Positions 1-60,196 of a stretch of 60,196 nt of DNA are shown here, one piece after another. Under the pieces are notes generated by a model. That model saw only the letters and a list, made by a program, of their open reading frames with translations, searched no databases and was not told the DNA's origin. Each line of letters opens with the position of its first letter. Position 1 is the first letter of the stretch. Source of the stretch: an uncultured bacterium (GTDB lineage: Bacteria; Hydrothermota; Hydrothermia; UBA1063; CAJXJZ01); NCBI GenBank assembly GCA_913055745.1, contig CAJXJZ010000007.1, forward strand, positions 1-60,196. The letters run 5' to 3'. The position numbers and the translations under genes were made by a program.

Positions 1-5
1 ACAGC

Positions 6-80
6 CGGGATTCCTCAAAAATAATCTACACGAAATGTCATTGTTTCCCCAAAATAAATATTGTCCAAAAGGCTATCTGA
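6..80 (-). repeat. Dispersed upstream element, copy A
   Basis: Copy of an element also found at 26826, 59560 and 60010, with a half copy at 30046. On the plus strand it carries a TTCCTCAAAA box at 11 and a second box (TTCCCCAAAA here) at 45, 34 nt apart, followed by a degenerate form of a GGGCATCC-like tail. In copies B, C and E the minus-strand end of the element lies 4-5 nt from a -35 box. By analogy a minus-strand promoter should lie just left of this window. Confidence 0.75.
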
Positions 81-136
81 AATCCACGCCGATATAAGAT
101 ATCAGTTTATAATTTCGTAAAATTTCAACCCCTCAA

Positions 137-307
137 TTACACCTTTGGCATAATTAGAAATATCATTGAGTCCTTAAATCTCCCGCTTGAGTAGACTAAA
201 TAAAATTCTCCCTTTTCAGACAATACTAACTTATTAAACACCTCAATCCCATCTTTATCTCCGGTTAATGTATCATCTAAATCACAAACGAGTAAATATT
301 TCATCAT
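137..307 (-). pseudogene. Truncated sucrose-phosphate-phosphatase-like HAD fragment
   Basis: The reading frame begins with two ATGs (307 and 304) behind a GAGGGATA ribosome site. It encodes a HAD motif I, CDLDDTLTGDKDG, followed by VYSSGR, the signature order of the sucrose-6-phosphate phosphatase / mannosylglycerate phosphatase type of HAD enzyme. It stops at 137 after 56 residues, whereas the family is about 240 residues or longer, so the cap domain and the remaining catalytic motifs are missing. It follows a glycosyltransferase-like C-terminal relic by six bases, the normal order for a synthase-phosphatase pair. Seen: the motifs and the truncation. Inferred: the family and the loss of function. 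Confidence 0.55.
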
Positions 308-313
308 TATCCC

Positions 314-403
314 TCAGAAAAGCAAAGATTCATACAACTCTCTTATCTGCCTAACAGCCCTTTCTAATCCAAATTCCATAGATGCCCTTATACGAGCGTC
401 ATG
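314..403 (-). pseudogene. Possible glycosyltransferase C-terminal relic
   Basis: A 29-residue open segment ending at 314 contains MEFGLERAVRQIRELYESLL, which resembles the final helix of GT4-type glycosyltransferases. There is no start codon or upstream domain in this frame because the segment abuts the 3' end of the GH114 gene. Its stop lies 6 nt before the HAD fragment, suggesting the two are one deleted operon remnant. The similarity rests on a short stretch, so the assignment is weak. Confidence 0.3.
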
Positions 404-1373
404 GTTGAACACCCTCAATGATATTAAGTTCATTCAATTCTCTATCAGATATTGCAACATAAGGTATGTACCCTCTACTCATTGCCTTTTCCCTATAATC
501 ATCTATTCTCTTTTTGTTAACACCGGAGTATCCACTTCCATCATCAACATAATCTACACTAAATACAGGTTTACCTTTAGAAAGCACAATATCTAAATAC
601 GGTAGTCTATTCTCTAAAATCCAATTCATATCTTCATTGTTCCACTGTTCAGTTCCATTGTAAAAAAGGTCTTCAGCAGCCCATCCAGAGACAGTGTTTA
701 AAAGGGTACCATTATCGTATTTAAGTATTCTTTCCCCATTCTGTGGAATTATGTAAAATTCTCCGTCTACTCTGCTTCTGGAATAACTTGCTATATCTAA
801 AATCAGATCTATCATTCTTCTTGCTGATTCATCCTCAGGCAAAGATGCATTTTCACCATTATTCGGATCTGCCCAATATTCAAACTCATCAACTTTATCA
901 AGGTAAACTCCAGAGAAACCCTGCTCTATAACTTTGTCTAAATAAGTGTGCAGAATGGCTTTCCATTCTTCATCCCAATACTTTACTGCATAGTTGCCTT
1001 CCCACTCCGGGTTTTCTTTCCCCAACCATTTTGGAGGATTTGTATACCACTCTTCCTTCCAGTAAAAGCGATAATCCTCCGCCTCCCCTATGCTTAGATA
1101 AGCAATAGGTATTACTCCCGAATCTTTCATTTTTTGGATTTCCTCTTGAGTATACTTTCCTTGCTCTGAGCCATCCCTTGAATAATCTATAACCACAAGT
1201 TCAAAACCTGATGTGGCAATTTCATTTAGATCAGCATTCTGAAGTTGATATGCCCAATTTTTGACCTTAAGTCCATAAGACGCACTCTCATTCTCCGAAT
1301 ATTTTATACACCCCTTTAGAACTATTCCTATTACAATGAGAATCCCTATAAGCCACAGTTTATTTCTCATCAT
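399..1373 (-). CDS. GH114 family endo-alpha-1,4-polygalactosaminidase-like lipoprotein
   Basis: A 324-residue protein with an N-terminal hydrophobic stretch and a lipobox ending at Cys22 (VLKGC), so probably lipid-anchored outside the inner membrane. The rest fits the TM1410/GH114 TIM-barrel family: FELVVIDYSRDG near residue 60, IAYLSIGEAEDYR near 90, GVYLDKVDEF near 155, and a late VFSVDYVDD. GH114 members are thought to cleave alpha-1,4-galactosamine-rich exopolysaccharides. The start at 1373 (second ATG at 1370) follows a strong GGAGGAGAAGGGG ribosome site. It is the last gene of the operon starting at 2978, 19 bases behind a glycosyltransferase, which supports a role in processing an exported polysaccharide. 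The substrate is not shown by the sequence. Confidence 0.8.
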   Translation of the reverse strand: MMRNKLWLIGILIVIGIVLKGCIKYSENESASYGLKVKNWAYQLQNADLNEIATSGFELVVIDYSRDGSEQGKYTQEEIQKMKDSGVIPIAYLSIGEAEDYRFYWKEEWYTNPPKWLGKENPEWEGNYAVKYWDEEWKAILHTYLDKVIEQGFSGVYLDKVDEFEYWADPNNGENASLPEDESARRMIDLILDIASYSRSRVDGEFYIIPQNGERILKYDNGTLLNTVSGWAAEDLFYNGTEQWNNEDMNWILENRLPYLDIVLSKGKPVFSVDYVDDGSGYSGVNKKRIDDYREKAMSRGYIPYVAISDRELNELNIIEGVQP

Positions 1374-1392
1374 ATCCCCTTCTCCTCCGTTG

Positions 1393-2616
1393 CTACAGCC
1401 CTTTATAAATAATGTCCAATATTTTTGAACGTATCTTCTCTTGACTTGTAAACTCCATCAATTCTTGCCATTGCTTTTGTAATTCGCATAATTTTCGGAA
1501 AGGATCATATTTCGGCACAGCATCTGTTTTGGCAAGAGTAATATTTCTTAATGCTTCTTCACTGCCTTTTTTATCGCCCTGAGCAAGATACTCCTCAGAT
1601 AATAGTTTGCATGATTTTTCAATCTTCTCCATAAGGTCAGATTTTAGAAAACAGCCTGGATAAGGGTCAAAATCCTTTGGATAAACCTTGGTCATTCCTT
1701 TTACTTCTTTTTGATGCTCTATCTTCGCCCGTTCATAGATGAAACGATAAATGTCTTGTCGCAATTGCATCCAGACAGGATGGGTTTTTGGTGGTGGAAG
1801 ATGCTTGATAGATAATTGATTGTCAAGGAAAAAGTGGAATCCGAACATCCTTGCGTTTATCAAATAGTCTATATCCTCCCCTCTTGGGACATTAGGATCA
1901 AAGGGAACCTGGGTAAAAAGATTCCTATGAATGACCATGTTTCCACCAAATACAAAAGGTGTCTCTTTTAGTCTCGGTTCTGTCCCTATGAACTTATCAA
2001 ATGCTTCATTCATTTTTTGATATTGATTCCAATATTTCATCCAGGGACGATATGATTTTTTAACATGATAATCACCATCTGGTTGAAGATAATATCCTGC
2101 TATTGCATCAACCCTTTTTCCTTCAATATTTTTACCAATATGTTCTTTTGCTTTCGTTATGAAATCTGGGCCTTCAAATACTTCATCATCATCAATAAGT
2201 ACTGCCACATCAGAACCTAAGACATGAGGAATAAATATGCACAGATTTCGTATATTGGAATATCCTCGTAATTGAAGAAGGTTAATATACCTTTCTTTGC
2301 CTTCTTTGGCCATCAGTTCATGTAGTTGTGCAAGATGAGAATGTCCAAATAGCAATATCTCTACGCCTGGGTCAGAGGATTTAATAATATCAGCAACCTT
2401 CTTCTCTACCTGAGTTTCAATATCTTCTGCAGTAGCAACCGCAATGATCACCAATTGAAAATGTTTATCTTTCAGTATGCGTATACTCTGAATACCTCTG
2501 AGTAATGTCCCTTCAGCATCTAAGGGAGTTGGATGGTCATATATAGCATCTCCTTCTTTCCATCCAATATTACGTTCTCTTGACCAATATGTTGGAATTA
2601 CCATAGTAAGTTTCAT
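1393..2616 (-). CDS. GT2-like (GT-A fold) glycosyltransferase
   Basis: A 407-residue cytosolic protein. The N-terminus LTMVIPTYW is the first beta strand typical of GT-A nucleotide-sugar transferases, and VAVLIDDDEVFEGPDF (about residues 137-152) supplies the metal-binding DxD-type motif. FVFGGNMVIHRNLF and the acidic GEDIDY near residue 240 match the later acceptor and catalytic parts of GT2 enzymes. No membrane segment is evident. The start at 2616 has an AGGAGGGATGA ribosome site that overlaps the stop of the upstream 44-aa gene, so the genes are translationally close. It presumably adds a sugar to the glycan handled by the downstream GH114 protein; donor and acceptor are unknown. Confidence 0.75.
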   Translation of the reverse strand: MKLTMVIPTYWSRERNIGWKEGDAIYDHPTPLDAEGTLLRGIQSIRILKDKHFQLVIIAVATAEDIETQVEKKVADIIKSSDPGVEILLFGHSHLAQLHELMAKEGKERYINLLQLRGYSNIRNLCIFIPHVLGSDVAVLIDDDEVFEGPDFITKAKEHIGKNIEGKRVDAIAGYYLQPDGDYHVKKSYRPWMKYWNQYQKMNEAFDKFIGTEPRLKETPFVFGGNMVIHRNLFTQVPFDPNVPRGEDIDYLINARMFGFHFFLDNQLSIKHLPPPKTHPVWMQLRQDIYRFIYERAKIEHQKEVKGMTKVYPKDFDPYPGCFLKSDLMEKIEKSCKLLSEEYLAQGDKKGSEEALRNITLAKTDAVPKYDPFRKLCELQKQWQELMEFTSQEKIRSKILDIIYKGL

Positions 2617-2629
2617 GTATTCATCCCTC

Positions 2630-2764
2630 CTATTTTCTTGTTATTGTCCCTGAGTATGTAAAAGAATGTTGTTTCATTTTAATCCATTTTCCCATGTCAA
2701 TACCTATTAAATTACCGCATGGACATTTAACTTCATTCCCATCTCGGAGGCTATAATTCTTCAT
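2630..2764 (-). CDS. 44-aa zinc-ribbon-like small protein (Com-like)
   Basis: This short reading frame begins at the ATG at 2764, inside the last codons of the 75-aa gene (14-nt overlap), and ends 13 nt before the glycosyltransferase start, exactly filling the gap. It encodes 44 residues with VKCPCGNLIGID near the N-terminus followed by a basic stretch (KWIKMKQHSF) and YSGTITRK. A CxC knuckle followed by LIGIDxG resembles half of the small Com/zinc-ribbon proteins found in phage-like and thermophile genomes. Only one cysteine pair is present, so metal binding would need a dimer or a partner. The tight overlaps on both sides argue that it is translated. Function unknown. Confidence 0.6.
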   Translation of the reverse strand: MKNYSLRDGNEVKCPCGNLIGIDMGKWIKMKQHSFTYSGTITRK

Positions 2765-2978
2765 AATAAAATTCTTTCTTAGACTGCTTGAATTGATACA
2801 AATCAAAAGGCAAATCCCTTAAAAGCCAATGAAACTCATAGGAATTAGTGCTATACATTGCACCTTTCACCCTGCATATTAAAATAGTTGATTTTCTTGC
2901 TTCATTAAATTCAACCTTAGGCTCAATACCAGCATATCCTTTCAAGATTTTCTTAAATTCCCTTTTTGATTTTAACAT
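2751..2978 (-). CDS. Hypothetical 75-aa protein, first gene of carbohydrate operon
   Basis: A 75-residue protein, rich in charged and aromatic residues, with no membrane segment or recognisable motif (MLKSKREFKKILKGYAG at the start, KQSKKEFYYEEL at the end). It begins 33 nt downstream of the -10 box of the promoter at 3011-3039 and overlaps the following 44-aa zinc-ribbon gene. Pairing of a small unknown protein with a small zinc-ribbon protein resembles the accessory gene pairs of phage-derived islands. Context makes it the leader gene of an operon leading to a glycosyltransferase and GH114 lipoprotein. I do not recognise its family. Confidence 0.6.
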   Translation of the reverse strand: MLKSKREFKKILKGYAGIEPKVEFNEARKSTILICRVKGAMYSTNSYEFHWLLRDLPFDLYQFKQSKKEFYYEEL

Positions 2979-2981
2979 TTC

Positions 2982-3040
2982 AACCCAACCGATTTTTATT
3001 TCACAAAGTAAATATACAGATGAAAATTAGAACAGTCAAA
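2982..3040 (-). promoter_or_regulatory. Promoter block 1 (59-bp repeat shared with 9053-9111)
   Basis: Read on the minus strand this block has TTGACT (3039-3034), a 17-nt spacer and TATATT (3016-3011), a near-consensus housekeeping promoter. It lies just upstream of the gene starting at 2978. The same 59 bp, with about seven mismatches, sits upstream of the efflux operon at 9053-9111. The conservation runs through the -35, spacer, -10 and untranslated leader. Confidence 0.7.
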
Positions 3041-3258
3041 ATTATATACAGGATTTTAGGTAATGCTTCGCGGATAAAAGAAGTTTTGCAGAAGGCGAAA
3101 TTTAGACAAAGGTGCAAAGCGTATAATCGGTAAACGCGATGCTGGACCATATCCTTTTTATCCTATTTTAATTCAATTTCTATTTCTGGTGTGCTAAGAA
3201 AAGATATGTTTACGCGAATGCCTCCCTGATTCATAAAATCCGTAAATTTATCTTTTCT
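3020..3258. other. Intergenic stretch with weak coding traces
   Basis: About 240 bases between the promoter block and the end of the interrupted ORF. A 37-codon plus-strand frame (3020-3133, basic, starting MKIRTVKIIY) lies here without a ribosome site. The minus strand of 3163-3258 is an open continuation of the ORF at 3259-3597. Nothing else is recognisable. Confidence 0.4.
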
Positions 3259-3597
3259 CTAAAGTTCAGCAAGGAAATCATATTTCCTGCGGGGCACATC
3301 GCCATAGGGCATAATTGCTGTTTGTACGCCAAAAATTGTACAAGATGTTGCACCAAATAATCGTAGATCTTTCCAATCACCCATGTATAGCCCATCTTTG
3401 ATGTGTCTGAATGATTTAGGCGGATTGGGATGATTGTATAACCATATTGGGCCATTTATTCTGAAGGCACAGACAGGATAGAGTTTCATTCCTGGCCATA
3501 TCTTGGGGATAAATTTCTTGGCTAATGGATAAAATTCCAATAGCCAATTTGCATAAAGATTATCAATGCTGGTTATTTTGATGTTCTCTTTTGACAT
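3259..3597 (-). CDS. Hypothetical protein interrupted by an in-frame TAG
   Basis: A 112-residue frame starting inside the 3' end of the RND pump gene (35-nt overlap) and ending at a TAG at 3259. The same frame stays open for 31 further codons, reading FTDFMNQGGIRVNISFLS and ending at another TAG at 3163. The extension looks protein-like, so the original product was probably about 144 residues and has acquired a nonsense mutation, unless the codon is read through. The protein has no signal peptide; it contains an aromatic-rich segment (GPIWLYNHPNPPKSF) and CTIFGVQTAIMPYGD. I do not recognise the family. Its place at the end of the efflux operon suggests an accessory role in that system, now perhaps decaying. 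Confidence 0.5.
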   Translation of the reverse strand: MSKENIKITSIDNLYANWLLEFYPLAKKFIPKIWPGMKLYPVCAFRINGPIWLYNHPNPPKSFRHIKDGLYMGDWKDLRLFGATSCTIFGVQTAIMPYGDVPRRKYDFLAEL

Positions 3598-6500
3598 GAT
3601 AACATCCTATTCCCCTCTTAAACAAGTCCTCTAAAACACAGTAAACTACTGGTAACACATTCAGTGTCAAGATGGTATTTACCAATAATCCACCCATAAC
3701 GCAGATAGCTAAGGGCTGATGAATCTTCGATCCGATACCCAATCCGAGGGATATGGGGAAAAGGGCCAAAACAGAAGTCAACGCCGTAAGCAGAATAGGA
3801 CGAGTGCGAACTCGGCAGGCTTGCTCTATGGCTTGTTCTCGTTCCATTCCGAGTTTGCGCCTTTTATTAACATAATCTATGAGAACAATGCCATTGTTTA
3901 CTGATACGCCAATAAGAGTTATCAGACCAATGAAAAAAGAGATACTTAGGGGCTGTCGAGAAACAGATATCGCAATAAACGCTCCTATAAATGAAAGCGG
4001 AAGTTCAAACATAATAGCCAGAGGATGGATTGCATTGCCAAGATGAACACTCATAATCAAGTAGACAATCAGAATGCTTATAATAGCAAAGGCGGCAAAG
4101 CCCTTTAGCGCATCTAAAAGTGACCTGTACTGACCACCAAACTCCACAAAATAGCCTGGTGGAAGATGCAGCTTTTTAATACCAGCTTTAAGCCGGCGAG
4201 AAACCTTTCCAAAGGCTCCTCCCTCAACCTCCATAGGCAAGGTAATTGCTCTCTGCAGGTTGATGTGCGTGATAGAATTGGCCCCATAGTAAGTTGATAC
4301 CTTCGTTAACTTAGATAATGGTACATAACCTCCGTGAGGAATTCTAACCATTATATCCCCTATGCCGTCAACCTGAGCTTTAGCATGACTTTCTCCTTTC
4401 AAGAAAATAGGGATGGCCTTTTCTCCTTTAACCACCCAGGAAACGATTTCTCCACCCATATAAAGTTTTAACTCGTCCATAATCTCTTTTGAAGAAAGTC
4501 CATAGCGAGCCATTTGATCGGGAATGGGTTTAACCTGGAGCTCAGGAACTCTGTACTTCGTATTGTTGATTACATTTCCAACACCTTTTGTCTGGCTGGC
4601 AAGTTTCTCAATTTTTTGAGAGTATTTAAGAAGCGTATCATAATCTTCTCCATAAAGGGTGATGCCAAAAATTGTTGGAAGACCAGAGAAACTCTCATCC
4701 ATTTTTTCAGAGGTTACTTGATGCCAAAGGGTTATCAGGCCCGGAATTTGATCGGTAACGCTTTTCAGGTCTTTGATGATCTGAAAGATTCCCCTTTTTC
4801 TTGAATGCCTGGGGCACAGCCGAATGACGAGTTCACCCCGATTTACAGGTTCTATCTGGTAACTTGTTGCCTCAGAACCTGTCCTTCGGTAAACCGTTTT
4901 AACATCTGGGTCTCGCATAATTATCTTTTCTAATTCACCTCCAATGCGGTTACTTTCGCTCAGCGAGGTTCCTGGTGGAAGAACATACTCCATCAAGATC
5001 GCTCCTTCGTCTACCTGAGGAAGAAAAGATATTGGAGAAAATACCAGAAGACCTGCGGATAAAATAAATACTGCGATGACAGTAAATATGACCCAATTCT
5101 TTTTCCGCAGGAACAAGCGGAGGATTTTCTGATTGAAGTGGATAAAGTGAGAGAGAGCCACAGCCGCTACTGGTGTTCGTTCTTTGTATTCTCTTCGCCT
5201 TGATAGAAAGATAGGGATAATGGTCAGAGAAATCCCTAAGGAAACCAGAAGGATGATGGCTATAACCCATCCAAAAGGAGCGGCAAAACGACCTCCAATT
5301 CCTGATAAAAAAAGAAACGGAATGAACGCCGCCACAGTGGTTAATGTGCCGGTGATAGACGGCCCTTTAATCTCCTTTAGGCCGTCAATAGATGACTGTA
5401 GAGGAGTCTTACCCATTGCTCGATGTCTGAGAATATTTTCCAGGATGATTATTGAATCATCTACTACCATTCCCACCGCTACAGCCATAGCCCCTAAAGT
5501 AATCATATTTAAAGATAGATGTGCCAGGCGAAAGAAAAGAAATGAGATGATCGCGGATAGGGGAATGCTGAATGCGACGAGCAGGGCATCCTGAAAAGTG
5601 CCAAGAAAAAGAAAGAGCACCATAGTGACAAGCAATCCGCCCTCAAGGATGTTGGACTTCAGGTTATTTGATGCCTCCCTGATGATCTCTGACTGGTCAT
5701 AGAAATTGGTAATGGTAATCCCAGGTGGGAGGGTCTTTTTAATCTCACTTAGCTTTTGATTTATTTCTCGTGCCACTTCAATGGTATTCGCACTCGGGTT
5801 TTTAAATATACTAAAGGCCAGGCCTTCCTGCCCATTGATATGAACGGTATATCTTTGTGGGAGATAACCCCACTTCACAGTAGCTATATCTTTCAGTAAA
5901 AGTGGTATGCCGTTAATATTTTTGACCACAATATTCTTCAGCCCTTCGATGTCTTCAACATTGCCCAATCCCCGAACAGCATAGTCCTGATATTCTTTCT
6001 CGATGTAACCGGCCATCTCCTGAATGTTATTAGAAGCTATTCGCTTCCGTAGATCGGAAAGAGAGAGTTTGTTTCTTATCAAAGCTAAAGGTTTAGGCTG
6101 TACTACAAAAGCCTCGTCCCGACCGCCAAGCACTTCTATCCTGGCAATGCCTTTTACAGCCTTGAGTTGGTTTACAACCTCAGTGCGAATATAATATTTA
6201 AGTTGTCCTAAATCCATCCGACCATTCTCTACAGTTACTCCAAAATCCATGATTTCCTGCAGACTGGAGCCGATGTTCTCTATCACAGGAACAGCGCCTT
6301 GAGGCAAGTTGGAGGAGACCATGGAAAGGGCCTGGGCAACCCTTTGACGAGCATCCTTCGCATCTACCCCCCAATCAAACTCCACTGTAACCTGCGAAAG
6401 TCCCTCACGAGACACCGAAGAGATCCGTCGCACATCCTGCAAACCACTCATTTGAGTCTCAATGGGACGGGTGATGAGCGTTTCTATATCCTGGGGGGAG

Positions 6501-6655
6501 CCTCCCGGATAATGGGTTATAACATTGAGAAGAGGATAGTTTAGATTGGGAAAGAGGTCCACTGGTAGTTGCCTCAAGGCATAGAGTCCACCCACTACCA
6601 GTATGAGCAGAACGATCAGAACCAAATATGTCCTCTCGGATAAGTATTCTATCAT
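3563..6655 (-). CDS. RND family efflux pump, inner-membrane transporter (AcrB/MdtB type)
   Basis: A 1030-residue proton-driven RND transporter with the normal length and two-half architecture: a membrane helix at residues 10-27, a large periplasmic loop, a helix bundle around 330-480, a second periplasmic loop after about 550 and a final bundle from about 850. The proton-relay aspartates are seen in VGMVVDDSIIILENI (about 395-410). The double Asp is typical of drug (HAE) pumps rather than metal (HME) pumps, although the partner genes resemble Cus/Czc components. It starts at 6655, where its ATG overlaps the TAA of the adaptor gene by one base, so the two are co-translated. Base composition of this operon looks more GC-rich than its neighbours, consistent with transfer. 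Confidence 0.95.
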   Translation of the reverse strand: MIEYLSERTYLVLIVLLILVVGGLYALRQLPVDLFPNLNYPLLNVITHYPGGSPQDIETLITRPIETQMSGLQDVRRISSVSREGLSQVTVEFDWGVDAKDARQRVAQALSMVSSNLPQGAVPVIENIGSSLQEIMDFGVTVENGRMDLGQLKYYIRTEVVNQLKAVKGIARIEVLGGRDEAFVVQPKPLALIRNKLSLSDLRKRIASNNIQEMAGYIEKEYQDYAVRGLGNVEDIEGLKNIVVKNINGIPLLLKDIATVKWGYLPQRYTVHINGQEGLAFSIFKNPSANTIEVAREINQKLSEIKKTLPPGITITNFYDQSEIIREASNNLKSNILEGGLLVTMVLFLFLGTFQDALLVAFSIPLSAIISFLFFRLAHLSLNMITLGAMAVAVGMVVDDSIIILENILRHRAMGKTPLQSSIDGLKEIKGPSITGTLTTVAAFIPFLFLSGIGGRFAAPFGWVIAIILLVSLGISLTIIPIFLSRRREYKERTPVAAVALSHFIHFNQKILRLFLRKKNWVIFTVIAVFILSAGLLVFSPISFLPQVDEGAILMEYVLPPGTSLSESNRIGGELEKIIMRDPDVKTVYRRTGSEATSYQIEPVNRGELVIRLCPRHSRKRGIFQIIKDLKSVTDQIPGLITLWHQVTSEKMDESFSGLPTIFGITLYGEDYDTLLKYSQKIEKLASQTKGVGNVINNTKYRVPELQVKPIPDQMARYGLSSKEIMDELKLYMGGEIVSWVVKGEKAIPIFLKGESHAKAQVDGIGDIMVRIPHGGYVPLSKLTKVSTYYGANSITHINLQRAITLPMEVEGGAFGKVSRRLKAGIKKLHLPPGYFVEFGGQYRSLLDALKGFAAFAIISILIVYLIMSVHLGNAIHPLAIMFELPLSFIGAFIAISVSRQPLSISFFIGLITLIGVSVNNGIVLIDYVNKRRKLGMEREQAIEQACRVRTRPILLTALTSVLALFPISLGLGIGSKIHQPLAICVMGGLLVNTILTLNVLPVVYCVLEDLFKRGIGCYHVKREHQNNQH

Positions 6656-7593
6656 TAGTCTTCTACCTTTATCTTTTTTTTGATCCCACGATGGAGTAAT
6701 TCATAGGCACCGGTAGTAACTACCTCTTCTCCATCACTAAGTCCACTTAGGACTTCTACATATCCTTGACTATGTAGACCAATAACGATGGGGCGTTTTT
6801 CATACGTTTGTCCCACTTTCACCATCACCACTTTTTGACCGCCATCGTTCAGCAAGGCCTCTTCTGGAATAGCCAGCGATGAAAGGTGCTTCTCAACAAC
6901 GATCTTCGCCTTCACAAAATCACCTGGCAAGAGCTTCGGAGTTTTTTTCTGCAATATCTCGATACCTACCTTTCTCGCTCCTGTCTCCCGATCAATCTCT
7001 ATGGAGATAAAAGAAACCTTTCCAGAAAGCCTTTCCTTATCAGCAATAATAACCGCTGACTGACCAGGCTTTATGGAATCCGCCTCATCACCAAAAACTG
7101 TAACTTCTGCAAGTAAGTTTTTCAAATCTACAATGGAAACCAGAACTTCGCCTTCTTCAACTGTGCTGCCTATACTCTTTGTAAGATGTGTCACATATCC
7201 CGACACAGGAGCAATTTTCATGATATCCTTACTACCCTCTTTTTTATAGGAAGAACCCAACTCTTCAGATGCCCGTATGCTGTAATACCCTTTCAGTGAA
7301 AGCAATCTCTGTCCCTTTTCCACCTTTTCGCCGTCTCTTACCCAAATATTCGTTATTCGTCCACGAGTATACGCCACTATATCTGTTTTCTTCAGAGACC
7401 GTATATATCCGTAAGCTGTTAATGTACGGTTGAAACTCCTGCGTGTTACCTGTACAGTTTGAACCAAGTTACTTACATGGAGAGGGCGATTTTCTTTCCT
7501 CCTAGAGCAAGAGAGCATTATCATACCCCATGAGAGGAAAATGACCAGCAACACCCTATATTTTAGAACCCCTTCTCTCCAACTATTCTTCAT
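6655..7593 (-). CDS. RND efflux periplasmic adaptor (membrane fusion protein), lipoprotein
   Basis: The adaptor that links the inner-membrane pump to the outer-membrane channel. I choose the ATG at 7593 because it gives a compact lipoprotein signal (about 29 residues, hydrophobic VLLVIFLSWGMIMLSC with the lipobox Cys) and has GGAAG upstream. The ATG at 7632 would add 13 residues and is the alternative. Downstream the protein shows the barrel-sandwich half motifs (TNIWVRDGEKVEKGQRLLSL, then APVSGYVTHLTKSIGSTVEEGEVL), a beta-barrel, and a membrane-proximal domain ending in LSDGEEVVTTGAYELLHRG. The coiled-coil hairpin between the lipoyl halves is very short, as in compact adaptors. It overlaps the channel gene upstream and the pump gene downstream. 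Confidence 0.9.
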   Translation of the reverse strand: MKNSWREGVLKYRVLLVIFLSWGMIMLSCSRRKENRPLHVSNLVQTVQVTRRSFNRTLTAYGYIRSLKKTDIVAYTRGRITNIWVRDGEKVEKGQRLLSLKGYYSIRASEELGSSYKKEGSKDIMKIAPVSGYVTHLTKSIGSTVEEGEVLVSIVDLKNLLAEVTVFGDEADSIKPGQSAVIIADKERLSGKVSFISIEIDRETGARKVGIEILQKKTPKLLPGDFVKAKIVVEKHLSSLAIPEEALLNDGGQKVVMVKVGQTYEKRPIVIGLHSQGYVEVLSGLSDGEEVVTTGAYELLHRGIKKKIKVED

Positions 7594-8881
7594 TTTTTTG
7601 TTCTTCCAGCGGATGCTCTTTGAGAACTTCATTTAACTCTACTCCCACGAGCAACTCAATTTGACAGAGTGTGTGATAGTATTTCTGCAAGAAGTCTGCA
7701 TAACTTATTTTTGCTTCTATCCAGCTATCCCAGAACCTCTCAAGGGTCATAAGGCTTATTTCGCCCATCTGGTAGCGCGTTTTGATTTTATCAAGGTTCT
7801 GCTGGGTGATCGGTAGAATTTCTTCAACAAATAGCTTCCTTTGGCGTTCCCTGAGGGTTAGCGTCTCGTACTGTTGGTATATCTCTGAGCGAAGCTTTTC
7901 GTGGACTCGCTTTAGCTCTAAGGCTGCCTTTTCCTGTTCTGCCCTGGCTGCCTTTATCTCTCCAGTCCTCCGATTAAAAAGGGGAAGAGGGATGGCCAGT
8001 CCAACACCAATAAGGTTATCATTATCCTCCCGGGAACGGGTAAGGGAAAAATTGAAATTGGGAATCATGTGTCCAGCTTTAATCAGCTTTAGTTCTGCCT
8101 CTGATCTTTTTAACTCCATCAAGGCTATTTTCAAATCTGGATTATATTCTTCAGCATATCCCCATAGTTTCTCGGGTTCAACCTTGGTTGGAAATCTTGG
8201 CCAGCCATAGACAATTTCCATACCTTCGGGCAGGGGACTGTTCATCACCCATTCCAATTCTCGTCTTTTGGCAATTATCATTCGTTGTATATCCAAAAGC
8301 TTTTCTTTAGTTTTCAGAACCTCCAGCCTTAGCGTATTTAACGCTACTGATGAAATCTCTCCATGAGTTGCCCGAATGCTAAACCATTGTAAAAGATCTT
8401 GCTCGACTTTTAGTATATTCTGGAGGGATTGAAATTTCATATTCAAAGCGGTCAGGTCAATAAATATCCCTTTGAGCTTTTCGGTTACTACCAATTTCTC
8501 TTTTTGCAATTGAAGTTGAACTTTTAGAAAGTTAAATTCTGCTATCTTCATCCGATAATGTCTTTGCCTTCCTATCTCTATAGGCTGAGACAAAGAGATC
8601 CCAAAATCTGTAAGGCTCTGAGCGCCCTTTCTCCTATGTGTCATTTCACCCGCTATTTCTGGATTGTCCTGCAAGATTCGGGAAGCTGCCTCTCTTTCTC
8701 CTTGTGCCTTCTCAATGTCCTTCTGCAAAATGGCAATCTGTCTATTGTTCTTAAGAGCGATTCGCACTGCGTCAGATAGGGTTAACCTCGGGGAATTCTG
8801 CGCACGAACAACTTGGGGTAAAACAAAAATTATCAAAATGCCTAAAAGGGCAATGTAATATTTTTTGTCAAATATGTTCAT
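7583..8881 (-). CDS. TolC/CzcC-like outer membrane efflux protein
   Basis: Outer-membrane factor of the tripartite pump. The open frame extends up to 9007, but the ATG at 8881 is preferred. It has AGAAAGGG at the right distance and directly begins a signal peptide (KYYIALLGILIIFVLPQVVRA, cleavage after ARAQ-like VRAQ). The mature protein opens with LTLSDAVRIALKNNRQI, the classic OEP repeat start, and a second repeat begins at EKLWGYAEEYNPDLKIALMELKRSEAEL. Long alpha-helical, Gln/Glu/Lys-rich segments follow, and a PLFNRRTGEI turn is seen as in CusC/CzcC proteins. It is first in the operon, expressed from the promoter block at 9053-9111. Confidence 0.9.
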   Translation of the reverse strand: MNIFDKKYYIALLGILIIFVLPQVVRAQNSPRLTLSDAVRIALKNNRQIAILQKDIEKAQGEREAASRILQDNPEIAGEMTHRRKGAQSLTDFGISLSQPIEIGRQRHYRMKIAEFNFLKVQLQLQKEKLVVTEKLKGIFIDLTALNMKFQSLQNILKVEQDLLQWFSIRATHGEISSVALNTLRLEVLKTKEKLLDIQRMIIAKRRELEWVMNSPLPEGMEIVYGWPRFPTKVEPEKLWGYAEEYNPDLKIALMELKRSEAELKLIKAGHMIPNFNFSLTRSREDNDNLIGVGLAIPLPLFNRRTGEIKAARAEQEKAALELKRVHEKLRSEIYQQYETLTLRERQRKLFVEEILPITQQNLDKIKTRYQMGEISLMTLERFWDSWIEAKISYADFLQKYYHTLCQIELLVGVELNEVLKEHPLEEQKNEE

Positions 8882-9081
8882 AGAAACCCTTTCTCTGAAA
8901 TCTACCGACTGTAGCATTTGTGTTAAAAGTCCCGAAATTTCGCATAATTCCGGTATAAGCGAGTTCAAGTTCGTATATACACCCCATTTTACTATTATAT
9001 TCAACACACCCTCTTGACATATTCTTTATATCCACTCTTCCAATCCTTTCTAACCCAACCGATTTTTCTTTCATAGAATAA
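8882..9081 (-). other. Long 5' leader of the efflux operon
   Basis: About 190-200 nt separate the -10 box (9082-9087) from the chosen TolC start at 8881. This is unusual here, where many transcripts appear to have no leader. An open frame (8868-9113) crosses it but has no ribosome site and no protein-like composition. A leader this long could hold a regulatory structure, but I see no defined riboswitch fold. Confidence 0.35.
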
Positions 9082-9111
9082 ACATACAGGTGAAAATTAG
9101 AACAGTCAAAC
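9053..9111 (-). promoter_or_regulatory. Promoter block 2 (59-bp repeat), efflux operon
   Basis: On the minus strand: TTGACT (9110-9105), 17-nt spacer, TATGTT (9087-9082). It matches block 1 at 2982-3040 over 59 bp, with the few differences mainly between -10 and the conserved CGGTTGGGTT leader. It lies 15 bases past the end of the hydrolase gene at 9126. Confidence 0.65.
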
Positions 9112-9125
9112 ATTACAATTATCCA

Positions 9126-9743
9126 TTAAATCTTTAACCTTTCAACACTAACAGGCCTTCCATGGGCAGGGTAAAAGGTTCCAACGCCCATATCTATGAG
9201 TTTTTTAATACTCTCTTTGACCTTTTTAATATCATGTGCAAATATGGGAAGATGCGAAGAGGGTCTCCATGAAAGGTTCATTATAAGGTCTCCGCAGAAA
9301 GCGACATCCTCATATATGACACTTATTGACCCTGGGGTATGGCCAGGTGTATGAACGACAAGAAGGCCTGCTATTTCTCTATAATCTGATATAACGATGT
9401 CTGGCTCTACTGGCGGAAAATCAAAAGACTTTAGAAAAGAAAAACGCATTATGTTTTTGCCTATGGTCCCAACCCCTGGTGGAGGTGGTGTGCTGCCATT
9501 TAAAAGCCAATCCTTTTCATTTTCATGTACGACTATCAAACTCCCCCTTTCCTTAAGATAAATGGCATTTCCAGAGTGATCAAAATGTGTATGTGTGAGT
9601 ATGACAAAATCAATATCGTATTTAATCTTCTTTAGAAAATGCTCTTTTGTTATCGGATATCCTGTGTCTATGAGGATATTCTTGCCTTTGGAATTTATAA
9701 TGAATATATTGGTAAAGAGTATTCTTATGCGGTTAATCTTCAT
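9126..9743 (-). CDS. Metallo-beta-lactamase-fold hydrolase
   Basis: A 205-residue single-domain cytosolic MBL-fold enzyme. The metal ligands are all visible: THTHFDHSG (about residues 50-58), HTPGHTPGS (about 132-140), CGD (about 149-151) and the final PAHG (about 192-195), giving the usual dinuclear zinc or iron site. The overall pattern, with HTPGHTPGS, resembles glyoxalase-II-like hydrolases, but the substrate cannot be deduced. The start codon at 9743 lies inside the last codons of uvrC (11-nt overlap), so it is translated as the third gene of the 11929-9126 operon. Confidence 0.85.
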   Translation of the reverse strand: MKINRIRILFTNIFIINSKGKNILIDTGYPITKEHFLKKIKYDIDFVILTHTHFDHSGNAIYLKERGSLIVVHENEKDWLLNGSTPPPPGVGTIGKNIMRFSFLKSFDFPPVEPDIVISDYREIAGLLVVHTPGHTPGSISVIYEDVAFCGDLIMNLSWRPSSHLPIFAHDIKKVKESIKKLIDMGVGTFYPAHGRPVSVERLKI

Positions 9744-11481
9744 GAAGGAAATTATAGAGTTTTTCAGCGAGTTTTGGGCCTATACCAGGCACTTTCACAA
9801 GTTCATCCACTGTGGCATCCCGAAGTTTCTTTAAACTTCCAAAATAGAATAAAAGTGCCTTCTTCCTCTTCTCTCCAATATCTGGAATGTAATCTAAAAA
9901 ATCCTTAAAGGACTCACGGCCTCTCAAGTTTCTGTGGTATGTGATGGCAAATCTATGCGCCTCATCCCTTATTCTTTTGAAGAGCTTTAGGGAGAAACTC
10001 CTTTGAGGAAGCATAATATGTCCACCATCTTCAATATAAAAATCATCAAAACGCTTTGCAAATGCCACAAATAGGACATTTTTTAAACCAAGTTCAAACT
10101 TTGCCTTCAATGCTGCCTTAAGTTGTAAAAGCCCACCATCAAGGATGTACATATCTGGCAACCCGCTGCCTTCTGAAAGCGCTCTTTTGAACCTTCTTAA
10201 TGTTGTCTCATAAATCATAGCAAAGTCATCCTTGCCAGGCGTTTTTATTCTGTATCTTCTATACTCACTCTTCTTTGGTCTTCCTTTTTCAAAAACGACC
10301 AGGGATGCCACCCTAAATGCTCCAAAGAGTTGGGATGCATCTACACACTCTATCCTCTCTGGCACATGTGAAAGACCAAAGATCTCTTTAATCTCCAAAA
10401 GTGCTGGGTGGACCTTATGTCTTTTTTTCTCCTCATTTAAGGCAACCTCTTCGGCATTCTCCATGGCTATGTCCAAAAGTTTTTTAAATTCCTTAGAAGG
10501 TATCTCAATACTCACACCAAGGGTCTCTTCAAGTGCCTTTTTGTCTTCTGGCAAGACAGGGACAAGTATTTTCTCTGAAGTGGTAGCAAGAGAGGTATAA
10601 AACTGGGATAAAAATGCAAAAAGTGCGTCTTTTGTGGGTGTATTGGGCGAATGCTCCATTTTATAGTATGCTGTCTGCACGACTTTTCCATCTCTGTAAA
10701 AAATGATATAAAAATATGTCCTATCCTTTACCCCGCGCATGCCTATTATATCAATGGAGCCTTCTTTAAGGCTGGATATGTAAAAATGGTATTTAAGTTC
10801 ATGTAATGATGTAATTTTGTCCCTTAATGAGGCTGCATATTCAAAATTTAGATCTTCTGCTGCCTTTTTCATCTCCTTTTCAAGGTATTCCACAGCCTTA
10901 TTTATATTGCCTTTTAATACCTGTCTAATGCCATCAACATTCTTCTTGTATTCTTCTGGGTCTACAAGGCCCTGTACGCACGGAGCAGGACAAAGACCCA
11001 TATGGTACTCAATACAGGGTTTTATTGCTCTTTTTGATGGTAGTTTATACTTACAGTTTCTTACAGGGAAGATCTCTCTTAATATCTTTAGTGATTTTCT
11101 TATGCTGCTTGCACTCATATATGGCCCAAAAATCTCTGCATCCTTAAGCGTCAGGTTTCTTGTCAAAAATATAACAGGATACATCTCGTTTTGTGTTATT
11201 GCTATGTATGGGTATTTTTTGTCATCAGTAAGACGAATATTGTACCTCGGCTTATATTGTTTTATAAGATTTGCCTCTAAGAGTAAAGATTCTGACTCTG
11301 TTTTTGTTAAGATATACTCCAGTTTTTCTGCCTTTTTTACAAATGCAGTTTTGTTTAAAAGGTGTGTTTTTACGCGGTTTTTGAGGTTTTTAGCCTTGCC
11401 AACATACAAAACCTCTGTTTTTGACTTAAAGATGTAAACGCCTGGTCTTTCTGGTATGTCATTTATGTTGAGTTTAAGCAT
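9733..11481 (-). CDS. uvrC: Excinuclease ABC subunit C
   Basis: The 582-residue nuclease of nucleotide excision repair, which makes both incisions around a lesion marked by UvrA-UvrB. The GIY-YIG domain is at residues 10-90 (GVYIF and VLYVGKAKNLKNRV). A Cys cluster follows, then the UVR motif that binds UvrB (about 205-240, EMKKAAEDLNFEYAASLRD). The RNase H-like C-terminal nuclease domain is at about 375-510 (ECVDASQLFGAF, MYILDGG), and two helix-hairpin-helix motifs close the protein (IPDIGEKRKKALL, VPGIGPKLAEKLY). Length is within the family range. It overlaps the gene upstream by 8 nt and the hydrolase downstream by 11 nt. Confidence 0.96.
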   Translation of the reverse strand: MLKLNINDIPERPGVYIFKSKTEVLYVGKAKNLKNRVKTHLLNKTAFVKKAEKLEYILTKTESESLLLEANLIKQYKPRYNIRLTDDKKYPYIAITQNEMYPVIFLTRNLTLKDAEIFGPYMSASSIRKSLKILREIFPVRNCKYKLPSKRAIKPCIEYHMGLCPAPCVQGLVDPEEYKKNVDGIRQVLKGNINKAVEYLEKEMKKAAEDLNFEYAASLRDKITSLHELKYHFYISSLKEGSIDIIGMRGVKDRTYFYIIFYRDGKVVQTAYYKMEHSPNTPTKDALFAFLSQFYTSLATTSEKILVPVLPEDKKALEETLGVSIEIPSKEFKKLLDIAMENAEEVALNEEKKRHKVHPALLEIKEIFGLSHVPERIECVDASQLFGAFRVASLVVFEKGRPKKSEYRRYRIKTPGKDDFAMIYETTLRRFKRALSEGSGLPDMYILDGGLLQLKAALKAKFELGLKNVLFVAFAKRFDDFYIEDGGHIMLPQRSFSLKLFKRIRDEAHRFAITYHRNLRGRESFKDFLDYIPDIGEKRKKALLFYFGSLKKLRDATVDELVKVPGIGPKLAEKLYNFLHED

Positions 11482-11929
11482 TTAAAAGGAGTGCCTCTTT
11501 GAATCTGTCAAGGTCCTGTTCGTTGAATACCTCTTTGGCAAGGTGTCTATATGTATCAGGAAGAAGAAAAGAGAAAACGGTTTTATTAAGTTTTTTAGCA
11601 ATGGCAAGTTCAATGAGCGTCCCATCGCTAAGTCCGACGGATACTACTATATTTCCTGAAGATACCACCAAAAAGTTCCTAAGTTCATTCATATGCGTTG
11701 GAATCTTTATATCCACACAGGGATTTGCGTCATCAAAATCGCCTGGTAGAATGCCAACGGTAATGCCGCCTTTATTCTTTGCTCCGCATGACGCTTGCTC
11801 CATCACGCCACCTCTGCCACCGCAAATCAAAACAAAACCGAGATCTCCTATGATTTCGCCTATTTTATAAGCCAATCTTCCCACTTTTTCTGAGGGATTT
11901 GATGGGCCAATAACACTTATCTGTTTCAT
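11474..11929 (-). CDS. TIGR00725-type LOG-like Rossmann protein
   Basis: A 151-residue Rossmann-fold protein: KQISVIGPSNPSEK opens the nucleotide-binding fold, FVLICGGRGGVMEQASCGAKNKGG (split glycine-rich loop with Glu) follows near residue 35, and VGILPGDFDD after that. This pattern fits the TIGR00725 family, related to cytokinin-riboside 5'-monophosphate phosphoribohydrolases (LOG) and to DprA folds, but shorter. Its substrate is unknown; a nucleoside 5'-monophosphate is a reasonable guess. The gene begins 8 nt after a TAAAAT box and has no ribosome site, so its message should be leaderless. It leads the operon with uvrC and the MBL hydrolase. Confidence 0.8.
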   Translation of the reverse strand: MKQISVIGPSNPSEKVGRLAYKIGEIIGDLGFVLICGGRGGVMEQASCGAKNKGGITVGILPGDFDDANPCVDIKIPTHMNELRNFLVVSSGNIVVSVGLSDGTLIELAIAKKLNKTVFSFLLPDTYRHLAKEVFNEQDLDRFKEALLLNA

Positions 11930-11937
11930 GTTTTCTT

Positions 11938-11966
11938 ATTTTAAAACAGGTTCTATGCTTATTCAA
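11938..11966 (-). promoter_or_regulatory. Leaderless promoter of the LOG-like/uvrC operon
   Basis: Minus strand: TTGAAT (11966-11961), 17-nt spacer, TAAAAT (11943-11938), then 8 nt to the ATG at 11929. A start 6-8 nt after the -10 puts transcription initiation at the start codon. Confidence 0.75.
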
Positions 11967-11979
11967 AGTATTATAAATC

Positions 11980-12008
11980 TTGACTTTTTGTGAGGACTTG
12001 ATTATAAT
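11980..12008 (+). promoter_or_regulatory. Leaderless promoter of the PQQ-propeller gene
   Basis: TTGACT (11980-11985), 17-nt spacer, TATAAT (12003-12008), then only GTTGGT before the ATG at 12015. No Shine-Dalgarno can fit. It is divergent from, and 13 nt away from, the promoter at 11938-11966. Confidence 0.85.
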
Positions 12009-12014
12009 GTTGGT

Positions 12015-14105
12015 ATGGAACAATTGAATACCTTCAATAGAATACAGAGACTTTTAAAAGAGAAGGAAAAGTATATCAAAAGTCTTCAAAACCTTGACCT
12101 TTTGAAAGAGAAAGGGGAAATAACATTAAGGCAATACGAGGAATTGGCAAAAGATTATTCAAGAAAACTGCAGGGTATTGATGAAGGCCTTGATACACTA
12201 AAAAAAGGGCTCAAAGAGGAAATCGCAAAACTTAGGGATGCCAAAGAACAATTAGATGAACAAATACGAAAAACAGAGATTGGTGCTCTTATTGGAGAGA
12301 TACCACCACAAAAAGCAAAAAATCAGATAGCAAGACTTAAAAGAAAAATAGATAGCATTGATAAAAAAATACATCTTTATGAATCAGCCGTCCATTCAAA
12401 TTTATACAGTGAATTTCAGGCGAAACTTGAACAGAAAGCACATAAAAGTGCTGGAAAGTCTATAAAGACATTAAAGAGCCTCAAGGAGATTCTCGAAGAA
12501 AAAGAAAAACAGGATAACAATTTAAAAAATCTTGAAGAGCTTTACAAAAAAGAAGAGGTGAATAAAAAGGAATATGAAACTCTTAAAAGAGAATACCTTT
12601 TGAAGTTGGAGGAGATCATTGATCAGATAGAAAGCATAAGGCGGGAGATAGAACTCTATATAGGTGAAATAAAAGTTGAAAAAGAGCATTTAGAAAATGC
12701 AATTGAAGAGGTGGAAGTTAGAATAAAGGTGGGAGAAATTGACGAAAAAGAAGGAAAGGATACAATTGAGCAGAATATAAAACAGATAAAGAAACTTGAC
12801 CAGCACATCTTCAAACTAATGAAAATAATGCGTGCGAACTCTCCATCTCAACTTGAAAAGATTATAGAAGAAGAAAAAGGAGAAGGGAAAGAGCAAAAAA
12901 CTGAGGTAAAATATCATCCACGAAAAAAGAGATTTAAAATAAGTTATGCCACCTTTGGCATATTAATCATTGTACTTATCGGATATCTTTTTAAAGATCA
13001 CCTACCTTTATTGAACACAGAAAGTAAAATCATCGCAGAAAATACACTATCTTTTAAGCCCTACCTTATGTATCTTGAGAATTCTCAACACACAATTGAT
13101 ACGATACCCATTTCCCCTTATGAATATGTCATAAGCACTATAAAATCCACTGGCGAGAGGCTCATGTTGCCCCTTAGTATTAAAGATAAACTTCTCTTTT
13201 TGGATGAAAAAGGACATCTTTATCTATCCACTCAGAAACTGGACTCTATTACACTTATAGACTCCATTAATTCTTTTGTTGACTGTGACCCAGTTTATAT
13301 AGGCCCTTATGTAATTTTTAGTGACCTTGATGGAAATGTCTTTGTATTTAACTCAAATAACCTTAAATTAAAAAACCGAATAAGGGTAGAAGGTCCTATT
13401 ACTGCACAACCTGTAAGTGAAAACGGTATTTTGTATATATTTACTGAGACGGGTAACCTCTACTCATACAATGTAGCAAAAGATTCCATACTCTGGAATG
13501 TAAAATTGGAGAACGGAGGAAGAGCAACTCCAATTATCTCTGGAAAGTACTTATATGTTTTAAACGCAAAAGGAACATTGTACAAATTTGACAAAGAAAG
13601 AGGGATAAAGGAAAAAGAGGTTAATCTTGATGAACCTTGTGAATCTTCACCCATTGCATATAAGGGAAAAATATTCATCGGCACACTTAAAGGAAGTCTT
13701 TATGCAATAACCATGGATTCTCTTAAAACCTTCTACAAAATCAACATTAACTCGCCCATTAAGACTTCGCCTGCGGCATCAAAAGGCGCTGTCATAGTAG
13801 GAGATCTGGGTGGAACTTGTTATGCTTATTCTACACTGGATACCACCCTTTTGTGGATGTATAATACAAAAGGTCCAAATATATTGGGTATTTCTATATA
13901 CGATAGCGTGGTTCTTGTAGCCAATACAGAGAAAATCATAGCATTAAATCTCTACACAACAGGCACTGTTGCAGAGACATTATGGGAAAGAAAAATACAG
14001 AATGGTGTGGTAGCAAAGCCACCATTTGTTTACAAAGGCAATATATATCTTCTAACAGCCGATGGTAAGATCATCCTCCTTACGGCAAAGAAAGATCTTT
14101 CTTGA
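12015..14105 (+). CDS. Coiled-coil membrane protein with C-terminal PQQ-like beta-propeller
   Basis: A 696-residue protein in three parts. Residues 1-300 are almost entirely Lys/Glu-rich coiled coil, in two similar halves that each contain a variant of LKEKEKYIKSLQNLDLL ... YEELAKDYSRKL and of EIGALIGEIPPQKAKNQI, suggesting an internal duplication. A single membrane helix follows at about 309-327 (ISYATFGILIIVLIGYLF). The rest forms repeated beta-propeller blades of PQQ type (LLFLDEKGHLYLS, YVIFSDLDGNVFVF, LYVLNAKGTLYKFD, IFIGTLKGSLYAI). Topology would put the coiled coil in the cytoplasm and the propeller outside, resembling a signal-linking or BamB-like scaffold. The function is not known. 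It is transcribed with the BamD-like gene, which has its own promoter as well. Confidence 0.75.
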   Translation: MEQLNTFNRIQRLLKEKEKYIKSLQNLDLLKEKGEITLRQYEELAKDYSRKLQGIDEGLDTLKKGLKEEIAKLRDAKEQLDEQIRKTEIGALIGEIPPQKAKNQIARLKRKIDSIDKKIHLYESAVHSNLYSEFQAKLEQKAHKSAGKSIKTLKSLKEILEEKEKQDNNLKNLEELYKKEEVNKKEYETLKREYLLKLEEIIDQIESIRREIELYIGEIKVEKEHLENAIEEVEVRIKVGEIDEKEGKDTIEQNIKQIKKLDQHIFKLMKIMRANSPSQLEKIIEEEKGEGKEQKTEVKYHPRKKRFKISYATFGILIIVLIGYLFKDHLPLLNTESKIIAENTLSFKPYLMYLENSQHTIDTIPISPYEYVISTIKSTGERLMLPLSIKDKLLFLDEKGHLYLSTQKLDSITLIDSINSFVDCDPVYIGPYVIFSDLDGNVFVFNSNNLKLKNRIRVEGPITAQPVSENGILYIFTETGNLYSYNVAKDSILWNVKLENGGRATPIISGKYLYVLNAKGTLYKFDKERGIKEKEVNLDEPCESSPIAYKGKIFIGTLKGSLYAITMDSLKTFYKININSPIKTSPAASKGAVIVGDLGGTCYAYSTLDTTLLWMYNTKGPNILGISIYDSVVLVANTEKIIALNLYTTGTVAETLWERKIQNGVVAKPPFVYKGNIYLLTADGKIILLTAKKDLS

Positions 14106-14108
14106 GTT

Positions 14109-14136
14109 TTGATATGCCGATATTCTACGGTATAAT
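14109..14136 (+). promoter_or_regulatory. Leaderless promoter of the BamD-like gene
   Basis: TTGATA (14109-14114), 16-nt spacer, TATAAT (14131-14136), 7 nt, then ATG at 14144. It lies immediately after the stop codon of the upstream gene. Confidence 0.8.
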
Positions 14137-14143
14137 AACATAC

Positions 14144-14866
14144 ATGCGAAAGATAACCTATTTGTTTTTTGCCGTTGTTCTCTTTTCAGGTTGCACAGGA
14201 ACGATAAAAAAAGAAAGTAAAGAAGATAAGATACATAAAATTGAAACCTACTATGAAAATGGCAAATATCAAAAGGTCCTTGATGCGCTAAAAGACCAGA
14301 TTTCCTACTATATCTACACAAAGTATGGAGACGATGCAGAATACTATCTTGCAATGAGTTATTTTCATTTAAAAGACTATGATGATGCTATACCTGAGTT
14401 TGAGTTCCTTATAAACACCTATCCCAATAGTCCATATAGGGAAAAATCTTACTATTTCCTTGCTCTATCTCATTATAAAAACTCACCACGCATAGAAAGG
14501 GATCAGGATGAACTTAAGAAGGCACTTCAGGTAATAAGGGATTTTGAAACCGAATATCCATCCTCTCCCCTTAAAAAGGATTTTGAAAAACTGAAAAAAG
14601 ACATCATAAACAAACTCAGTTTGAAGATGATAGATATAATAAAAACCTATTATAACCTTGAAAAGTACACATCAAGCCTTTTATACATAAACCTTTTACG
14701 AAAAGAGTATCCTAATACTGAGGGTGAAAATCTTTCCTATCTTTTTGAAGGTTTAATAAGAAAAGAAGAGGGCATGGATTACACGGATATACTAAGCAAA
14801 CTGAATACCAAAGCAATACCCAAGAGGTATAAAAAATATTATAAAAAACTTTTAAGAGAGAAGTGA
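14144..14866 (+). CDS. BamD/YfiO-like outer membrane assembly lipoprotein
   Basis: A 240-residue lipoprotein. An in-frame start at 14102 is possible, but the ATG at 14144 begins a clean lipoprotein signal (MRKITYLFFAVVLFSGC) and lies 7 nt after a consensus -10, so I use it. TPR-type repeats follow: IETYYENGKYQKVLDAL, YYLAMSYFHLKDYDDAIPEFEFLINTYPNS, and YYFLALSHYKN, with the YP/NS turns typical of BamD, the lipoprotein that works with BamA to insert outer-membrane barrels. It overlaps nadD by 4 nt (GTGA junction). An alternative is a general TPR lipoprotein such as CpoB, but length and the first repeat fit BamD better. Confidence 0.8.
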   Translation: MRKITYLFFAVVLFSGCTGTIKKESKEDKIHKIETYYENGKYQKVLDALKDQISYYIYTKYGDDAEYYLAMSYFHLKDYDDAIPEFEFLINTYPNSPYREKSYYFLALSHYKNSPRIERDQDELKKALQVIRDFETEYPSSPLKKDFEKLKKDIINKLSLKMIDIIKTYYNLEKYTSSLLYINLLRKEYPNTEGENLSYLFEGLIRKEEGMDYTDILSKLNTKAIPKRYKKYYKKLLREK

Positions 14867-15429
14867 AGATTGGTGTTTTCGGAGGAAGGTTTGACCCTGT
14901 TCATATAGGTCATCTCATTCTTGCTCAAGATGTTTTAGAACACGCAAAACTTGATAAAATACTTTTTCTTTTATCCTACTCTCCTCCGCATAAAAATGTT
15001 ATTCTCTCTTATGAAAACAGGTTAAAACTCTTGGATGCTGCATTGGAAAAAGAGGTCTTTTTTGAAACTTGCACCATAGAAAAGACCCTCAATCTCAAAA
15101 AGGCTTATACAGCCATAGTCCTTGAAGAACTCTCAAAAAAAATGCCTCATGATGAATTGTACTTTATCATGGGTGAAGACCAGTTTATGAATCTTTCTTC
15201 ATGGTATATGCCCCATAAGATATTTGAATTTGCCCGTGTTATTGTATTAAAAAGATATAAGGGAAAAATGCAATCAGATTTTTCAGACGATGTACTCTAT
15301 GTAAATAGGCGCATTATTGAGATATCATCCACAGAAATTAGAGAGAGGATAAAAAAAGGATTACAGATTACATACCTTGTCCCTCAAAAAGTAGAAGAGA
15401 TAATTAAAAGGGAAGGATTTTATAAATAA
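14863..15429 (+). CDS. nadD: Nicotinate-nucleotide adenylyltransferase
   Basis: The 188-residue enzyme that joins nicotinate mononucleotide and ATP to make deamido-NAD, the penultimate step of NAD synthesis. Motifs: GVFGGRFDPVHIGHL at residues 4-18 with the nucleotidyltransferase HxGH, the substrate loop YSPPHKN near 40, FIMGEDQFMNL near 100 and ISSTEIRERI near 155, all standard for NadD. The start is GTG at 14863, overlapping the TGA of the BamD-like gene. In many bacteria nadD follows obg and precedes rsfS; that context is absent here. Confidence 0.93.
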   Translation: MKIGVFGGRFDPVHIGHLILAQDVLEHAKLDKILFLLSYSPPHKNVILSYENRLKLLDAALEKEVFFETCTIEKTLNLKKAYTAIVLEELSKKMPHDELYFIMGEDQFMNLSSWYMPHKIFEFARVIVLKRYKGKMQSDFSDDVLYVNRRIIEISSTEIRERIKKGLQITYLVPQKVEEIIKREGFYK

Positions 15430-15432
15430 AAA

Positions 15433-15451
15433 GGGCGGCACCCTGCCGCCC
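15433..15451 (-). terminator. Rho-independent terminator between convergent genes
   Basis: GGGCGGCA / TGCCGCCC perfect 8-bp stem with a 3-nt loop. On the minus strand it is followed by TTTTTATTTATA, so it mainly terminates the Spy-like gene ending at 15461. It may also slow plus-strand transcription leaving nadD. Confidence 0.9.
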
Positions 15452-15460
15452 CTATGTCCG

Positions 15461-15931
15461 TTATCTTGGCATTTTTCTACATGGTCTTTCTTTAAGTCCA
15501 CGCATTCTTCCCTCTGCTCTATTACGCATAACCTCTTTTAACTTATCTATTTGCTCTGGTGTAAGGATGCTCCGAAGAGTTGTATATTCCTTAACTTTTG
15601 CAATTTCTATATCAGCCATTATAGAGTGCTTTGCCCTTATCAGGTCTTCTACACGCTTCATATCTGGCGCATCCTTGGACAATTCCTCTCTCAAATCAAC
15701 CTCTTTGAGTTCCAGTTTGCTTTTTAGGTTTACAATCTCCTTATCCGTACTAAACTTGACATCCCTTATCTTTCCCAACTGTTCCTCTGATAGTCCAACC
15801 TCTTTTTGGAGTGTGGCATCTTCCACAAGTGCGTTTACAGTCCTCTCCATCCATATAGCCCTGAGCATTTTCCCACCAGGGTGATATGAGCCCATGGATA
15901 GCATCATTGTTATAATTAGTGCGTTAAACAT
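15461..15931 (-). CDS. Spy/CpxP-like periplasmic LTxxQ protein
   Basis: A 156-residue, mostly helical protein with a short hydrophobic N-terminus (FNALIITMMLSMGS), suggesting export. It contains LQKEVGLSEEQLGKIRD near residue 41 and LRSILTPEQIDKLKEVM near residue 123, the paired LTxxQ-type motifs of Spy, CpxP and CnrX-like periplasmic chaperones or metal sensors. Between them lies an amphipathic helix rich in Lys and Glu, and the C-terminus is strongly basic (MRGLKERPCRKMPR). The AGGAGGTGC ribosome site fixes the start. It is monocistronic with its own terminator and divergent from the ThiD-like gene. Its role may be envelope stress, by analogy. Confidence 0.7.
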   Translation of the reverse strand: MFNALIITMMLSMGSYHPGGKMLRAIWMERTVNALVEDATLQKEVGLSEEQLGKIRDVKFSTDKEIVNLKSKLELKEVDLREELSKDAPDMKRVEDLIRAKHSIMADIEIAKVKEYTTLRSILTPEQIDKLKEVMRNRAEGRMRGLKERPCRKMPR

Positions 15932-15970
15932 GTTGCACCTCCTTTTTTACATCTTTTTAGACACAGGTTT

Positions 15971-15998
15971 TTGAGGTTTTGTTCCATCGGGTTATCAT
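15971..15998 (+). promoter_or_regulatory. Leaderless promoter of the ThiD-like gene
   Basis: TTGAGG (15971-15976), 16-nt spacer, TATCAT (15993-15998), 6 nt, then ATG at 16005. Confidence 0.65.
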
Positions 15999-16004
15999 TA
16001 GGTT

Positions 16005-16742
16005 ATGCAAAACTATGGGGTGCTTGTATTTGCAGGGTATGACCCATCCGCAGGAGCAGGTATTCTACAAGATGTCCACATTCTTAGAATGGGTGGCATT
16101 TATGCCTTTGGGATAATAACCGCAATGGTCTATGAAAACACATGCAGGGTAAAAAAGGTCTATCCCATGGACATTGATGCGCAGATAGAACTTGCAAAAG
16201 AGGAGGATATAAAATTCAGAATTTTTAAACTGGGCCTTGTGTATTCTAAGGAACAACTCGATTCCATCTTGAGGTTTACATTTAAAATAAAGCCTGAAAA
16301 AATCGTTGTAGACCCCATTTTTCAGGCATCTTCAAAATCTTTGCTAACTCACCTTACACCAGAAGATTATATTGACTTTCTAAGGCAAACAGATTCAATA
16401 CTTATGCCCAATATGGATGAGTTTAAGATGCTTTTTAAAGATAAACCTTTTGAAGATGCGGCTATTCAAAATAAAACAGATATTATTTTAAAGTCATTTA
16501 AAGTTTCATCATCTGAGGTTTTGGATTTACTTATAGAAAAAAATGGGCATATAACACCTTTTAGGCATAAAAAACTAAAAACCTCGGATATTCATGGCAC
16601 AGGATGCACCATAGCATCGTTATTATCCCTTCATCTTTTAACTTATAAAGACATAAAGAAAGCCTATATGTATGCAATCCGGGATTTTGAAAAACTTATA
16701 AAACATACTATAAATGCAGGTTGTCAGAGAATTATTATCTGA
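16005..16742 (+). CDS. thiD: Hydroxymethylpyrimidine/phosphomethylpyrimidine kinase family protein
   Basis: A 245-residue ribokinase-fold enzyme. GYDPSAGAGILQDVHILRMGGIYA (read in two parts, residues 11-34) is the ThiD signature. KIVVDPIFQASS near residue 97, ILMPNMDEFKMLF near 130 and IHGTGCTIAS near 197, with the anion-hole GTGC, complete the active site. ThiD phosphorylates HMP and HMP-P in thiamine synthesis. The protein is shorter than the usual 260-270 residues and shows a missing or shortened lid segment in the second half, so it may act on a related pyrimidine or pyridoxal. No other thiamine genes are nearby. It converges with the methyltransferase gene and overlaps it by 8 nt. Confidence 0.75.
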   Translation: MQNYGVLVFAGYDPSAGAGILQDVHILRMGGIYAFGIITAMVYENTCRVKKVYPMDIDAQIELAKEEDIKFRIFKLGLVYSKEQLDSILRFTFKIKPEKIVVDPIFQASSKSLLTHLTPEDYIDFLRQTDSILMPNMDEFKMLFKDKPFEDAAIQNKTDIILKSFKVSSSEVLDLLIEKNGHITPFRHKKLKTSDIHGTGCTIASLLSLHLLTYKDIKKAYMYAIRDFEKLIKHTINAGCQRIII

Positions 16743-17403
16743 CCTTTTTTGCAATTACAGCCACAAAACCCGCCTTTTTTATATATCCATGAACGGGTTC
16801 TTCAATATCTGTTAGATGAGAAGGTGAAGAAAACAATGTAGAATATATGTCGTAAACCCTAAGTCCTACATGTTGTAACATACTTTCTATCTCAGAAAGC
16901 GTATAAAATTTTGCCACGCTGTAAAACTTGTGCCCTTTTTGTTTTTTCTCTATATAGAGTTTTCCCAATGGCGAATCAGAAAGCACGAGGCCTAAGATTA
17001 AATGACCCTTTTTGTGTAAAATGCGTGCCGCCTCACGAAGGATGTCTATAGGTTTTTTCGCAAAACAGAGTGTGACTATTATAAAAACCGTTTTAAATAC
17101 CTCATCATCAAAAGGAACATCCTCACCTCGCCCTTTTATAGGAACGACCCCATTTTTAATGCTTATCTCTCTTAACTTGAAAGAGGGCTCAAGGGCAAAG
17201 TCAATAGAGAGTGCCCTGGTAAATCTACCGCTTCCAGAGCCTATTTCAATTGAAGGATGCCTATGGTAATGTTCAATACTTTTAAATAACTGAACCTCAT
17301 TCTGAAATACAACTTTCCCTTTTTCATCAAACCATCTATCGTAATCCTCTCCATATGTATCAAATACCAAAATCTCAGGACTTTTCTTTTTCTCTACACT
17401 CAT
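16735..17403 (-). CDS. SAM-dependent class I methyltransferase
   Basis: A methyltransferase of the type 11 (UbiE-like) fold. Motif I is SIEIGSGSGRFTRAL near residues 50-65, the acidic GRGEDVPFDDEVFKTV follows, and ILREAARILHKKGHLILGLV forms the post-motif helix and strand. The frame is open back to 17451, but the ATG at 17403 is preferred. The extra 16 residues (MDLLFCLMKYTFMGYA) are hydrophobic and read out of the Fur gene's coding sequence, and at 17403 the overlap with fur is 29 nt. The substrate is unknown. Linkage to a Fur-family regulator hints at a metal- or stress-related target, though the pairing may be accidental. Confidence 0.75.
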   Translation of the reverse strand: MSVEKKKSPEILVFDTYGEDYDRWFDEKGKVVFQNEVQLFKSIEHYHRHPSIEIGSGSGRFTRALSIDFALEPSFKLREISIKNGVVPIKGRGEDVPFDDEVFKTVFIIVTLCFAKKPIDILREAARILHKKGHLILGLVLSDSPLGKLYIEKKQKGHKFYSVAKFYTLSEIESMLQHVGLRVYDIYSTLFSSPSHLTDIEEPVHGYIKKAGFVAVIAKKVR

Positions 17404-17797
17404 TGCATATCCCATAAAGGTATATTTCATGAGACAAAACAGTAAATCCATACCTGTCTTTTATTCTCTTTGTGAGTTCTTTTAGAAACTCTTCCTCTTT
17501 CTTATCTGTATATTCCATTATTTTTCCACATTTTATACATATAAGATGATGGTGATGAACTCTCTTTCTATCTACATACTCATACCTTACGGTACCATCC
17601 CCAACATTTATCTTATTTACGATGCCATGTTGATAAAAAAGATCAAGTGTTCTGTATATCGTTGCAAGTCCAACCTTTATATTTTTCCTTTTTAAAATAA
17701 AATAGATGTCTTCAGCACTGAGATGTTCGTCTGTACCCTTTAGTACTTCCAATATATGCTGCCTCTTTTTCGTTATTTTAAAATTCTTTTTTCGCAT
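17375..17797 (-). CDS. Fur family metal-responsive transcriptional regulator
   Basis: A 140-residue winged-helix repressor. The DNA-binding part (residues 1-80) shows TKKRQHILEVLKGTDEHLSAEDIYFIL and GLATIYRTLDLFYQHGIV. The dimerisation domain has the metal site HHHHLICIKCGKIMEY (about 86-101) and a second Cys pair, YGICNEC, near the C-terminus, giving the structural CxxC...CxxC zinc site. The sequence does not distinguish Fur, Zur or PerR. It lies between a DUF2007 gene (13-nt gap) and a methyltransferase gene. Confidence 0.9.
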   Translation of the reverse strand: MRKKNFKITKKRQHILEVLKGTDEHLSAEDIYFILKRKNIKVGLATIYRTLDLFYQHGIVNKINVGDGTVRYEYVDRKRVHHHHLICIKCGKIMEYTDKKEEEFLKELTKRIKDRYGFTVLSHEIYLYGICNECREKEKS

Positions 17798-17810
17798 TCT
17801 GCACTTCCTT

Positions 17811-18038
17811 CTAATCTAAATCAGAGTTTTTATATTTGCTTTCAACCAACCCTCTCGCTTCATCATATCTATCCAGAGGGACAAGAACCTTCACCTTTCC
17901 AAGTCCATCTACTGTAAAGCCATATATCTTACCCACTGCCTCATACTCCAAAAAAGATGGAATACCCTCTGTATCTAAAAGACCCTTTATAATCTGCGCC
18001 TCTATCCTATCTCCCTCAAAAAGAACCTTCCAATCCAT
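17811..18038 (-). CDS. DUF2007-type small protein
   Basis: A 75-residue protein, WKVLFEGDRIEAQIIKGLLDTEGIPSFLEY... ending in VLVPLDRYDEARGLVES, the pattern of the DUF2007 / 'putative signal transducing protein' family: a ferredoxin-like fold with a helix whose first line reads as a ligand-binding regulatory module. The ATG at 18038 overlaps the TGA of yggS. Function in this family is not established. Confidence 0.8.
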   Translation of the reverse strand: MDWKVLFEGDRIEAQIIKGLLDTEGIPSFLEYEAVGKIYGFTVDGLGKVKVLVPLDRYDEARGLVESKYKNSDLD

Positions 18039-18718
18039 CAGTATGTCCTTTCACCAAATATCCCCCTACCAATACGGAGCATGGTACTACCTTCAAGTAT
18101 CGCATATTCAAAGTCTTCAGTCATACCCATGGAAAGAATAGGGAACCTCCTGTCAAATTTAACCTCTGCCTTATCCCTTATCTCCCTGAGTAAAGAAAAT
18201 GCCCTTTTGGACCCTTTTTCACTTACAGGATACGGTCCTACTGTCATAAACCCTAAAAGGTTCAGATGCTCAAGGGATAGGACATATTCTACAAGGTCAA
18301 ATACCTCATCAGGTTTTGCGCCATGCTTTTGAGGCTCCATAGATGTATTAACCTCCACAAGTACATCAATATTGTCTTTGGCCCTCTTTGAAATCTCATA
18401 GGCAAGTTGTTCACTGTCAACAGATTGAATCATGTCAAACATCCTAACTGCATATTTCACCTTATTTTTTTGAAGATGACCTATAAGATGCCATTTTACA
18501 TCTTTTAAATGAGCAAGATTGGGGATCTTTTCCCGAGCCTCTTGAACCCTGTTTTCACCAAAATTGCGAAAGCCCCATTTATATGCCTCTTCTATCCTAT
18601 CTGTGCTTACTGTTTTAGTAACTGCTACAACCTGTATCTCACTTATATCCCTTTCTGCCTTATCACAGGCTTTCTTTATTCTATCATAAAGATTCTTTAT
18701 CCTCTGCTCCATATTCAT
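18038..18718 (-). CDS. YggS/PLPBP family pyridoxal phosphate homeostasis protein
   Basis: A 226-residue single-domain PLP-binding TIM barrel. VVAVTKTVSTDRIEEAYKWGFRNFGENRVQEA (residues about 28-60, in two stretches) holds the PLP lysine (VTK) and the NFGENRVQE signature. WHLIGHLQKNKVKY, VEVNTSMEPQKHG, LLGFMTVGPY and LSMGMTEDFEYAILEGSTMLRIGRGIFG are the remaining family blocks. YggS buffers free PLP and affects amino-acid and cofactor balance; it has no known catalytic activity. The start at 18718 has AAGGAG seven bases upstream, inside the preceding gene (35-nt overlap). Confidence 0.93.
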   Translation of the reverse strand: MNMEQRIKNLYDRIKKACDKAERDISEIQVVAVTKTVSTDRIEEAYKWGFRNFGENRVQEAREKIPNLAHLKDVKWHLIGHLQKNKVKYAVRMFDMIQSVDSEQLAYEISKRAKDNIDVLVEVNTSMEPQKHGAKPDEVFDLVEYVLSLEHLNLLGFMTVGPYPVSEKGSKRAFSLLREIRDKAEVKFDRRFPILSMGMTEDFEYAILEGSTMLRIGRGIFGERTY

Positions 18719-19115
18719 CTAATAACTCCTTAAGAACCTTTATAACCTTTCTTTTATCTTCAGGGTCAACGAGCAAAAACTCCCCCCTAAGGTTTTCTAA
18801 AAATGTACGCTTTTTATATGGGCTAAGAAGAATACCGTTTTCATATTCCCTTATACTTCTAAACTCGCTCCATTTCCTCTTCTTTTTATAAAAGGGCCTT
18901 TTAATAAATATGCCTTCAGGTGATGCGAGGTATTCGGTCTTAACATAAAAAGGATATAGAGCAAGAAGGAGAACCATTGTACCAAAAATCGTCCAGAACA
19001 CCCCGCCCGCAAAATAAAGCAAAACCATAGAAAATAACAGTGCTAATATAAAAAGGTAGAACTTACCCTTGTCTTTACGGGCAGGGTGAACGCTCCATAT
19101 AATCTCTTTCTCCAT
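18684..19115 (-). CDS. Two-TM protein with PH-like domain
   Basis: A 143-residue protein with two adjacent membrane helices (FYLFILALLFSMVLLYFAGG at about 19-38 and WTIFGTMVLLLALYPFYV at about 41-58). A soluble part follows, in which YLASPEGIFIKRPFYKKKRKWSEFRSI and EFLLVDPEDKRKVIKVLKELLDEY fit a bacterial PH-like fold. It sits 4 nt after the dehydrogenase gene and overlaps yggS, so it belongs to the 20211-16735 operon. Function unknown. Confidence 0.65.
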   Translation of the reverse strand: MEKEIIWSVHPARKDKGKFYLFILALLFSMVLLYFAGGVFWTIFGTMVLLLALYPFYVKTEYLASPEGIFIKRPFYKKKRKWSEFRSIREYENGILLSPYKKRTFLENLRGEFLLVDPEDKRKVIKVLKELLDEYGAEDKESL

Positions 19116-19119
19116 TAAT

Positions 19120-20211
19120 CTATTTTACTTTTGTAGGTGGTTCTATGCCAAACTCTTCACCGATTTTTGCAAGGTCCTCATATACCTTTATGTAAAGTGG
19201 CACAGTATCTTGATTCTCTTCTTCCTTTTCAAACTCCTTCTCACCATGGATATAGATCCTATCCTTGCCTTCTCTTTTTGGTGCATTCTTTACCATTTGT
19301 ATAAGGCCATCCATCCCATCTTTGAGTTCTTCCTCTGAAACAAAGGTATCAGGCCTTATTGCTCCTACAAAATGGCACACATTTGGAGGAGCATTTTTCT
19401 TACCATAGACATTCAGCCCAAATGCACCACCTGAGAATACGCCACTTAGAATGTCCACCAACATCGCAAGTCCATATCCTTTATGCCCGCCTGTCTCTTC
19501 TTCACCACCACCTAAGGGCAAAAGGCCTCCACCCTTTCTCTGTTTTAGATTTTCAAGTACATGGGCTGCATTATCAGTGGGAGCACCGTTTTCATCTGTT
19601 GCCCATGAAAGTGGAATCTTTTTACCCATTCTGTTGTAAACTTCTAATTTTCCACGAGGCACTGTACTTGTTGCCATATCAAGAACAAATGGCCGCTCTT
19701 TGTTAGCAGGCACGGCAAAACTTATGGGATTTGTTCCCAGGGCAGCATCCTTCCCAAAGGTAGGCACAACTAAAGGTGCTGCATTTGTTACAGAAAAGCC
19801 TATCAGACCTGCCTCAAGAGCCATCAGGGAATAATAACCTGCAATCCCATAGTGGTTGGAGTTTCTTATAGCAGCAAAGCACATATAGTTTTCTTTTGCC
19901 TTTTCAATGCACTTTTTCATAGTATTATAGGTAACGACCATTCCAAGACCTGCATCGCCATCAACGAGCATTGAAACAGGTGTCTCCTTTACTATCTTTA
20001 TATTGGGATGAGGGTTCATAAGCCCGTCTTTTAAACCATTTACATATCTTCTGAGCCTTGCTACACCATGGGATTCAACACCTCTTCTATCGGCTCTTAT
20101 GAGAACATCTGCAACTATCCTGGCATCATCTTCTGGTACATCAAGTTTTTTCATTACATCCACTACAAACCTTTCAAGGTCCTTTATGGTGGTTCTAATA
20201 TAGTCAGCCAT
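19120..20211 (-). CDS. Malate/L-lactate dehydrogenase family (MdhY/Ldh2) oxidoreductase
   Basis: A 363-residue NAD(P)-dependent 2-hydroxyacid dehydrogenase of the ureidoglycolate/malate/sulfolactate type, unrelated to classical LDH/MDH. Family blocks: RADRRGVESHGVARLRRYV (about 48-66) with the substrate His, IRNSNHYGIAGYYSLMALE (about 115-133), GTNPISFAVPA (about 158-168), FVLDMATSTVPRGKLEVYNR (about 174-193) and GGHKGYGLAMLVDILSGV (about 240-257). Start: AAAGGAGG 6-7 nt before the ATG at 20211. A promoter overlaps the end of the tricorn gene upstream. The exact hydroxyacid cannot be told from sequence. Confidence 0.9.
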   Translation of the reverse strand: MADYIRTTIKDLERFVVDVMKKLDVPEDDARIVADVLIRADRRGVESHGVARLRRYVNGLKDGLMNPHPNIKIVKETPVSMLVDGDAGLGMVVTYNTMKKCIEKAKENYMCFAAIRNSNHYGIAGYYSLMALEAGLIGFSVTNAAPLVVPTFGKDAALGTNPISFAVPANKERPFVLDMATSTVPRGKLEVYNRMGKKIPLSWATDENGAPTDNAAHVLENLKQRKGGGLLPLGGGEEETGGHKGYGLAMLVDILSGVFSGGAFGLNVYGKKNAPPNVCHFVGAIRPDTFVSEEELKDGMDGLIQMVKNAPKREGKDRIYIHGEKEFEKEEENQDTVPLYIKVYEDLAKIGEEFGIEPPTKVK

Positions 20212-20231
20212 AAAAACCTCCTTTTTGTAAA

Positions 20232-20260
20232 ATTTTATAACTCTAAGGGCGTTCTGTCAA
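20232..20260 (-). promoter_or_regulatory. Promoter of the MdhY-yggS-fur operon
   Basis: Minus strand: TTGACA (20260-20255), 17-nt spacer, TAAAAT (20237-20232), followed by AAAGGAGG and the ATG at 20211. The -35 overlaps the stop region of the tricorn-like gene. Confidence 0.7.
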
Positions 20261-23200
20261 TGTGCGTCTTTTATCACCTTTATTGCCATTTTAAGTTGTG
20301 GGTCGCCTGTTACATTGTCATAAATAGGTGGATTTTCTACATAAATATCTGGCATGACAGGTCCAAGTTCAAGACTCTTACCGTTTAGAGTGTACCAACC
20401 CTCTTCTGGCACTCTGAATATTGTTTTAGCATCAAATAGGCTTTTATTCTCCGTCCCTATAACAGCACCAAATGTTGGAGTACCAACAATCTTACCCAAT
20501 TTAAGTGCCTTAAAACCAGCAGGAAATATCTCGGCATCCGAATAACATTGGTTGTTTATAAGAAGTACAACGGGCTTGTCCCATGAAAATAATGAACTGT
20601 ACTCTTTTTCATTCTCACCCCTCTCAACAGAATAAAGATAATGGGTCCTTCTCAAAAAATTCAGGATTATATCGTGTGTGGAGCCTCCTCCATTATACCT
20701 TATATCAAGAACAAGACCCTTTTTATGTCGTTGTTTGTAAAGAGACTTCATAAAATTATTAACGCTTTTAAGGTCCATGCTCCTTATGTGTACATAAGCC
20801 AGTGTTCCACCGGACATACTGTCCACAAAATCCCTGTTGGCTCTAACCCATTCATGGTAAAGAAGGTCTCTTATTCTATAGTAGGATACAGGCTCAATGC
20901 GGGTGGTATATTCCTTTTTACCCCTTTTGTATGTTATCTTTATCTTTTTACCTTGAGTAAATAAAAGGGCGCGGTATATATTCGCCGTATCTAAGGAGGT
21001 AGAACCTATTTTTATTATCTCATCACCCTTCTTTAAACCTGCAATATATAGGGGTGAGTTGTATATAACCCTTTTTATTAAAAACCCATCTTTTTCCCTT
21101 TTGTACGCTCCGCCCAAAAGTCCTGCCTTTTCACTAAATCCTGAATACCTGCTCCATATTCCAAGGTGGGAAGCGTTTAATTCTCCAAGCATATAGGAAA
21201 CAACGGCATAAAATTCCTGGTCATTGTATAGCCTCTTTGCATAAGGCATGTATTTTTCAAGCATCTTCTTCCAGTTAACACCATGGAAGTTTGGATCATA
21301 GAAACCGTCATTCAAAAGCCACCAGAGTTCAAGCATCTGTGAACGCCTATAATCCTCGTTATTTATAAGTATGGTCTCTTTGAAAGGGAGAATATTGTCT
21401 TTACCAGAAAGCAATACCCTGTGAATCTTACCTTTACCTGTGAGGTAAAATATACTTTTGCCTGATGGGTCAAAATAAAACATTTTTGGTGATGCTCCAT
21501 GCGTAAGGTCCCCTGCACCTTCTCCTCCAATATCAACCTTCCATATATCATCTTTACCTAAGTCCTCTGCCTCTACCGCAAAAAGAAGACCCCATCTATC
21601 CTGTGTAAAATAATTATAATCCCCGTGAAACCTGTAAACAGTCCTTATTCTATCTTCAATGCCATCAAAATCTATCTTCACCTCGCCCGGTGATTTTAAA
21701 CTATCCTTAAGTGATTTATAATACTCTGCATCCTTGCCTGCATCCTCTTTTCTCAACACTACATATTTGATATAAAGGTCACCTTTATCATCTCTTGAGG
21801 CAAAACTTATCCTCCTTCCATCATAAGACCACATAGGCTTATAGTCATCATTGGGATGATTGGTAATATTTATAGGCCTTTTCTCACCGTTTAAAGGGAC
21901 AACATAAACATCCTCCCGCCATCCCAGTGCTGTTCTTGAAAAGGCGATCCACTTTGAATCCCATGACCATGAAACCCATAACACATCGTTAAAGTCTGCC
22001 AACTTCCTTTTATCTGTGCCATCAGACCGCATAACATAAAGCGTGCCCTCTCCCTTTTTAAATGCTATCCACTTTCCATCCTTTGAGTATATAGGGTTTT
22101 TCTCTGTAATAGGTGAGGAGGCAAGAGGAATCCATTCAAACTCTGTTGCATCTGCGAAAAGACTATCGTCTTTTGGTTTTATTGCGTAGATATTCCAGTT
22201 TCCATCCTTTAAACTTGTAAAAACGAGTTCCTCCTTTACAGGATTCCATGAGAGGTCTTTTTCTGGCTCTGGTGTGAATGTAATACGTTTTACATTTTGA
22301 GGAGTTCCATCATCCTTTAGTTTCATTACATAAATATCCCCAAAAAGGACAAATGCGAGTTCCTTGCCCGTAGGTGATAACAACATCTCTGTTGCATCCT
22401 TTGTCAGCGTTTTATAGTAAGGATTTCCGCTCTTTTTATCTTCTGATACATGGATATTGAGGGTATCTAATGTATTGTCTACAACATTGTAGCGATAAAT
22501 CCTCCCCATCACAGTAAAAACAATTGTTTTCCCATCCCTTGACATAAATGGGTCAAAGACCTCGTCGTTAAAGAAAGTAATCTGCTCTCTTTCTGTCCCA
22601 TCAGGGTTCATCCTGTACAGGTTATTAACATTGTCTTTATTGTCATTTGAGATAAAATAGACCTTCCCATCATAAGGCGAATACATAGGAAATGCATCCC
22701 TTCCAGAAAAGGTGGTAATCTTGTGCATACTGCTTTCATCACTCTGCATAATCCATATATCTCTATTGGCTGGACCTCTGTATTTTCTCCGCCACGAGGG
22801 AGTATATCCCCGCTCGAAGAATACTGTATCTTGTTTGCCAAATGAAAGTGCATTTACTTCAAAATCCCATACCTTCTCTGGAAAGCCACCATTTTCACTT
22901 ACCCTATAAACAGCACCTCTAAACTCCGTGCGTGATGCAGAAAAGTACACATATCCATCCCTTATACCGAGTATCTTTTCATAACCTGGATGATAGGTAA
23001 GCCTCTTTGGGTCCCCTTTCCCATCTACGGAGATACGAAAGATATCCATGTTTCCATACCTATTGGAGGAGAAAAACACATACTTCCCATCCTCTGACCA
23101 GAAAACAGGTCCTCTGTCGTATCCCTTTGAATCTGTGAGTCTTCTTGCATACCCATCATTATCCCCCTCAAAAACCCAAATATCGCCCATGTATGCAAAG

Positions 23201-23286
23201 GCTATCTTAGAGCCTGTAGGGGACACAGAGGGCGTAAAATAGAATGCAGAGAATACCGTGCTAACAGCCAGGAGTATCAAAATCAT
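20257..23286 (-). CDS. Exported tricorn-like protease (S41 family)
   Basis: A 1009-residue protease with an N-terminal signal peptide (MILILLAVSTVFSAFYF), so it should act outside the cytoplasm. Residues 20-560 are TolB/WD40-like beta-propeller repeats (SPTGSKIAFAYMGDIWVF, SEDGKYVFFSSNRYGNMDIF, SKDGKWIAFKKGEGTLYVM, SYDGRRISFASRDDKGDLYI). A helical C1 region follows, then a PDZ domain near 770-830 (LYIAGLKKGDEIIKIGS) and a tail-specific-protease S41 core. The catalytic set of tricorn can be placed: His in LGELNASHLGIW, Ser-Asp in NNQCYSDAEIFPAGF and the anion-hole Gly in GTPTFGAVIGT. It shares this layout with the protein at 40973-44122, which lacks a signal peptide. Confidence 0.88.
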   Translation of the reverse strand: MILILLAVSTVFSAFYFTPSVSPTGSKIAFAYMGDIWVFEGDNDGYARRLTDSKGYDRGPVFWSEDGKYVFFSSNRYGNMDIFRISVDGKGDPKRLTYHPGYEKILGIRDGYVYFSASRTEFRGAVYRVSENGGFPEKVWDFEVNALSFGKQDTVFFERGYTPSWRRKYRGPANRDIWIMQSDESSMHKITTFSGRDAFPMYSPYDGKVYFISNDNKDNVNNLYRMNPDGTEREQITFFNDEVFDPFMSRDGKTIVFTVMGRIYRYNVVDNTLDTLNIHVSEDKKSGNPYYKTLTKDATEMLLSPTGKELAFVLFGDIYVMKLKDDGTPQNVKRITFTPEPEKDLSWNPVKEELVFTSLKDGNWNIYAIKPKDDSLFADATEFEWIPLASSPITEKNPIYSKDGKWIAFKKGEGTLYVMRSDGTDKRKLADFNDVLWVSWSWDSKWIAFSRTALGWREDVYVVPLNGEKRPINITNHPNDDYKPMWSYDGRRISFASRDDKGDLYIKYVVLRKEDAGKDAEYYKSLKDSLKSPGEVKIDFDGIEDRIRTVYRFHGDYNYFTQDRWGLLFAVEAEDLGKDDIWKVDIGGEGAGDLTHGASPKMFYFDPSGKSIFYLTGKGKIHRVLLSGKDNILPFKETILINNEDYRRSQMLELWWLLNDGFYDPNFHGVNWKKMLEKYMPYAKRLYNDQEFYAVVSYMLGELNASHLGIWSRYSGFSEKAGLLGGAYKREKDGFLIKRVIYNSPLYIAGLKKGDEIIKIGSTSLDTANIYRALLFTQGKKIKITYKRGKKEYTTRIEPVSYYRIRDLLYHEWVRANRDFVDSMSGGTLAYVHIRSMDLKSVNNFMKSLYKQRHKKGLVLDIRYNGGGSTHDIILNFLRRTHYLYSVERGENEKEYSSLFSWDKPVVLLINNQCYSDAEIFPAGFKALKLGKIVGTPTFGAVIGTENKSLFDAKTIFRVPEEGWYTLNGKSLELGPVMPDIYVENPPIYDNVTGDPQLKMAIKVIKDAH

Positions 23287-23338
23287 GAAAAGCCTCCATT
23301 TTGTTATTATTATAAAGTTTTATATACGGAAAACATCT

Positions 23339-23366
23339 TTGTAATTCCCATCATTCGCATTAAAAT
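23339..23366 (+). promoter_or_regulatory. Leaderless promoter of the envelope redox cassette
   Basis: TTGTAA (23339-23344), 16-nt spacer, TAAAAT (23361-23366), 7 nt, then ATG at 23374. Confidence 0.65.
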
Positions 23367-23373
23367 AACTACG

Positions 23374-24084
23374 ATGAAGTGGATTTTGCCCATCGCCTTC
23401 ATAATCCTTTCTTGCTCAAGGGTTCCACCAGTGCCAAGGACAGATGTTGAAAAAAAGATTATACCTGTTTTTGAGGTCTTTGGATATGCAAGGTGCTCAA
23501 ACTGCCCATTGGTGGAGCATGCCACAGACTCACTAAAAGCGTTATACAAAGACAGTGTTTCAATACTTGAATACCACCTTCGCCTTCTTGGTGATACGCT
23601 AAGTCCAGAGGAGATCAATACAAAAACAGAACTCTACAACATACAAAATACTGCACCCTGCACGATAATTCAGGGAACGCGTCGAATAGATGGAGCAGAA
23701 GATAGCGAAGAGACCCAGTTGGAGAGTTTTAAGAGTTATTATAATGCTTTACGCGCGCAGAAAGATTCTGTAGGCCTTTACATCACCACAGATACCATGA
23801 ATGATACCATTATTATAACCCTTGATGCAGATTCTATTATGAATATTGACACATTAAAGGATGTAATATTTTTAAGCATAACAGAGGACTCAGTGTTTTT
23901 TCAATTAAGTGGTGCTGAAGATTCCATTTACAATAATGTGGTAAGGGAGATGAAATTATTGCCTTCTACCCTTCCACAGACACTGTCTTTTAGTAAGGAA
24001 TATCTCAGGCAGAAACATTTAATTATGATGCTTCAGGACACTGTAAATAAAAATATTATAAGTGTAGCACAAAGGAGGTTTTAA
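23374..24084 (+). CDS. Thioredoxin-fold lipoprotein with CSNC motif (Omp28-like)
   Basis: A 236-residue lipoprotein: MKWILPIAFIILSC gives a lipobox. The next block, VFEVFGYARCSNCPLVEHATDSLKALY (about residues 31-57, in parts), is a thioredoxin-like strand-CxxC-helix in which the redox pair is CSNC followed by Pro. Later blocks VSILEYHLRLLGDTLSPEEI and NTAPCTIIQGTRRIDGAED follow the order of Omp28-type thioredoxin-like proteins, with the cis-Pro position near AP in NTAPC. The rest is a beta-rich domain of unknown function. It leads a four-gene plus-strand operon with a CTD-bearing protein, a TlpA-like protein and a predicted barrel. The message should be leaderless. Confidence 0.65.
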   Translation: MKWILPIAFIILSCSRVPPVPRTDVEKKIIPVFEVFGYARCSNCPLVEHATDSLKALYKDSVSILEYHLRLLGDTLSPEEINTKTELYNIQNTAPCTIIQGTRRIDGAEDSEETQLESFKSYYNALRAQKDSVGLYITTDTMNDTIIITLDADSIMNIDTLKDVIFLSITEDSVFFQLSGAEDSIYNNVVREMKLLPSTLPQTLSFSKEYLRQKHLIMMLQDTVNKNIISVAQRRF

Positions 24085-24085
24085 C

Positions 24086-24679
24086 ATGATGGTTTTGAGT
24101 CTAATAATAGGTTTTGTTTTCACACCACTGGATAGCACCCATGTGTACATAGAAGCAAATGGTTATGCATCGCTTCGGTTTGAATTACAAAATAACGCAT
24201 TTATGAACGCCACTTACAATCTTGTTATTAAAAGGCTAAGTGCACCTTCTGACCTATCATTTGATATGTGTTTCAATGGTTCGTGTCATGCAGGTGACTC
24301 AAGTGCAATAAATGTGGAGGCAGGTGCATCCGATACCATAACGCTGGATATTATAGGGGGGAATAACACAGGTCCTTTGGATATCTTCTATCTTGTCTAT
24401 GACCAAAATGCCCAAAATGATAGAGACTCTGTAGAAATTACAGGGGGAGTTCCTGTTCTTGAAAAAAGACAAAAAGAGGATATCTACAGCATAGGGGACT
24501 ACATCTATGGAGATGGGCTATTAAGTGCACGGGTGCTTACAAAAGACGGTAGGCTTTTGGGAACATTATACCCTAAGAATAACCGCATTTATACAGGTGG
24601 TTTGAGGCATGGTGTATACTTTTTGATTATAAAAACAACACACGGCAAAAAGGCAATAAAGATTTACAGGAGGCACTAA
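24086..24679 (+). CDS. Secreted protein with type-IX-like C-terminal sorting tail
   Basis: A 197-residue protein with a hydrophobic start (MMVLSLIIGFVF), a beta-sandwich-like middle (VYIEANGYASLRFELQNNAFMN; CFNGSCHAG with two cysteines that could be disulfide-bonded by the neighbouring thioredoxin-fold proteins), and a terminal 70-residue segment. That segment ends LRHGVYFLIIKTTHGKKAIKIYRRH, closely resembling the Por/T9SS type A sorting domains (G-V/I-Y-F-hydrophobic ... K-hydrophobic). AAAGGAGG precedes the start by 7 nt. It is one base past the stop of the previous gene. The passenger function is unknown; the pattern suggests a surface-delivered substrate of this operon. Confidence 0.6.
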   Translation: MMVLSLIIGFVFTPLDSTHVYIEANGYASLRFELQNNAFMNATYNLVIKRLSAPSDLSFDMCFNGSCHAGDSSAINVEAGASDTITLDIIGGNNTGPLDIFYLVYDQNAQNDRDSVEITGGVPVLEKRQKEDIYSIGDYIYGDGLLSARVLTKDGRLLGTLYPKNNRIYTGGLRHGVYFLIIKTTHGKKAIKIYRRH

Positions 24680-24680
24680 T

Positions 24681-25145
24681 ATGCACTTACTTTTTTTCAT
24701 TGTAATTTCTACTTTTCCACTTAAAACCATTACTACCATAGACCACAATATTATAGATTTTGACACGATTTATACCCAAAAACCTGTATACATAAGTTTT
24801 TGGGCACTTTGGTGTAGTCAATGTATAAAGGAATTAGACAAAATAAATACATTGCAAGATTCTATGAACTTTTTTGTCATCGCAATAAACGAAGATGGCA
24901 AAAGGAAAAAGGCACGGGTCAGAAACTTTACAAAGGGTCATAAGTGGCGTTTTTCTGTGGCTCTGGATGAAAGTCAAAAACTCATGCGGGAATTTGGTAT
25001 ATTGGCACTACCTTCTTCCTTTCTCTACGATACAAAGGGCCATTTAGTAAAACGTTTTACAGGATTTTCCTCAAAGGACGAGAAAAACTTCATAAAATTG
25101 CTGGATAGTTTATATGTGGATACTCTTTCTACTAATTTACATTAA
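24681..25145 (+). CDS. TlpA-like thioredoxin-fold protein
   Basis: A 154-residue protein with a hydrophobic N-terminus (HLLFFIVISTFPL) and a TlpA/ResA-type redox domain. VYISFWALWCSQCIKELDKI (residues 35-54) has the active-site WCSQC, and FFVIAINEDG, WRFSVALDESQKLMREFGILALPSSFLYDTKG with the cis-Pro ALP, and VKRFTGFS follow. Compared with cytosolic thioredoxin (WCGPC) this is a CSQC variant. It overlaps the barrel gene downstream by 32 nt and is the second thioredoxin-fold protein in the operon, so the pair could oxidise or repair the disulfides of the CTD protein and of the barrel's terminal Cys pair. Confidence 0.75.
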   Translation: MHLLFFIVISTFPLKTITTIDHNIIDFDTIYTQKPVYISFWALWCSQCIKELDKINTLQDSMNFFVIAINEDGKRKKARVRNFTKGHKWRFSVALDESQKLMREFGILALPSSFLYDTKGHLVKRFTGFSSKDEKNFIKLLDSLYVDTLSTNLH

Positions 25146-26490
25146 TTTCAACACACATGGAGAATACTGGCTATATTCGGACAGTCTAAGTGAGCATTTT
25201 GAGGATTTTGGTAGTATTTCTATAAGAGAGAAGAACATAGCCTTACTCACAGACTATTTCATAGAGGACAACATATACAATACCCAAAGAAAATATCTTC
25301 TCTTTCCCTCACTCATAGCAACTTCACGAAAAATGCAACTTTTTTTAGGTTATTTTCACAAAACCCTTTTGCACGGCCTTATACTTAACCAGACCCATGA
25401 TATTGAATACAAAAGATTTAGATACATTAAAGGGATAAGCGCAGAAGCAACATACAAACAGTTTCACATAAATCTTTTCTCAGGTTTTCCACAAGACCTT
25501 CAATTTGACGGCATATCATATTCCACTACACAGGATACACAGAGTATTGTTCGTGGAATTTCAACCTCATTAGATCTTGCATCCATTAATATCAGCACCG
25601 CTTACCTGAGGTTAAACAGGTACAACATGCCAGCACCGTATGCCTTTTCAGAAATAGGTGGTCTTGGCCTGGAAGTTAGTAAAAACACCTTTTCCTTTTT
25701 ACTTGACGCTGCTTTCAAAAAAGGAGTAGATTTTATTTCTTATACAAGGAAGAAGGGCAATGGCCTATTTTTATCAATGGAATTTTCAAGAGAACAATAC
25801 GATTTACTTGTCCAGTTGGCACGCTATGATTCTTTGTCCTTTTACAATATCAACCTACCCCCTGTGCCAATAAAAACAGAGATTCTGCCCTCTTCTGGGA
25901 ACTCTGACAAAGGTGGCTCATTTACCCTTTCTTTGCCACATGGTGATGGAAGCATAGAAATAGGTTCAGGCGCTATTTATTCCCTAAAGGAGCGCTCCTA
26001 CATTTATCCTAAAAATGGAAGGGCATATCAAGAGGTTTATATTGAGACAAACAGATACCATGATGCAATCAATTACACTATAAAAACCGGGTATGAACAC
26101 AGGTTGAGAATTGAACCTGAATATACACATTTAAAAGACATATATGTACAGTCAGACATAGACTTACTAAAACTATCATTAGAGTGCTTTTTAAGGCTTG
26201 ATAGATTCACTGAAGATACAAGCAAATATTTAAAAGGCGTTCTCAATAGCACATTTTATATAACTTCAAACTTGAATATCCAACTTCTTACTGAGTATGC
26301 AACTTCCAAGATAGCGAGATACGATTTTGAGCGCTTCTGGCCTGGGGTAGAGGTATCTTTTAATATTGAAGGTGGAAACATCTCCCTGTTTTATGGAAAA
26401 CAAAGGGGTGGCCTTGTATGCTCTGGAGGGATGTGTAGAATAATGCCAAAATTCAACGGACTTAAACTTATTGTATCCAAATCTATTTAA
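25114..26490 (+). CDS. DUF6029-like predicted outer-membrane beta-barrel
   Basis: A 458-residue protein beginning with a hydrophobic segment (MWILFLLIYINFNTHG) and then almost all alternating beta strands with aromatic ends. It resembles the DUF6029 barrels of Bacteroidota: the last strands read FERFWPGVEVSFNIEGGNISLFYGKQRGGLVCSGGMCRIMP, and the Cys-Ser-Gly-Gly-x-Cys pair in RGGLVCSGGMCR is the hallmark. The start codon overlaps the TlpA gene by 32 nt. Downstream there is an inverted-repeat terminator at 26499 that serves mainly the convergent cold-shock gene. The role is unknown; a surface or secretion-associated barrel is the likeliest reading. Confidence 0.6.
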   Translation: MWILFLLIYINFNTHGEYWLYSDSLSEHFEDFGSISIREKNIALLTDYFIEDNIYNTQRKYLLFPSLIATSRKMQLFLGYFHKTLLHGLILNQTHDIEYKRFRYIKGISAEATYKQFHINLFSGFPQDLQFDGISYSTTQDTQSIVRGISTSLDLASINISTAYLRLNRYNMPAPYAFSEIGGLGLEVSKNTFSFLLDAAFKKGVDFISYTRKKGNGLFLSMEFSREQYDLLVQLARYDSLSFYNINLPPVPIKTEILPSSGNSDKGGSFTLSLPHGDGSIEIGSGAIYSLKERSYIYPKNGRAYQEVYIETNRYHDAINYTIKTGYEHRLRIEPEYTHLKDIYVQSDIDLLKLSLECFLRLDRFTEDTSKYLKGVLNSTFYITSNLNIQLLTEYATSKIARYDFERFWPGVEVSFNIEGGNISLFYGKQRGGLVCSGGMCRIMPKFNGLKLIVSKSI

Positions 26491-26498
26491 AACAAAAA

Positions 26499-26516
26499 GG
26501 GGCGCCAAAGCGCCCC
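26499..26516 (-). terminator. Rho-independent terminator
   Basis: GGGGCGC/GCGCCCC stem with CAAA loop. On the minus strand it is followed by TTTTTGTTTT, so it terminates the cold-shock gene ending at 26540. On the plus strand only a later T-run (26524 on) follows. Confidence 0.9.
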
Positions 26517-26539
26517 AAAATGAGTTTTTTTTCTTCCTT

Positions 26540-26755
26540 TTACCTCCGCCTTCTTACATGAGCGGCCTTAGGCCCTTTTTCAGATTTTATAATTTCAAAC
26601 TCTACCTCTTCTCCTTCCTCCAGCGTCTTATATCCTTCACCTTCTATGTCGCTGAAGTGTACGAACACATCACCACTACCATCCTCGAGTTCTATGAACC
26701 CGTATCCTTTCCTTGAGTCAAACCATTTGACCCGTCCTTTCTTTACATCAGACAT
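26540..26755 (-). CDS. Cold shock protein (CspA family)
   Basis: A 71-residue single cold-shock domain. [18 protein letters not shown] contains RNP1 (KGYGFIEL), and [17 protein letters not shown] contains RNP2 (VFVHF). [27 protein letters not shown] finishes the OB-fold with a basic tail. It binds single-stranded nucleic acids and melts RNA structure. GGAGGT lies 7 nt before the ATG at 26755. The promoter is strong and the gene is preceded by the dispersed upstream element (copy B), so it is probably one of the more highly expressed genes here. Confidence 0.95.
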
Positions 26756-26792
26756 CTATTTACCTCCATTTAACTTATTAAAAAGTATCAAA

Positions 26793-26821
26793 AGTATACA
26801 CCCAAACCCGAGCCCTGTCAA
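26793..26821 (-). promoter_or_regulatory. Strong promoter of the cold-shock gene
   Basis: Minus strand: TTGACA (26821-26816), 17-nt spacer, TATACT (26798-26793). The 38-nt leader carries GGAGGT. The -35 lies 4 nt from the end of element copy B. Confidence 0.85.
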
Positions 26822-26825
26822 CCCC

Positions 26826-26898
26826 CGGGATTCCTCAAAAATAATCTACACGAAATCTTATTGTTTCCTCAAAATAAATATTGGAAGAAAGGGCATCC
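26826..26898 (-). repeat. Dispersed upstream element, copy B
   Basis: Best-preserved copy: TTCCTCAAAA boxes at 26831 and 26865 (34 nt apart), then AAATAAATATTGG and a GGGCATCC tail. On the minus strand its last bases (GAGGAATCCCG) end 4 nt before the -35 of the cold-shock promoter. Confidence 0.8.
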
Positions 26899-26933
26899 AT
26901 CTTTTAAAATATATTGCTAAAAACGAATTAAAT

Positions 26934-27890
26934 CTACAAGTTTTGCTTTAAGTTGTCTATTTCGGGGCCTATCTTGTTTACAAGTTCTATGAATTTTTTC
27001 CTTTTAGCAACTTTGTATTCATTAATTTTTCTCTTTAAAGATTTTATTCTCTTCCTAATTAAATTAGGATTCTCTGAATCACTGATAACTTCATAAGTTT
27101 CGTAGTATACTGTATGGGAATATATGCTACTACCGGATATTAATTCTACCTCTTCATAGGGTAGTTTGCCTAATCTTTTCACTACAAGGCGTATGGGTTT
27201 ACCTTCTGAAAAACCTTCAGCCTCTGATGTGTCTGCTATTAAAATGACCTTTTCATGGCTACTCACATCAATGGCGTTATAATAATCTTGAGATCTACTG
27301 CTTATGCGAATGAAGGTCCTTGTTTGATAGCCTCCTTGATAGCCTTTATCTTTTAGTTCTTTTAAATCTGAATTCAAAGACTCTAATTTTTCACCTAATG
27401 AGTATATCTCATTTCTCATTCCTTGTAGAGAGTCATTGTAATTGTCCCAGGCACTTAATATGCTTTTTGCCGAGTTGATTATCGTACCACTTCGTGAGCC
27501 ATAAATCATTTGGATTTTGTCTGCATTTTGCTCAAACTGCACATCTTGTAATTTACTTATGATGCTTTTTATATCATCCTCATTTGTAAGTTTAACCTTA
27601 GAGATAAAGTCTTTAATTTCAGAAATTTTTGCCTTATAGGTTGAGGCATTAACCCTTGACCTTAATTTGGCATTTTCTGCAGATATTCGTCTGATTTCAT
27701 CCTTTAATTCGGCATTTTTTACAGATATTTCTCCGAATTCATCCTTTAAATTATTGTTTTTCAAATTTAACTTAATAATAGCAATAAACTCAATTATACA
27801 TACTATTCCTATAACAAATATAGCTAATACCTTTTTATCTATAGTTAATTCTTCTATAACTAATTCTTTTTTATCTTTATCCATATCCAT
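26934..27890 (-). CDS. Single-TM coiled-coil protein of unknown function
   Basis: A 318-residue protein with a short Lys/Asp/Glu-rich cytosolic N-terminus, one membrane helix at about residues 28-46 (VLAIFVIGIVCIIEFIAII), and a long heptad-rich stretch to about residue 105 containing a short internal repeat (EFGEISVKNAELKDEIRRISAENAKLRS). A beta-rich domain near 195-265 follows (TFIRISSRSQDYYNAIDVSSHEKVILIADTSE, in parts), then a final Lys-rich coiled coil. AAAGGAGG precedes the start. It has its own consensus promoter. Its AT-rich composition and lack of known relatives mark it as a candidate accessory gene. Confidence 0.65.
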   Translation of the reverse strand: MDMDKDKKELVIEELTIDKKVLAIFVIGIVCIIEFIAIIKLNLKNNNLKDEFGEISVKNAELKDEIRRISAENAKLRSRVNASTYKAKISEIKDFISKVKLTNEDDIKSIISKLQDVQFEQNADKIQMIYGSRSGTIINSAKSILSAWDNYNDSLQGMRNEIYSLGEKLESLNSDLKELKDKGYQGGYQTRTFIRISSRSQDYYNAIDVSSHEKVILIADTSEAEGFSEGKPIRLVVKRLGKLPYEEVELISGSSIYSHTVYYETYEVISDSENPNLIRKRIKSLKRKINEYKVAKRKKFIELVNKIGPEIDNLKQNL

Positions 27891-27942
27891 AATAGTGCCT
27901 CCTTTTATTGTTGTAATTCAAAGAAGAAAACATATTGATTTA

Positions 27943-27971
27943 ATAATAAAACATCTTATTTGTTTTGTCAA
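27943..27971 (-). promoter_or_regulatory. Promoter of the coiled-coil protein gene
   Basis: Minus strand: TTGACA (27971-27966), 17-nt spacer, TATTAT (27948-27943), then a ~50-nt leader with AAAGGAGG before the ATG at 27890. Confidence 0.75.
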
Positions 27972-28155
27972 GTGGGCTATGTACCTTTAAAATAAATGCA
28001 GGGTAGCATGTCTGACCTTGAGCATTGGGTCTCCGTGGCTCTTAAAACTGTAAAAAAACGAAAGATGAATGGAAATAATTATTAAAAATTAAAAGATTAT
28101 AACAAAGACATGCTTTTTATCTCATACCAAGAGAATAAGGCTGTAATTATGTAAT

Positions 28156-29865
28156 TTAACCATGTTGCTCTTCTTTCATCTTTTTGTTACTATATAGCCT
28201 TTCATCGCTCTTCTTAAGCAATTCCTCAAGTGATACCCCATCTTCAGGTGAACATGCAATCCCATAACTAAAATCTATTTCAGGATACTCTTTTTTTATA
28301 CCTTCCCTAATTCTTTCAAGCACTGATTCTACTATTCCCTTTTTCATGCCAAAAAGCACGAGAAGAAACTCATCTCCCCCATATCTAACTGCAATATCAT
28401 AATCCCTTATAGAATCAATAACGATTTTACCAAATTCTTTCAAAACCATATCTCCCTCTGTATGTCCGTAGGTATCATTAAACACTTTAAATCCATCAAG
28501 ATCTAAAAGGACAAATGCACATGTAGAGTTGGTATATATAACCTCCTTTAGTAATTCAGGCACATCATGCTCAAGTGCCCTTCGATTTTTTAATCCTGTC
28601 AGAGGGTCTAAGAAAGAATCTTTTTCAATCTTTTCATAGGCAAAACTCCTTACAAGTGCAAGAGATATTATACCTGCCACAGATTCCAGTAAACTCAGGT
28701 CTTTTTCAGAAAAGGCATTTATTCTATCACTTGTAACATCTAAAACGCCCATTATTCTTTTTCCCCTGTACAACGGAAAAGCAGCCTCGGCTCGAACTTT
28801 CTTATCGTAAAAGAAGTACTTATCATCAAACTTAACATCAGGGGAATAGTATTCTTTTCCTGTAATGTATACATAAGGTACTATTCCTCTCCCGAATATG
28901 TCCAGTGAGAACTTTTCCTTGTCTATTTTAAATCCATACTCAGCCTTTATAATAAGTTTGTTGTTGGAAGGGACAAGTATTGCAATCTGTAGCAAATTAA
29001 GATGCTCTTTGAGCATATTAAGGATCTCCCGCAAAGTGTCATCATCAAGTTTATCTTTTTTAACAAGAACGCCTGAGATCTTGTTTAAAAGTTTAAGTTT
29101 GTCAATGGTATCCTCATACTTTTCATTTAAAAGCATCTTAAACAGTTGTGGGCTTATAATCTCAAAAGAGTTTTTTAAGAACATAACGAGTTTCTCGTCC
29201 ACCTCTCTTACTTTCTTACTATTTACATAAACAATACCCAGAACTCTACCATTGTAAGTTAAAGGATATGCAACAACCGTTCTCCTCGCTTTTTCTACCA
29301 TCTTTGGATTAATATCATCTTCAAAATATACATCCTTAATTATAATAGGTCGCTTTTCAGTGATTACTCTTTTGGAAAGACCTCTTTTAAGTCTCGCAGT
29401 TGACTTATATTCTAAGAGTTTTTGCGCTTTTTTTGTTAATGAAAAGGCTCTCAATACACTCTGTTGATTCTCTGAGAGTAAAATAAAACTCGCCTCATCC
29501 ATATCAAGGTAGAAAAGAACGTTTTTGAGAAGATAAAAGATAAGGTCCTCTATCGTACCACTTTTTAGCATGGTTTTTATAGTTTCAAATGGGAAAATAC
29601 TATAGTAAAAAATAAACCTCCATATAACGGTTACTATCTTCTTAATACCTTGTGAATTTAACGATTTTACATCAAAAGTTACTCGAAGTGCCGCTTTTTT
29701 AAGGTATCTATCGCTTACTGGAAAATAGACTTCAACTCTATCATTCTTGATGTTCCATGTTACATAATTAATAGGTCTTCTAACGACTCTAACATCATGT
29801 ACCTCTTTAACATTCGCTATTGCATCAAGAATAACGTCAAAATTCACAAATACATTATTTTTCAT
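28156..29865 (-). CDS. GAF-domain diguanylate cyclase (GGDEF)
   Basis: A 569-residue cytosolic protein. The first ~90 residues have no recognised fold. Two GAF-like regions follow (about 100-240, with VVAYPLTYNGRVLGIVYVNSKK, in parts; and about 260-405, with AAFPLYRGKRIMGVLDVTSD), then a diguanylate cyclase domain (DPLTGLKNRRALE near 415, FVLLDLDGFKVFNDTYGHTEGD). The active site is intact GGDEF in RYGGDEFLLVLFG, and the inhibitory RxxD I-site (RDYD) lies five residues upstream. It should make c-di-GMP with product inhibition, gated by small ligands at the GAF domains. The ATG is 8 nt after TATTAT, so a leaderless message is expected. Confidence 0.88.
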   Translation of the reverse strand: MKNNVFVNFDVILDAIANVKEVHDVRVVRRPINYVTWNIKNDRVEVYFPVSDRYLKKAALRVTFDVKSLNSQGIKKIVTVIWRFIFYYSIFPFETIKTMLKSGTIEDLIFYLLKNVLFYLDMDEASFILLSENQQSVLRAFSLTKKAQKLLEYKSTARLKRGLSKRVITEKRPIIIKDVYFEDDINPKMVEKARRTVVAYPLTYNGRVLGIVYVNSKKVREVDEKLVMFLKNSFEIISPQLFKMLLNEKYEDTIDKLKLLNKISGVLVKKDKLDDDTLREILNMLKEHLNLLQIAILVPSNNKLIIKAEYGFKIDKEKFSLDIFGRGIVPYVYITGKEYYSPDVKFDDKYFFYDKKVRAEAAFPLYRGKRIMGVLDVTSDRINAFSEKDLSLLESVAGIISLALVRSFAYEKIEKDSFLDPLTGLKNRRALEHDVPELLKEVIYTNSTCAFVLLDLDGFKVFNDTYGHTEGDMVLKEFGKIVIDSIRDYDIAVRYGGDEFLLVLFGMKKGIVESVLERIREGIKKEYPEIDFSYGIACSPEDGVSLEELLKKSDERLYSNKKMKEEQHG

Positions 29866-29873
29866 AACATTTA

Positions 29874-29902
29874 ATAATAAGGGGAAAAATAGAAATTGTC
29901 AA
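29874..29902 (-). promoter_or_regulatory. Leaderless promoter of the GAF-GGDEF gene
   Basis: Minus strand: consensus TTGACA (29902-29897), 17-nt spacer, TATTAT (29879-29874), 8 nt to the ATG at 29865. Confidence 0.85.
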
Positions 29903-29911
29903 GTGTTTTAA

Positions 29912-29996
29912 TGCCGGGGGCGGGACTTGAACCCGCACAGGAAAAACTCCCACATGGCCCTCAACCATGCGCGTCTGCCAATTCCGCCACCCCGGC
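29912..29996 (-). tRNA. tRNA-Leu (anticodon GAG)
   Basis: An 85-nt class II tRNA: acceptor GCCGGGG pairs with CCCCGGC, anticodon stem CATGG/CCATG with loop TTGAGGG (anticodon GAG, reading CUC/CUU), a long variable arm, and TTCAAGT in the T loop. The discriminator is A; the CCA is not encoded. A strong promoter lies 17-45 nt upstream. Confidence 0.95.
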
Positions 29997-30012
29997 AGGG
30001 TGAAGTGTCAAA

Positions 30013-30041
30013 ATTATAAGATACATATATCGCACCGTCAA
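30013..30041 (-). promoter_or_regulatory. Promoter of tRNA-Leu
   Basis: Minus strand: TTGACG (30041-30036), 17-nt spacer, TATAAT (30018-30013), about 17 nt before the tRNA 5' end. It is preceded by the half copy of the dispersed element. Confidence 0.85.
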
Positions 30042-30045
30042 GTTT

Positions 30046-30075
30046 TCGGGATTCCTCCCAAAAATTATTTTAGAT
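30046..30075 (-). repeat. Dispersed upstream element, half copy E
   Basis: CGGGATTCCTCCCAAAAATTATTTTAGA on the plus strand matches the first half of the element, with CCC replacing one C in the box; the second box is not recognisable. It lies 5 nt from the -35 of the tRNA-Leu promoter, the same spacing as in copies B and C. Confidence 0.6.
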
Positions 30076-30133
30076 TATAGGATAGTAAACTCGCCTTATG
30101 CATTGATAAAGAACAAGAAGCTCTGTTTTCTAC

Positions 30134-30162
30134 TTGACAGGTTTAAGTTGTGATATTAAAAT
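30134..30162 (+). promoter_or_regulatory. Promoter of the DnaB-like ATPase gene
   Basis: TTGACA (30134-30139), 17-nt spacer, TAAAAT (30157-30162), then a short leader with GGAGGGG before the ATG at 30186. Confidence 0.75.
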
Positions 30163-30185
30163 TAAATTATAAATTGGAGGGGAAG

Positions 30186-31052
30186 ATGGATAGAATTAAG
30201 CATGTTAAAGAGTTTCTCTCAGGAGAAAACGTTGAGGTTGAGACCATAAAATTGGGTTATTCCACCATAGATAACCTTATATTGGGGGTGCGAAGGAAAG
30301 AAATTGCTCTATTTGCATCCTTGCCAGGTGTTGGTAAAACAGCAATGCTCCTTAACCTGGCAATTAACATGGCAAATTCGGAAAATCCTGTACTTTTTAT
30401 AACGTATGAAACCACAGCAAGAAAAATTACTGAAAAATTCCTTGGGATAATTGCAGGGATTGACCCATCTGTTATAGAGAAAGACAACATGCTTGAGAAA
30501 CTTAAGCAGAGGGGCGACAGCGCGACTCAAACAGATGATTATCTCTCAAGATTATCAGAGGCTGTTAAAACATTATCCAATCTACCGGTGTATATAAGCG
30601 AGCAGTTTATGTTTAAACCAGATATATTAAAAGGTGAAATTGAAGAGATAAAAGGCGCACATATAAAAGCCATCTTTATAGACAGTCTCCAATTTGTTCA
30701 ATATTCAACACAAAAGAATGCAAAAGAACGAGATATTGAGAACATTATGCTCTTTAAAAACTTTGCTCGTGAGAATGACATTTCTATTTTAATTTCGTCC
30801 CAGATACGCAGTAAAGATATCCCTCAGGGGAAAGCGCCTACACTCGGTGATATGGGAGGAGAAGAAGAACTCGCAGATATGGTTTTCATCCTTCACAGGC
30901 CCTATGCATATTCAATGGACCAGTATGTGGGTGACACAGAAGAGTTTGTAATTCAACTGGCAAAAAATAGGAATGGTCCCTCTGGTGTGTTCAAATTGAT
31001 GTTTTCAAGACGCACTTTAAGAATAGAAGAACGAAAATTTGAGAGTTTTTAG
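30186..31052 (+). CDS. Stand-alone DnaB helicase C-terminal (RecA-like) ATPase
   Basis: A 288-residue protein consisting only of the RecA-like motor of DnaB. Walker A is FASLPGVGKTA at 43-53, the Walker B strand is AIFIDSLQFV, the sensor is ILISSQIRSKD, and the arginine-finger loop is LAKNRNGPSGVFKLMF. The ~150-residue N-terminal domain that rings and loads replicative DnaB is absent, and DnaB's ExxK-like segment reads GEEELADMV. It is therefore not the main replicative helicase; such DnaB-C paralogs are known among KaiC/RadA-like and phage proteins. The start at 30186 has GGAGGGG five nt upstream; 30150 is an in-frame but unsupported alternative. It stands alone on its transcript. Confidence 0.75.
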   Translation: MDRIKHVKEFLSGENVEVETIKLGYSTIDNLILGVRRKEIALFASLPGVGKTAMLLNLAINMANSENPVLFITYETTARKITEKFLGIIAGIDPSVIEKDNMLEKLKQRGDSATQTDDYLSRLSEAVKTLSNLPVYISEQFMFKPDILKGEIEEIKGAHIKAIFIDSLQFVQYSTQKNAKERDIENIMLFKNFARENDISILISSQIRSKDIPQGKAPTLGDMGGEEELADMVFILHRPYAYSMDQYVGDTEEFVIQLAKNRNGPSGVFKLMFSRRTLRIEERKFESF

Positions 31053-31088
31053 TAAGCAAATATAGTTTCTTAATGCGCACCGATTATT

Positions 31089-31116
31089 TTGAATAACATG
31101 ACTTAAGTTATATAAT
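31089..31116 (+). promoter_or_regulatory. Promoter with operator-like palindrome before the DUF4416 gene
   Basis: TTGAAT (31089-31094), 16-nt spacer, TATAAT (31111-31116). Right after it, GTTC-TTATA-GAAC (31117-31129) is an inverted repeat that ends at the ATG (31130), leaving at most a few untranslated nucleotides. Confidence 0.65.
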
Positions 31117-31129
31117 GTTCTTATAGAAC

Positions 31130-31669
31130 ATGGGAAATGTTAAAAAGCCACAAAAAGTTTTACTATTTTCTGGCATAATTACGCAAGTAGATTACAAAGA
31201 AAAGGCTGTTGAGGTTTTAAAAGATGCATTTGGCAATATTGTAGATGAAACTCCCTATATGGAATTTGGGCACACTGATTATTATGAAAAAGAAATGGGT
31301 AAGGGCCTGTGGCGTAAATGGGTTGCCTTTTCAAAACTCATTGATCCTGAAGAGATTGCATCCATAAAGCATTATACAAATGATATAGAAAATAGGTACG
31401 CAAAAGATAAAAGAAGGGTATTCAACCTTGATCCTGGTTATGTATCCTTGCAGAACATGGTCCTTGTTACAACAAAGAGTTATTCACACAGAATATATCT
31501 TAAAGATGGCATATATGGAGAGGTAACACTTATCTATAGAAAGGGGCATGGCTTTATGCCTTTAGAATGGACGTACCCTGATTACAGGGAAGAGGTGGCA
31601 TTGGATTTTTTTAACAGAATAAGGGCTTTGCTTAAAGAACTATTAAAAAAGGAGAAGGTCTATGATTAA
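31130..31669 (+). CDS. DUF4416 family protein
   Basis: A 179-residue cytosolic protein of the DUF4416 family: LLFSGIITQVDYKEKAVEVL at residues 10-29, FGHTDYYEKEMGKGLWRKWVAF at about 45-66, and a final RKGHGFMPLEWTYPDYRE (about 144-161) are its conserved blocks. The family is common in thermophilic and anaerobic bacteria and has no assigned function. It overlaps the Ptb gene by 8 nt, and together with Ptb and BirA forms an operon, so it may belong to acyl-CoA/biotin metabolism; that is inference from position. Confidence 0.85.
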   Translation: MGNVKKPQKVLLFSGIITQVDYKEKAVEVLKDAFGNIVDETPYMEFGHTDYYEKEMGKGLWRKWVAFSKLIDPEEIASIKHYTNDIENRYAKDKRRVFNLDPGYVSLQNMVLVTTKSYSHRIYLKDGIYGEVTLIYRKGHGFMPLEWTYPDYREEVALDFFNRIRALLKELLKKEKVYD

Positions 31670-32552
31670 ATCCATGGATGAACTCATTGATTTTGCCAAA
31701 AAGAAGGGGAAAAAGAGGATAGGCGTTGTGTATCCCATGTCAAAAGAGGTCATAGAAGGGCTTAAAATGAGCAAGGAGCTTGCATATCCCGTGCTCTTTG
31801 GACAGAGTGAGGTTATTAAGAGGTTAGCAGATGAGGTAGGGCTTGAAGATTATGAAGTATATCACGCAGAAACACCACAGGACGCAGCATACCTTGCCAT
31901 ATCCTTTGTTAAAGAAAAAAAGGCTGATTTTTTAATGAAGGGCAAAATCTCCACACCCCTTTTCCTTAAAACTGTTTTAGATAAAGAAAAAGGGCTCCGT
32001 AGTGGTAAAACATTATCACATATTGCAGTTCAAGAGATACCTAATTACAATAGATTGGTCTTTTTAACGGATGCTGGAATGAATATAAGGCCAGACCTTA
32101 GCACAAAAATGGAGATCTTAAATAACGCCATCTATGTTCTCCATAATCTTGGTTATAAAGAGATTAGGGCAGCAGGCCTTGCATCCATTGAGCAGGTATC
32201 AGAAAAGATGCCTGAAACTGTTGATTATGCCGTGATCTCAAAGATGGCAGAAAGAGGGGTATTTGGTAAGGATTTCATATTTGACGGTCCCTTGGGGTTT
32301 GATATTGTGGCAAGTAAACAAGCAGCAGAGATAAAGGGCATTTCTACACCGGTAAGCGAAGAGGCGGATATATGGCTATGTCCTGATGTTGCATCGGGCA
32401 ATATACTATCTAAGGCACTAATTTACTTTGCAGGTGCGAAAGTGGGGGGCATTATAGCAGGAGCCAGTGCGCCGATAATCCTTCTTTCCCGTTCTGATAC
32501 ACCAGAAAGAAAACTCTATTCAATTGCTTTTGGCATAGCAGCACTTGGATAG
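31662..32552 (+). CDS. Phosphate butyryltransferase-like (Ptb/Pta) protein
   Basis: A 296-residue phosphotransacylase that would convert acyl-CoA and phosphate to acyl phosphate. Family blocks: KGKISTPLFLKTVLDKEKGLR near residue 100, HIAVQEIP, VFLTDAGMNIRPDL (about 136-149), GPLGFDIVASKQAAEIKGI (about 208-226) and DIWLCPDVASGNILSKALIYFAGAKVGGIIAGASAPIIL. This fits Ptb more than acetyl-specific Pta. The usual partner kinase (butyrate kinase) is not beside it. It overlaps DUF4416 upstream and BirA downstream (8 nt each). Confidence 0.88.
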   Translation: MIKSMDELIDFAKKKGKKRIGVVYPMSKEVIEGLKMSKELAYPVLFGQSEVIKRLADEVGLEDYEVYHAETPQDAAYLAISFVKEKKADFLMKGKISTPLFLKTVLDKEKGLRSGKTLSHIAVQEIPNYNRLVFLTDAGMNIRPDLSTKMEILNNAIYVLHNLGYKEIRAAGLASIEQVSEKMPETVDYAVISKMAERGVFGKDFIFDGPLGFDIVASKQAAEIKGISTPVSEEADIWLCPDVASGNILSKALIYFAGAKVGGIIAGASAPIILLSRSDTPERKLYSIAFGIAALG

Positions 32553-33246
32553 TTACGCCATCTTTTCATACGACGCTTTAGATTCTACCAATGATAAGGC
32601 GTGGGAGCTCTTAATACAAAAGCGTATAAGATTGCCATTTATTGTAAGGGCTAAATCGCAACGCTTCGGTAGAGGAAGGTATGGCCGAACATGGGTCTCA
32701 GAGGAGGGGGGGCTGTACTTTTCCATAGTAGAGGAAGGAAGGTTTAATAACGAACTCTTAGTTTGCACAACCCTGGCGTTGCATAATGTCCTTTGGAGGT
32801 ACGGCATAAATACCAGGATAATCCTTCCCAATGATCTTTACACAGTTCGCGGCAAGATTGCAGGAATGCTTATTGAACGAAGAGGTTCATACACAGTAAA
32901 TGGCATAGGATTAAATGTAAACCAAAAGTCATTTCCTACGATGGATAGGCCCACAACATCCATGTTCTTAGAGACAAATAAAGTGTTTGAGACAGATAAG
33001 ATTCTTCATGATTTTCTTGATGAATACTTTCATCTTCATTATGATTATGCCTTTTCAAAGTGGAGAGATATTGTATTAAGAGGTAATAAGAGACTTAAGG
33101 TTTTTACCAGGTTTTATGCAGGCGATTATTTTTTAAAAGAGATTGACAGAGCATTGAATCTCTACTTTGATAACCTTCCCCTTGATAAAAAATACATAAA
33201 TTTATTTGATGTAATAAAAATTAACACACTGGACAGTGAAAACTAA
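32545..33246 (+). CDS. birA: Biotin--[acetyl-CoA-carboxylase] ligase
   Basis: A 233-residue biotin protein ligase that makes biotinyl-AMP and attaches biotin to carrier lysines. IFSYDALDSTNDKAWELL near the start, SQRFGRGRYGRTWVSEEGGLYFSI (RGRxGRxW loop, about 38-61, in parts), PNDLYTVRGKIAGMLIE and VNGIGLNVNQ are the catalytic blocks. It lacks the N-terminal helix-turn-helix of E. coli BirA, so it is a class I ligase without repressor function. The start is TTG at 32545, overlapping the Ptb stop by 8 nt; no later ATG preserves the STND motif. Confidence 0.88.
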   Translation: MDSYAIFSYDALDSTNDKAWELLIQKRIRLPFIVRAKSQRFGRGRYGRTWVSEEGGLYFSIVEEGRFNNELLVCTTLALHNVLWRYGINTRIILPNDLYTVRGKIAGMLIERRGSYTVNGIGLNVNQKSFPTMDRPTTSMFLETNKVFETDKILHDFLDEYFHLHYDYAFSKWRDIVLRGNKRLKVFTRFYAGDYFLKEIDRALNLYFDNLPLDKKYINLFDVIKINTLDSEN

Positions 33247-33342
33247 GTCCTAAGTCTTACAATAAGTTATGGAATGATTTGTGACAATTGGGCCTAAAGC
33301 ATGTACCAAAATCAAAGTAATCACGCCATACTTAGTCGCTCG

Positions 33343-33371
33343 TTGACTCAATACATGCATTGCATAATAAT
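33343..33371 (+). promoter_or_regulatory. Promoter of nrdJ
   Basis: TTGACT (33343-33348), 17-nt spacer, AATAAT (33366-33371; TAATAA one base earlier is the alternative), then AAGGAG and the ATG at 33399. The preceding 150 nt hold no gene. Confidence 0.55.
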
Positions 33372-33398
33372 CTAAACTACACCAAAAGGAGTATATAA

Positions 33399-35705
33399 AT
33401 GACCAAAAATCTCAAAAAACTTAATCTATCAAAAAATTCCTTACTAATACTCGAAAAAAGATATTTAAAGAAAAATGAAAACGGAGAGGTTGTAGAGACA
33501 CCAGAGGAGATGTATGAAAGGGTTGCAAGGGTGATATCAGATGTTGAAAAAGACTATAATTCGGGCTATTCAAGTGAAGAACTCTTTGAAAAGTTTTATA
33601 ATATGATGGTTGAGTTTTATTTTCAGCCCAACTCCCCTACATTGATGAATGCAGGCACACCACTTGGACAACTCTCTGCATGTTTTGTACTCCCTGTTGA
33701 AGATTCAATGGATGCCATCTTTGAAGCCATAAAGAGAACAGCCATTATACATAAAACTGGTGGCGGGACAGGTTTTTCTTTTTCAAGATTAAGACCAAGA
33801 AACGATATTGTAAAAAGTACAGGGGGCATCGCTTCCGGGCCCGTATCCTTTATGAAGGTTTTTAACGAGGCAACGGAAGCGGTAAAACAGGGTGGGAGGA
33901 GAAGAGGTGCCAACATGGGCATACTCCGTGTTGACCACCCTGATATCTTAGAGTTTATAGATGCCAAGAAAAAGGAAGGCGAACTTTCAAACTTCAATAT
34001 ATCCGTTGCCATTACAGATAGTTTTATGGATGCCCTTTATAAGGATGAAGAATACGAACTTATTAACCCACGCACAAAAAAGGTACAGGGAAAACTCAAG
34101 GCTAAAGAGGTCTTTGATAAATTGGTTTATGGAGCATGGCGTAATGGTGAACCTGGTGTGATATTCATAGACAGGATTAATGAAAAACACCCTATAAAAG
34201 GTGCTGGTGAGATTGAATCTACCAATCCGTGCGGTGAGCAACCACTTTTACCTTATGAATCATGTAATTTAGGGTCAATAAATCTCGCCAAATTCGTAAA
34301 AGGCAAGCAATACCTCTTAGAGCATAAACAAAGGGCCACTCTCAATGAAGCATTGGATAAAATAGATTGGGATAAATTAGAGGAGATAACAAAACTCGCC
34401 ATCCACTTCCTTGACAATGTGATAGACGCCAATTATTTTCCTTTTAAAGAGATAGCAGAAATGACTCGTGCCAACAGGAAAATTGGCCTTGGTATTATGG
34501 GATTCGCAGATATGCTCATTCAACTTGGTATCCCTTACAGGAGTAAGGATGCCCTTGTTATCGCAGAGAAGGTAATGTCATTCATTCAAGAAAAGGGACT
34601 TGAAAAATCAAGGGAACTTGGGGAAAAGAAAGGGAACTTCCCCAATATAGACCTATCTGTGCACAAGCCACCCATGAGAAACGGCACCATAACAACAATT
34701 GCGCCAACAGGCACCATATCTATGATAGCAGACACATCAAGTGGTATAGAGCCATTATTTACCATTGCATATAAAAAGAATGTATTGCAAGGTGAATCCC
34801 TTGTCTATGCCAACAAGTATTTTGAAGAACTATCTCATGAGAGGGGATTTTACTCAAAAGAACTATGGGAGAAGGTAGCAGTTGCAAAGAGTATAAAGGA
34901 TTTTAAGGAGATACCAGAGGATGTAAGAGATATATTTGATACGACATTTGATATAGAGCCCCTTCATCATGTTGATATGCAGGCAGCATTTCAAAAACAT
35001 GTGGATAATGCGGTCTCAAAGACCATTAACATGCCAAACAGCGCAAAGGTTGAGGATGTTGAAGTAGTCTATAAAGAGGCCTATAAAAAGGGACTTAAGG
35101 GTATTACAGTTTACAGGGATGGCTCAAGACAGGTGCAGGTTTTAGAGACAGCAAAGAAAGAAGATGCTTCTTACAAAGATATAAGGAATCCAAGGCCAAG
35201 GCCACAAGTTGTAAAGGGTAGAACCTATAGGATGCAGACAGAGATGGGTACACTATACATAACCATCAATGAAGATGACAAAGGGCTTTTAGAGGTTTTT
35301 GTGCATCTTGGTAAATCAGGTTCTTCTGTTATGGCATTTACAGAAGCCATTGGAAGACTTATATCACTTTCACTCCGCTCTGGAGTAAATCCCAACGAAA
35401 TCGTAAAACAGTTAAAAGGCATCAAGAGTTCCACACCCATAAGGCAGGAGGATGGGAATGTGGTTTTCTCTGTCCCAGATGCAATTGCAAAATCCCTTGA
35501 AAGGTATCTTCAGGGAGGAGAGCAGTTAGAATTATTGCCAGGTAGTTCATCTTTAGCAAAGGTACCTATTGTCCTTGGAAGTGCAAAAGAGGAGAAAAAA
35601 GCATCTTCCAGCGAAGCCGATATATGCCCTGAATGTGGAGGGGTACTTATATATCAGGAGGGGTGTTATGTTTGTAGGGATTGTGGATACTCAAAGTGTG
35701 AGTAA
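33399..35705 (+). CDS. nrdJ: Vitamin B12-dependent (class II) ribonucleotide reductase
   Basis: A 768-residue adenosylcobalamin-dependent reductase that makes deoxyribonucleotides with or without oxygen. Blocks: [27 protein letters not shown] (about 80-106, in parts), [16 protein letters not shown] loop, [43 protein letters not shown] (the active-site and radical cysteines), and FAPTGT-like [20 protein letters not shown]. After a spacer with an allosteric-like region, the C-terminus is a zinc ribbon, [11 protein letters not shown] ... [11 protein letters not shown], with the redox Cys pair for reductant. There is no ATP cone. It is followed by dcd with 14 nt between. Confidence 0.95.
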
Positions 35706-35719
35706 AAAAGGAGGATTTT

Positions 35720-36274
35720 ATGGGTCTGAAGAATGATACATGGATCAAAGAGATGGCTCGTGATTTTAAAATGATAGAACCCTTTGTTGAAAATCAAATA
35801 GGTCAAGGTAAAATATCGTATGGCCTCTCCTCTTATGGATACGATATAAGGGTAGCAGATGAATTTAAACTATTTACAGATGTGTACTCCAGTATAGTTG
35901 ACCCCAAGAATTTTTCTCCCAAATCATTCGTTGACCTAAAAGGTGAATACTGCATCATACCACCTAATTCGTTCTGCCTTGCAAGGAGCGTGGAATACAT
36001 AAGGATGCCACGGGGCGTAATGGGGATATGTCTTGGTAAATCAACATATGCAAGATGCGGAATAGTGGTTAATATAACCCCTCTTGAGCCTGAATGGGAA
36101 GGTCATATAACCATAGAAATCTCAAATACAACACCTCTTCCTGCCAAAATATATGCAAATGAAGGAATTGCGCAGATTATTTTCTTAGAAGCAGATAAGG
36201 TGTGTGAGATATCTTATAAAGACAGGAAGGGTAAATACCAGGGGCAGCGTGGTGTGACACCACCAAAAGTATGA
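35720..36274 (+). CDS. dcd: dCTP deaminase
   Basis: A 184-residue dUTPase-fold trimeric enzyme. [14 protein letters not shown] near residue 36, the substrate loop [50 protein letters not shown] (about 108-157, in parts) and [12 protein letters not shown] at the C-terminus are family signatures; the active Glu lies in WEGHITIE. It deaminates dCTP to dUTP to feed dTMP synthesis. Whether it also hydrolyses dUTP, as in bifunctional homologs, cannot be settled by eye. It follows nrdJ and precedes recA, which starts 8 nt after its stop. Confidence 0.94.
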
Positions 36275-36282
36275 GGTGAAAA

Positions 36283-37380
36283 ATGGAAAAAAAGGAAGAT
36301 AAAGCCAAAAAGGAAAAGGTACTTGATGCCGTATTGAAACAGATTGAAAAGCAATACGGCAAGGGCGCTGTAATGAAGTTAGGAGAGCAAGCCGCGGTTA
36401 ATGTGGATATTATACCAACAGGGTCTTTAAAATTGGATTATGCATTAGGCGTAGGGGGCTATCCCAGGGGCAGGATAATAGAGATCTTTGGCCCTGAATC
36501 TTCAGGTAAAACGACCTTAGCACTTCAGGCAATAGCAGAGGTGCATAAGATGGGTGGTAAGGCAGCCTTTATTGATGCAGAACATGCACTTGATCCTACC
36601 TATGCCAGGTCTCTGGGAGTAAATGTTGATGACCTTCTGGTTTCACAACCAGATACAGGGGAGCAAGCATTAGATATTGCAGATATGCTGACAAGAAGTA
36701 ATGCAATAGACCTTATTGTGGTAGACTCTGTTGCAGCACTTGTCCCACGTGCAGAACTTGAAGGAGACATGACAGACTCCCAGGTAGGCTTACAGGCAAG
36801 ACTTATGGCAAAAGCCATGAGAAAACTATCAGGTGCACTATCACGTTCAAAAACCTGTGCCATATTCATAAACCAGATAAGACAAAAAGTCAACACCAGA
36901 TTTGCTTTTGGAAACCCTGAGACAACACCAGGTGGTCTTGCACTGAAATTTCACGCCTCTGTTAGACTGGATATAAGAAGAATAGCCACATTAAAGTCAA
37001 AAGAAGGTGCACCAGTCGCCAATAGGGTACGGGTTAAGGTTGTAAAGAATAAGGTCGCTCCTCCATTCAGAGAGGTAGAATTTAATATTGTGTTCGGTAA
37101 AGGGATTTCTCTTGAGGGTGAGATTATTGATCTCGGATTGGAGCTGGGACTTATAAAAAAGAGCGGGACATGGTATACCCTTCTTGAAACACAGGATACA
37201 TTCCAGGGCACAGAAAAATTAAAGGAAAAACTTCGAGAAGATACGGAACTCTTTAAGAAACTGTTTTTAATTATAAGGGAAAAACTTGCTCTTCCTATGG
37301 TTGGCAAGGAATGGGAAAGGCCTAAAATGGCTAAGATTGAGGATGAACATATAACAGAAGAGAGCAAGGAGGAACCTTAA
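36283..37380 (+). CDS. recA: Recombinase RecA
   Basis: A 365-residue RecA with the full set of motifs: Walker [10 protein letters not shown] at 70-78, [33 protein letters not shown] (in parts), Walker [22 protein letters not shown]1/L2 DNA-binding loops ([36 protein letters not shown]), and a C-terminal acidic tail ([13 protein letters not shown]). It catalyses homologous pairing and SOS activation. The start at 36283 is 8 nt after dcd; GAGGTG lies 6 nt upstream, inside the dcd stop region. No SOS box is seen close by; the promoter used is that of nrdJ or an internal one. Confidence 0.97.
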
Positions 37381-37387
37381 GGAAAAA

Positions 37388-37416
37388 TTGGAAGAACCTT
37401 TAATACCTCTTATAAT
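37388..37416 (+). promoter_or_regulatory. Leaderless promoter of the PAS-degenerate-GGDEF gene
   Basis: TTGGAA (37388-37393), 17-nt spacer, TATAAT (37411-37416), 6 nt, ATG at 37423. Confidence 0.8.
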
Positions 37417-37422
37417 GTAGGC

Positions 37423-38697
37423 ATGTCGCTTTCTAAAGATATATATAAATTCGCCTTTCGTGAAAATCCTCTTCCGCTTGTAATAACTGATGTAAATGGA
37501 ATGATACTGGAGGTATCAGACGCTTTACTTTCAGAACTTGAATTACAAAGGGATGCGGTAATAGGTACATCTATCTATCCTTTAATAGGGAATAAAGAAT
37601 TAAAGCCTGGCAAAGAACGTGCAGTTTCCCTTAAAGAAAAAAAATACAGTGTTAGAACGAAGAACTATGAAGTAGAAGGTATTGTTTTTCGTATTTTTGT
37701 ATATCGTGAAATCATTGAGATAAAACCAGCCAATCCCAAAACAGTACTTTTAGAGAAACTGCTTAAAAACTCTTATAGAATAGAAAACTTTCCACGATTT
37801 GTATCAAAGAACATCAAATACATCTCTAATAAAATAGGGGCCCATGGTGGGATCTTTTTAATAAAGGATGCAAAAGATAAACTATTTAAACCTATAGCAT
37901 ACTATGGTCTTGGTGAAAAAATGCCCAAGAGACTCTCTATTAAGTTTGATAAAGAAGACTACTATACCCCAGGCCTTGCGTACTTATATGAGGCATCCAA
38001 AATTCCAGATTTTCTTGGTCCAGTACAGGTTCTTATGGAATGGGCCCAGTTATCTCTTCTCGTTTTTATTCCACTCTCACAAGATAACAAAGAAATAGAT
38101 ACAATGTTTATCCTCGCATATAAGGATAGATCAGACCTATCAAATGATGATATTGCAACATTGAAACTCCTTGCCCTTATTTTTAATGTTTTCCATGAAA
38201 AAAGCAAACTCAAAAAGGAGCTTTCGGAGAGCACTTACAGAGATTTCATCACAAGGACCTACTCCCAGATTATGTTAAAAGAATTTGTCTCGCTTATATT
38301 CAGTCAGGCTAAAAGATACCACTTTCTTTTCTCTGTGGTGCTTTTAAAAATTACCAATTATCAGGATATAAAACGTATTTATGGTCCTGGGATGACAGAA
38401 CTTGCCATGCAGAAGGTTTCAAGCGTCCTCCTGAGAACACTCAGGAAATCGGATGTGGTAGGAAAATATACTGAAGATTCCTTTCTATTTATACTTCCCT
38501 TTACTAACAATGGCAGGTCTGAATTTGCTGTTCAGAGGGTAAAAAATGCACTATTAAATACAGATTTTGCACCAATTAAAGATATTGAATTCGCTGTTTC
38601 TATAGCACATCTTGAGGAGGGGGACACAAAAGCAGAGGATATGTTGCAAAGGTTAAAAGCATCCCTTATACCACTTTCTCAATTTAAGCCTGGTTAA
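37423..38697 (+). CDS. PAS/GAF protein with degenerate GGDEF domain
   Basis: A 424-residue cytosolic protein. Residues 1-75 look like a PAS domain (NPLPLVITDVNGMILEVSDALLSELEL, in parts). A GAF-like region is at about 125-270 (AHGGIFLIKDAKDKLFKPIAYYGLG). The C-terminal domain has the fold of GGDEF (RTYSQIMLKEFVSLIFSQAKRY ... FSVVLLKITNYQDIKRIYG), but the signature position reads KYTEDSFLFILP. The RxxD inhibitory site, RKSD, is kept five residues before it. It should not make c-di-GMP but may still bind it, as a receptor or allosteric protein. The stop overlaps that of the convergent LptE-like gene. Confidence 0.75.
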   Translation: MSLSKDIYKFAFRENPLPLVITDVNGMILEVSDALLSELELQRDAVIGTSIYPLIGNKELKPGKERAVSLKEKKYSVRTKNYEVEGIVFRIFVYREIIEIKPANPKTVLLEKLLKNSYRIENFPRFVSKNIKYISNKIGAHGGIFLIKDAKDKLFKPIAYYGLGEKMPKRLSIKFDKEDYYTPGLAYLYEASKIPDFLGPVQVLMEWAQLSLLVFIPLSQDNKEIDTMFILAYKDRSDLSNDDIATLKLLALIFNVFHEKSKLKKELSESTYRDFITRTYSQIMLKEFVSLIFSQAKRYHFLFSVVLLKITNYQDIKRIYGPGMTELAMQKVSSVLLRTLRKSDVVGKYTEDSFLFILPFTNNGRSEFAVQRVKNALLNTDFAPIKDIEFAVSIAHLEEGDTKAEDMLQRLKASLIPLSQFKPG

Positions 38698-39185
38698 AGG
38701 TCTTTTATCTCAAAGAGTTTGTTAATAAAGTTATTTACAAGGTCCTCTGTGGCTCTTTTTATTCCTGCATCTTCATCTTCTGATGAAGCACTATAAACAC
38801 CCTTGCCATAGAAAATAGAGTCTTTGAGAAAAGATAGCGTATCATCAACTGGATGGGTAAGTATCTGAGCCTTAATGGTTATGGTATAAACAGTAATCTC
38901 TCCACTTTCCGTGAACTCAGTGGCATTCTTATTGAATGATAAGAGAGTGGGGATAATTTTCATTTTTGCCTGTTTTTCACCTACTATATTTAGTCTCCCA
39001 TCCTCACGCATTGCATCTATGAAATAATTTTGCACATCAAGGGTGATATCCTGTCTGTTTGTCTCATTATTCAATGGTGCTATATACACGTTTCTGTATT
39101 TTGATGGGAAACCTCCTGAAAAAGAGTAAATACACGATGTGAAAACAGCAGATAAAATTAAATTAAGGCGTAAAAAGTTCCGCAT
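38694..39185 (-). CDS. LptE-like lipoprotein
   Basis: A 163-residue lipoprotein (start chosen at the ATG at 39185, giving MRNFLRLNLILSAVFTSC; an in-frame ATG at 39200 would add five residues). YRNVYIAPLNNETNRQDITLDVQNYFIDAMREDGRLNIV (in parts), then a KATEF-EITVYTITIKAQILTHP strand pair and GVYSASSEDEDAGIKRATEDLVNNFIN, are typical of LptE-family proteins. LptE plugs LptD in the outer membrane for lipopolysaccharide export. No LptD is nearby. It overlaps the multi-TM gene upstream by 23 nt. Confidence 0.7.
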   Translation of the reverse strand: MRNFLRLNLILSAVFTSCIYSFSGGFPSKYRNVYIAPLNNETNRQDITLDVQNYFIDAMREDGRLNIVGEKQAKMKIIPTLLSFNKNATEFTESGEITVYTITIKAQILTHPVDDTLSFLKDSIFYGKGVYSASSEDEDAGIKRATEDLVNNFINKLFEIKDL

Positions 39186-39954
39186 ATACCTTTTGGGCAA
39201 AGAGGAGTGTAAAAATAGATAGTATCTTTAACCACTCAAGAACAAAAGATGTATTTTGGGTGTAGGAACCACGGAGAATAAAGACTATATCAGAAAGAGA
39301 CCAAAGTAATATGGCAACAAAGAGAAGTTTAAAGAACCTGGAAATTTTTCCATCATAAAATGCAAAGAGGTATGTAATACCTATAAGAACCATTATAAGG
39401 TCTAAAGTCACGTAATAAAGATTTACAAGTAAGCCACCCGTAGCCTTACCAAAAATCTCTGTAGCCTGGATCGCTATATACAGGTCAAAGACCAAAATTA
39501 TGAATATACCTGCGCCCCATATAATCTTTAGTTTATCTACCTCATCAATTATACTACCAGCCCTTGACATAAAGAAATAATATCCCGCAGTTATAAATGC
39601 ATAAGCGGCTAAAATCAAATAATCTGTTACAATAAAAATATTTGTAGGGTTACCTTCGGCGCCTCCCTCTAACGATCTAAATATAGAGCCAATTAGGAAA
39701 AGCAACATCCCTAAGATAATACTAATCCAGGCAAGGTGGTGAGTAGAAGGGGTATCCTTTGAATGCCAGAACCATAATCCTAATCCAAAAGTGCTGATAA
39801 TCATAAGAACCAAGGATATATTAAGTGAATAAATCCACATGCTCCTATTCAGAAAACCTGTTATAAGACTTATAATAACAAGTAAGAGCCCAATAATAAA
39901 GGTAATATTAACTATTTTTCTCACTGGTTGCTCCTTTTGTCTTACATTCATCAA
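39163..39954 (-). CDS. Multi-TM integral membrane protein
   Basis: A 263-residue protein with about eight membrane helices: IVNITFIIGLLLVIISLITG, IYSLNISLVLMIISTFGLG, LAWISIILGMLLFLIGSIF, IVTDYLILAAYAFITAGYYFF, KIIWGAGIFIILVFDLYIAI, LVNLYYVTLDLIMVLIGITYL, FKLLFVAILLWSLSDIVFIL and LEWLKILSIFTLLFAQKVYA. There is no transporter or catalytic motif. The layout resembles 7TM-type sensory or hypothetical membrane proteins. The start overlaps the preceding gene by 47 nt. It lies in the same minus-strand operon as the LptE-like gene; no function assigned. Confidence 0.65.
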   Translation of the reverse strand: MMNVRQKEQPVRKIVNITFIIGLLLVIISLITGFLNRSMWIYSLNISLVLMIISTFGLGLWFWHSKDTPSTHHLAWISIILGMLLFLIGSIFRSLEGGAEGNPTNIFIVTDYLILAAYAFITAGYYFFMSRAGSIIDEVDKLKIIWGAGIFIILVFDLYIAIQATEIFGKATGGLLVNLYYVTLDLIMVLIGITYLFAFYDGKISRFFKLLFVAILLWSLSDIVFILRGSYTQNTSFVLEWLKILSIFTLLFAQKVYAELFTP

Positions 39955-40900
39955 ACACCTTTTTTACAAGATAATTCCCTGCATCTTCATTAGCACGCCC
40001 AAGATAAACCCCAATGATCTCCTTGATAATATCATCAAAGTCGCTTGGAACGCCCTTGTCCAGGATCTTTGGTTCCATTTGAAGTTCTCCATCCTTAATT
40101 TGTATTAGGTCCTCATAAAATGGGTGTCTTTTTACAAGTTTTCTCTTGGTATCTATGGCAATCAAACCAACAAGCCTTTTACCTATAATTTCTTTCAACT
40201 TCTCCTGCGAACATTTCAAAAGACGATTTATCTCAATAGACCTTTTTGTATAGAGTAATTTTTCGTAAGGAATATCAAGAGACATGTTATAAGATTTTAT
40301 TGCAGTTATATTTAAAGATGGTGATAGCATTACCTCTTTAAGTGTATTTTCATCTACTAAAAGTTCAACGTTGTGCCCGGGAAAAATATGAATGATGTTC
40401 CCATCATGCCAGAGAAATATGATTTTATTATCTCTTGAATCAAAGATGGCAGGTCCTGTAAATTTTTCTTCACTCAATTTCTTAAATACCCTGTCCAATC
40501 CTATGGTCTCTGGATTTATTCCATCAAAGATCTTAATGCCGCTAAATATACCATAATAAGCCAATAGAGCCTTTGCAGTGGTTTTGAATACTGAAATAGA
40601 TAGGGGAGGATTATTCCATTTGCTTTTCATTGAAAGAAGAGATTCTTTTCCCCTTAAAACCACTCCTTTTCCAAAAAAAGCACTAAACCTTATATGTCCT
40701 GAGATTAAAAATGTATACCACCTGTATTCAGAAGATATAGCAGCAAGATAGCCTGTGAAATTCTCTTTACCCAACATATCCCACATGTCCTCAAAAGATA
40801 CCTCTCTCGTATCAATCTCCCTTTTCTCTTTTACAAGTGGCACAGCACACGCTTTAAGCAACAGAGGCTTTATCTTCTCATAAAAAACCTTTCTATCCAT
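39908..40900 (-). CDS. Protein of unknown function (possible DUF4388-like module)
   Basis: A 330-residue cytosolic protein without signal peptide. Two stretches have the same shape: FEDMWDMLGKENFTGYLAAISSEYRWYTFLISGHIRFSAFF (about 36-76) and VFKKLSEEKFTGPAIFDSRDNKIIFLWHDGNIIHIFPG (about 138-175). Each is a helix, then 'FTG', then two strands and a Gly-rich turn, as in the DUF4388/PATAN-type modules linked to two-component and GTPase signalling. The C-terminal part (KLLYTKRSIEINRLLKCSQEKLKEIIGKRLVGLIAIDTKRKLVKRHPF) resembles a roadblock-like fold. The match is by eye only. It begins 7 nt after a TATAAT box, so it should be leaderless, and it heads an operon with the multi-TM and LptE-like genes. 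Confidence 0.55.
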   Translation of the reverse strand: MDRKVFYEKIKPLLLKACAVPLVKEKREIDTREVSFEDMWDMLGKENFTGYLAAISSEYRWYTFLISGHIRFSAFFGKGVVLRGKESLLSMKSKWNNPPLSISVFKTTAKALLAYYGIFSGIKIFDGINPETIGLDRVFKKLSEEKFTGPAIFDSRDNKIIFLWHDGNIIHIFPGHNVELLVDENTLKEVMLSPSLNITAIKSYNMSLDIPYEKLLYTKRSIEINRLLKCSQEKLKEIIGKRLVGLIAIDTKRKLVKRHPFYEDLIQIKDGELQMEPKILDKGVPSDFDDIIKEIIGVYLGRANEDAGNYLVKKVFDECKTKGATSEKNS

Positions 40901-40907
40901 GCTGATA

Positions 40908-40936
40908 ATTATACCTCATATCTTCCATACCATCAA
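40908..40936 (-). promoter_or_regulatory. Leaderless promoter of the 40900 gene
   Basis: Minus strand: TTGATG (40936-40931), 17-nt spacer, TATAAT (40913-40908), 7 nt to the ATG at 40900. Confidence 0.8.
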
Positions 40937-40972
40937 GTTAAGAGACCATACAAGTTGTTGCCTTATTACCTC

Positions 40973-43900
40973 TTATTGGGTATCTTTAAAGTCAACCGTA
41001 GGTTCAAGCGGAGGGTTCTTTTCAATCTCCTGGAGTATAATCTCTATTGCAGTGTCCAATTGAGTATCTATACCGCCCACATAGTCTTCAGGTGTAATAT
41101 CCACCTCAATATCTGGGTCTGTTCCATAGTTTTCAACGCCCCAACCAACATCACAGAACCAGAATGAAAATTCGGGTTGTGTGGTAATTGTTCCATCTAC
41201 GAGCCAGTTTCTTGGCCATATACCAATAACCCCTCCCCATGTCCTTCTTCCAATGAGTTTACCGAGTTTAAGGAGTTTAAAGGAATGACTGAATATATCA
41301 CCGTCAGAACCTGCATATTCATTAGTAATGGCCACCATGGGCCCTTTTCTTGCCTCAGAAGGATATGGGGTCTTCCCCATCCATCTTGAAAAGTCATAAC
41401 CTATCCTCTTTTGTGCAATCTTCTCTAAAATTAACTGTGAGACGAACCCTCCCCCATTAAACCTCACATCAATAATCAGGCCGTCATGGTCAAATTCAGA
41501 AAGATAATATCTATAGAACTCGGCAAATCCCCTTGCGCCCATGTCGGGTATGTGTACATAACCAACTTTATTATGTGTTTTTGCATGGACATACGCCCTA
41601 TTTCTCTCAACCCAATCACGATACCGCACAGGAAGTTCATCACGCAAGGTCCTAACCCAGAACTCTTTCTTTTCTTTTCCATCACTAAATGTTATTCTAA
41701 CTATATCACCTGCTCTATTAACCAGTAGTTTGTTTGGGGGATTTTCTATGGTAGGTTTCTCATTCTCAATACTCTCTATAATCATCCCTTCTCTGGCATT
41801 CACACCAGGTTGGTTGAGTGGAACAAAATACTTATCATGCCATGCATCACCATTTAATATTCTCTTAATAAAAAAGGCCTTTTTATCTTTGTCATATGCA
41901 ATATCAGCGCCTAAGAAGCCTATATCATATCTTGGTCTTGGCTTATAGTCCCCACCCATCTCATACGCATGGGATGTACCAAGTTCACCTTGCATCTCCC
42001 ATATAAGGTCGGAAAATTCATACCGTGTTGCGACCCTTTTAAGAAGTGGAAGATACTTCTTAAGTACATTATCCCAATGGACCCCTGACATGTCTTCTCG
42101 CCAGAAGTATTCACGCTGAAGCCTCCATGCCTCTTTAAACATCTGTTCCCACTCAAGAGGGGGTTCTATCTCAAGTTTTATCCTTCTTATGTTGATTTTA
42201 CCACTCTCTTTACCATAAGATTGTTTTTGGGGATCGGGCTTAGATCCAGTTGATACAACCCTTATTTCATCTTTCGTCTTAAATCCTATGGCCTCTCTAT
42301 TTAAAGATATACTAAATGAAGATACGCCCTTGAAGAAGACCTCCTCCTTCAAGTTATTTAAATCAAAATAATAAAGGTCCCTTTGATGCTCTATCTTTTC
42401 AAAAGATGTATCAAGGAGCCTCTCTGGAGAGTCGCTTGCCGTATAAAATACCTTGTCTTTTGCCACATCAAGTGCATAATATATGCGCTCTGGGACAGGA
42501 AGAGGTACTACTCTTTTTGTAATGCCGTCAAAATCTATTTCTATCTCTTCTTCTTTTTCAGATGTTTTTTCTTCTTTACCACCAAATCCTTCCGGTTTCT
42601 TTAAAAGCAAAGAAGGCACATCTTTTTTCAAGGTAATGACATAAACCTTAGAGCCCCATGGAAAGCCAAGAGCAAAATGGATGCCATCACCTGCTGGGTT
42701 ATATATTCTCTTTGATAAAAAGAATAGATACTTTTCATCAGCAGAAAAGGCAGGGCTATAATCATTCATAGGCTCTGTAATGTCGTGTATTTTTTTGGTT
42801 TTCAGGTCATATATTCGTATAATGCTATGTGATATAGATATACTTATGCCGTAGGCAAGATACCTTCCAGATGGAGAGAACGAAAATCCATTAACAGAAC
42901 CCTGTTTTGCCCTGTCTATCTTCTCCATCTTCCCCTCTTCAACATCAACAACAATAAGTTCTTCCCTGTGATTTCTAAGAGCCACCACATCTTTCTTAGG
43001 AGATACCTTCATGGAGTATGGACGACCTACATCCAGGTCCTCAAATTTTTTAAGGATTTTACCATCCTTGGAATGTATCTCAAGATGTTCTTTGTTACCC
43101 TCATCACTCACCACCACTAATCTCTCTGTGTCGTTTAGCCAAGCAGATACCATGTACCTTACACCGTGTTTTATGCCATGTTGCGATACAGGACCATCCC
43201 AAAGCCCCATAGAAAAAGACTTACCCCTTGTGATAATGTTTATATATGCAGCATCCTTTGAAAGACTGAACCTTTCAAGATACTTCACAGGGTCTGCAAA
43301 CTTTCTCTTTCTCTGGACAAGTGGGCTACGATATTCTATGTTTACCTTTACATCCTCCCCTGTCACTGGGTCAAACACATAGATATCCGCGCCACTGTGA
43401 TATGTGATCCTCTTTCCATCTGTTGTAGCATTTCTTACATAAAAATCTTTATGATGCGTGTGTTTTTTTAGGTCAGAACCATCCGCAAGGCAGGAATAGA
43501 TGTTTCCAATACCTTCATGGTCAGAAATAAAGTATATCCTTTCACCTATCCACATTGGGCTTGCAAGATTACCTTTAAGTTCTATGAGTTTCTTGAATTT
43601 CTCATCTTTCACCTTTATCCATAATTCCCCTGCTGTTCCCCCTCTGTATCTCTTCCATCTTGCTGGGTCGCCAGTATTTCTTCCTATGACTACACCTTGT
43701 TTGCTAATGCTTATGCTTCTTGCAGGGCCATAAGGGAGCATTTCTGAAAGTCCACCATCTTTATTTATTTTGTATAAAAAGTATAAAGAGCGGAAAGGCT
43801 GTTCGTGATTACTTGCAAAGATAATATGCTCGTTATCAAGCCATCCAAGAACAATAACGCTTCCACCTAAGAAGGTAAGCCTTTTTGCCTCACCACCTTC

Positions 43901-44122
43901 AGACGGCATAACATAAACCTCAGGATGCCCTTCTTCCCTGCCTACAAAAGCCACATGCTTCCCGTCAGGAGAAATAAATGGATGGGATACCTCACCGAGA
44001 TTGGATGTAAGCCTCTTGGCAATACCTCCTTTTACATCTACCTGCCATAGGTCATCTTCAGATACAAAAATTATAGTATCCTCATGGATGGTTGGATACC
44101 TATAATAGCCTTCAAAACCCAT
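40973..44122 (-). CDS. Cytosolic tricorn-like protease (S41 family)
   Basis: A 1049-residue tricorn-type protease, about the length of archaeal tricorn. It has no signal peptide (starts MGFEGYYRYPTIHEDTIIF). Propeller repeats run through about residue 500 (DLWQVDVKGGIAKRLTSNLGEVSHPFISPDGKHVAF, in parts; SPSGRYLAYGISISISHSIIRIYDL). Then comes a helical region and a PDZ near 760-850. The S41 core has the catalytic His in GELGTSHAYE, Ser-Asp in TNEYAGSDGDIFSHSF, anion-hole Gly in RRTWGGVIG and Glu in GWGVENYGTDPDIEVD. Tricorn processes peptides released by the proteasome in archaea; here it presumably degrades oligopeptides in the cytosol. GGAGGT precedes the start. It is a paralog of the exported protein at 20257-23286. 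Confidence 0.9.
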   Translation of the reverse strand: MGFEGYYRYPTIHEDTIIFVSEDDLWQVDVKGGIAKRLTSNLGEVSHPFISPDGKHVAFVGREEGHPEVYVMPSEGGEAKRLTFLGGSVIVLGWLDNEHIIFASNHEQPFRSLYFLYKINKDGGLSEMLPYGPARSISISKQGVVIGRNTGDPARWKRYRGGTAGELWIKVKDEKFKKLIELKGNLASPMWIGERIYFISDHEGIGNIYSCLADGSDLKKHTHHKDFYVRNATTDGKRITYHSGADIYVFDPVTGEDVKVNIEYRSPLVQRKRKFADPVKYLERFSLSKDAAYINIITRGKSFSMGLWDGPVSQHGIKHGVRYMVSAWLNDTERLVVVSDEGNKEHLEIHSKDGKILKKFEDLDVGRPYSMKVSPKKDVVALRNHREELIVVDVEEGKMEKIDRAKQGSVNGFSFSPSGRYLAYGISISISHSIIRIYDLKTKKIHDITEPMNDYSPAFSADEKYLFFLSKRIYNPAGDGIHFALGFPWGSKVYVITLKKDVPSLLLKKPEGFGGKEEKTSEKEEEIEIDFDGITKRVVPLPVPERIYYALDVAKDKVFYTASDSPERLLDTSFEKIEHQRDLYYFDLNNLKEEVFFKGVSSFSISLNREAIGFKTKDEIRVVSTGSKPDPQKQSYGKESGKINIRRIKLEIEPPLEWEQMFKEAWRLQREYFWREDMSGVHWDNVLKKYLPLLKRVATRYEFSDLIWEMQGELGTSHAYEMGGDYKPRPRYDIGFLGADIAYDKDKKAFFIKRILNGDAWHDKYFVPLNQPGVNAREGMIIESIENEKPTIENPPNKLLVNRAGDIVRITFSDGKEKKEFWVRTLRDELPVRYRDWVERNRAYVHAKTHNKVGYVHIPDMGARGFAEFYRYYLSEFDHDGLIIDVRFNGGGFVSQLILEKIAQKRIGYDFSRWMGKTPYPSEARKGPMVAITNEYAGSDGDIFSHSFKLLKLGKLIGRRTWGGVIGIWPRNWLVDGTITTQPEFSFWFCDVGWGVENYGTDPDIEVDITPEDYVGGIDTQLDTAIEIILQEIEKNPPLEPTVDFKDTQ

Positions 44123-44161
44123 AAAATACCTCCATTTTCAAATTAGGTTAGAACTATAATA

Positions 44162-44190
44162 AATATAAACTAAATAGTTCAAGCGGTCAA
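44162..44190 (-). promoter_or_regulatory. Promoter of the cytosolic tricorn gene
   Basis: Minus strand: TTGACC (44190-44185), 17-nt spacer, TATATT (44167-44162), then a short leader with GGAGGT. Confidence 0.8.
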
Positions 44191-44200
44191 GTTATTAAAT

Positions 44201-44229
44201 TTGACTTTCCTTGAATAAATATTTAAAAT
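44201..44229 (+). promoter_or_regulatory. Promoter of the ConA-fold lipoprotein gene
   Basis: TTGACT (44201-44206), 17-nt spacer, TAAAAT (44224-44229), then AGGAGG and the ATG at 44252. Divergent from the tricorn promoter. Confidence 0.75.
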
Positions 44230-44251
44230 AATCAACAAAAAGGAGGTGTGT

Positions 44252-44968
44252 ATGAAAAATTTACATATACTATACATCCCACTAATGGTTGGTATAGCAT
44301 CCATTCTTGGATGTGCCAGCATTCAGCAAGCAGTGCCCAATGTGCCACCCGAGGTTCAGAATGTACAACATAAACTCAAAAAGATGAGAGAGGAAGCAGG
44401 ACGCAAGGTTGTAAAGTGGGATCCCTCTGCTTTGTTTTTTGATGACTTCAACAAATACCCCCTTGGCGTTGTTGCGCCCTTTGGACCATGGAAGAACATA
44501 AACACTGATGCACATATAGAAAAAGGCGTTCAGCCAGATAAAAGCGTGGGGAATATACTAAAGGCAGGTGATGGTATCCTGATGCTAAACTATTCTTTTA
44601 AGTACTTTACACTGGAATTTAACTTTAAGGTAGAGCCACTTGAAAAGCAACTTAGGGTATATTTCCTTCTCAATGGTGATGCCACTGCCGGATACTATGT
44701 GGATAAGGATTGGGGAGGTTCCCCTGTAACACTTAACAAGTTTGCTGGAAGTACCCAAATGCAAATAGCGAAATCTTCGGGTTTTGAAGTTGGTGATGAT
44801 TGGAACTATGGTAAGATAAAGGTCACACCGAGTTCCATAGAGGTATATATAAATGGCACAAAGTACATAGATATGCCAAACAATGATCCATCTCTACAGG
44901 AAGGTGCTATAGGTCTTTCTCGGGGAGGTGCTTATTACGACAATATTAAAATAACACCCGTTAAATAA
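44252..44968 (+). CDS. Lipoprotein with concanavalin A-like (DUF1080/LamG-type) domain
   Basis: A 238-residue lipoprotein. The ATG at 44252 follows AGGAGG and begins a signal ending in the lipobox SILGC; a GTG two codons upstream (44246) is less likely because it overlaps the ribosome site. After a short Gln/Pro-rich linker and amphipathic helix, the C-terminal 180 residues form a jelly-roll: FFDDFNKYPLGVVAPFGPW, FTLEFNFKVEPLEKQLRVYFLLNG, INGTKYIDMPNN, GAIGLSRGGAYYDNIKITPVK. This order is that of DUF1080 / 3-keto-glycoside or LamG-like carbohydrate-binding domains. Substrate unknown. A bidirectional terminator separates it from the convergent subtilase. Confidence 0.7.
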   Translation: MKNLHILYIPLMVGIASILGCASIQQAVPNVPPEVQNVQHKLKKMREEAGRKVVKWDPSALFFDDFNKYPLGVVAPFGPWKNINTDAHIEKGVQPDKSVGNILKAGDGILMLNYSFKYFTLEFNFKVEPLEKQLRVYFLLNGDATAGYYVDKDWGGSPVTLNKFAGSTQMQIAKSSGFEVGDDWNYGKIKVTPSSIEVYINGTKYIDMPNNDPSLQEGAIGLSRGGAYYDNIKITPVK

Positions 44969-44972
44969 AAAA

Positions 44973-44991
44973 AGCGGGGCTTTGCCCCGCT
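44973..44991. terminator. Bidirectional Rho-independent terminator
   Basis: AGCGGGGC/GCCCCGCT stem with TTT loop, flanked by an A-run on the left and a T-run on the right, so it works for both the plus gene ending at 44968 and the minus gene ending at 44996. Confidence 0.95.
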
Positions 44992-44995
44992 TTTT

Positions 44996-47563
44996 TTATT
45001 CTAATTTAAGGAGTTTTACATTCTTTCGCATAGAAGGTATCTGTATGATATAGATACCTTTGTGTAATCTATCTGTATGAAGAATGCCGTTTTTAATATT
45101 CAGAACCTTTCTTCCTGAGACTGAGTAAACAGAGCATTGGCGTGCGCCTTTGTATATTTTACTTATATCAAGGACCTTAGTGCCCCTTCTTAGAACAATG
45201 CCATTCCATTTGATATGCTCTTTTGGGCTTGCTTGTTCCTTAATACCTGTAAGCCCCATCCATGAAAGGACCTTGCCCAAGAATTCAACACGGGTATTTT
45301 GACCTGAAACCTGCCCGTTTATAGCCTCAAATGGGAAGGAGATAAACACAATCTTTGCACTACCCTTTTCGTTTCTTACACCTGCGCCACCATTTGAACC
45401 ATCTGTTCCATAACCTAAGAACACAACGCCACTCCCCTCTGCGTGTATTACATCTTTTGAACTCGCATTCTGTGCACCCCCCACACCTGCTATAGCAAGG
45501 GATATGCTATCACCAATAGGGTCACCCATAACGCCTTTAACAAAAACATCGCTTATACCAGATGTATCAAAGCCTGCGCCAAGATAATCCGTCAAGAATG
45601 TAGAGCTATTCAACCTCTCTGCAAGGTTTTGGCTGCTAATAAAAACATTTACTCCTCTATCAATGGAAGATATGAGGGTATCAATCTCCTCCTGTGTGAG
45701 TGTAGTTGTATCGTCTCCTGTGTACCATATTACTGCCTGATAGGATGAAAGCCCCCATGTTCCACTCACAGAAGGCACACCCTCCTGTGCTATATCCCTT
45801 ACATCATAAACAAAACCCAGGGTATCTAAGGATGTTGTGTAGTAATCAAGATATGCTCCAGAATCATTGGCATCATCAACAACGAGAATATAGGGATGTC
45901 CTATGAGTTTATCAAACTCGTCTGTCCTTTCCACAATATAACCTGATGCACTGTATGATATGACAAAATGAACATCTGCAGGCTTAAAATTATCTGGCAC
46001 AAAGCCTCTGAAGGTTGCAGTCTGTCTTGAACCAGCACTCAAGTTCCCTACAGAAACTGTTGTATCAAGCAATACAAAATTGGGATTGTCTGATCTCAAT
46101 GAGACCTGTAAATCCGTAGCCTGTTGCCATCCTGCAGAATCCAGCACAGTAATATTAAAGACTACTGTATCCCCTGAAAGTGGCCTCTCTGGCGAAACAT
46201 CAATGCTATCTGCTATGACAAATGCCCTAAGCATTCTTGCAGCCTCTCTTACGGCTTTATATGCATTCACCCTTCCTGCACCCAATTGACCTTGTTCATA
46301 AAGAGTGTCATTTATAGAATCTGCTGTATTTAACAGTATATCCCTTATGTTGTCGTTTGAAAGGAATGGGTTTGCCGCCTTTACAAGACCTGCAACAGAT
46401 GCAAGCATCGGTGATGCCATGGATGTGCCCTGAAGGTAATCGTATGAACTATCTGGCATGGTGGAGTATATCATGGGATCTACATAGCCATCACCTCCAG
46501 GTGCCGCTATATCAATATAATCCCCATAGTTTGTATAGTATGAATGCTGATCATTCCTGTTTGTTGCAGCAACAGCAATAACATTGGCATATGCAGCGGG
46601 ATAGAGGGAATCACTCGTCTCTTCATTCCCTGCCGCTGCAACGAGTAAAACCCCAGCATCGTGTGCATAGTTTATTGCACTTTCAAGATAAGAAACATTT
46701 GAATATGTACCCCAACTCATATTAAACACATCAAAGCCCATATCACCTGCCCATTGTAAAGCACTTGAGGAATTTGAAAGCCAGTAAGACCTTGATGCAA
46801 CGATAGAGGCAGAAAATGCAACGGATGCAACACCAATGCCATTGTCCGCCACTGCACTACAAATACCCGCAACATGTGTTCCATGATAGTATCCATCCTG
46901 TGTGGTATCCGGTTGAGGATCATTGCTGCCAGCATAATAGTTCCATCCTATAAAATCATCCGCAAGACCATCACCATCATCATCAACGCCATTTATATCC
47001 CCTGGGTCAAATTGCCATTCTCCATTTACCAGTTCTATCACATGACCATCTCCATCTGCATCCTCTCCAAGATTTTGCCAGAGGTTATCCAATAAATCCT
47101 CATGCCTCCAGTCAACACCTGTATCATCAATAACGATTTTTACATTCTTATCACCCTTTGTTATATCCCATGCCGCAGGGGAGGAAATCTTAAACAAAGC
47201 CCATTGCAATGAGAGTTCTGGGTCATTGGGCATGTACATTGGTATCTTTTTATAGTCAAATTCAGCCTTTTCAAAGAGTTGATTGGCAAGGAGTTCACTT
47301 TTAACCTTCAAAAGGTCTTCTTTGTCCTTCTTATCCTGAAAATCCACTATAAGGTAATCACCGAGCCTGTACTTATCATAAAGGTCTCTATGGGTCCTTG
47401 GGGTTATAGGGAAGAGTGGTCTTATATCTTTTATTTTGTAGTGGTCCCTTAGGTACATCTCTGCACTTTTGCTCTTGCCCTTAGAGGCTCTTACAATAAG
47501 CCTCCCTGGATGTATTACAGGTTGTTTTTGGCTCATAATGAGCATGGATAAGATAAGCCACAT
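44996..47563 (-). CDS. Secreted subtilisin-like serine protease with C-terminal sorting tail
   Basis: An 855-residue S8 protease. The N-terminus (MWLILSMLIMSQK) is a short signal-like segment. A propeptide-like region runs to about 130. The catalytic domain has Asp147 in VIDDTGVD, His227 in YYHGTHVAGI, oxyanion Asn in AAAGNEE and Ser381 in QGTSMASP. An insert with two Asp-rich calcium-type loops (DADGDGH, DDDGDGLADD) lies between Asp and His. After 430 come beta-sandwich domains and a Rossmann-like segment (YILVVDDANDSGAYLDYYTTSLD) found in many FCB surface proteases. The last 70 residues end LHKGIYIIQIPSMRKNVKLLKLE, a T9SS-like sorting domain. GGAGGT precedes the start. Confidence 0.9.
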   Translation of the reverse strand: MWLILSMLIMSQKQPVIHPGRLIVRASKGKSKSAEMYLRDHYKIKDIRPLFPITPRTHRDLYDKYRLGDYLIVDFQDKKDKEDLLKVKSELLANQLFEKAEFDYKKIPMYMPNDPELSLQWALFKISSPAAWDITKGDKNVKIVIDDTGVDWRHEDLLDNLWQNLGEDADGDGHVIELVNGEWQFDPGDINGVDDDGDGLADDFIGWNYYAGSNDPQPDTTQDGYYHGTHVAGICSAVADNGIGVASVAFSASIVASRSYWLSNSSSALQWAGDMGFDVFNMSWGTYSNVSYLESAINYAHDAGVLLVAAAGNEETSDSLYPAAYANVIAVAATNRNDQHSYYTNYGDYIDIAAPGGDGYVDPMIYSTMPDSSYDYLQGTSMASPMLASVAGLVKAANPFLSNDNIRDILLNTADSINDTLYEQGQLGAGRVNAYKAVREAARMLRAFVIADSIDVSPERPLSGDTVVFNITVLDSAGWQQATDLQVSLRSDNPNFVLLDTTVSVGNLSAGSRQTATFRGFVPDNFKPADVHFVISYSASGYIVERTDEFDKLIGHPYILVVDDANDSGAYLDYYTTSLDTLGFVYDVRDIAQEGVPSVSGTWGLSSYQAVIWYTGDDTTTLTQEEIDTLISSIDRGVNVFISSQNLAERLNSSTFLTDYLGAGFDTSGISDVFVKGVMGDPIGDSISLAIAGVGGAQNASSKDVIHAEGSGVVFLGYGTDGSNGGAGVRNEKGSAKIVFISFPFEAINGQVSGQNTRVEFLGKVLSWMGLTGIKEQASPKEHIKWNGIVLRRGTKVLDISKIYKGARQCSVYSVSGRKVLNIKNGILHTDRLHKGIYIIQIPSMRKNVKLLKLE

Positions 47564-47584
47564 AAAAAACCTCCTTTTAGAACA

Positions 47585-47616
47585 ATTTTATATCAAGGTA
47601 CTTGTTTATACAAGTA
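47585..47616 (-). promoter_or_regulatory. Subtilase promoter with inverted repeat over the -35
   Basis: Minus strand: TTGTAT (47613-47608), 17-nt spacer, TAAAAT (47590-47585). The inverted repeat TACTTG-6 nt-CAAGTA (47599-47616) covers the -35 box; on the minus strand it is not followed by a T-run, so it looks like an operator rather than a terminator. Confidence 0.5.
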
Positions 47617-47624
47617 TTTTTTAT

Positions 47625-48966
<1,342 letters not shown>

Positions 48967-50182
48967 GTTTATCTGTAAAGACTTTAACCTTGTATTTCTT
49001 TTTGAGTTGTTCAATAAGGTTATTATAAGCCTCTTTTTCCTTATTTTGTTGTACTCTCGCCTTTATCAGAGAAGATACCTCTTTAAGGGGCTTGTATCCT
49101 TCTTTATTTTTATCCACTACCCTGTATATCACATAAGTACTATCGTTCATTTGAATAGGTTTAGATATTTTTCCCTTTTTTATTTTAAATATCTTTTCAA
49201 AGATGTTATCTTTGGGCCCTTTTTTTGTAATTACCATTGGTGATTTGTTTTTACTATCACTTGCTTTTGAAAACTTGTATCTTAGAGAATCAAAATTTGC
49301 TTTTTTCCTTTTAATGAGTTTGTAGAGAGAGTCAGCCAATCGCTTATTTTTTACAACTATCCTAAATGCCTTGATACTTGCAGGATTTTTAAACTGGTTA
49401 AGATGGCTCCTATAAAACTTCTCTACATCTTTATCTGATACAGTGATACTATTTCTGAGATCATTTATCATCGCTCCCCAAAGCACATTTTCCTTACACT
49501 GTTCCAATTTGTTTTGAACATCAGAGCGTAGGTATAGTTTCCTTTGTTCTGCCTCTTTTACGAGTAATTTCCTTTTTATCATCTCATCAAGTAGTTTTTT
49601 CTTACCTTCCTCTGTAGAGTAATATCTTTTGGCCATAGGATTGAGGTTTTCAATGAGGTTCTCCAGTTCAAGGCTCGTTATATATTCACCACCGACATAA
49701 GCCACTGTGTCCTGGTAGTTATGTGCAAAGGCAATATTTATCCTATCCCACGCCTCTTTTGAGTATTTAGATTTTTGAAAGTTCATTACCACCTTTTCAT
49801 ACATTTCTGCCGCTTTCTGATAATCTCCCAACTTCTCATAGCAAAGGCCCATGCGATAAAGCACCTCGTCCATTCTCCTATAGGTATCAGGGAATAAGTG
49901 CTGTGCTTTTGTAAGATAAAGGAGTGCCTTTTTAGGTTTTTCTAACTTATAAAAATATATATCGGCAAGTTCAAGATATGCATCAAACCGATCTTGTTTA
50001 TTTATATCCTTCTGTTTTAAAAAATCTTCATACTGAACTATTGCTAATTGAACATTTCCCCTTCTTAATGCATCGTCTGCACTGTTTTTAATGTTTTTGT
50101 ATGTTGCTCCCATCAATAGCCCTGTTATGAGCAATAGATATGACATTTTATGCATACCTAACCTCCTTGTGTTTTAACATAC

Positions 50183-50210
50183 ATTATAATTTATGGTAGG
50201 TGTTTATCAA
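50183..50210 (-). promoter_or_regulatory. Promoter of the parvulin-tgt operon
   Basis: Minus strand: TTGATA (50210-50205), 16-nt spacer, TATAAT (50188-50183), then AGGAGG and the ATG at 50155. Confidence 0.75.
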
Positions 50211-50556
50211 AGATAGATATTATTCCCCGATTATCTTTACAACAACCCTCTTTCTTCTTTGGCCATCAAATTCAGCATAAAATATCTCTTCCCATGGGCC
50301 TAAGTCCAACTTTCCATTTGTAATGGGCAGTATAACCTGATGATGTACCAAGATTCTCTTAAGATGTGCGTCCCCATTTGTTTCACCTGCATGATGGTGG
50401 TTATAATCATCCCTATATGGTGCGAGTTTCTCAAGCCATTCCCATATATCCTTCCAAAGGCCTTCTTCATAATCATTTACAATTATACCTGCTGTTATAT
50501 GCATAGCAGATACAAGACAAAAACCTTCCTTTATTCCACTTTTTTCCACAATTTCC

Positions 50557-55341
<4,785 letters not shown>

Positions 55342-55380
55342 ATCTCAATCTCCATTAAACCTCTTTTCAGGACACATGGT

Positions 55381-55734
55381 TCAAGGATTTTCAATTTTGC
55401 TCAGTGACAGTTTTAAGGCTTCTTCAATGGTTATATTCTTTTTAAGTAATGGCACCATTTTCTTTCCCTGCTTCCTAAGTCTTTCTCTATTTTGCCTTCC
55501 CATAGAATGACCCACAAATACATCTACATCCTGTAGTAAATCCTTTATCAATCCAGCCTTCCGGGCGTCATCATGCTTTTCTATACCAAGTTTTTCATCA
55601 GTGTAAGGATTTTCCCTCTCGGTTAGAAATACAAACTCCCCATCTTTATACTCATATATCATGTACCTTTTGGCATCACCAAAGTGTCCAAACCTAAGAG
55701 TTTCTCCATCATCTGTTGCCACTGCGAACTTCAT
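55381..55734 (-). CDS. Dinitrogenase FeMo-cofactor (NifX/NifB-type) domain protein
   Basis: A 117-residue protein: MKFAVATDDGETLRFGHFGDAKRYMIYEYKDGEF (in parts), then VDVFVGHSMGRQNRERLRKQGKKMVPL near residue 75, ending IEEALKLSLSKI. This is the ribonuclease-H-like fold of the Nif FeMo-co-binding family, here as a stand-alone domain, as in many anaerobes without nitrogenase. The GHFGDA segment replaces the usual GHFG-A-F loop. No nif gene is near. AGGAGGTC precedes the start. It is first in the operon with GGDEF, ligA, SpoIID and YjbQ. Confidence 0.85.
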   Translation of the reverse strand: MKFAVATDDGETLRFGHFGDAKRYMIYEYKDGEFVFLTERENPYTDEKLGIEKHDDARKAGLIKDLLQDVDVFVGHSMGRQNRERLRKQGKKMVPLLKKNITIEEALKLSLSKIENP

Positions 55735-55755
55735 TTTGACCTCCTATTTTATAAA

Positions 55756-55784
55756 ATTTTAATTTAATTAGGCAGTACATTCAA
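55756..55784 (-). promoter_or_regulatory. Promoter of the NifX-like/GGDEF/ligA operon
   Basis: Minus strand: TTGAAT (55784-55779), 17-nt spacer, TAAAAT (55761-55756), then AGGAGGTC and the ATG at 55734. Confidence 0.65.
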
Positions 55785-55813
55785 CACATTTACATCCTCA
55801 AGATATTTTGGTT

Positions 55814-55841
55814 TTGCTTTTCGTAAATATGCCTGTATAAT
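55814..55841 (+). promoter_or_regulatory. Promoter of the acylphosphatase-tRNA-RNase HII transcript
   Basis: TTGCTT (55814-55819), 16-nt spacer, TATAAT (55836-55841), 10 nt, then ATG at 55852, so the leader is at most a few nucleotides. No other promoter is seen before the tRNA. Confidence 0.65.
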
Positions 55842-55851
55842 ATTACAATGT

Positions 55852-56151
55852 ATGGTAAAGGGTATCAGGTTACTTTTGCGGGGTGAGGTGCAGGGTGTTG
55901 GATTTAGGAATTATGTGTTTATGCACGCAGACTTATTAAATATAAAGGGTTATGTAAGGAATTTGCCAGATGGTAGTGTGGAGGTCGTTTACATCCCCAC
56001 TGATCCAAAGAAACAGGAAGAATTTGAGAAAAAGGTTAAAAGGGGTCCTTTACTTTCCCGTGTTGATAGCGTGGAAAGGACAGAAGTTATACTTAAAGAG
56101 GAGCCTGAGGGTTTTGAAATTAGGTTTAGCCCCCGTAGCTCACAAGGATAG
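55852..56151 (+). CDS. acyP: Acylphosphatase, 3' end running into tRNA-Arg
   Basis: A 99-residue acylphosphatase, hydrolysing carboxyl-phosphate bonds. RLLLRGEVQGVGFRNYVFMHADLLNIKGYVRNLPDGSVEVV (in parts) holds the phosphate loop GEVQGVGFR with the catalytic Arg, and the Asn of KGYVRNLPDGSVEV. The natural fold ends at FEIRF. The frame then continues with seven codons (SPRSSQG) and a TAG that belong to the tRNA-Arg gene (from 56129), because no stop precedes it. Cutting at the tRNA 5' end would remove the stop. The transcript appears nearly leaderless. Confidence 0.9.
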   Translation: MVKGIRLLLRGEVQGVGFRNYVFMHADLLNIKGYVRNLPDGSVEVVYIPTDPKKQEEFEKKVKRGPLLSRVDSVERTEVILKEEPEGFEIRFSPRSSQG

Positions 56152-56202
56152 AGCGGCGGTTTCCTAAACCGCAGGCAGCAGGTTCGAATCCTGCCGGGGG
56201 CA
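56129..56202 (+). tRNA. tRNA-Arg (anticodon CCT)
   Basis: GCCCCCG acceptor pairs with CGGGGGC at 56195-56201, anticodon stem GCGGT/ACCGC with loop TTCCTAA (anticodon CCT, reading AGG), GGTTCGAATCC T arm, discriminator A at 56202; CCA is not encoded. It lies between two coding sequences, overlapping the first by 23 nt. Confidence 0.95.
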
Positions 56203-56210
56203 TATTTATT

Positions 56211-57080
56211 ATGACTGAAAGGTTTATATTCAACGGTGAAGAGAAGCAAGTTACAGGTATTGATGAGAACGGATATGGACCGCTCATTGGTCCTTTAATA
56301 ATAACAGGTATAAGACTTATTCTGCCCTATGACTCTATATATTCAACTACAAGATATATTTTAAACTTCCACAAATCAATAAAGGACTCTAAAAAGGTAT
56401 TTAAACGTTCCAGGAGAAGTTACATAATAGGCGAGTCCATCGCATTAAGCATTCTCAAAAGTGCAGGGTATAACATAGAGAGTTTTCATTCCCTTTTGTC
56501 CTCTTTATCAGACGCCACACCTTTAGACCTTGCTGACTTCAACCTCCCCACTTGGCAAGATCAAAAACACATAGATGATTTTTTACTCCCTCAACATATA
56601 AAAGTGGATAAGATTCATATTGAGGTATTCCAGGCAAAGAGGTTTAATGATTTTGTTGAAAGGTATAACAATAAATCTTTTCTTGATTTTTATGGGTTCA
56701 AACTTGTAAGGGACAAATTAAATGCAGATGTGTATATGATGGGTAAAATAGGTGGCACTAATAACTACCAAAAATTTTTTGAACTTACGAAAGAGTATCC
56801 AGAGGTCATACTTGAGGAAAAAGAAGTATCATACTATAAAATAAATGATCAAAAGATGTATTTTCTTCTAAATGGTGATGAAATGTACCTTCCACTTATG
56901 TTGGCAGGTATCATAGGAAAATATGTAAGAGAACTTTACATGAAGGCGATATGTGAAAGATTTGGCCTTTTTGGGGATGTACCATTTGCATCTGGCTACA
57001 GACATGACAGAAATACTGAGATTTTAAAAGGGCGTATTGAAAAAAATCACATGAGCAAATACTTTATTCGCACAAGGTAA
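56211..57080 (+). CDS. Divergent RNase HII-like protein
   Basis: A 289-residue protein whose N-terminus, VTGIDENGYGPLIGPLIITGIRL (in parts), matches RNase HII's GIDEAGRGPLAGPVVAA with AGR changed to NGY. IKDSKKVFKRSRR corresponds to the LxDSKKL motif, NADVYMMGKIGG to the metal Asp strand (usually DG; here followed by MMGK), and FASGYRHDRNTEIL to the final S.YRxD. The four acidic positions appear kept, but the substrate-reading GRG loop is not, and the length (289) exceeds the usual 190-220, with an insert near 95-130. It may process RNA/DNA hybrids with changed selectivity. No ribosome site is present; the ATG lies 8 nt after the tRNA 3' end. Confidence 0.7.
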   Translation: MTERFIFNGEEKQVTGIDENGYGPLIGPLIITGIRLILPYDSIYSTTRYILNFHKSIKDSKKVFKRSRRSYIIGESIALSILKSAGYNIESFHSLLSSLSDATPLDLADFNLPTWQDQKHIDDFLLPQHIKVDKIHIEVFQAKRFNDFVERYNNKSFLDFYGFKLVRDKLNADVYMMGKIGGTNNYQKFFELTKEYPEVILEEKEVSYYKINDQKMYFLLNGDEMYLPLMLAGIIGKYVRELYMKAICERFGLFGDVPFASGYRHDRNTEILKGRIEKNHMSKYFIRTR

Positions 57081-57083
57081 AGA

Positions 57084-58061
57084 CTATTTTTTCAAGAAGA
57101 ACGCCTTTTTTCCCCTTATAATATCGCCTACGTCAATGACTACAAAATAAATACCCCCTGCAAGGTCACCTTTGGGACTCCAGGTAAAGGTATATGTTGC
57201 GTCAGGGGTGAGAGACTCAAAATGTCTTTCATATACACGCCTACCATTTTCAGAAACAATGTATACCTTAGCAAAGGAATAGTCTGTTGCCTTAAAACTG
57301 ACTGTAAGTGGCATACCCTCTCCTAATTTGGTCGGGCTTATACCAAACTCGCTCAACCTTAATGCCTTTTTGGGATAGGTGATGACCTTCATTATATCTT
57401 TAATTCTTACAGAATCATCAGGGATAGAATCCATATTCCTGTCTAAGGGTATCTCTATAAATGTTCTGATCGCTGATGAACTACCCAGGTTCTCGTTATC
57501 AGGTATTGCATCCTTGCCTGTAGTATGGTCAGAGCCTGCAATAAGGGCAACCAGTTTTAATGTCACGCCAGATGGGATGTGATCTGTTCCATAGAGCACA
57601 GAGAATGGGATTTTCAGCATAAGGGATGAAGAATCTCCAGATATCCCGTTGTTTATCACCTCTACCCCACTTAACGGCTGTGTACGGTCTTTTGCCATAA
57701 TCTCCCTTACGCCACCAGTTGATATATCGGCATTCCATAACGCACATAAAATATCCGCTTTCATACCGTAAAACTGAAAATTCCTTGGATACCAATCAAG
57801 GTTATTTATATCGCTTACGCCCCTATTCCTTCCCGGGTCTAATATGAGCAAAACAGCATTATTTTGAACCCGATAGGAGAGCCCAATATATAAATTATCC
57901 CTATCCCATGTGAGGTACAATCCGTATAACTCATTACCCTGTGCGTAAGAATCATAAGGGGCATCCTGATATATAAGTTCATCTTCTGAAAAGGCGCTTA
58001 AATCACCACTTAAAGATACTGAGTGGTAAGTAAAGTTCAAGATAAAAAGCAAGATAACCAT
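57084..58061 (-). CDS. Secreted CBM9/DOMON-like protein with FlgD-type Ig C-terminus
   Basis: A 325-residue exported protein (MVILLFILNFTYHS signal). The first 190 residues resemble the glucodextranase-type/CBM9 carbohydrate-binding fold: LTWDRDNLYIGLSYRVQNNAVLLILDPGRNRGVSDINNL (in parts) and SLMLKIPFSVLYGTDHIPSG. A FlgD-like Ig domain follows at about 235-325 (LTVSFKATDYSFAKVYIVSENGRRVYERHFESLTPDATYTFTWSPKGDLAGGIYFVV, in parts), ending VDVGDIIRGKKAFFLKK, like type-IX sorting tails. The start overlaps the stop of the substrate-binding lipoprotein by one base. The pair probably captures an oligosaccharide at the cell surface. Confidence 0.7.
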   Translation of the reverse strand: MVILLFILNFTYHSVSLSGDLSAFSEDELIYQDAPYDSYAQGNELYGLYLTWDRDNLYIGLSYRVQNNAVLLILDPGRNRGVSDINNLDWYPRNFQFYGMKADILCALWNADISTGGVREIMAKDRTQPLSGVEVINNGISGDSSSLMLKIPFSVLYGTDHIPSGVTLKLVALIAGSDHTTGKDAIPDNENLGSSSAIRTFIEIPLDRNMDSIPDDSVRIKDIMKVITYPKKALRLSEFGISPTKLGEGMPLTVSFKATDYSFAKVYIVSENGRRVYERHFESLTPDATYTFTWSPKGDLAGGIYFVVIDVGDIIRGKKAFFLKK

Positions 58062-59287
58062 TATTCTCCCTTCAAAATCTCTTTATTTACACGTTCTGTT
58101 GCATCCTTCATGGCCTTTTCTGGACTCTTTTTCCCTGAAAGTGCTAAAGCCATTTCCCCATTGAATATCTGTTCAATCTCCGAATAATCCGGTATAGGTG
58201 GTCTTGGCACTGCATATTTCATCTGCTCCATAAAGACTTTGATTATAGGACTCTTATTTTTCATGTACTTTTCAGCATTCTTGTTTACAGGTATCTGAAA
58301 TAGTTTATCAGCCCACATGGCCTGGACCTCGGGAGAGGTGAGATAAAGTAAAAACTTTTCTGCTATATCCTTCTTTTCATCATTTAAAATAACCATATTG
58401 GTCCCGCCCACAGTTGTTGCAGACCCATTAGGTCCAGACGGTATCAAGGATACACCAAAATCAATACCAGACGCCTTTAATGTTTTAACGGCCCACGGGC
58501 CATTAAATATCATGGCATACTTTTTGTTTTGAAAACCCATTTCAGGAGGTACTGCCCCTGATTGCCATGCCCCTGCTTCAATATGATATTTTCTATAAAG
58601 GTCCACCTTAAGGGAGAAGCCCTCAATGGCCTCCTTTGAATCAAGAAGACACCTCTTCATATCAGGGGATACAAACTTTGCACCATATGCATAGAGGAAA
58701 GGAAAAGTCCACCACAGTGAGTTATGCATACCAAAGGCATAAATGCCTTTTTTCTCATTGGTGATCTTTTGGCCTATTTTGATGAATTCATCCCATGTGG
58801 AAGGAGGCGATTTTATACCCTTATTTTTAAATATCTCTTTGTTATAAAAGAGTGCAAGGCAGTTTGTCTGGTCAGGAATGCCGTAAAATTTTCCATTCAG
58901 ATAATTAGAATAAAATGCTGCCTTCACCAGTTCATTTTTAAGTTTATCGGCGATACTATCATCAATGGGAACCGCAGCCTTCTTCATTGCCAATGTTGCA
59001 ACAAATGCATAATCAACCCTTGCTATGTCAGGGTTTGTTCTGGATGCGAGGGCTGTAAGTAATTTTTGCTCCATGCCATTGAAAGGGATCCTCTGGACAT
59101 TTATCTTAATGTTGGTCTTTTTTTCAAAAGAATCAACTATTGCCATAAATACCCCATGTTCCTCATCATTATAACTTTCCCATATTGTAAGCGAGTTTTT
59201 GGAAGTTTTTTTGTTTGAAGTGGAACACCCTGTGGTTATAACACCCGCAAAAAGCACCAAAACTATGAAGTTAAATACACCACGCAT
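58061..59287 (-). CDS. ABC transporter sugar-binding lipoprotein (family 1)
   Basis: A 408-residue periplasmic binding lipoprotein (FIVLVLFAGVITTGC lipobox). LTIWESYNDEEHGVFMAIVDSFEKKTNIKINVQRI (in parts), LLTALASRTNPDIARVDYAFVATLA, GIPDQTNCLALFYNKEIF, PSTWDEFIKIGQKI, YAMIFNGPWAVKTL and GGTNMVILNDEKKDIAEKFLLYLTS are the usual MalE/UgpB-type blocks. No permease or ATPase gene is adjacent: the downstream gene is the CBM9-like protein. GAGGAGGG precedes the ATG at 59287. A cognate permease must lie elsewhere, if any. Confidence 0.92.
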   Translation of the reverse strand: MRGVFNFIVLVLFAGVITTGCSTSNKKTSKNSLTIWESYNDEEHGVFMAIVDSFEKKTNIKINVQRIPFNGMEQKLLTALASRTNPDIARVDYAFVATLAMKKAAVPIDDSIADKLKNELVKAAFYSNYLNGKFYGIPDQTNCLALFYNKEIFKNKGIKSPPSTWDEFIKIGQKITNEKKGIYAFGMHNSLWWTFPFLYAYGAKFVSPDMKRCLLDSKEAIEGFSLKVDLYRKYHIEAGAWQSGAVPPEMGFQNKKYAMIFNGPWAVKTLKASGIDFGVSLIPSGPNGSATTVGGTNMVILNDEKKDIAEKFLLYLTSPEVQAMWADKLFQIPVNKNAEKYMKNKSPIIKVFMEQMKYAVPRPPIPDYSEIEQIFNGEMALALSGKKSPEKAMKDATERVNKEILKGE

Positions 59288-59355
59288 ATTGCCCTCCTCT
59301 GTTTAGTTTAATATTAAAGTCAAGATAGTGGAGAGTAAAGAGTGAGTTTAAAATA

Positions 59356-59429
59356 TGGGCGGAGGAGGACTTGAACCTCCGACCTCTGGTATGTGAGACC
59401 AGTGTTCTCGCCACCTGAACTATCCGCCC
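59356..59429 (-). tRNA. tRNA-Val (anticodon CAC)
   Basis: GGGCGGA acceptor with TCCGCCC, anticodon stem CTGGT/ACCAG with loop CTCACAT (anticodon CAC, reading GUG), GGTTCAAGTCC T arm. Discriminator A. It is 9 nt downstream of tRNA-Met in one transcript. Confidence 0.95.
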
Positions 59430-59438
59430 ATAAAAAAA

Positions 59439-59511
59439 TGGGCCCGCAGGGACTCGAACCCCGAACCAACGGATTATGAGTCCGCTGCTCTGCCGATTGA
59501 GCTACGGGCCC
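59439..59511 (-). tRNA. tRNA-Met (anticodon CAT)
   Basis: GGGCCCG acceptor with CGGGCCC, anticodon stem GCGGA/TCCGT with loop CTCATAA (anticodon CAT), GGTTCGAGTCC T arm. It is elongator-like; it lacks the three G:C anticodon-stem pairs of an initiator. Ile2 (lysidine) cannot be excluded by eye. Confidence 0.9.
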
Positions 59512-59525
59512 ACATGGGTGTTAAA

Positions 59526-59554
59526 ATTATAACCCATTTATGATGAAAATGCAA
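59526..59554 (-). promoter_or_regulatory. Promoter of tRNA-Met/tRNA-Val
   Basis: Minus strand: TTGCAT (59554-59549), 17-nt spacer, TATAAT (59531-59526), about 15 nt before tRNA-Met. Element copy C ends 5 nt from the -35. Confidence 0.8.
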
Positions 59555-59559
59555 ACAAT

Positions 59560-59618
59560 CGGGATTCCTCAAAAATAATCTACACGAAATACCATTGTTT
59601 CCTCAAAATAAATATTGA
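59560..59618 (-). repeat. Dispersed upstream element, copy C
   Basis: Two TTCCTCAAAA boxes at 59565 and 59599 (34 nt apart), almost identical to copy B but without the GGGCATCC tail. It abuts the tRNA-Met/Val promoter. Confidence 0.8.
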
Positions 59619-59692
59619 CTCATTCCTTAAAATACATTAAGGTGAGAATGAGTATTATGTTGAGAAGATTAAAGAGTATATTCGGTTGAAAC

Positions 59693-59764
59693 ATCCCCCT
59701 ACCCCCCTTCTAAAGAAGGGGGAATTTCTCTTACTATCCCCCTTGGTGGGGGACTAAGGGGGAT
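59693..59764. repeat. GC-rich palindromic repeat, unit 1
   Basis: Begins ATCCCCCT and ends AAGGGGGAT. It contains the hairpin CCCCCTTC-TAAA-GAAGGGGG (59703-59722) and a second imperfect hairpin, ATCCCCCTT...AAGGGGGAT (59736-59764). This REP-like type is common in intergenic DNA of environmental genomes. Confidence 0.85.
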
Positions 59765-59807
59765 TGTTTCCAAAGAGGAGGATGAAAAAATATGGATTGA
59801 GAACAAC

Positions 59808-59900
59808 ATCCCCCGTCCCTTCGGGACACCCCTTCTAAAGAAGGTGGAATTTTAGTAGTTTTCCCCCTTGGTGAAGGGGGACAAAGGGGACCCCTCCCTT
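59808..59900. repeat. GC-rich palindromic repeat, unit 2
   Basis: A diverged second unit with an added GTCCC-TTC-GGGAC hairpin and the CCCCTTCTAAAGAAGG core. After both units the same CAAAGAGGA...AAAAAATAT spacer follows (59771 and 59916), so repeat plus spacer form a ~115-145 bp tandem duplication. Confidence 0.8.
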
Positions 59901-59940
59901 ATTGAAATATACGATGTCAAAGAGGATAAAAAAATATAAG

Positions 59941-59956
59941 GTATGTTTAAACATAC
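59941..59956. repeat. Perfect 16-bp palindrome
   Basis: GTATGTTTAAACATAC, a perfect inverted repeat with no loop, typical of a dimeric DNA-binding-protein site or a recombination site. No gene starts next to it. Confidence 0.5.
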
Positions 59957-59982
59957 AATCTCAACATTAATTTCAAATAGAT

Positions 59983-60080
59983 TTATTTTTGAGGAAATAC
60001 GGTGTTTGGCATTCCTCAAAAATAATCTACACGAGCGGGTATTGTTTTCTCAAAATAAATATTTAAAGGAAGGGCATCCA
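59983..60080. repeat. Element copy D with inverted box pair
   Basis: TTCCTCAAAAATAA (60012-60025) begins copy D and is faced by its exact 14-bp reverse complement at 59983-59996, with a 15-nt loop. The second box (TTTCTCAAAA) follows at 60046 and the GGGCATCC tail at 60072. Unlike B and C there is no -35 next to its left end; the nearest promoter (60095) points the other way. Confidence 0.7.
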
Positions 60081-60094
60081 GTATGCAAGTATGA

Positions 60095-60123
60095 TTGACT
60101 GTCTATTTGTATTAATGTATAAT
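60095..60123 (+). promoter_or_regulatory. Promoter of the terminal oxidoreductase gene
   Basis: TTGACT (60095-60100), 17-nt spacer, TATAAT (60118-60123), then a ~40-nt leader with TGGAGG before the ATG at 60166. Confidence 0.85.
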
Positions 60124-60165
60124 TTGTAATATGTATATTTACATCCTTAAAACATGGAGGATGAT

Positions 60166-60196
60166 ATGGCCGCAAAAGTTCTTATAATTGGAGGGG
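60166..60196 (+). CDS. Start of a Rossmann-fold (probably FAD-dependent) oxidoreductase, partial
   Basis: Only ten codons: MAAKVLIIGG, running off the window. VLIIGGG at the start is the dinucleotide-binding strand and loop of FAD/NAD oxidoreductases such as NADH oxidase, sulfide:quinone reductase or thioredoxin-reductase-like enzymes. The ATG at 60166 is five bases after TGGAGG; the ATG at 60161 is out of frame. Confidence 0.6.
   Translation, partial: MAAKVLIIGG

Follow-up and report, generated by a model that had tools for sequence, protein, structure and literature searches.

The dispersed repeat of the window (the whole stretch of 60,196 nucleotides analysed here) is very probably the left end of a MITE, mobilised by a DDE transposase of the rve fold and inserted in one orientation, with a 5-bp target-site duplication (TSD) lying flush against the -35 box of a promoter. 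Comparison of sequences at many such sites indicates that the transposase most likely recognises sigma70 promoters, and that what it recognises there is probably the bound RNA polymerase. The earlier note had read the repeat as a host activating site upstream of high-output genes; that interpretation is partly supported, in that the repeat is a dispersed, probably mobile element held at a fixed 5 nt upstream of -35 boxes, a placement not due to chance.

Copies of the repeat in the window

Copies start at positions 6, 26826, 59560 and 60007, and a truncated copy starts at 30047; the earlier note had located the same five, with two of the starts given as 60010 and 30046. The two boxes 34 nt apart that it described are present in copy B at 26831 and 26865, and box counts are far above shuffled expectation: TTTCCTCAAAATAAATATT (up to 3 mismatches) is seen 4 times in the window where 0.23 would be expected, and CGGGATTCCTCAAAAA 6 times where the expectation is 0.86, counts reached by no shuffle. 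Distances of 4, 5 and 5 nt from the CCCG end of the repeat to the -35 boxes of the csp, tRNA-Met/Val and tRNA-Leu promoters were likewise borne out.

Copy B (26826-26899, forward strand) is a MITE left end that has lost its body and right end. It lies 4 nt from the csp promoter (26793-26821, reverse strand), which consists of a -35 TTGACA at 26821-26816, a 17-nt spacer and a -10 TATACT at 26798-26793, and which precedes a cold-shock protein gene of 71 aa (26540-26755, reverse strand). Copy E (30047-30085, forward strand) is a decayed or truncated left end with the outer box only, 5 nt from the promoter (30013-30041, reverse strand; TTGACG at 30041-30036, 17-nt spacer, TATAAT at 30018-30013) of a tRNA-Leu(GAG) at 29911-29997, also on the reverse strand. 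Copy C (59560-60001, forward strand) is a complete MITE of 442 bp, so that the element is longer than the 55-80 bp at first assigned to it; it has a two-box left end at 59560-59617, a REP-like palindromic body and an inverted right end at about 59962-60001 (TATTTTTGAGGAAATACG). Its left end faces the promoter (59526-59554, reverse strand; TTGCAT at 59554-59549, 17-nt spacer, TATAAT at 59531-59526) of the tRNA-Met(CAT) and tRNA-Val(CAC) genes (59355-59512, reverse strand) at 5 nt, or at 4 nt if the promoter is read as TTTGCA-18. The REP-like palindromes of the body are CCCCCTTCTAAAGAAGGGGG and CCCCCTTGGTGAAGGGGG (59690-59900), and a palindromic C/G-rich stretch is also found in the flank of a complete IS of a relative (L066, 1617-1680).

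Copy A (6-63, forward strand) is a left end with an outer and an inner box, both putative binding sites of the transposase; it matches copy B at 95% identity over 58 bp and has only 5 nt of flank before the contig edge. Several contigs terminate within the repeat, some sharing an identical 55-nt end, and the window edge at copy A is therefore probably an assembly break. Copy D (60007-60080, forward strand) is a left end in tandem with copy C, with no promoter on its outer side. The gap between the two copies is exactly 5 nt (60002-60006), which looks as though the right end of copy C had been the target when copy D inserted. Beyond it, a promoter and the start of an HdrA-like oxidoreductase (60096-60196) are duplicated elsewhere in the genome, at L021 (G000:C1:112657-112732); the repeat adjoins both duplicates in opposite arrangement, which suggests a rearrangement via the repeat.

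The genes downstream of the repeat were earlier described as all high-output, and this holds for the tRNA and csp genes of the window; genome-wide, tRNA genes are faced by 4 of 26 copies and the others face mixed genes. The sole tRNA of the window without the repeat is a tRNA-Arg at 56129, which starts within, or a few bases past, an upstream reading frame and has no obvious promoter of its own. An Rfam scan of the window for RNA families returned tRNAs only.

Identity and anatomy of the element

A model of the first 74 nt of the repeat, built from sequence only, was searched in 60 genomes and matched in 19, its own included; in relatives this end is followed by a gene for a transposase. The best complete IS (L066, genome G031) has its left end CGATCTTCGTCAAAAATAATC at 129 and its right end GACGAAAGACG, encodes a transposase of 426 aa with an rve integrase core, and is bounded on both sides by a perfect 5-bp TSD, ACCTC. 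Perfect 5-bp TSDs also flank L057 (GGTAT) and the 410-bp MITE L088 (TATTT). Among 73 more distant family loci, a 5/5 TSD was found in 23 (22 of them unique) where about 1 would be expected by chance, in a search that favoured matching pairs and tried 16 pairs per locus. About 20 of these 23 members carry two boxes at each end (consensus TTGCCTCA), spaced 34-35 nt on the left and 35-37 nt on the right; the box takes the form TTCCTCAAAA in the own genus and TTGCCTCA elsewhere. Because both IS ends carry two boxes at fixed spacing, the two TTCCTCAAAA boxes 34 nt apart first noticed in the window are the outer and inner boxes of a left end, to which the transposase presumably binds.

The autonomous relatives with a transposase gene (L066, L067 and others) all lie outside the own genome. 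An rve match (PF00665) was obtained for 45 of 46 family transposases, and no Mutator-type Pfam family was among the hits of the 46 members. L066 stays below the curated NCBIfam cut-offs of IS481 (62.4 of 224 bits), IS3 (38.7 of 160) and IS30 (37.9 of 80), and 45 of the 46 members match IS481 as a distant relative only. In the predicted transposase structure (pLDDT 84.5), a helical, HTH-like region at the N-terminus is followed by an RNase-H core and then by helices at the C-terminus; since the structure resembles PFV integrase, TnsB and IstA, the protein is an enzyme of the integrase superfamily.

Within the own genome (1.79 Mb), the repeat was matched 44 times by blast and 33 times by the model, with about 27 left ends having readable flanks; 80 further left ends came from 12 relatives. 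The own MITEs are 60-450 bp long and carry no transposase gene. Their left boundary is sharp at CGGGATTCC; on the other side, complete copies extend across REP-like palindromes as far as the inverted right end TATTTTTGAGGAAATACG. CGnnnTTCCTCAAAAATAA is present at both ends as inverted terminal repeats, and the ends of the IS copies are similar. A transposase gene of the family was not found in the own genome, and the MITEs were probably mobilised by an enzyme whose gene is no longer present there or is missing from the assembly. No own two-ended MITE has an exact TSD, the best being 4/5, and the own copies are thus old or recombined. Three of them (L011, L012 and L025, on G000 contigs C59, C22 and C3) directly adjoin CRISPR arrays with the repeat GTTTCAATCCCTTATAGGTAGGCTCAGAAC or ...CCTCATAGG...; in place of their right part they have sequence that runs into the array.

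Register of insertion at sigma70 promoters

Promoters were predicted from consensus, by a score for TTGACA and TATAAT with a spacer of 16-18 and a threshold of at least 9 of 12, at offsets 0 to 24 in 105 flanks (27 own and 78 from relatives), copies of one genome being counted as distinct sites and not as independent elements. Of the 105 flanks, 75 have a promoter of this score starting at offset 5, 9 have one at offset 4 and 12 at offset 6, and no other offset has more than 2, against 0.9% of random window positions with offsets 4-6 allowed. Placement by coincidence, with transposon debris settling in AT-rich intergenic DNA, is refuted by this offset test and by the same rule being obeyed in distant phyla, and has practically no probability left, even though the copies are transposon remnants and for the most part intergenic. 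Transposon debris and random position relative to promoters were both named in the earlier note as grounds against its own reading; the copies are the first and are not the second.

Of the 78 flanks from relatives, 63 have TTG at +5 and 57 have TAnnnT at +28. Where TTG is at 5, the spacer is 17 nt in 54 of these flanks and 18 nt in 5, and since the longer spacer shifts the -10 and not the -35, it is the -35 that fixes the register. A few own copies (L023, L024) had made anchoring on the -10 seem likely, a reading abandoned when the larger set was found to anchor on the -35. Position-wise information is high at the hexamer positions only, around 5-10 and 28-34. Seven of the 27 own copies (L011, L016, L017, L021, L026, L029, L030) have no promoter in register.

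The distant members, found in Chloroflexota, Acidobacteriota, Spirochaetota, Actinomycetota, Bacillota, Armatimonadota, Aminicenantes and others, have TTG at +5 in 26 of 54 flanks (0-3 elsewhere) and TAnnnT at +28 in 24 of 54. As a control, the right flanks of the TSD-bearing distant set have TTG at +5 in 2 of 22 and TAnnnT at most once at any offset near +28. In a tree of 46 transposases, members that follow the promoter rule (28 of 41 scored rows) are scattered over all its parts; misses cluster in high-GC Actinomycetota, where a clear promoter match is often absent. Copies L007, L023 and L033 combine a poor -35 with a good -10. The G017 copies, near-identical and hence young, follow the rule already, and L054, which probably lies within a long open frame, is still found at TTGAAA-17-TACAAT.

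Empty and re-used sites in sister species

The orthologous csp promoter is empty in sister species G002 and G003. In G001 it is occupied by a different family member (ending ...AATGAGGCAACTCG), followed by 5 nt (CATCA) and then by the same TTGACAGGGC. The tRNA-Met/Val promoter is without an element in G001 and G003, and the tRNA-Leu promoter is empty in both, with G002 having a fuller family member at the same position. The empty csp and tRNA sites imply that the promoters are older than the insertions, and their occupation by different members at the same place implies that one promoter can be hit repeatedly.

Mechanism of target choice

Insertion is oriented, with the left end placed exactly 5 bp upstream of a sigma70 -35 box and the promoter reading away from the element, and generates a 5-bp TSD flush with that box. 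The element then fills the region from about -42 upstream and leaves the core promoter intact; because its landing spot is 5 bases upstream of the -35, it comes to sit beside genes and does not break them. The target could be chosen by a transposase that touches RNA polymerase-sigma70 on the promoter, in the vicinity of sigma region 4 or the alpha-CTD, or that reads promoter DNA. Contact with the polymerase is suggested by the joint need for -35 and -10 with natural spacer variation, by the copies with weak -35 and good -10, by the compliance of the young G017 copies with the rule and by the site of L054. The balance tips, by a modest degree, towards a large rve-type IS group, as yet undescribed and present in many phyla, whose single transposase would dock on RNA polymerase-sigma70 at the promoter and insert the element at a fixed spot, 5 bp upstream of the -35.

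The main rival to polymerase recognition is direct reading of -35 DNA followed by selection, in which the transposase would respond to a short TTGAC-like word only and insertions away from promoters would later be removed. It competes with the polymerase step and not with the transposon reading. An insertion point anchored to the -35, with an 18-nt spacer moving the -10 alone, is what such a mechanism would give. Against it, the -10 at 17 +/- 1 nt is almost as conserved as the -35, and neither the good -10 boxes of L007, L023 and L033, nor the compliance of the young G017 copies, nor the site of L054 fits a short word well; on this evidence it is considered unlikely, if the most serious of the alternatives.

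The activating site of the earlier note, factor-bound or UP-like and selected by the host at strong promoters, fares less well. The element does lie between about -42 and -100 and adds a stretch rich in A/T (ATTATTTTTGAGG), and the genes faced include tRNA, csp, TPI and ribosomal-protein-type genes. Ordinary genes are faced as well, however, the orthologous promoters of sister species lack the element, and in relatives the same boxes lie on either side of transposase genes, marking the two ends of complete IS copies that have 5-bp TSDs. Their position is explained by insertion specificity, and selection as a host activating site is judged very improbable; any activation of the adjacent promoter, itself putative, would be a by-product of insertion.

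The insertion sites also serve as a map of sigma70 promoters in uncultured phyla with few or no measured promoters. The element may also change regulation wholesale, because it brings new sequence to -42 of many promoters. The question raised is whether the transposase reads RNA polymerase.

Comparison with known systems

The earlier note knew of no described equivalent; one exists in TnGBS, ISLre2 and the ISKra4 group (p-MULT), which target sigmaA promoters 15-17 bp upstream of the -35 and for which RNA polymerase contact has been proposed by analogy with Ty3 (PMC3942029). Both they and the present family are DDE transposons that lie upstream of promoters with their orientation and distance fixed. 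Membership in p-MULT was nevertheless rejected, since those elements have a Mutator-like transposase and a distance of 15-17 bp, whereas the present family has an rve/integrase-type enzyme and a distance of 5 bp, with the TSD flush with the -35. The p-MULT work was the only precedent for promoter targeting in bacteria in the openly accessible literature searched, where promoter-addressed transposition had thus been attributed to no transposases other than Mutator-like ones. That a second family, with an unrelated transposase, follows a tighter geometry suggests convergence in evolution on a harmless landing site.

A 5-bp TSD and a 5-bp distance also suggested the IS1202 family and its ISAjo2 group, which target the XerC side of dif sites and have ends TGT...ACA (PMC10132070). 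They share with the present family the single orientation, 5 bp from a recognised site, the extra internal transposase boxes near each end and a TnsB-like DDE transposase, a fold that amounts to a general likeness only. Their target is the dif site, whereas the flanks of the present family carry sigma70 promoters, and membership was rejected as no sequence relation was detectable; comparison with the ISNCY transposase at the published ISSen13 site of pSRC27-H gave a blastp E of 0.87 and an hhalign probability of 2%.

By transposase, the closest named IS is ISBj12 (Bradyrhizobium), from the uncharacterised set ISNCY, with about 34% identity over 83%; it differs in a transposase of about 500 aa and in additional outer inverted repeats. 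In ISBj12-type copies from Bradyrhizobium and Rhizobium plasmids (L227, L228, L231) the extra inverted repeat lies outside a TTGCCTC box (CGCGACAATCAGGATGAGAGCG in L227), and because of it the true ends and target of this type may differ from those of the present group. The rhizobial plasmid copies were tried as a source for the target rule and set aside, as their true ends seem to lie farther out and no rule is readable. No paper on ISBj12 targeting was found in the literature searched.

In the yeast retrotransposons Ty3 and Ty1, the Pol III machinery brings an integrase-fold enzyme to a constant position upstream of transcribed genes, through a contact that has been demonstrated. The present family likewise has an integrase-fold enzyme at a fixed place upstream of transcribed genes; it differs in that Ty3 and Ty1 are eukaryotic retrotransposons with a demonstrated Pol III contact, whereas contact with RNA polymerase is here deduced from the insertion sites. 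If the docking mechanism is correct, the IS group would be a one-protein, naturally promoter-addressed insertion system, and an independently evolved bacterial counterpart of Ty3.
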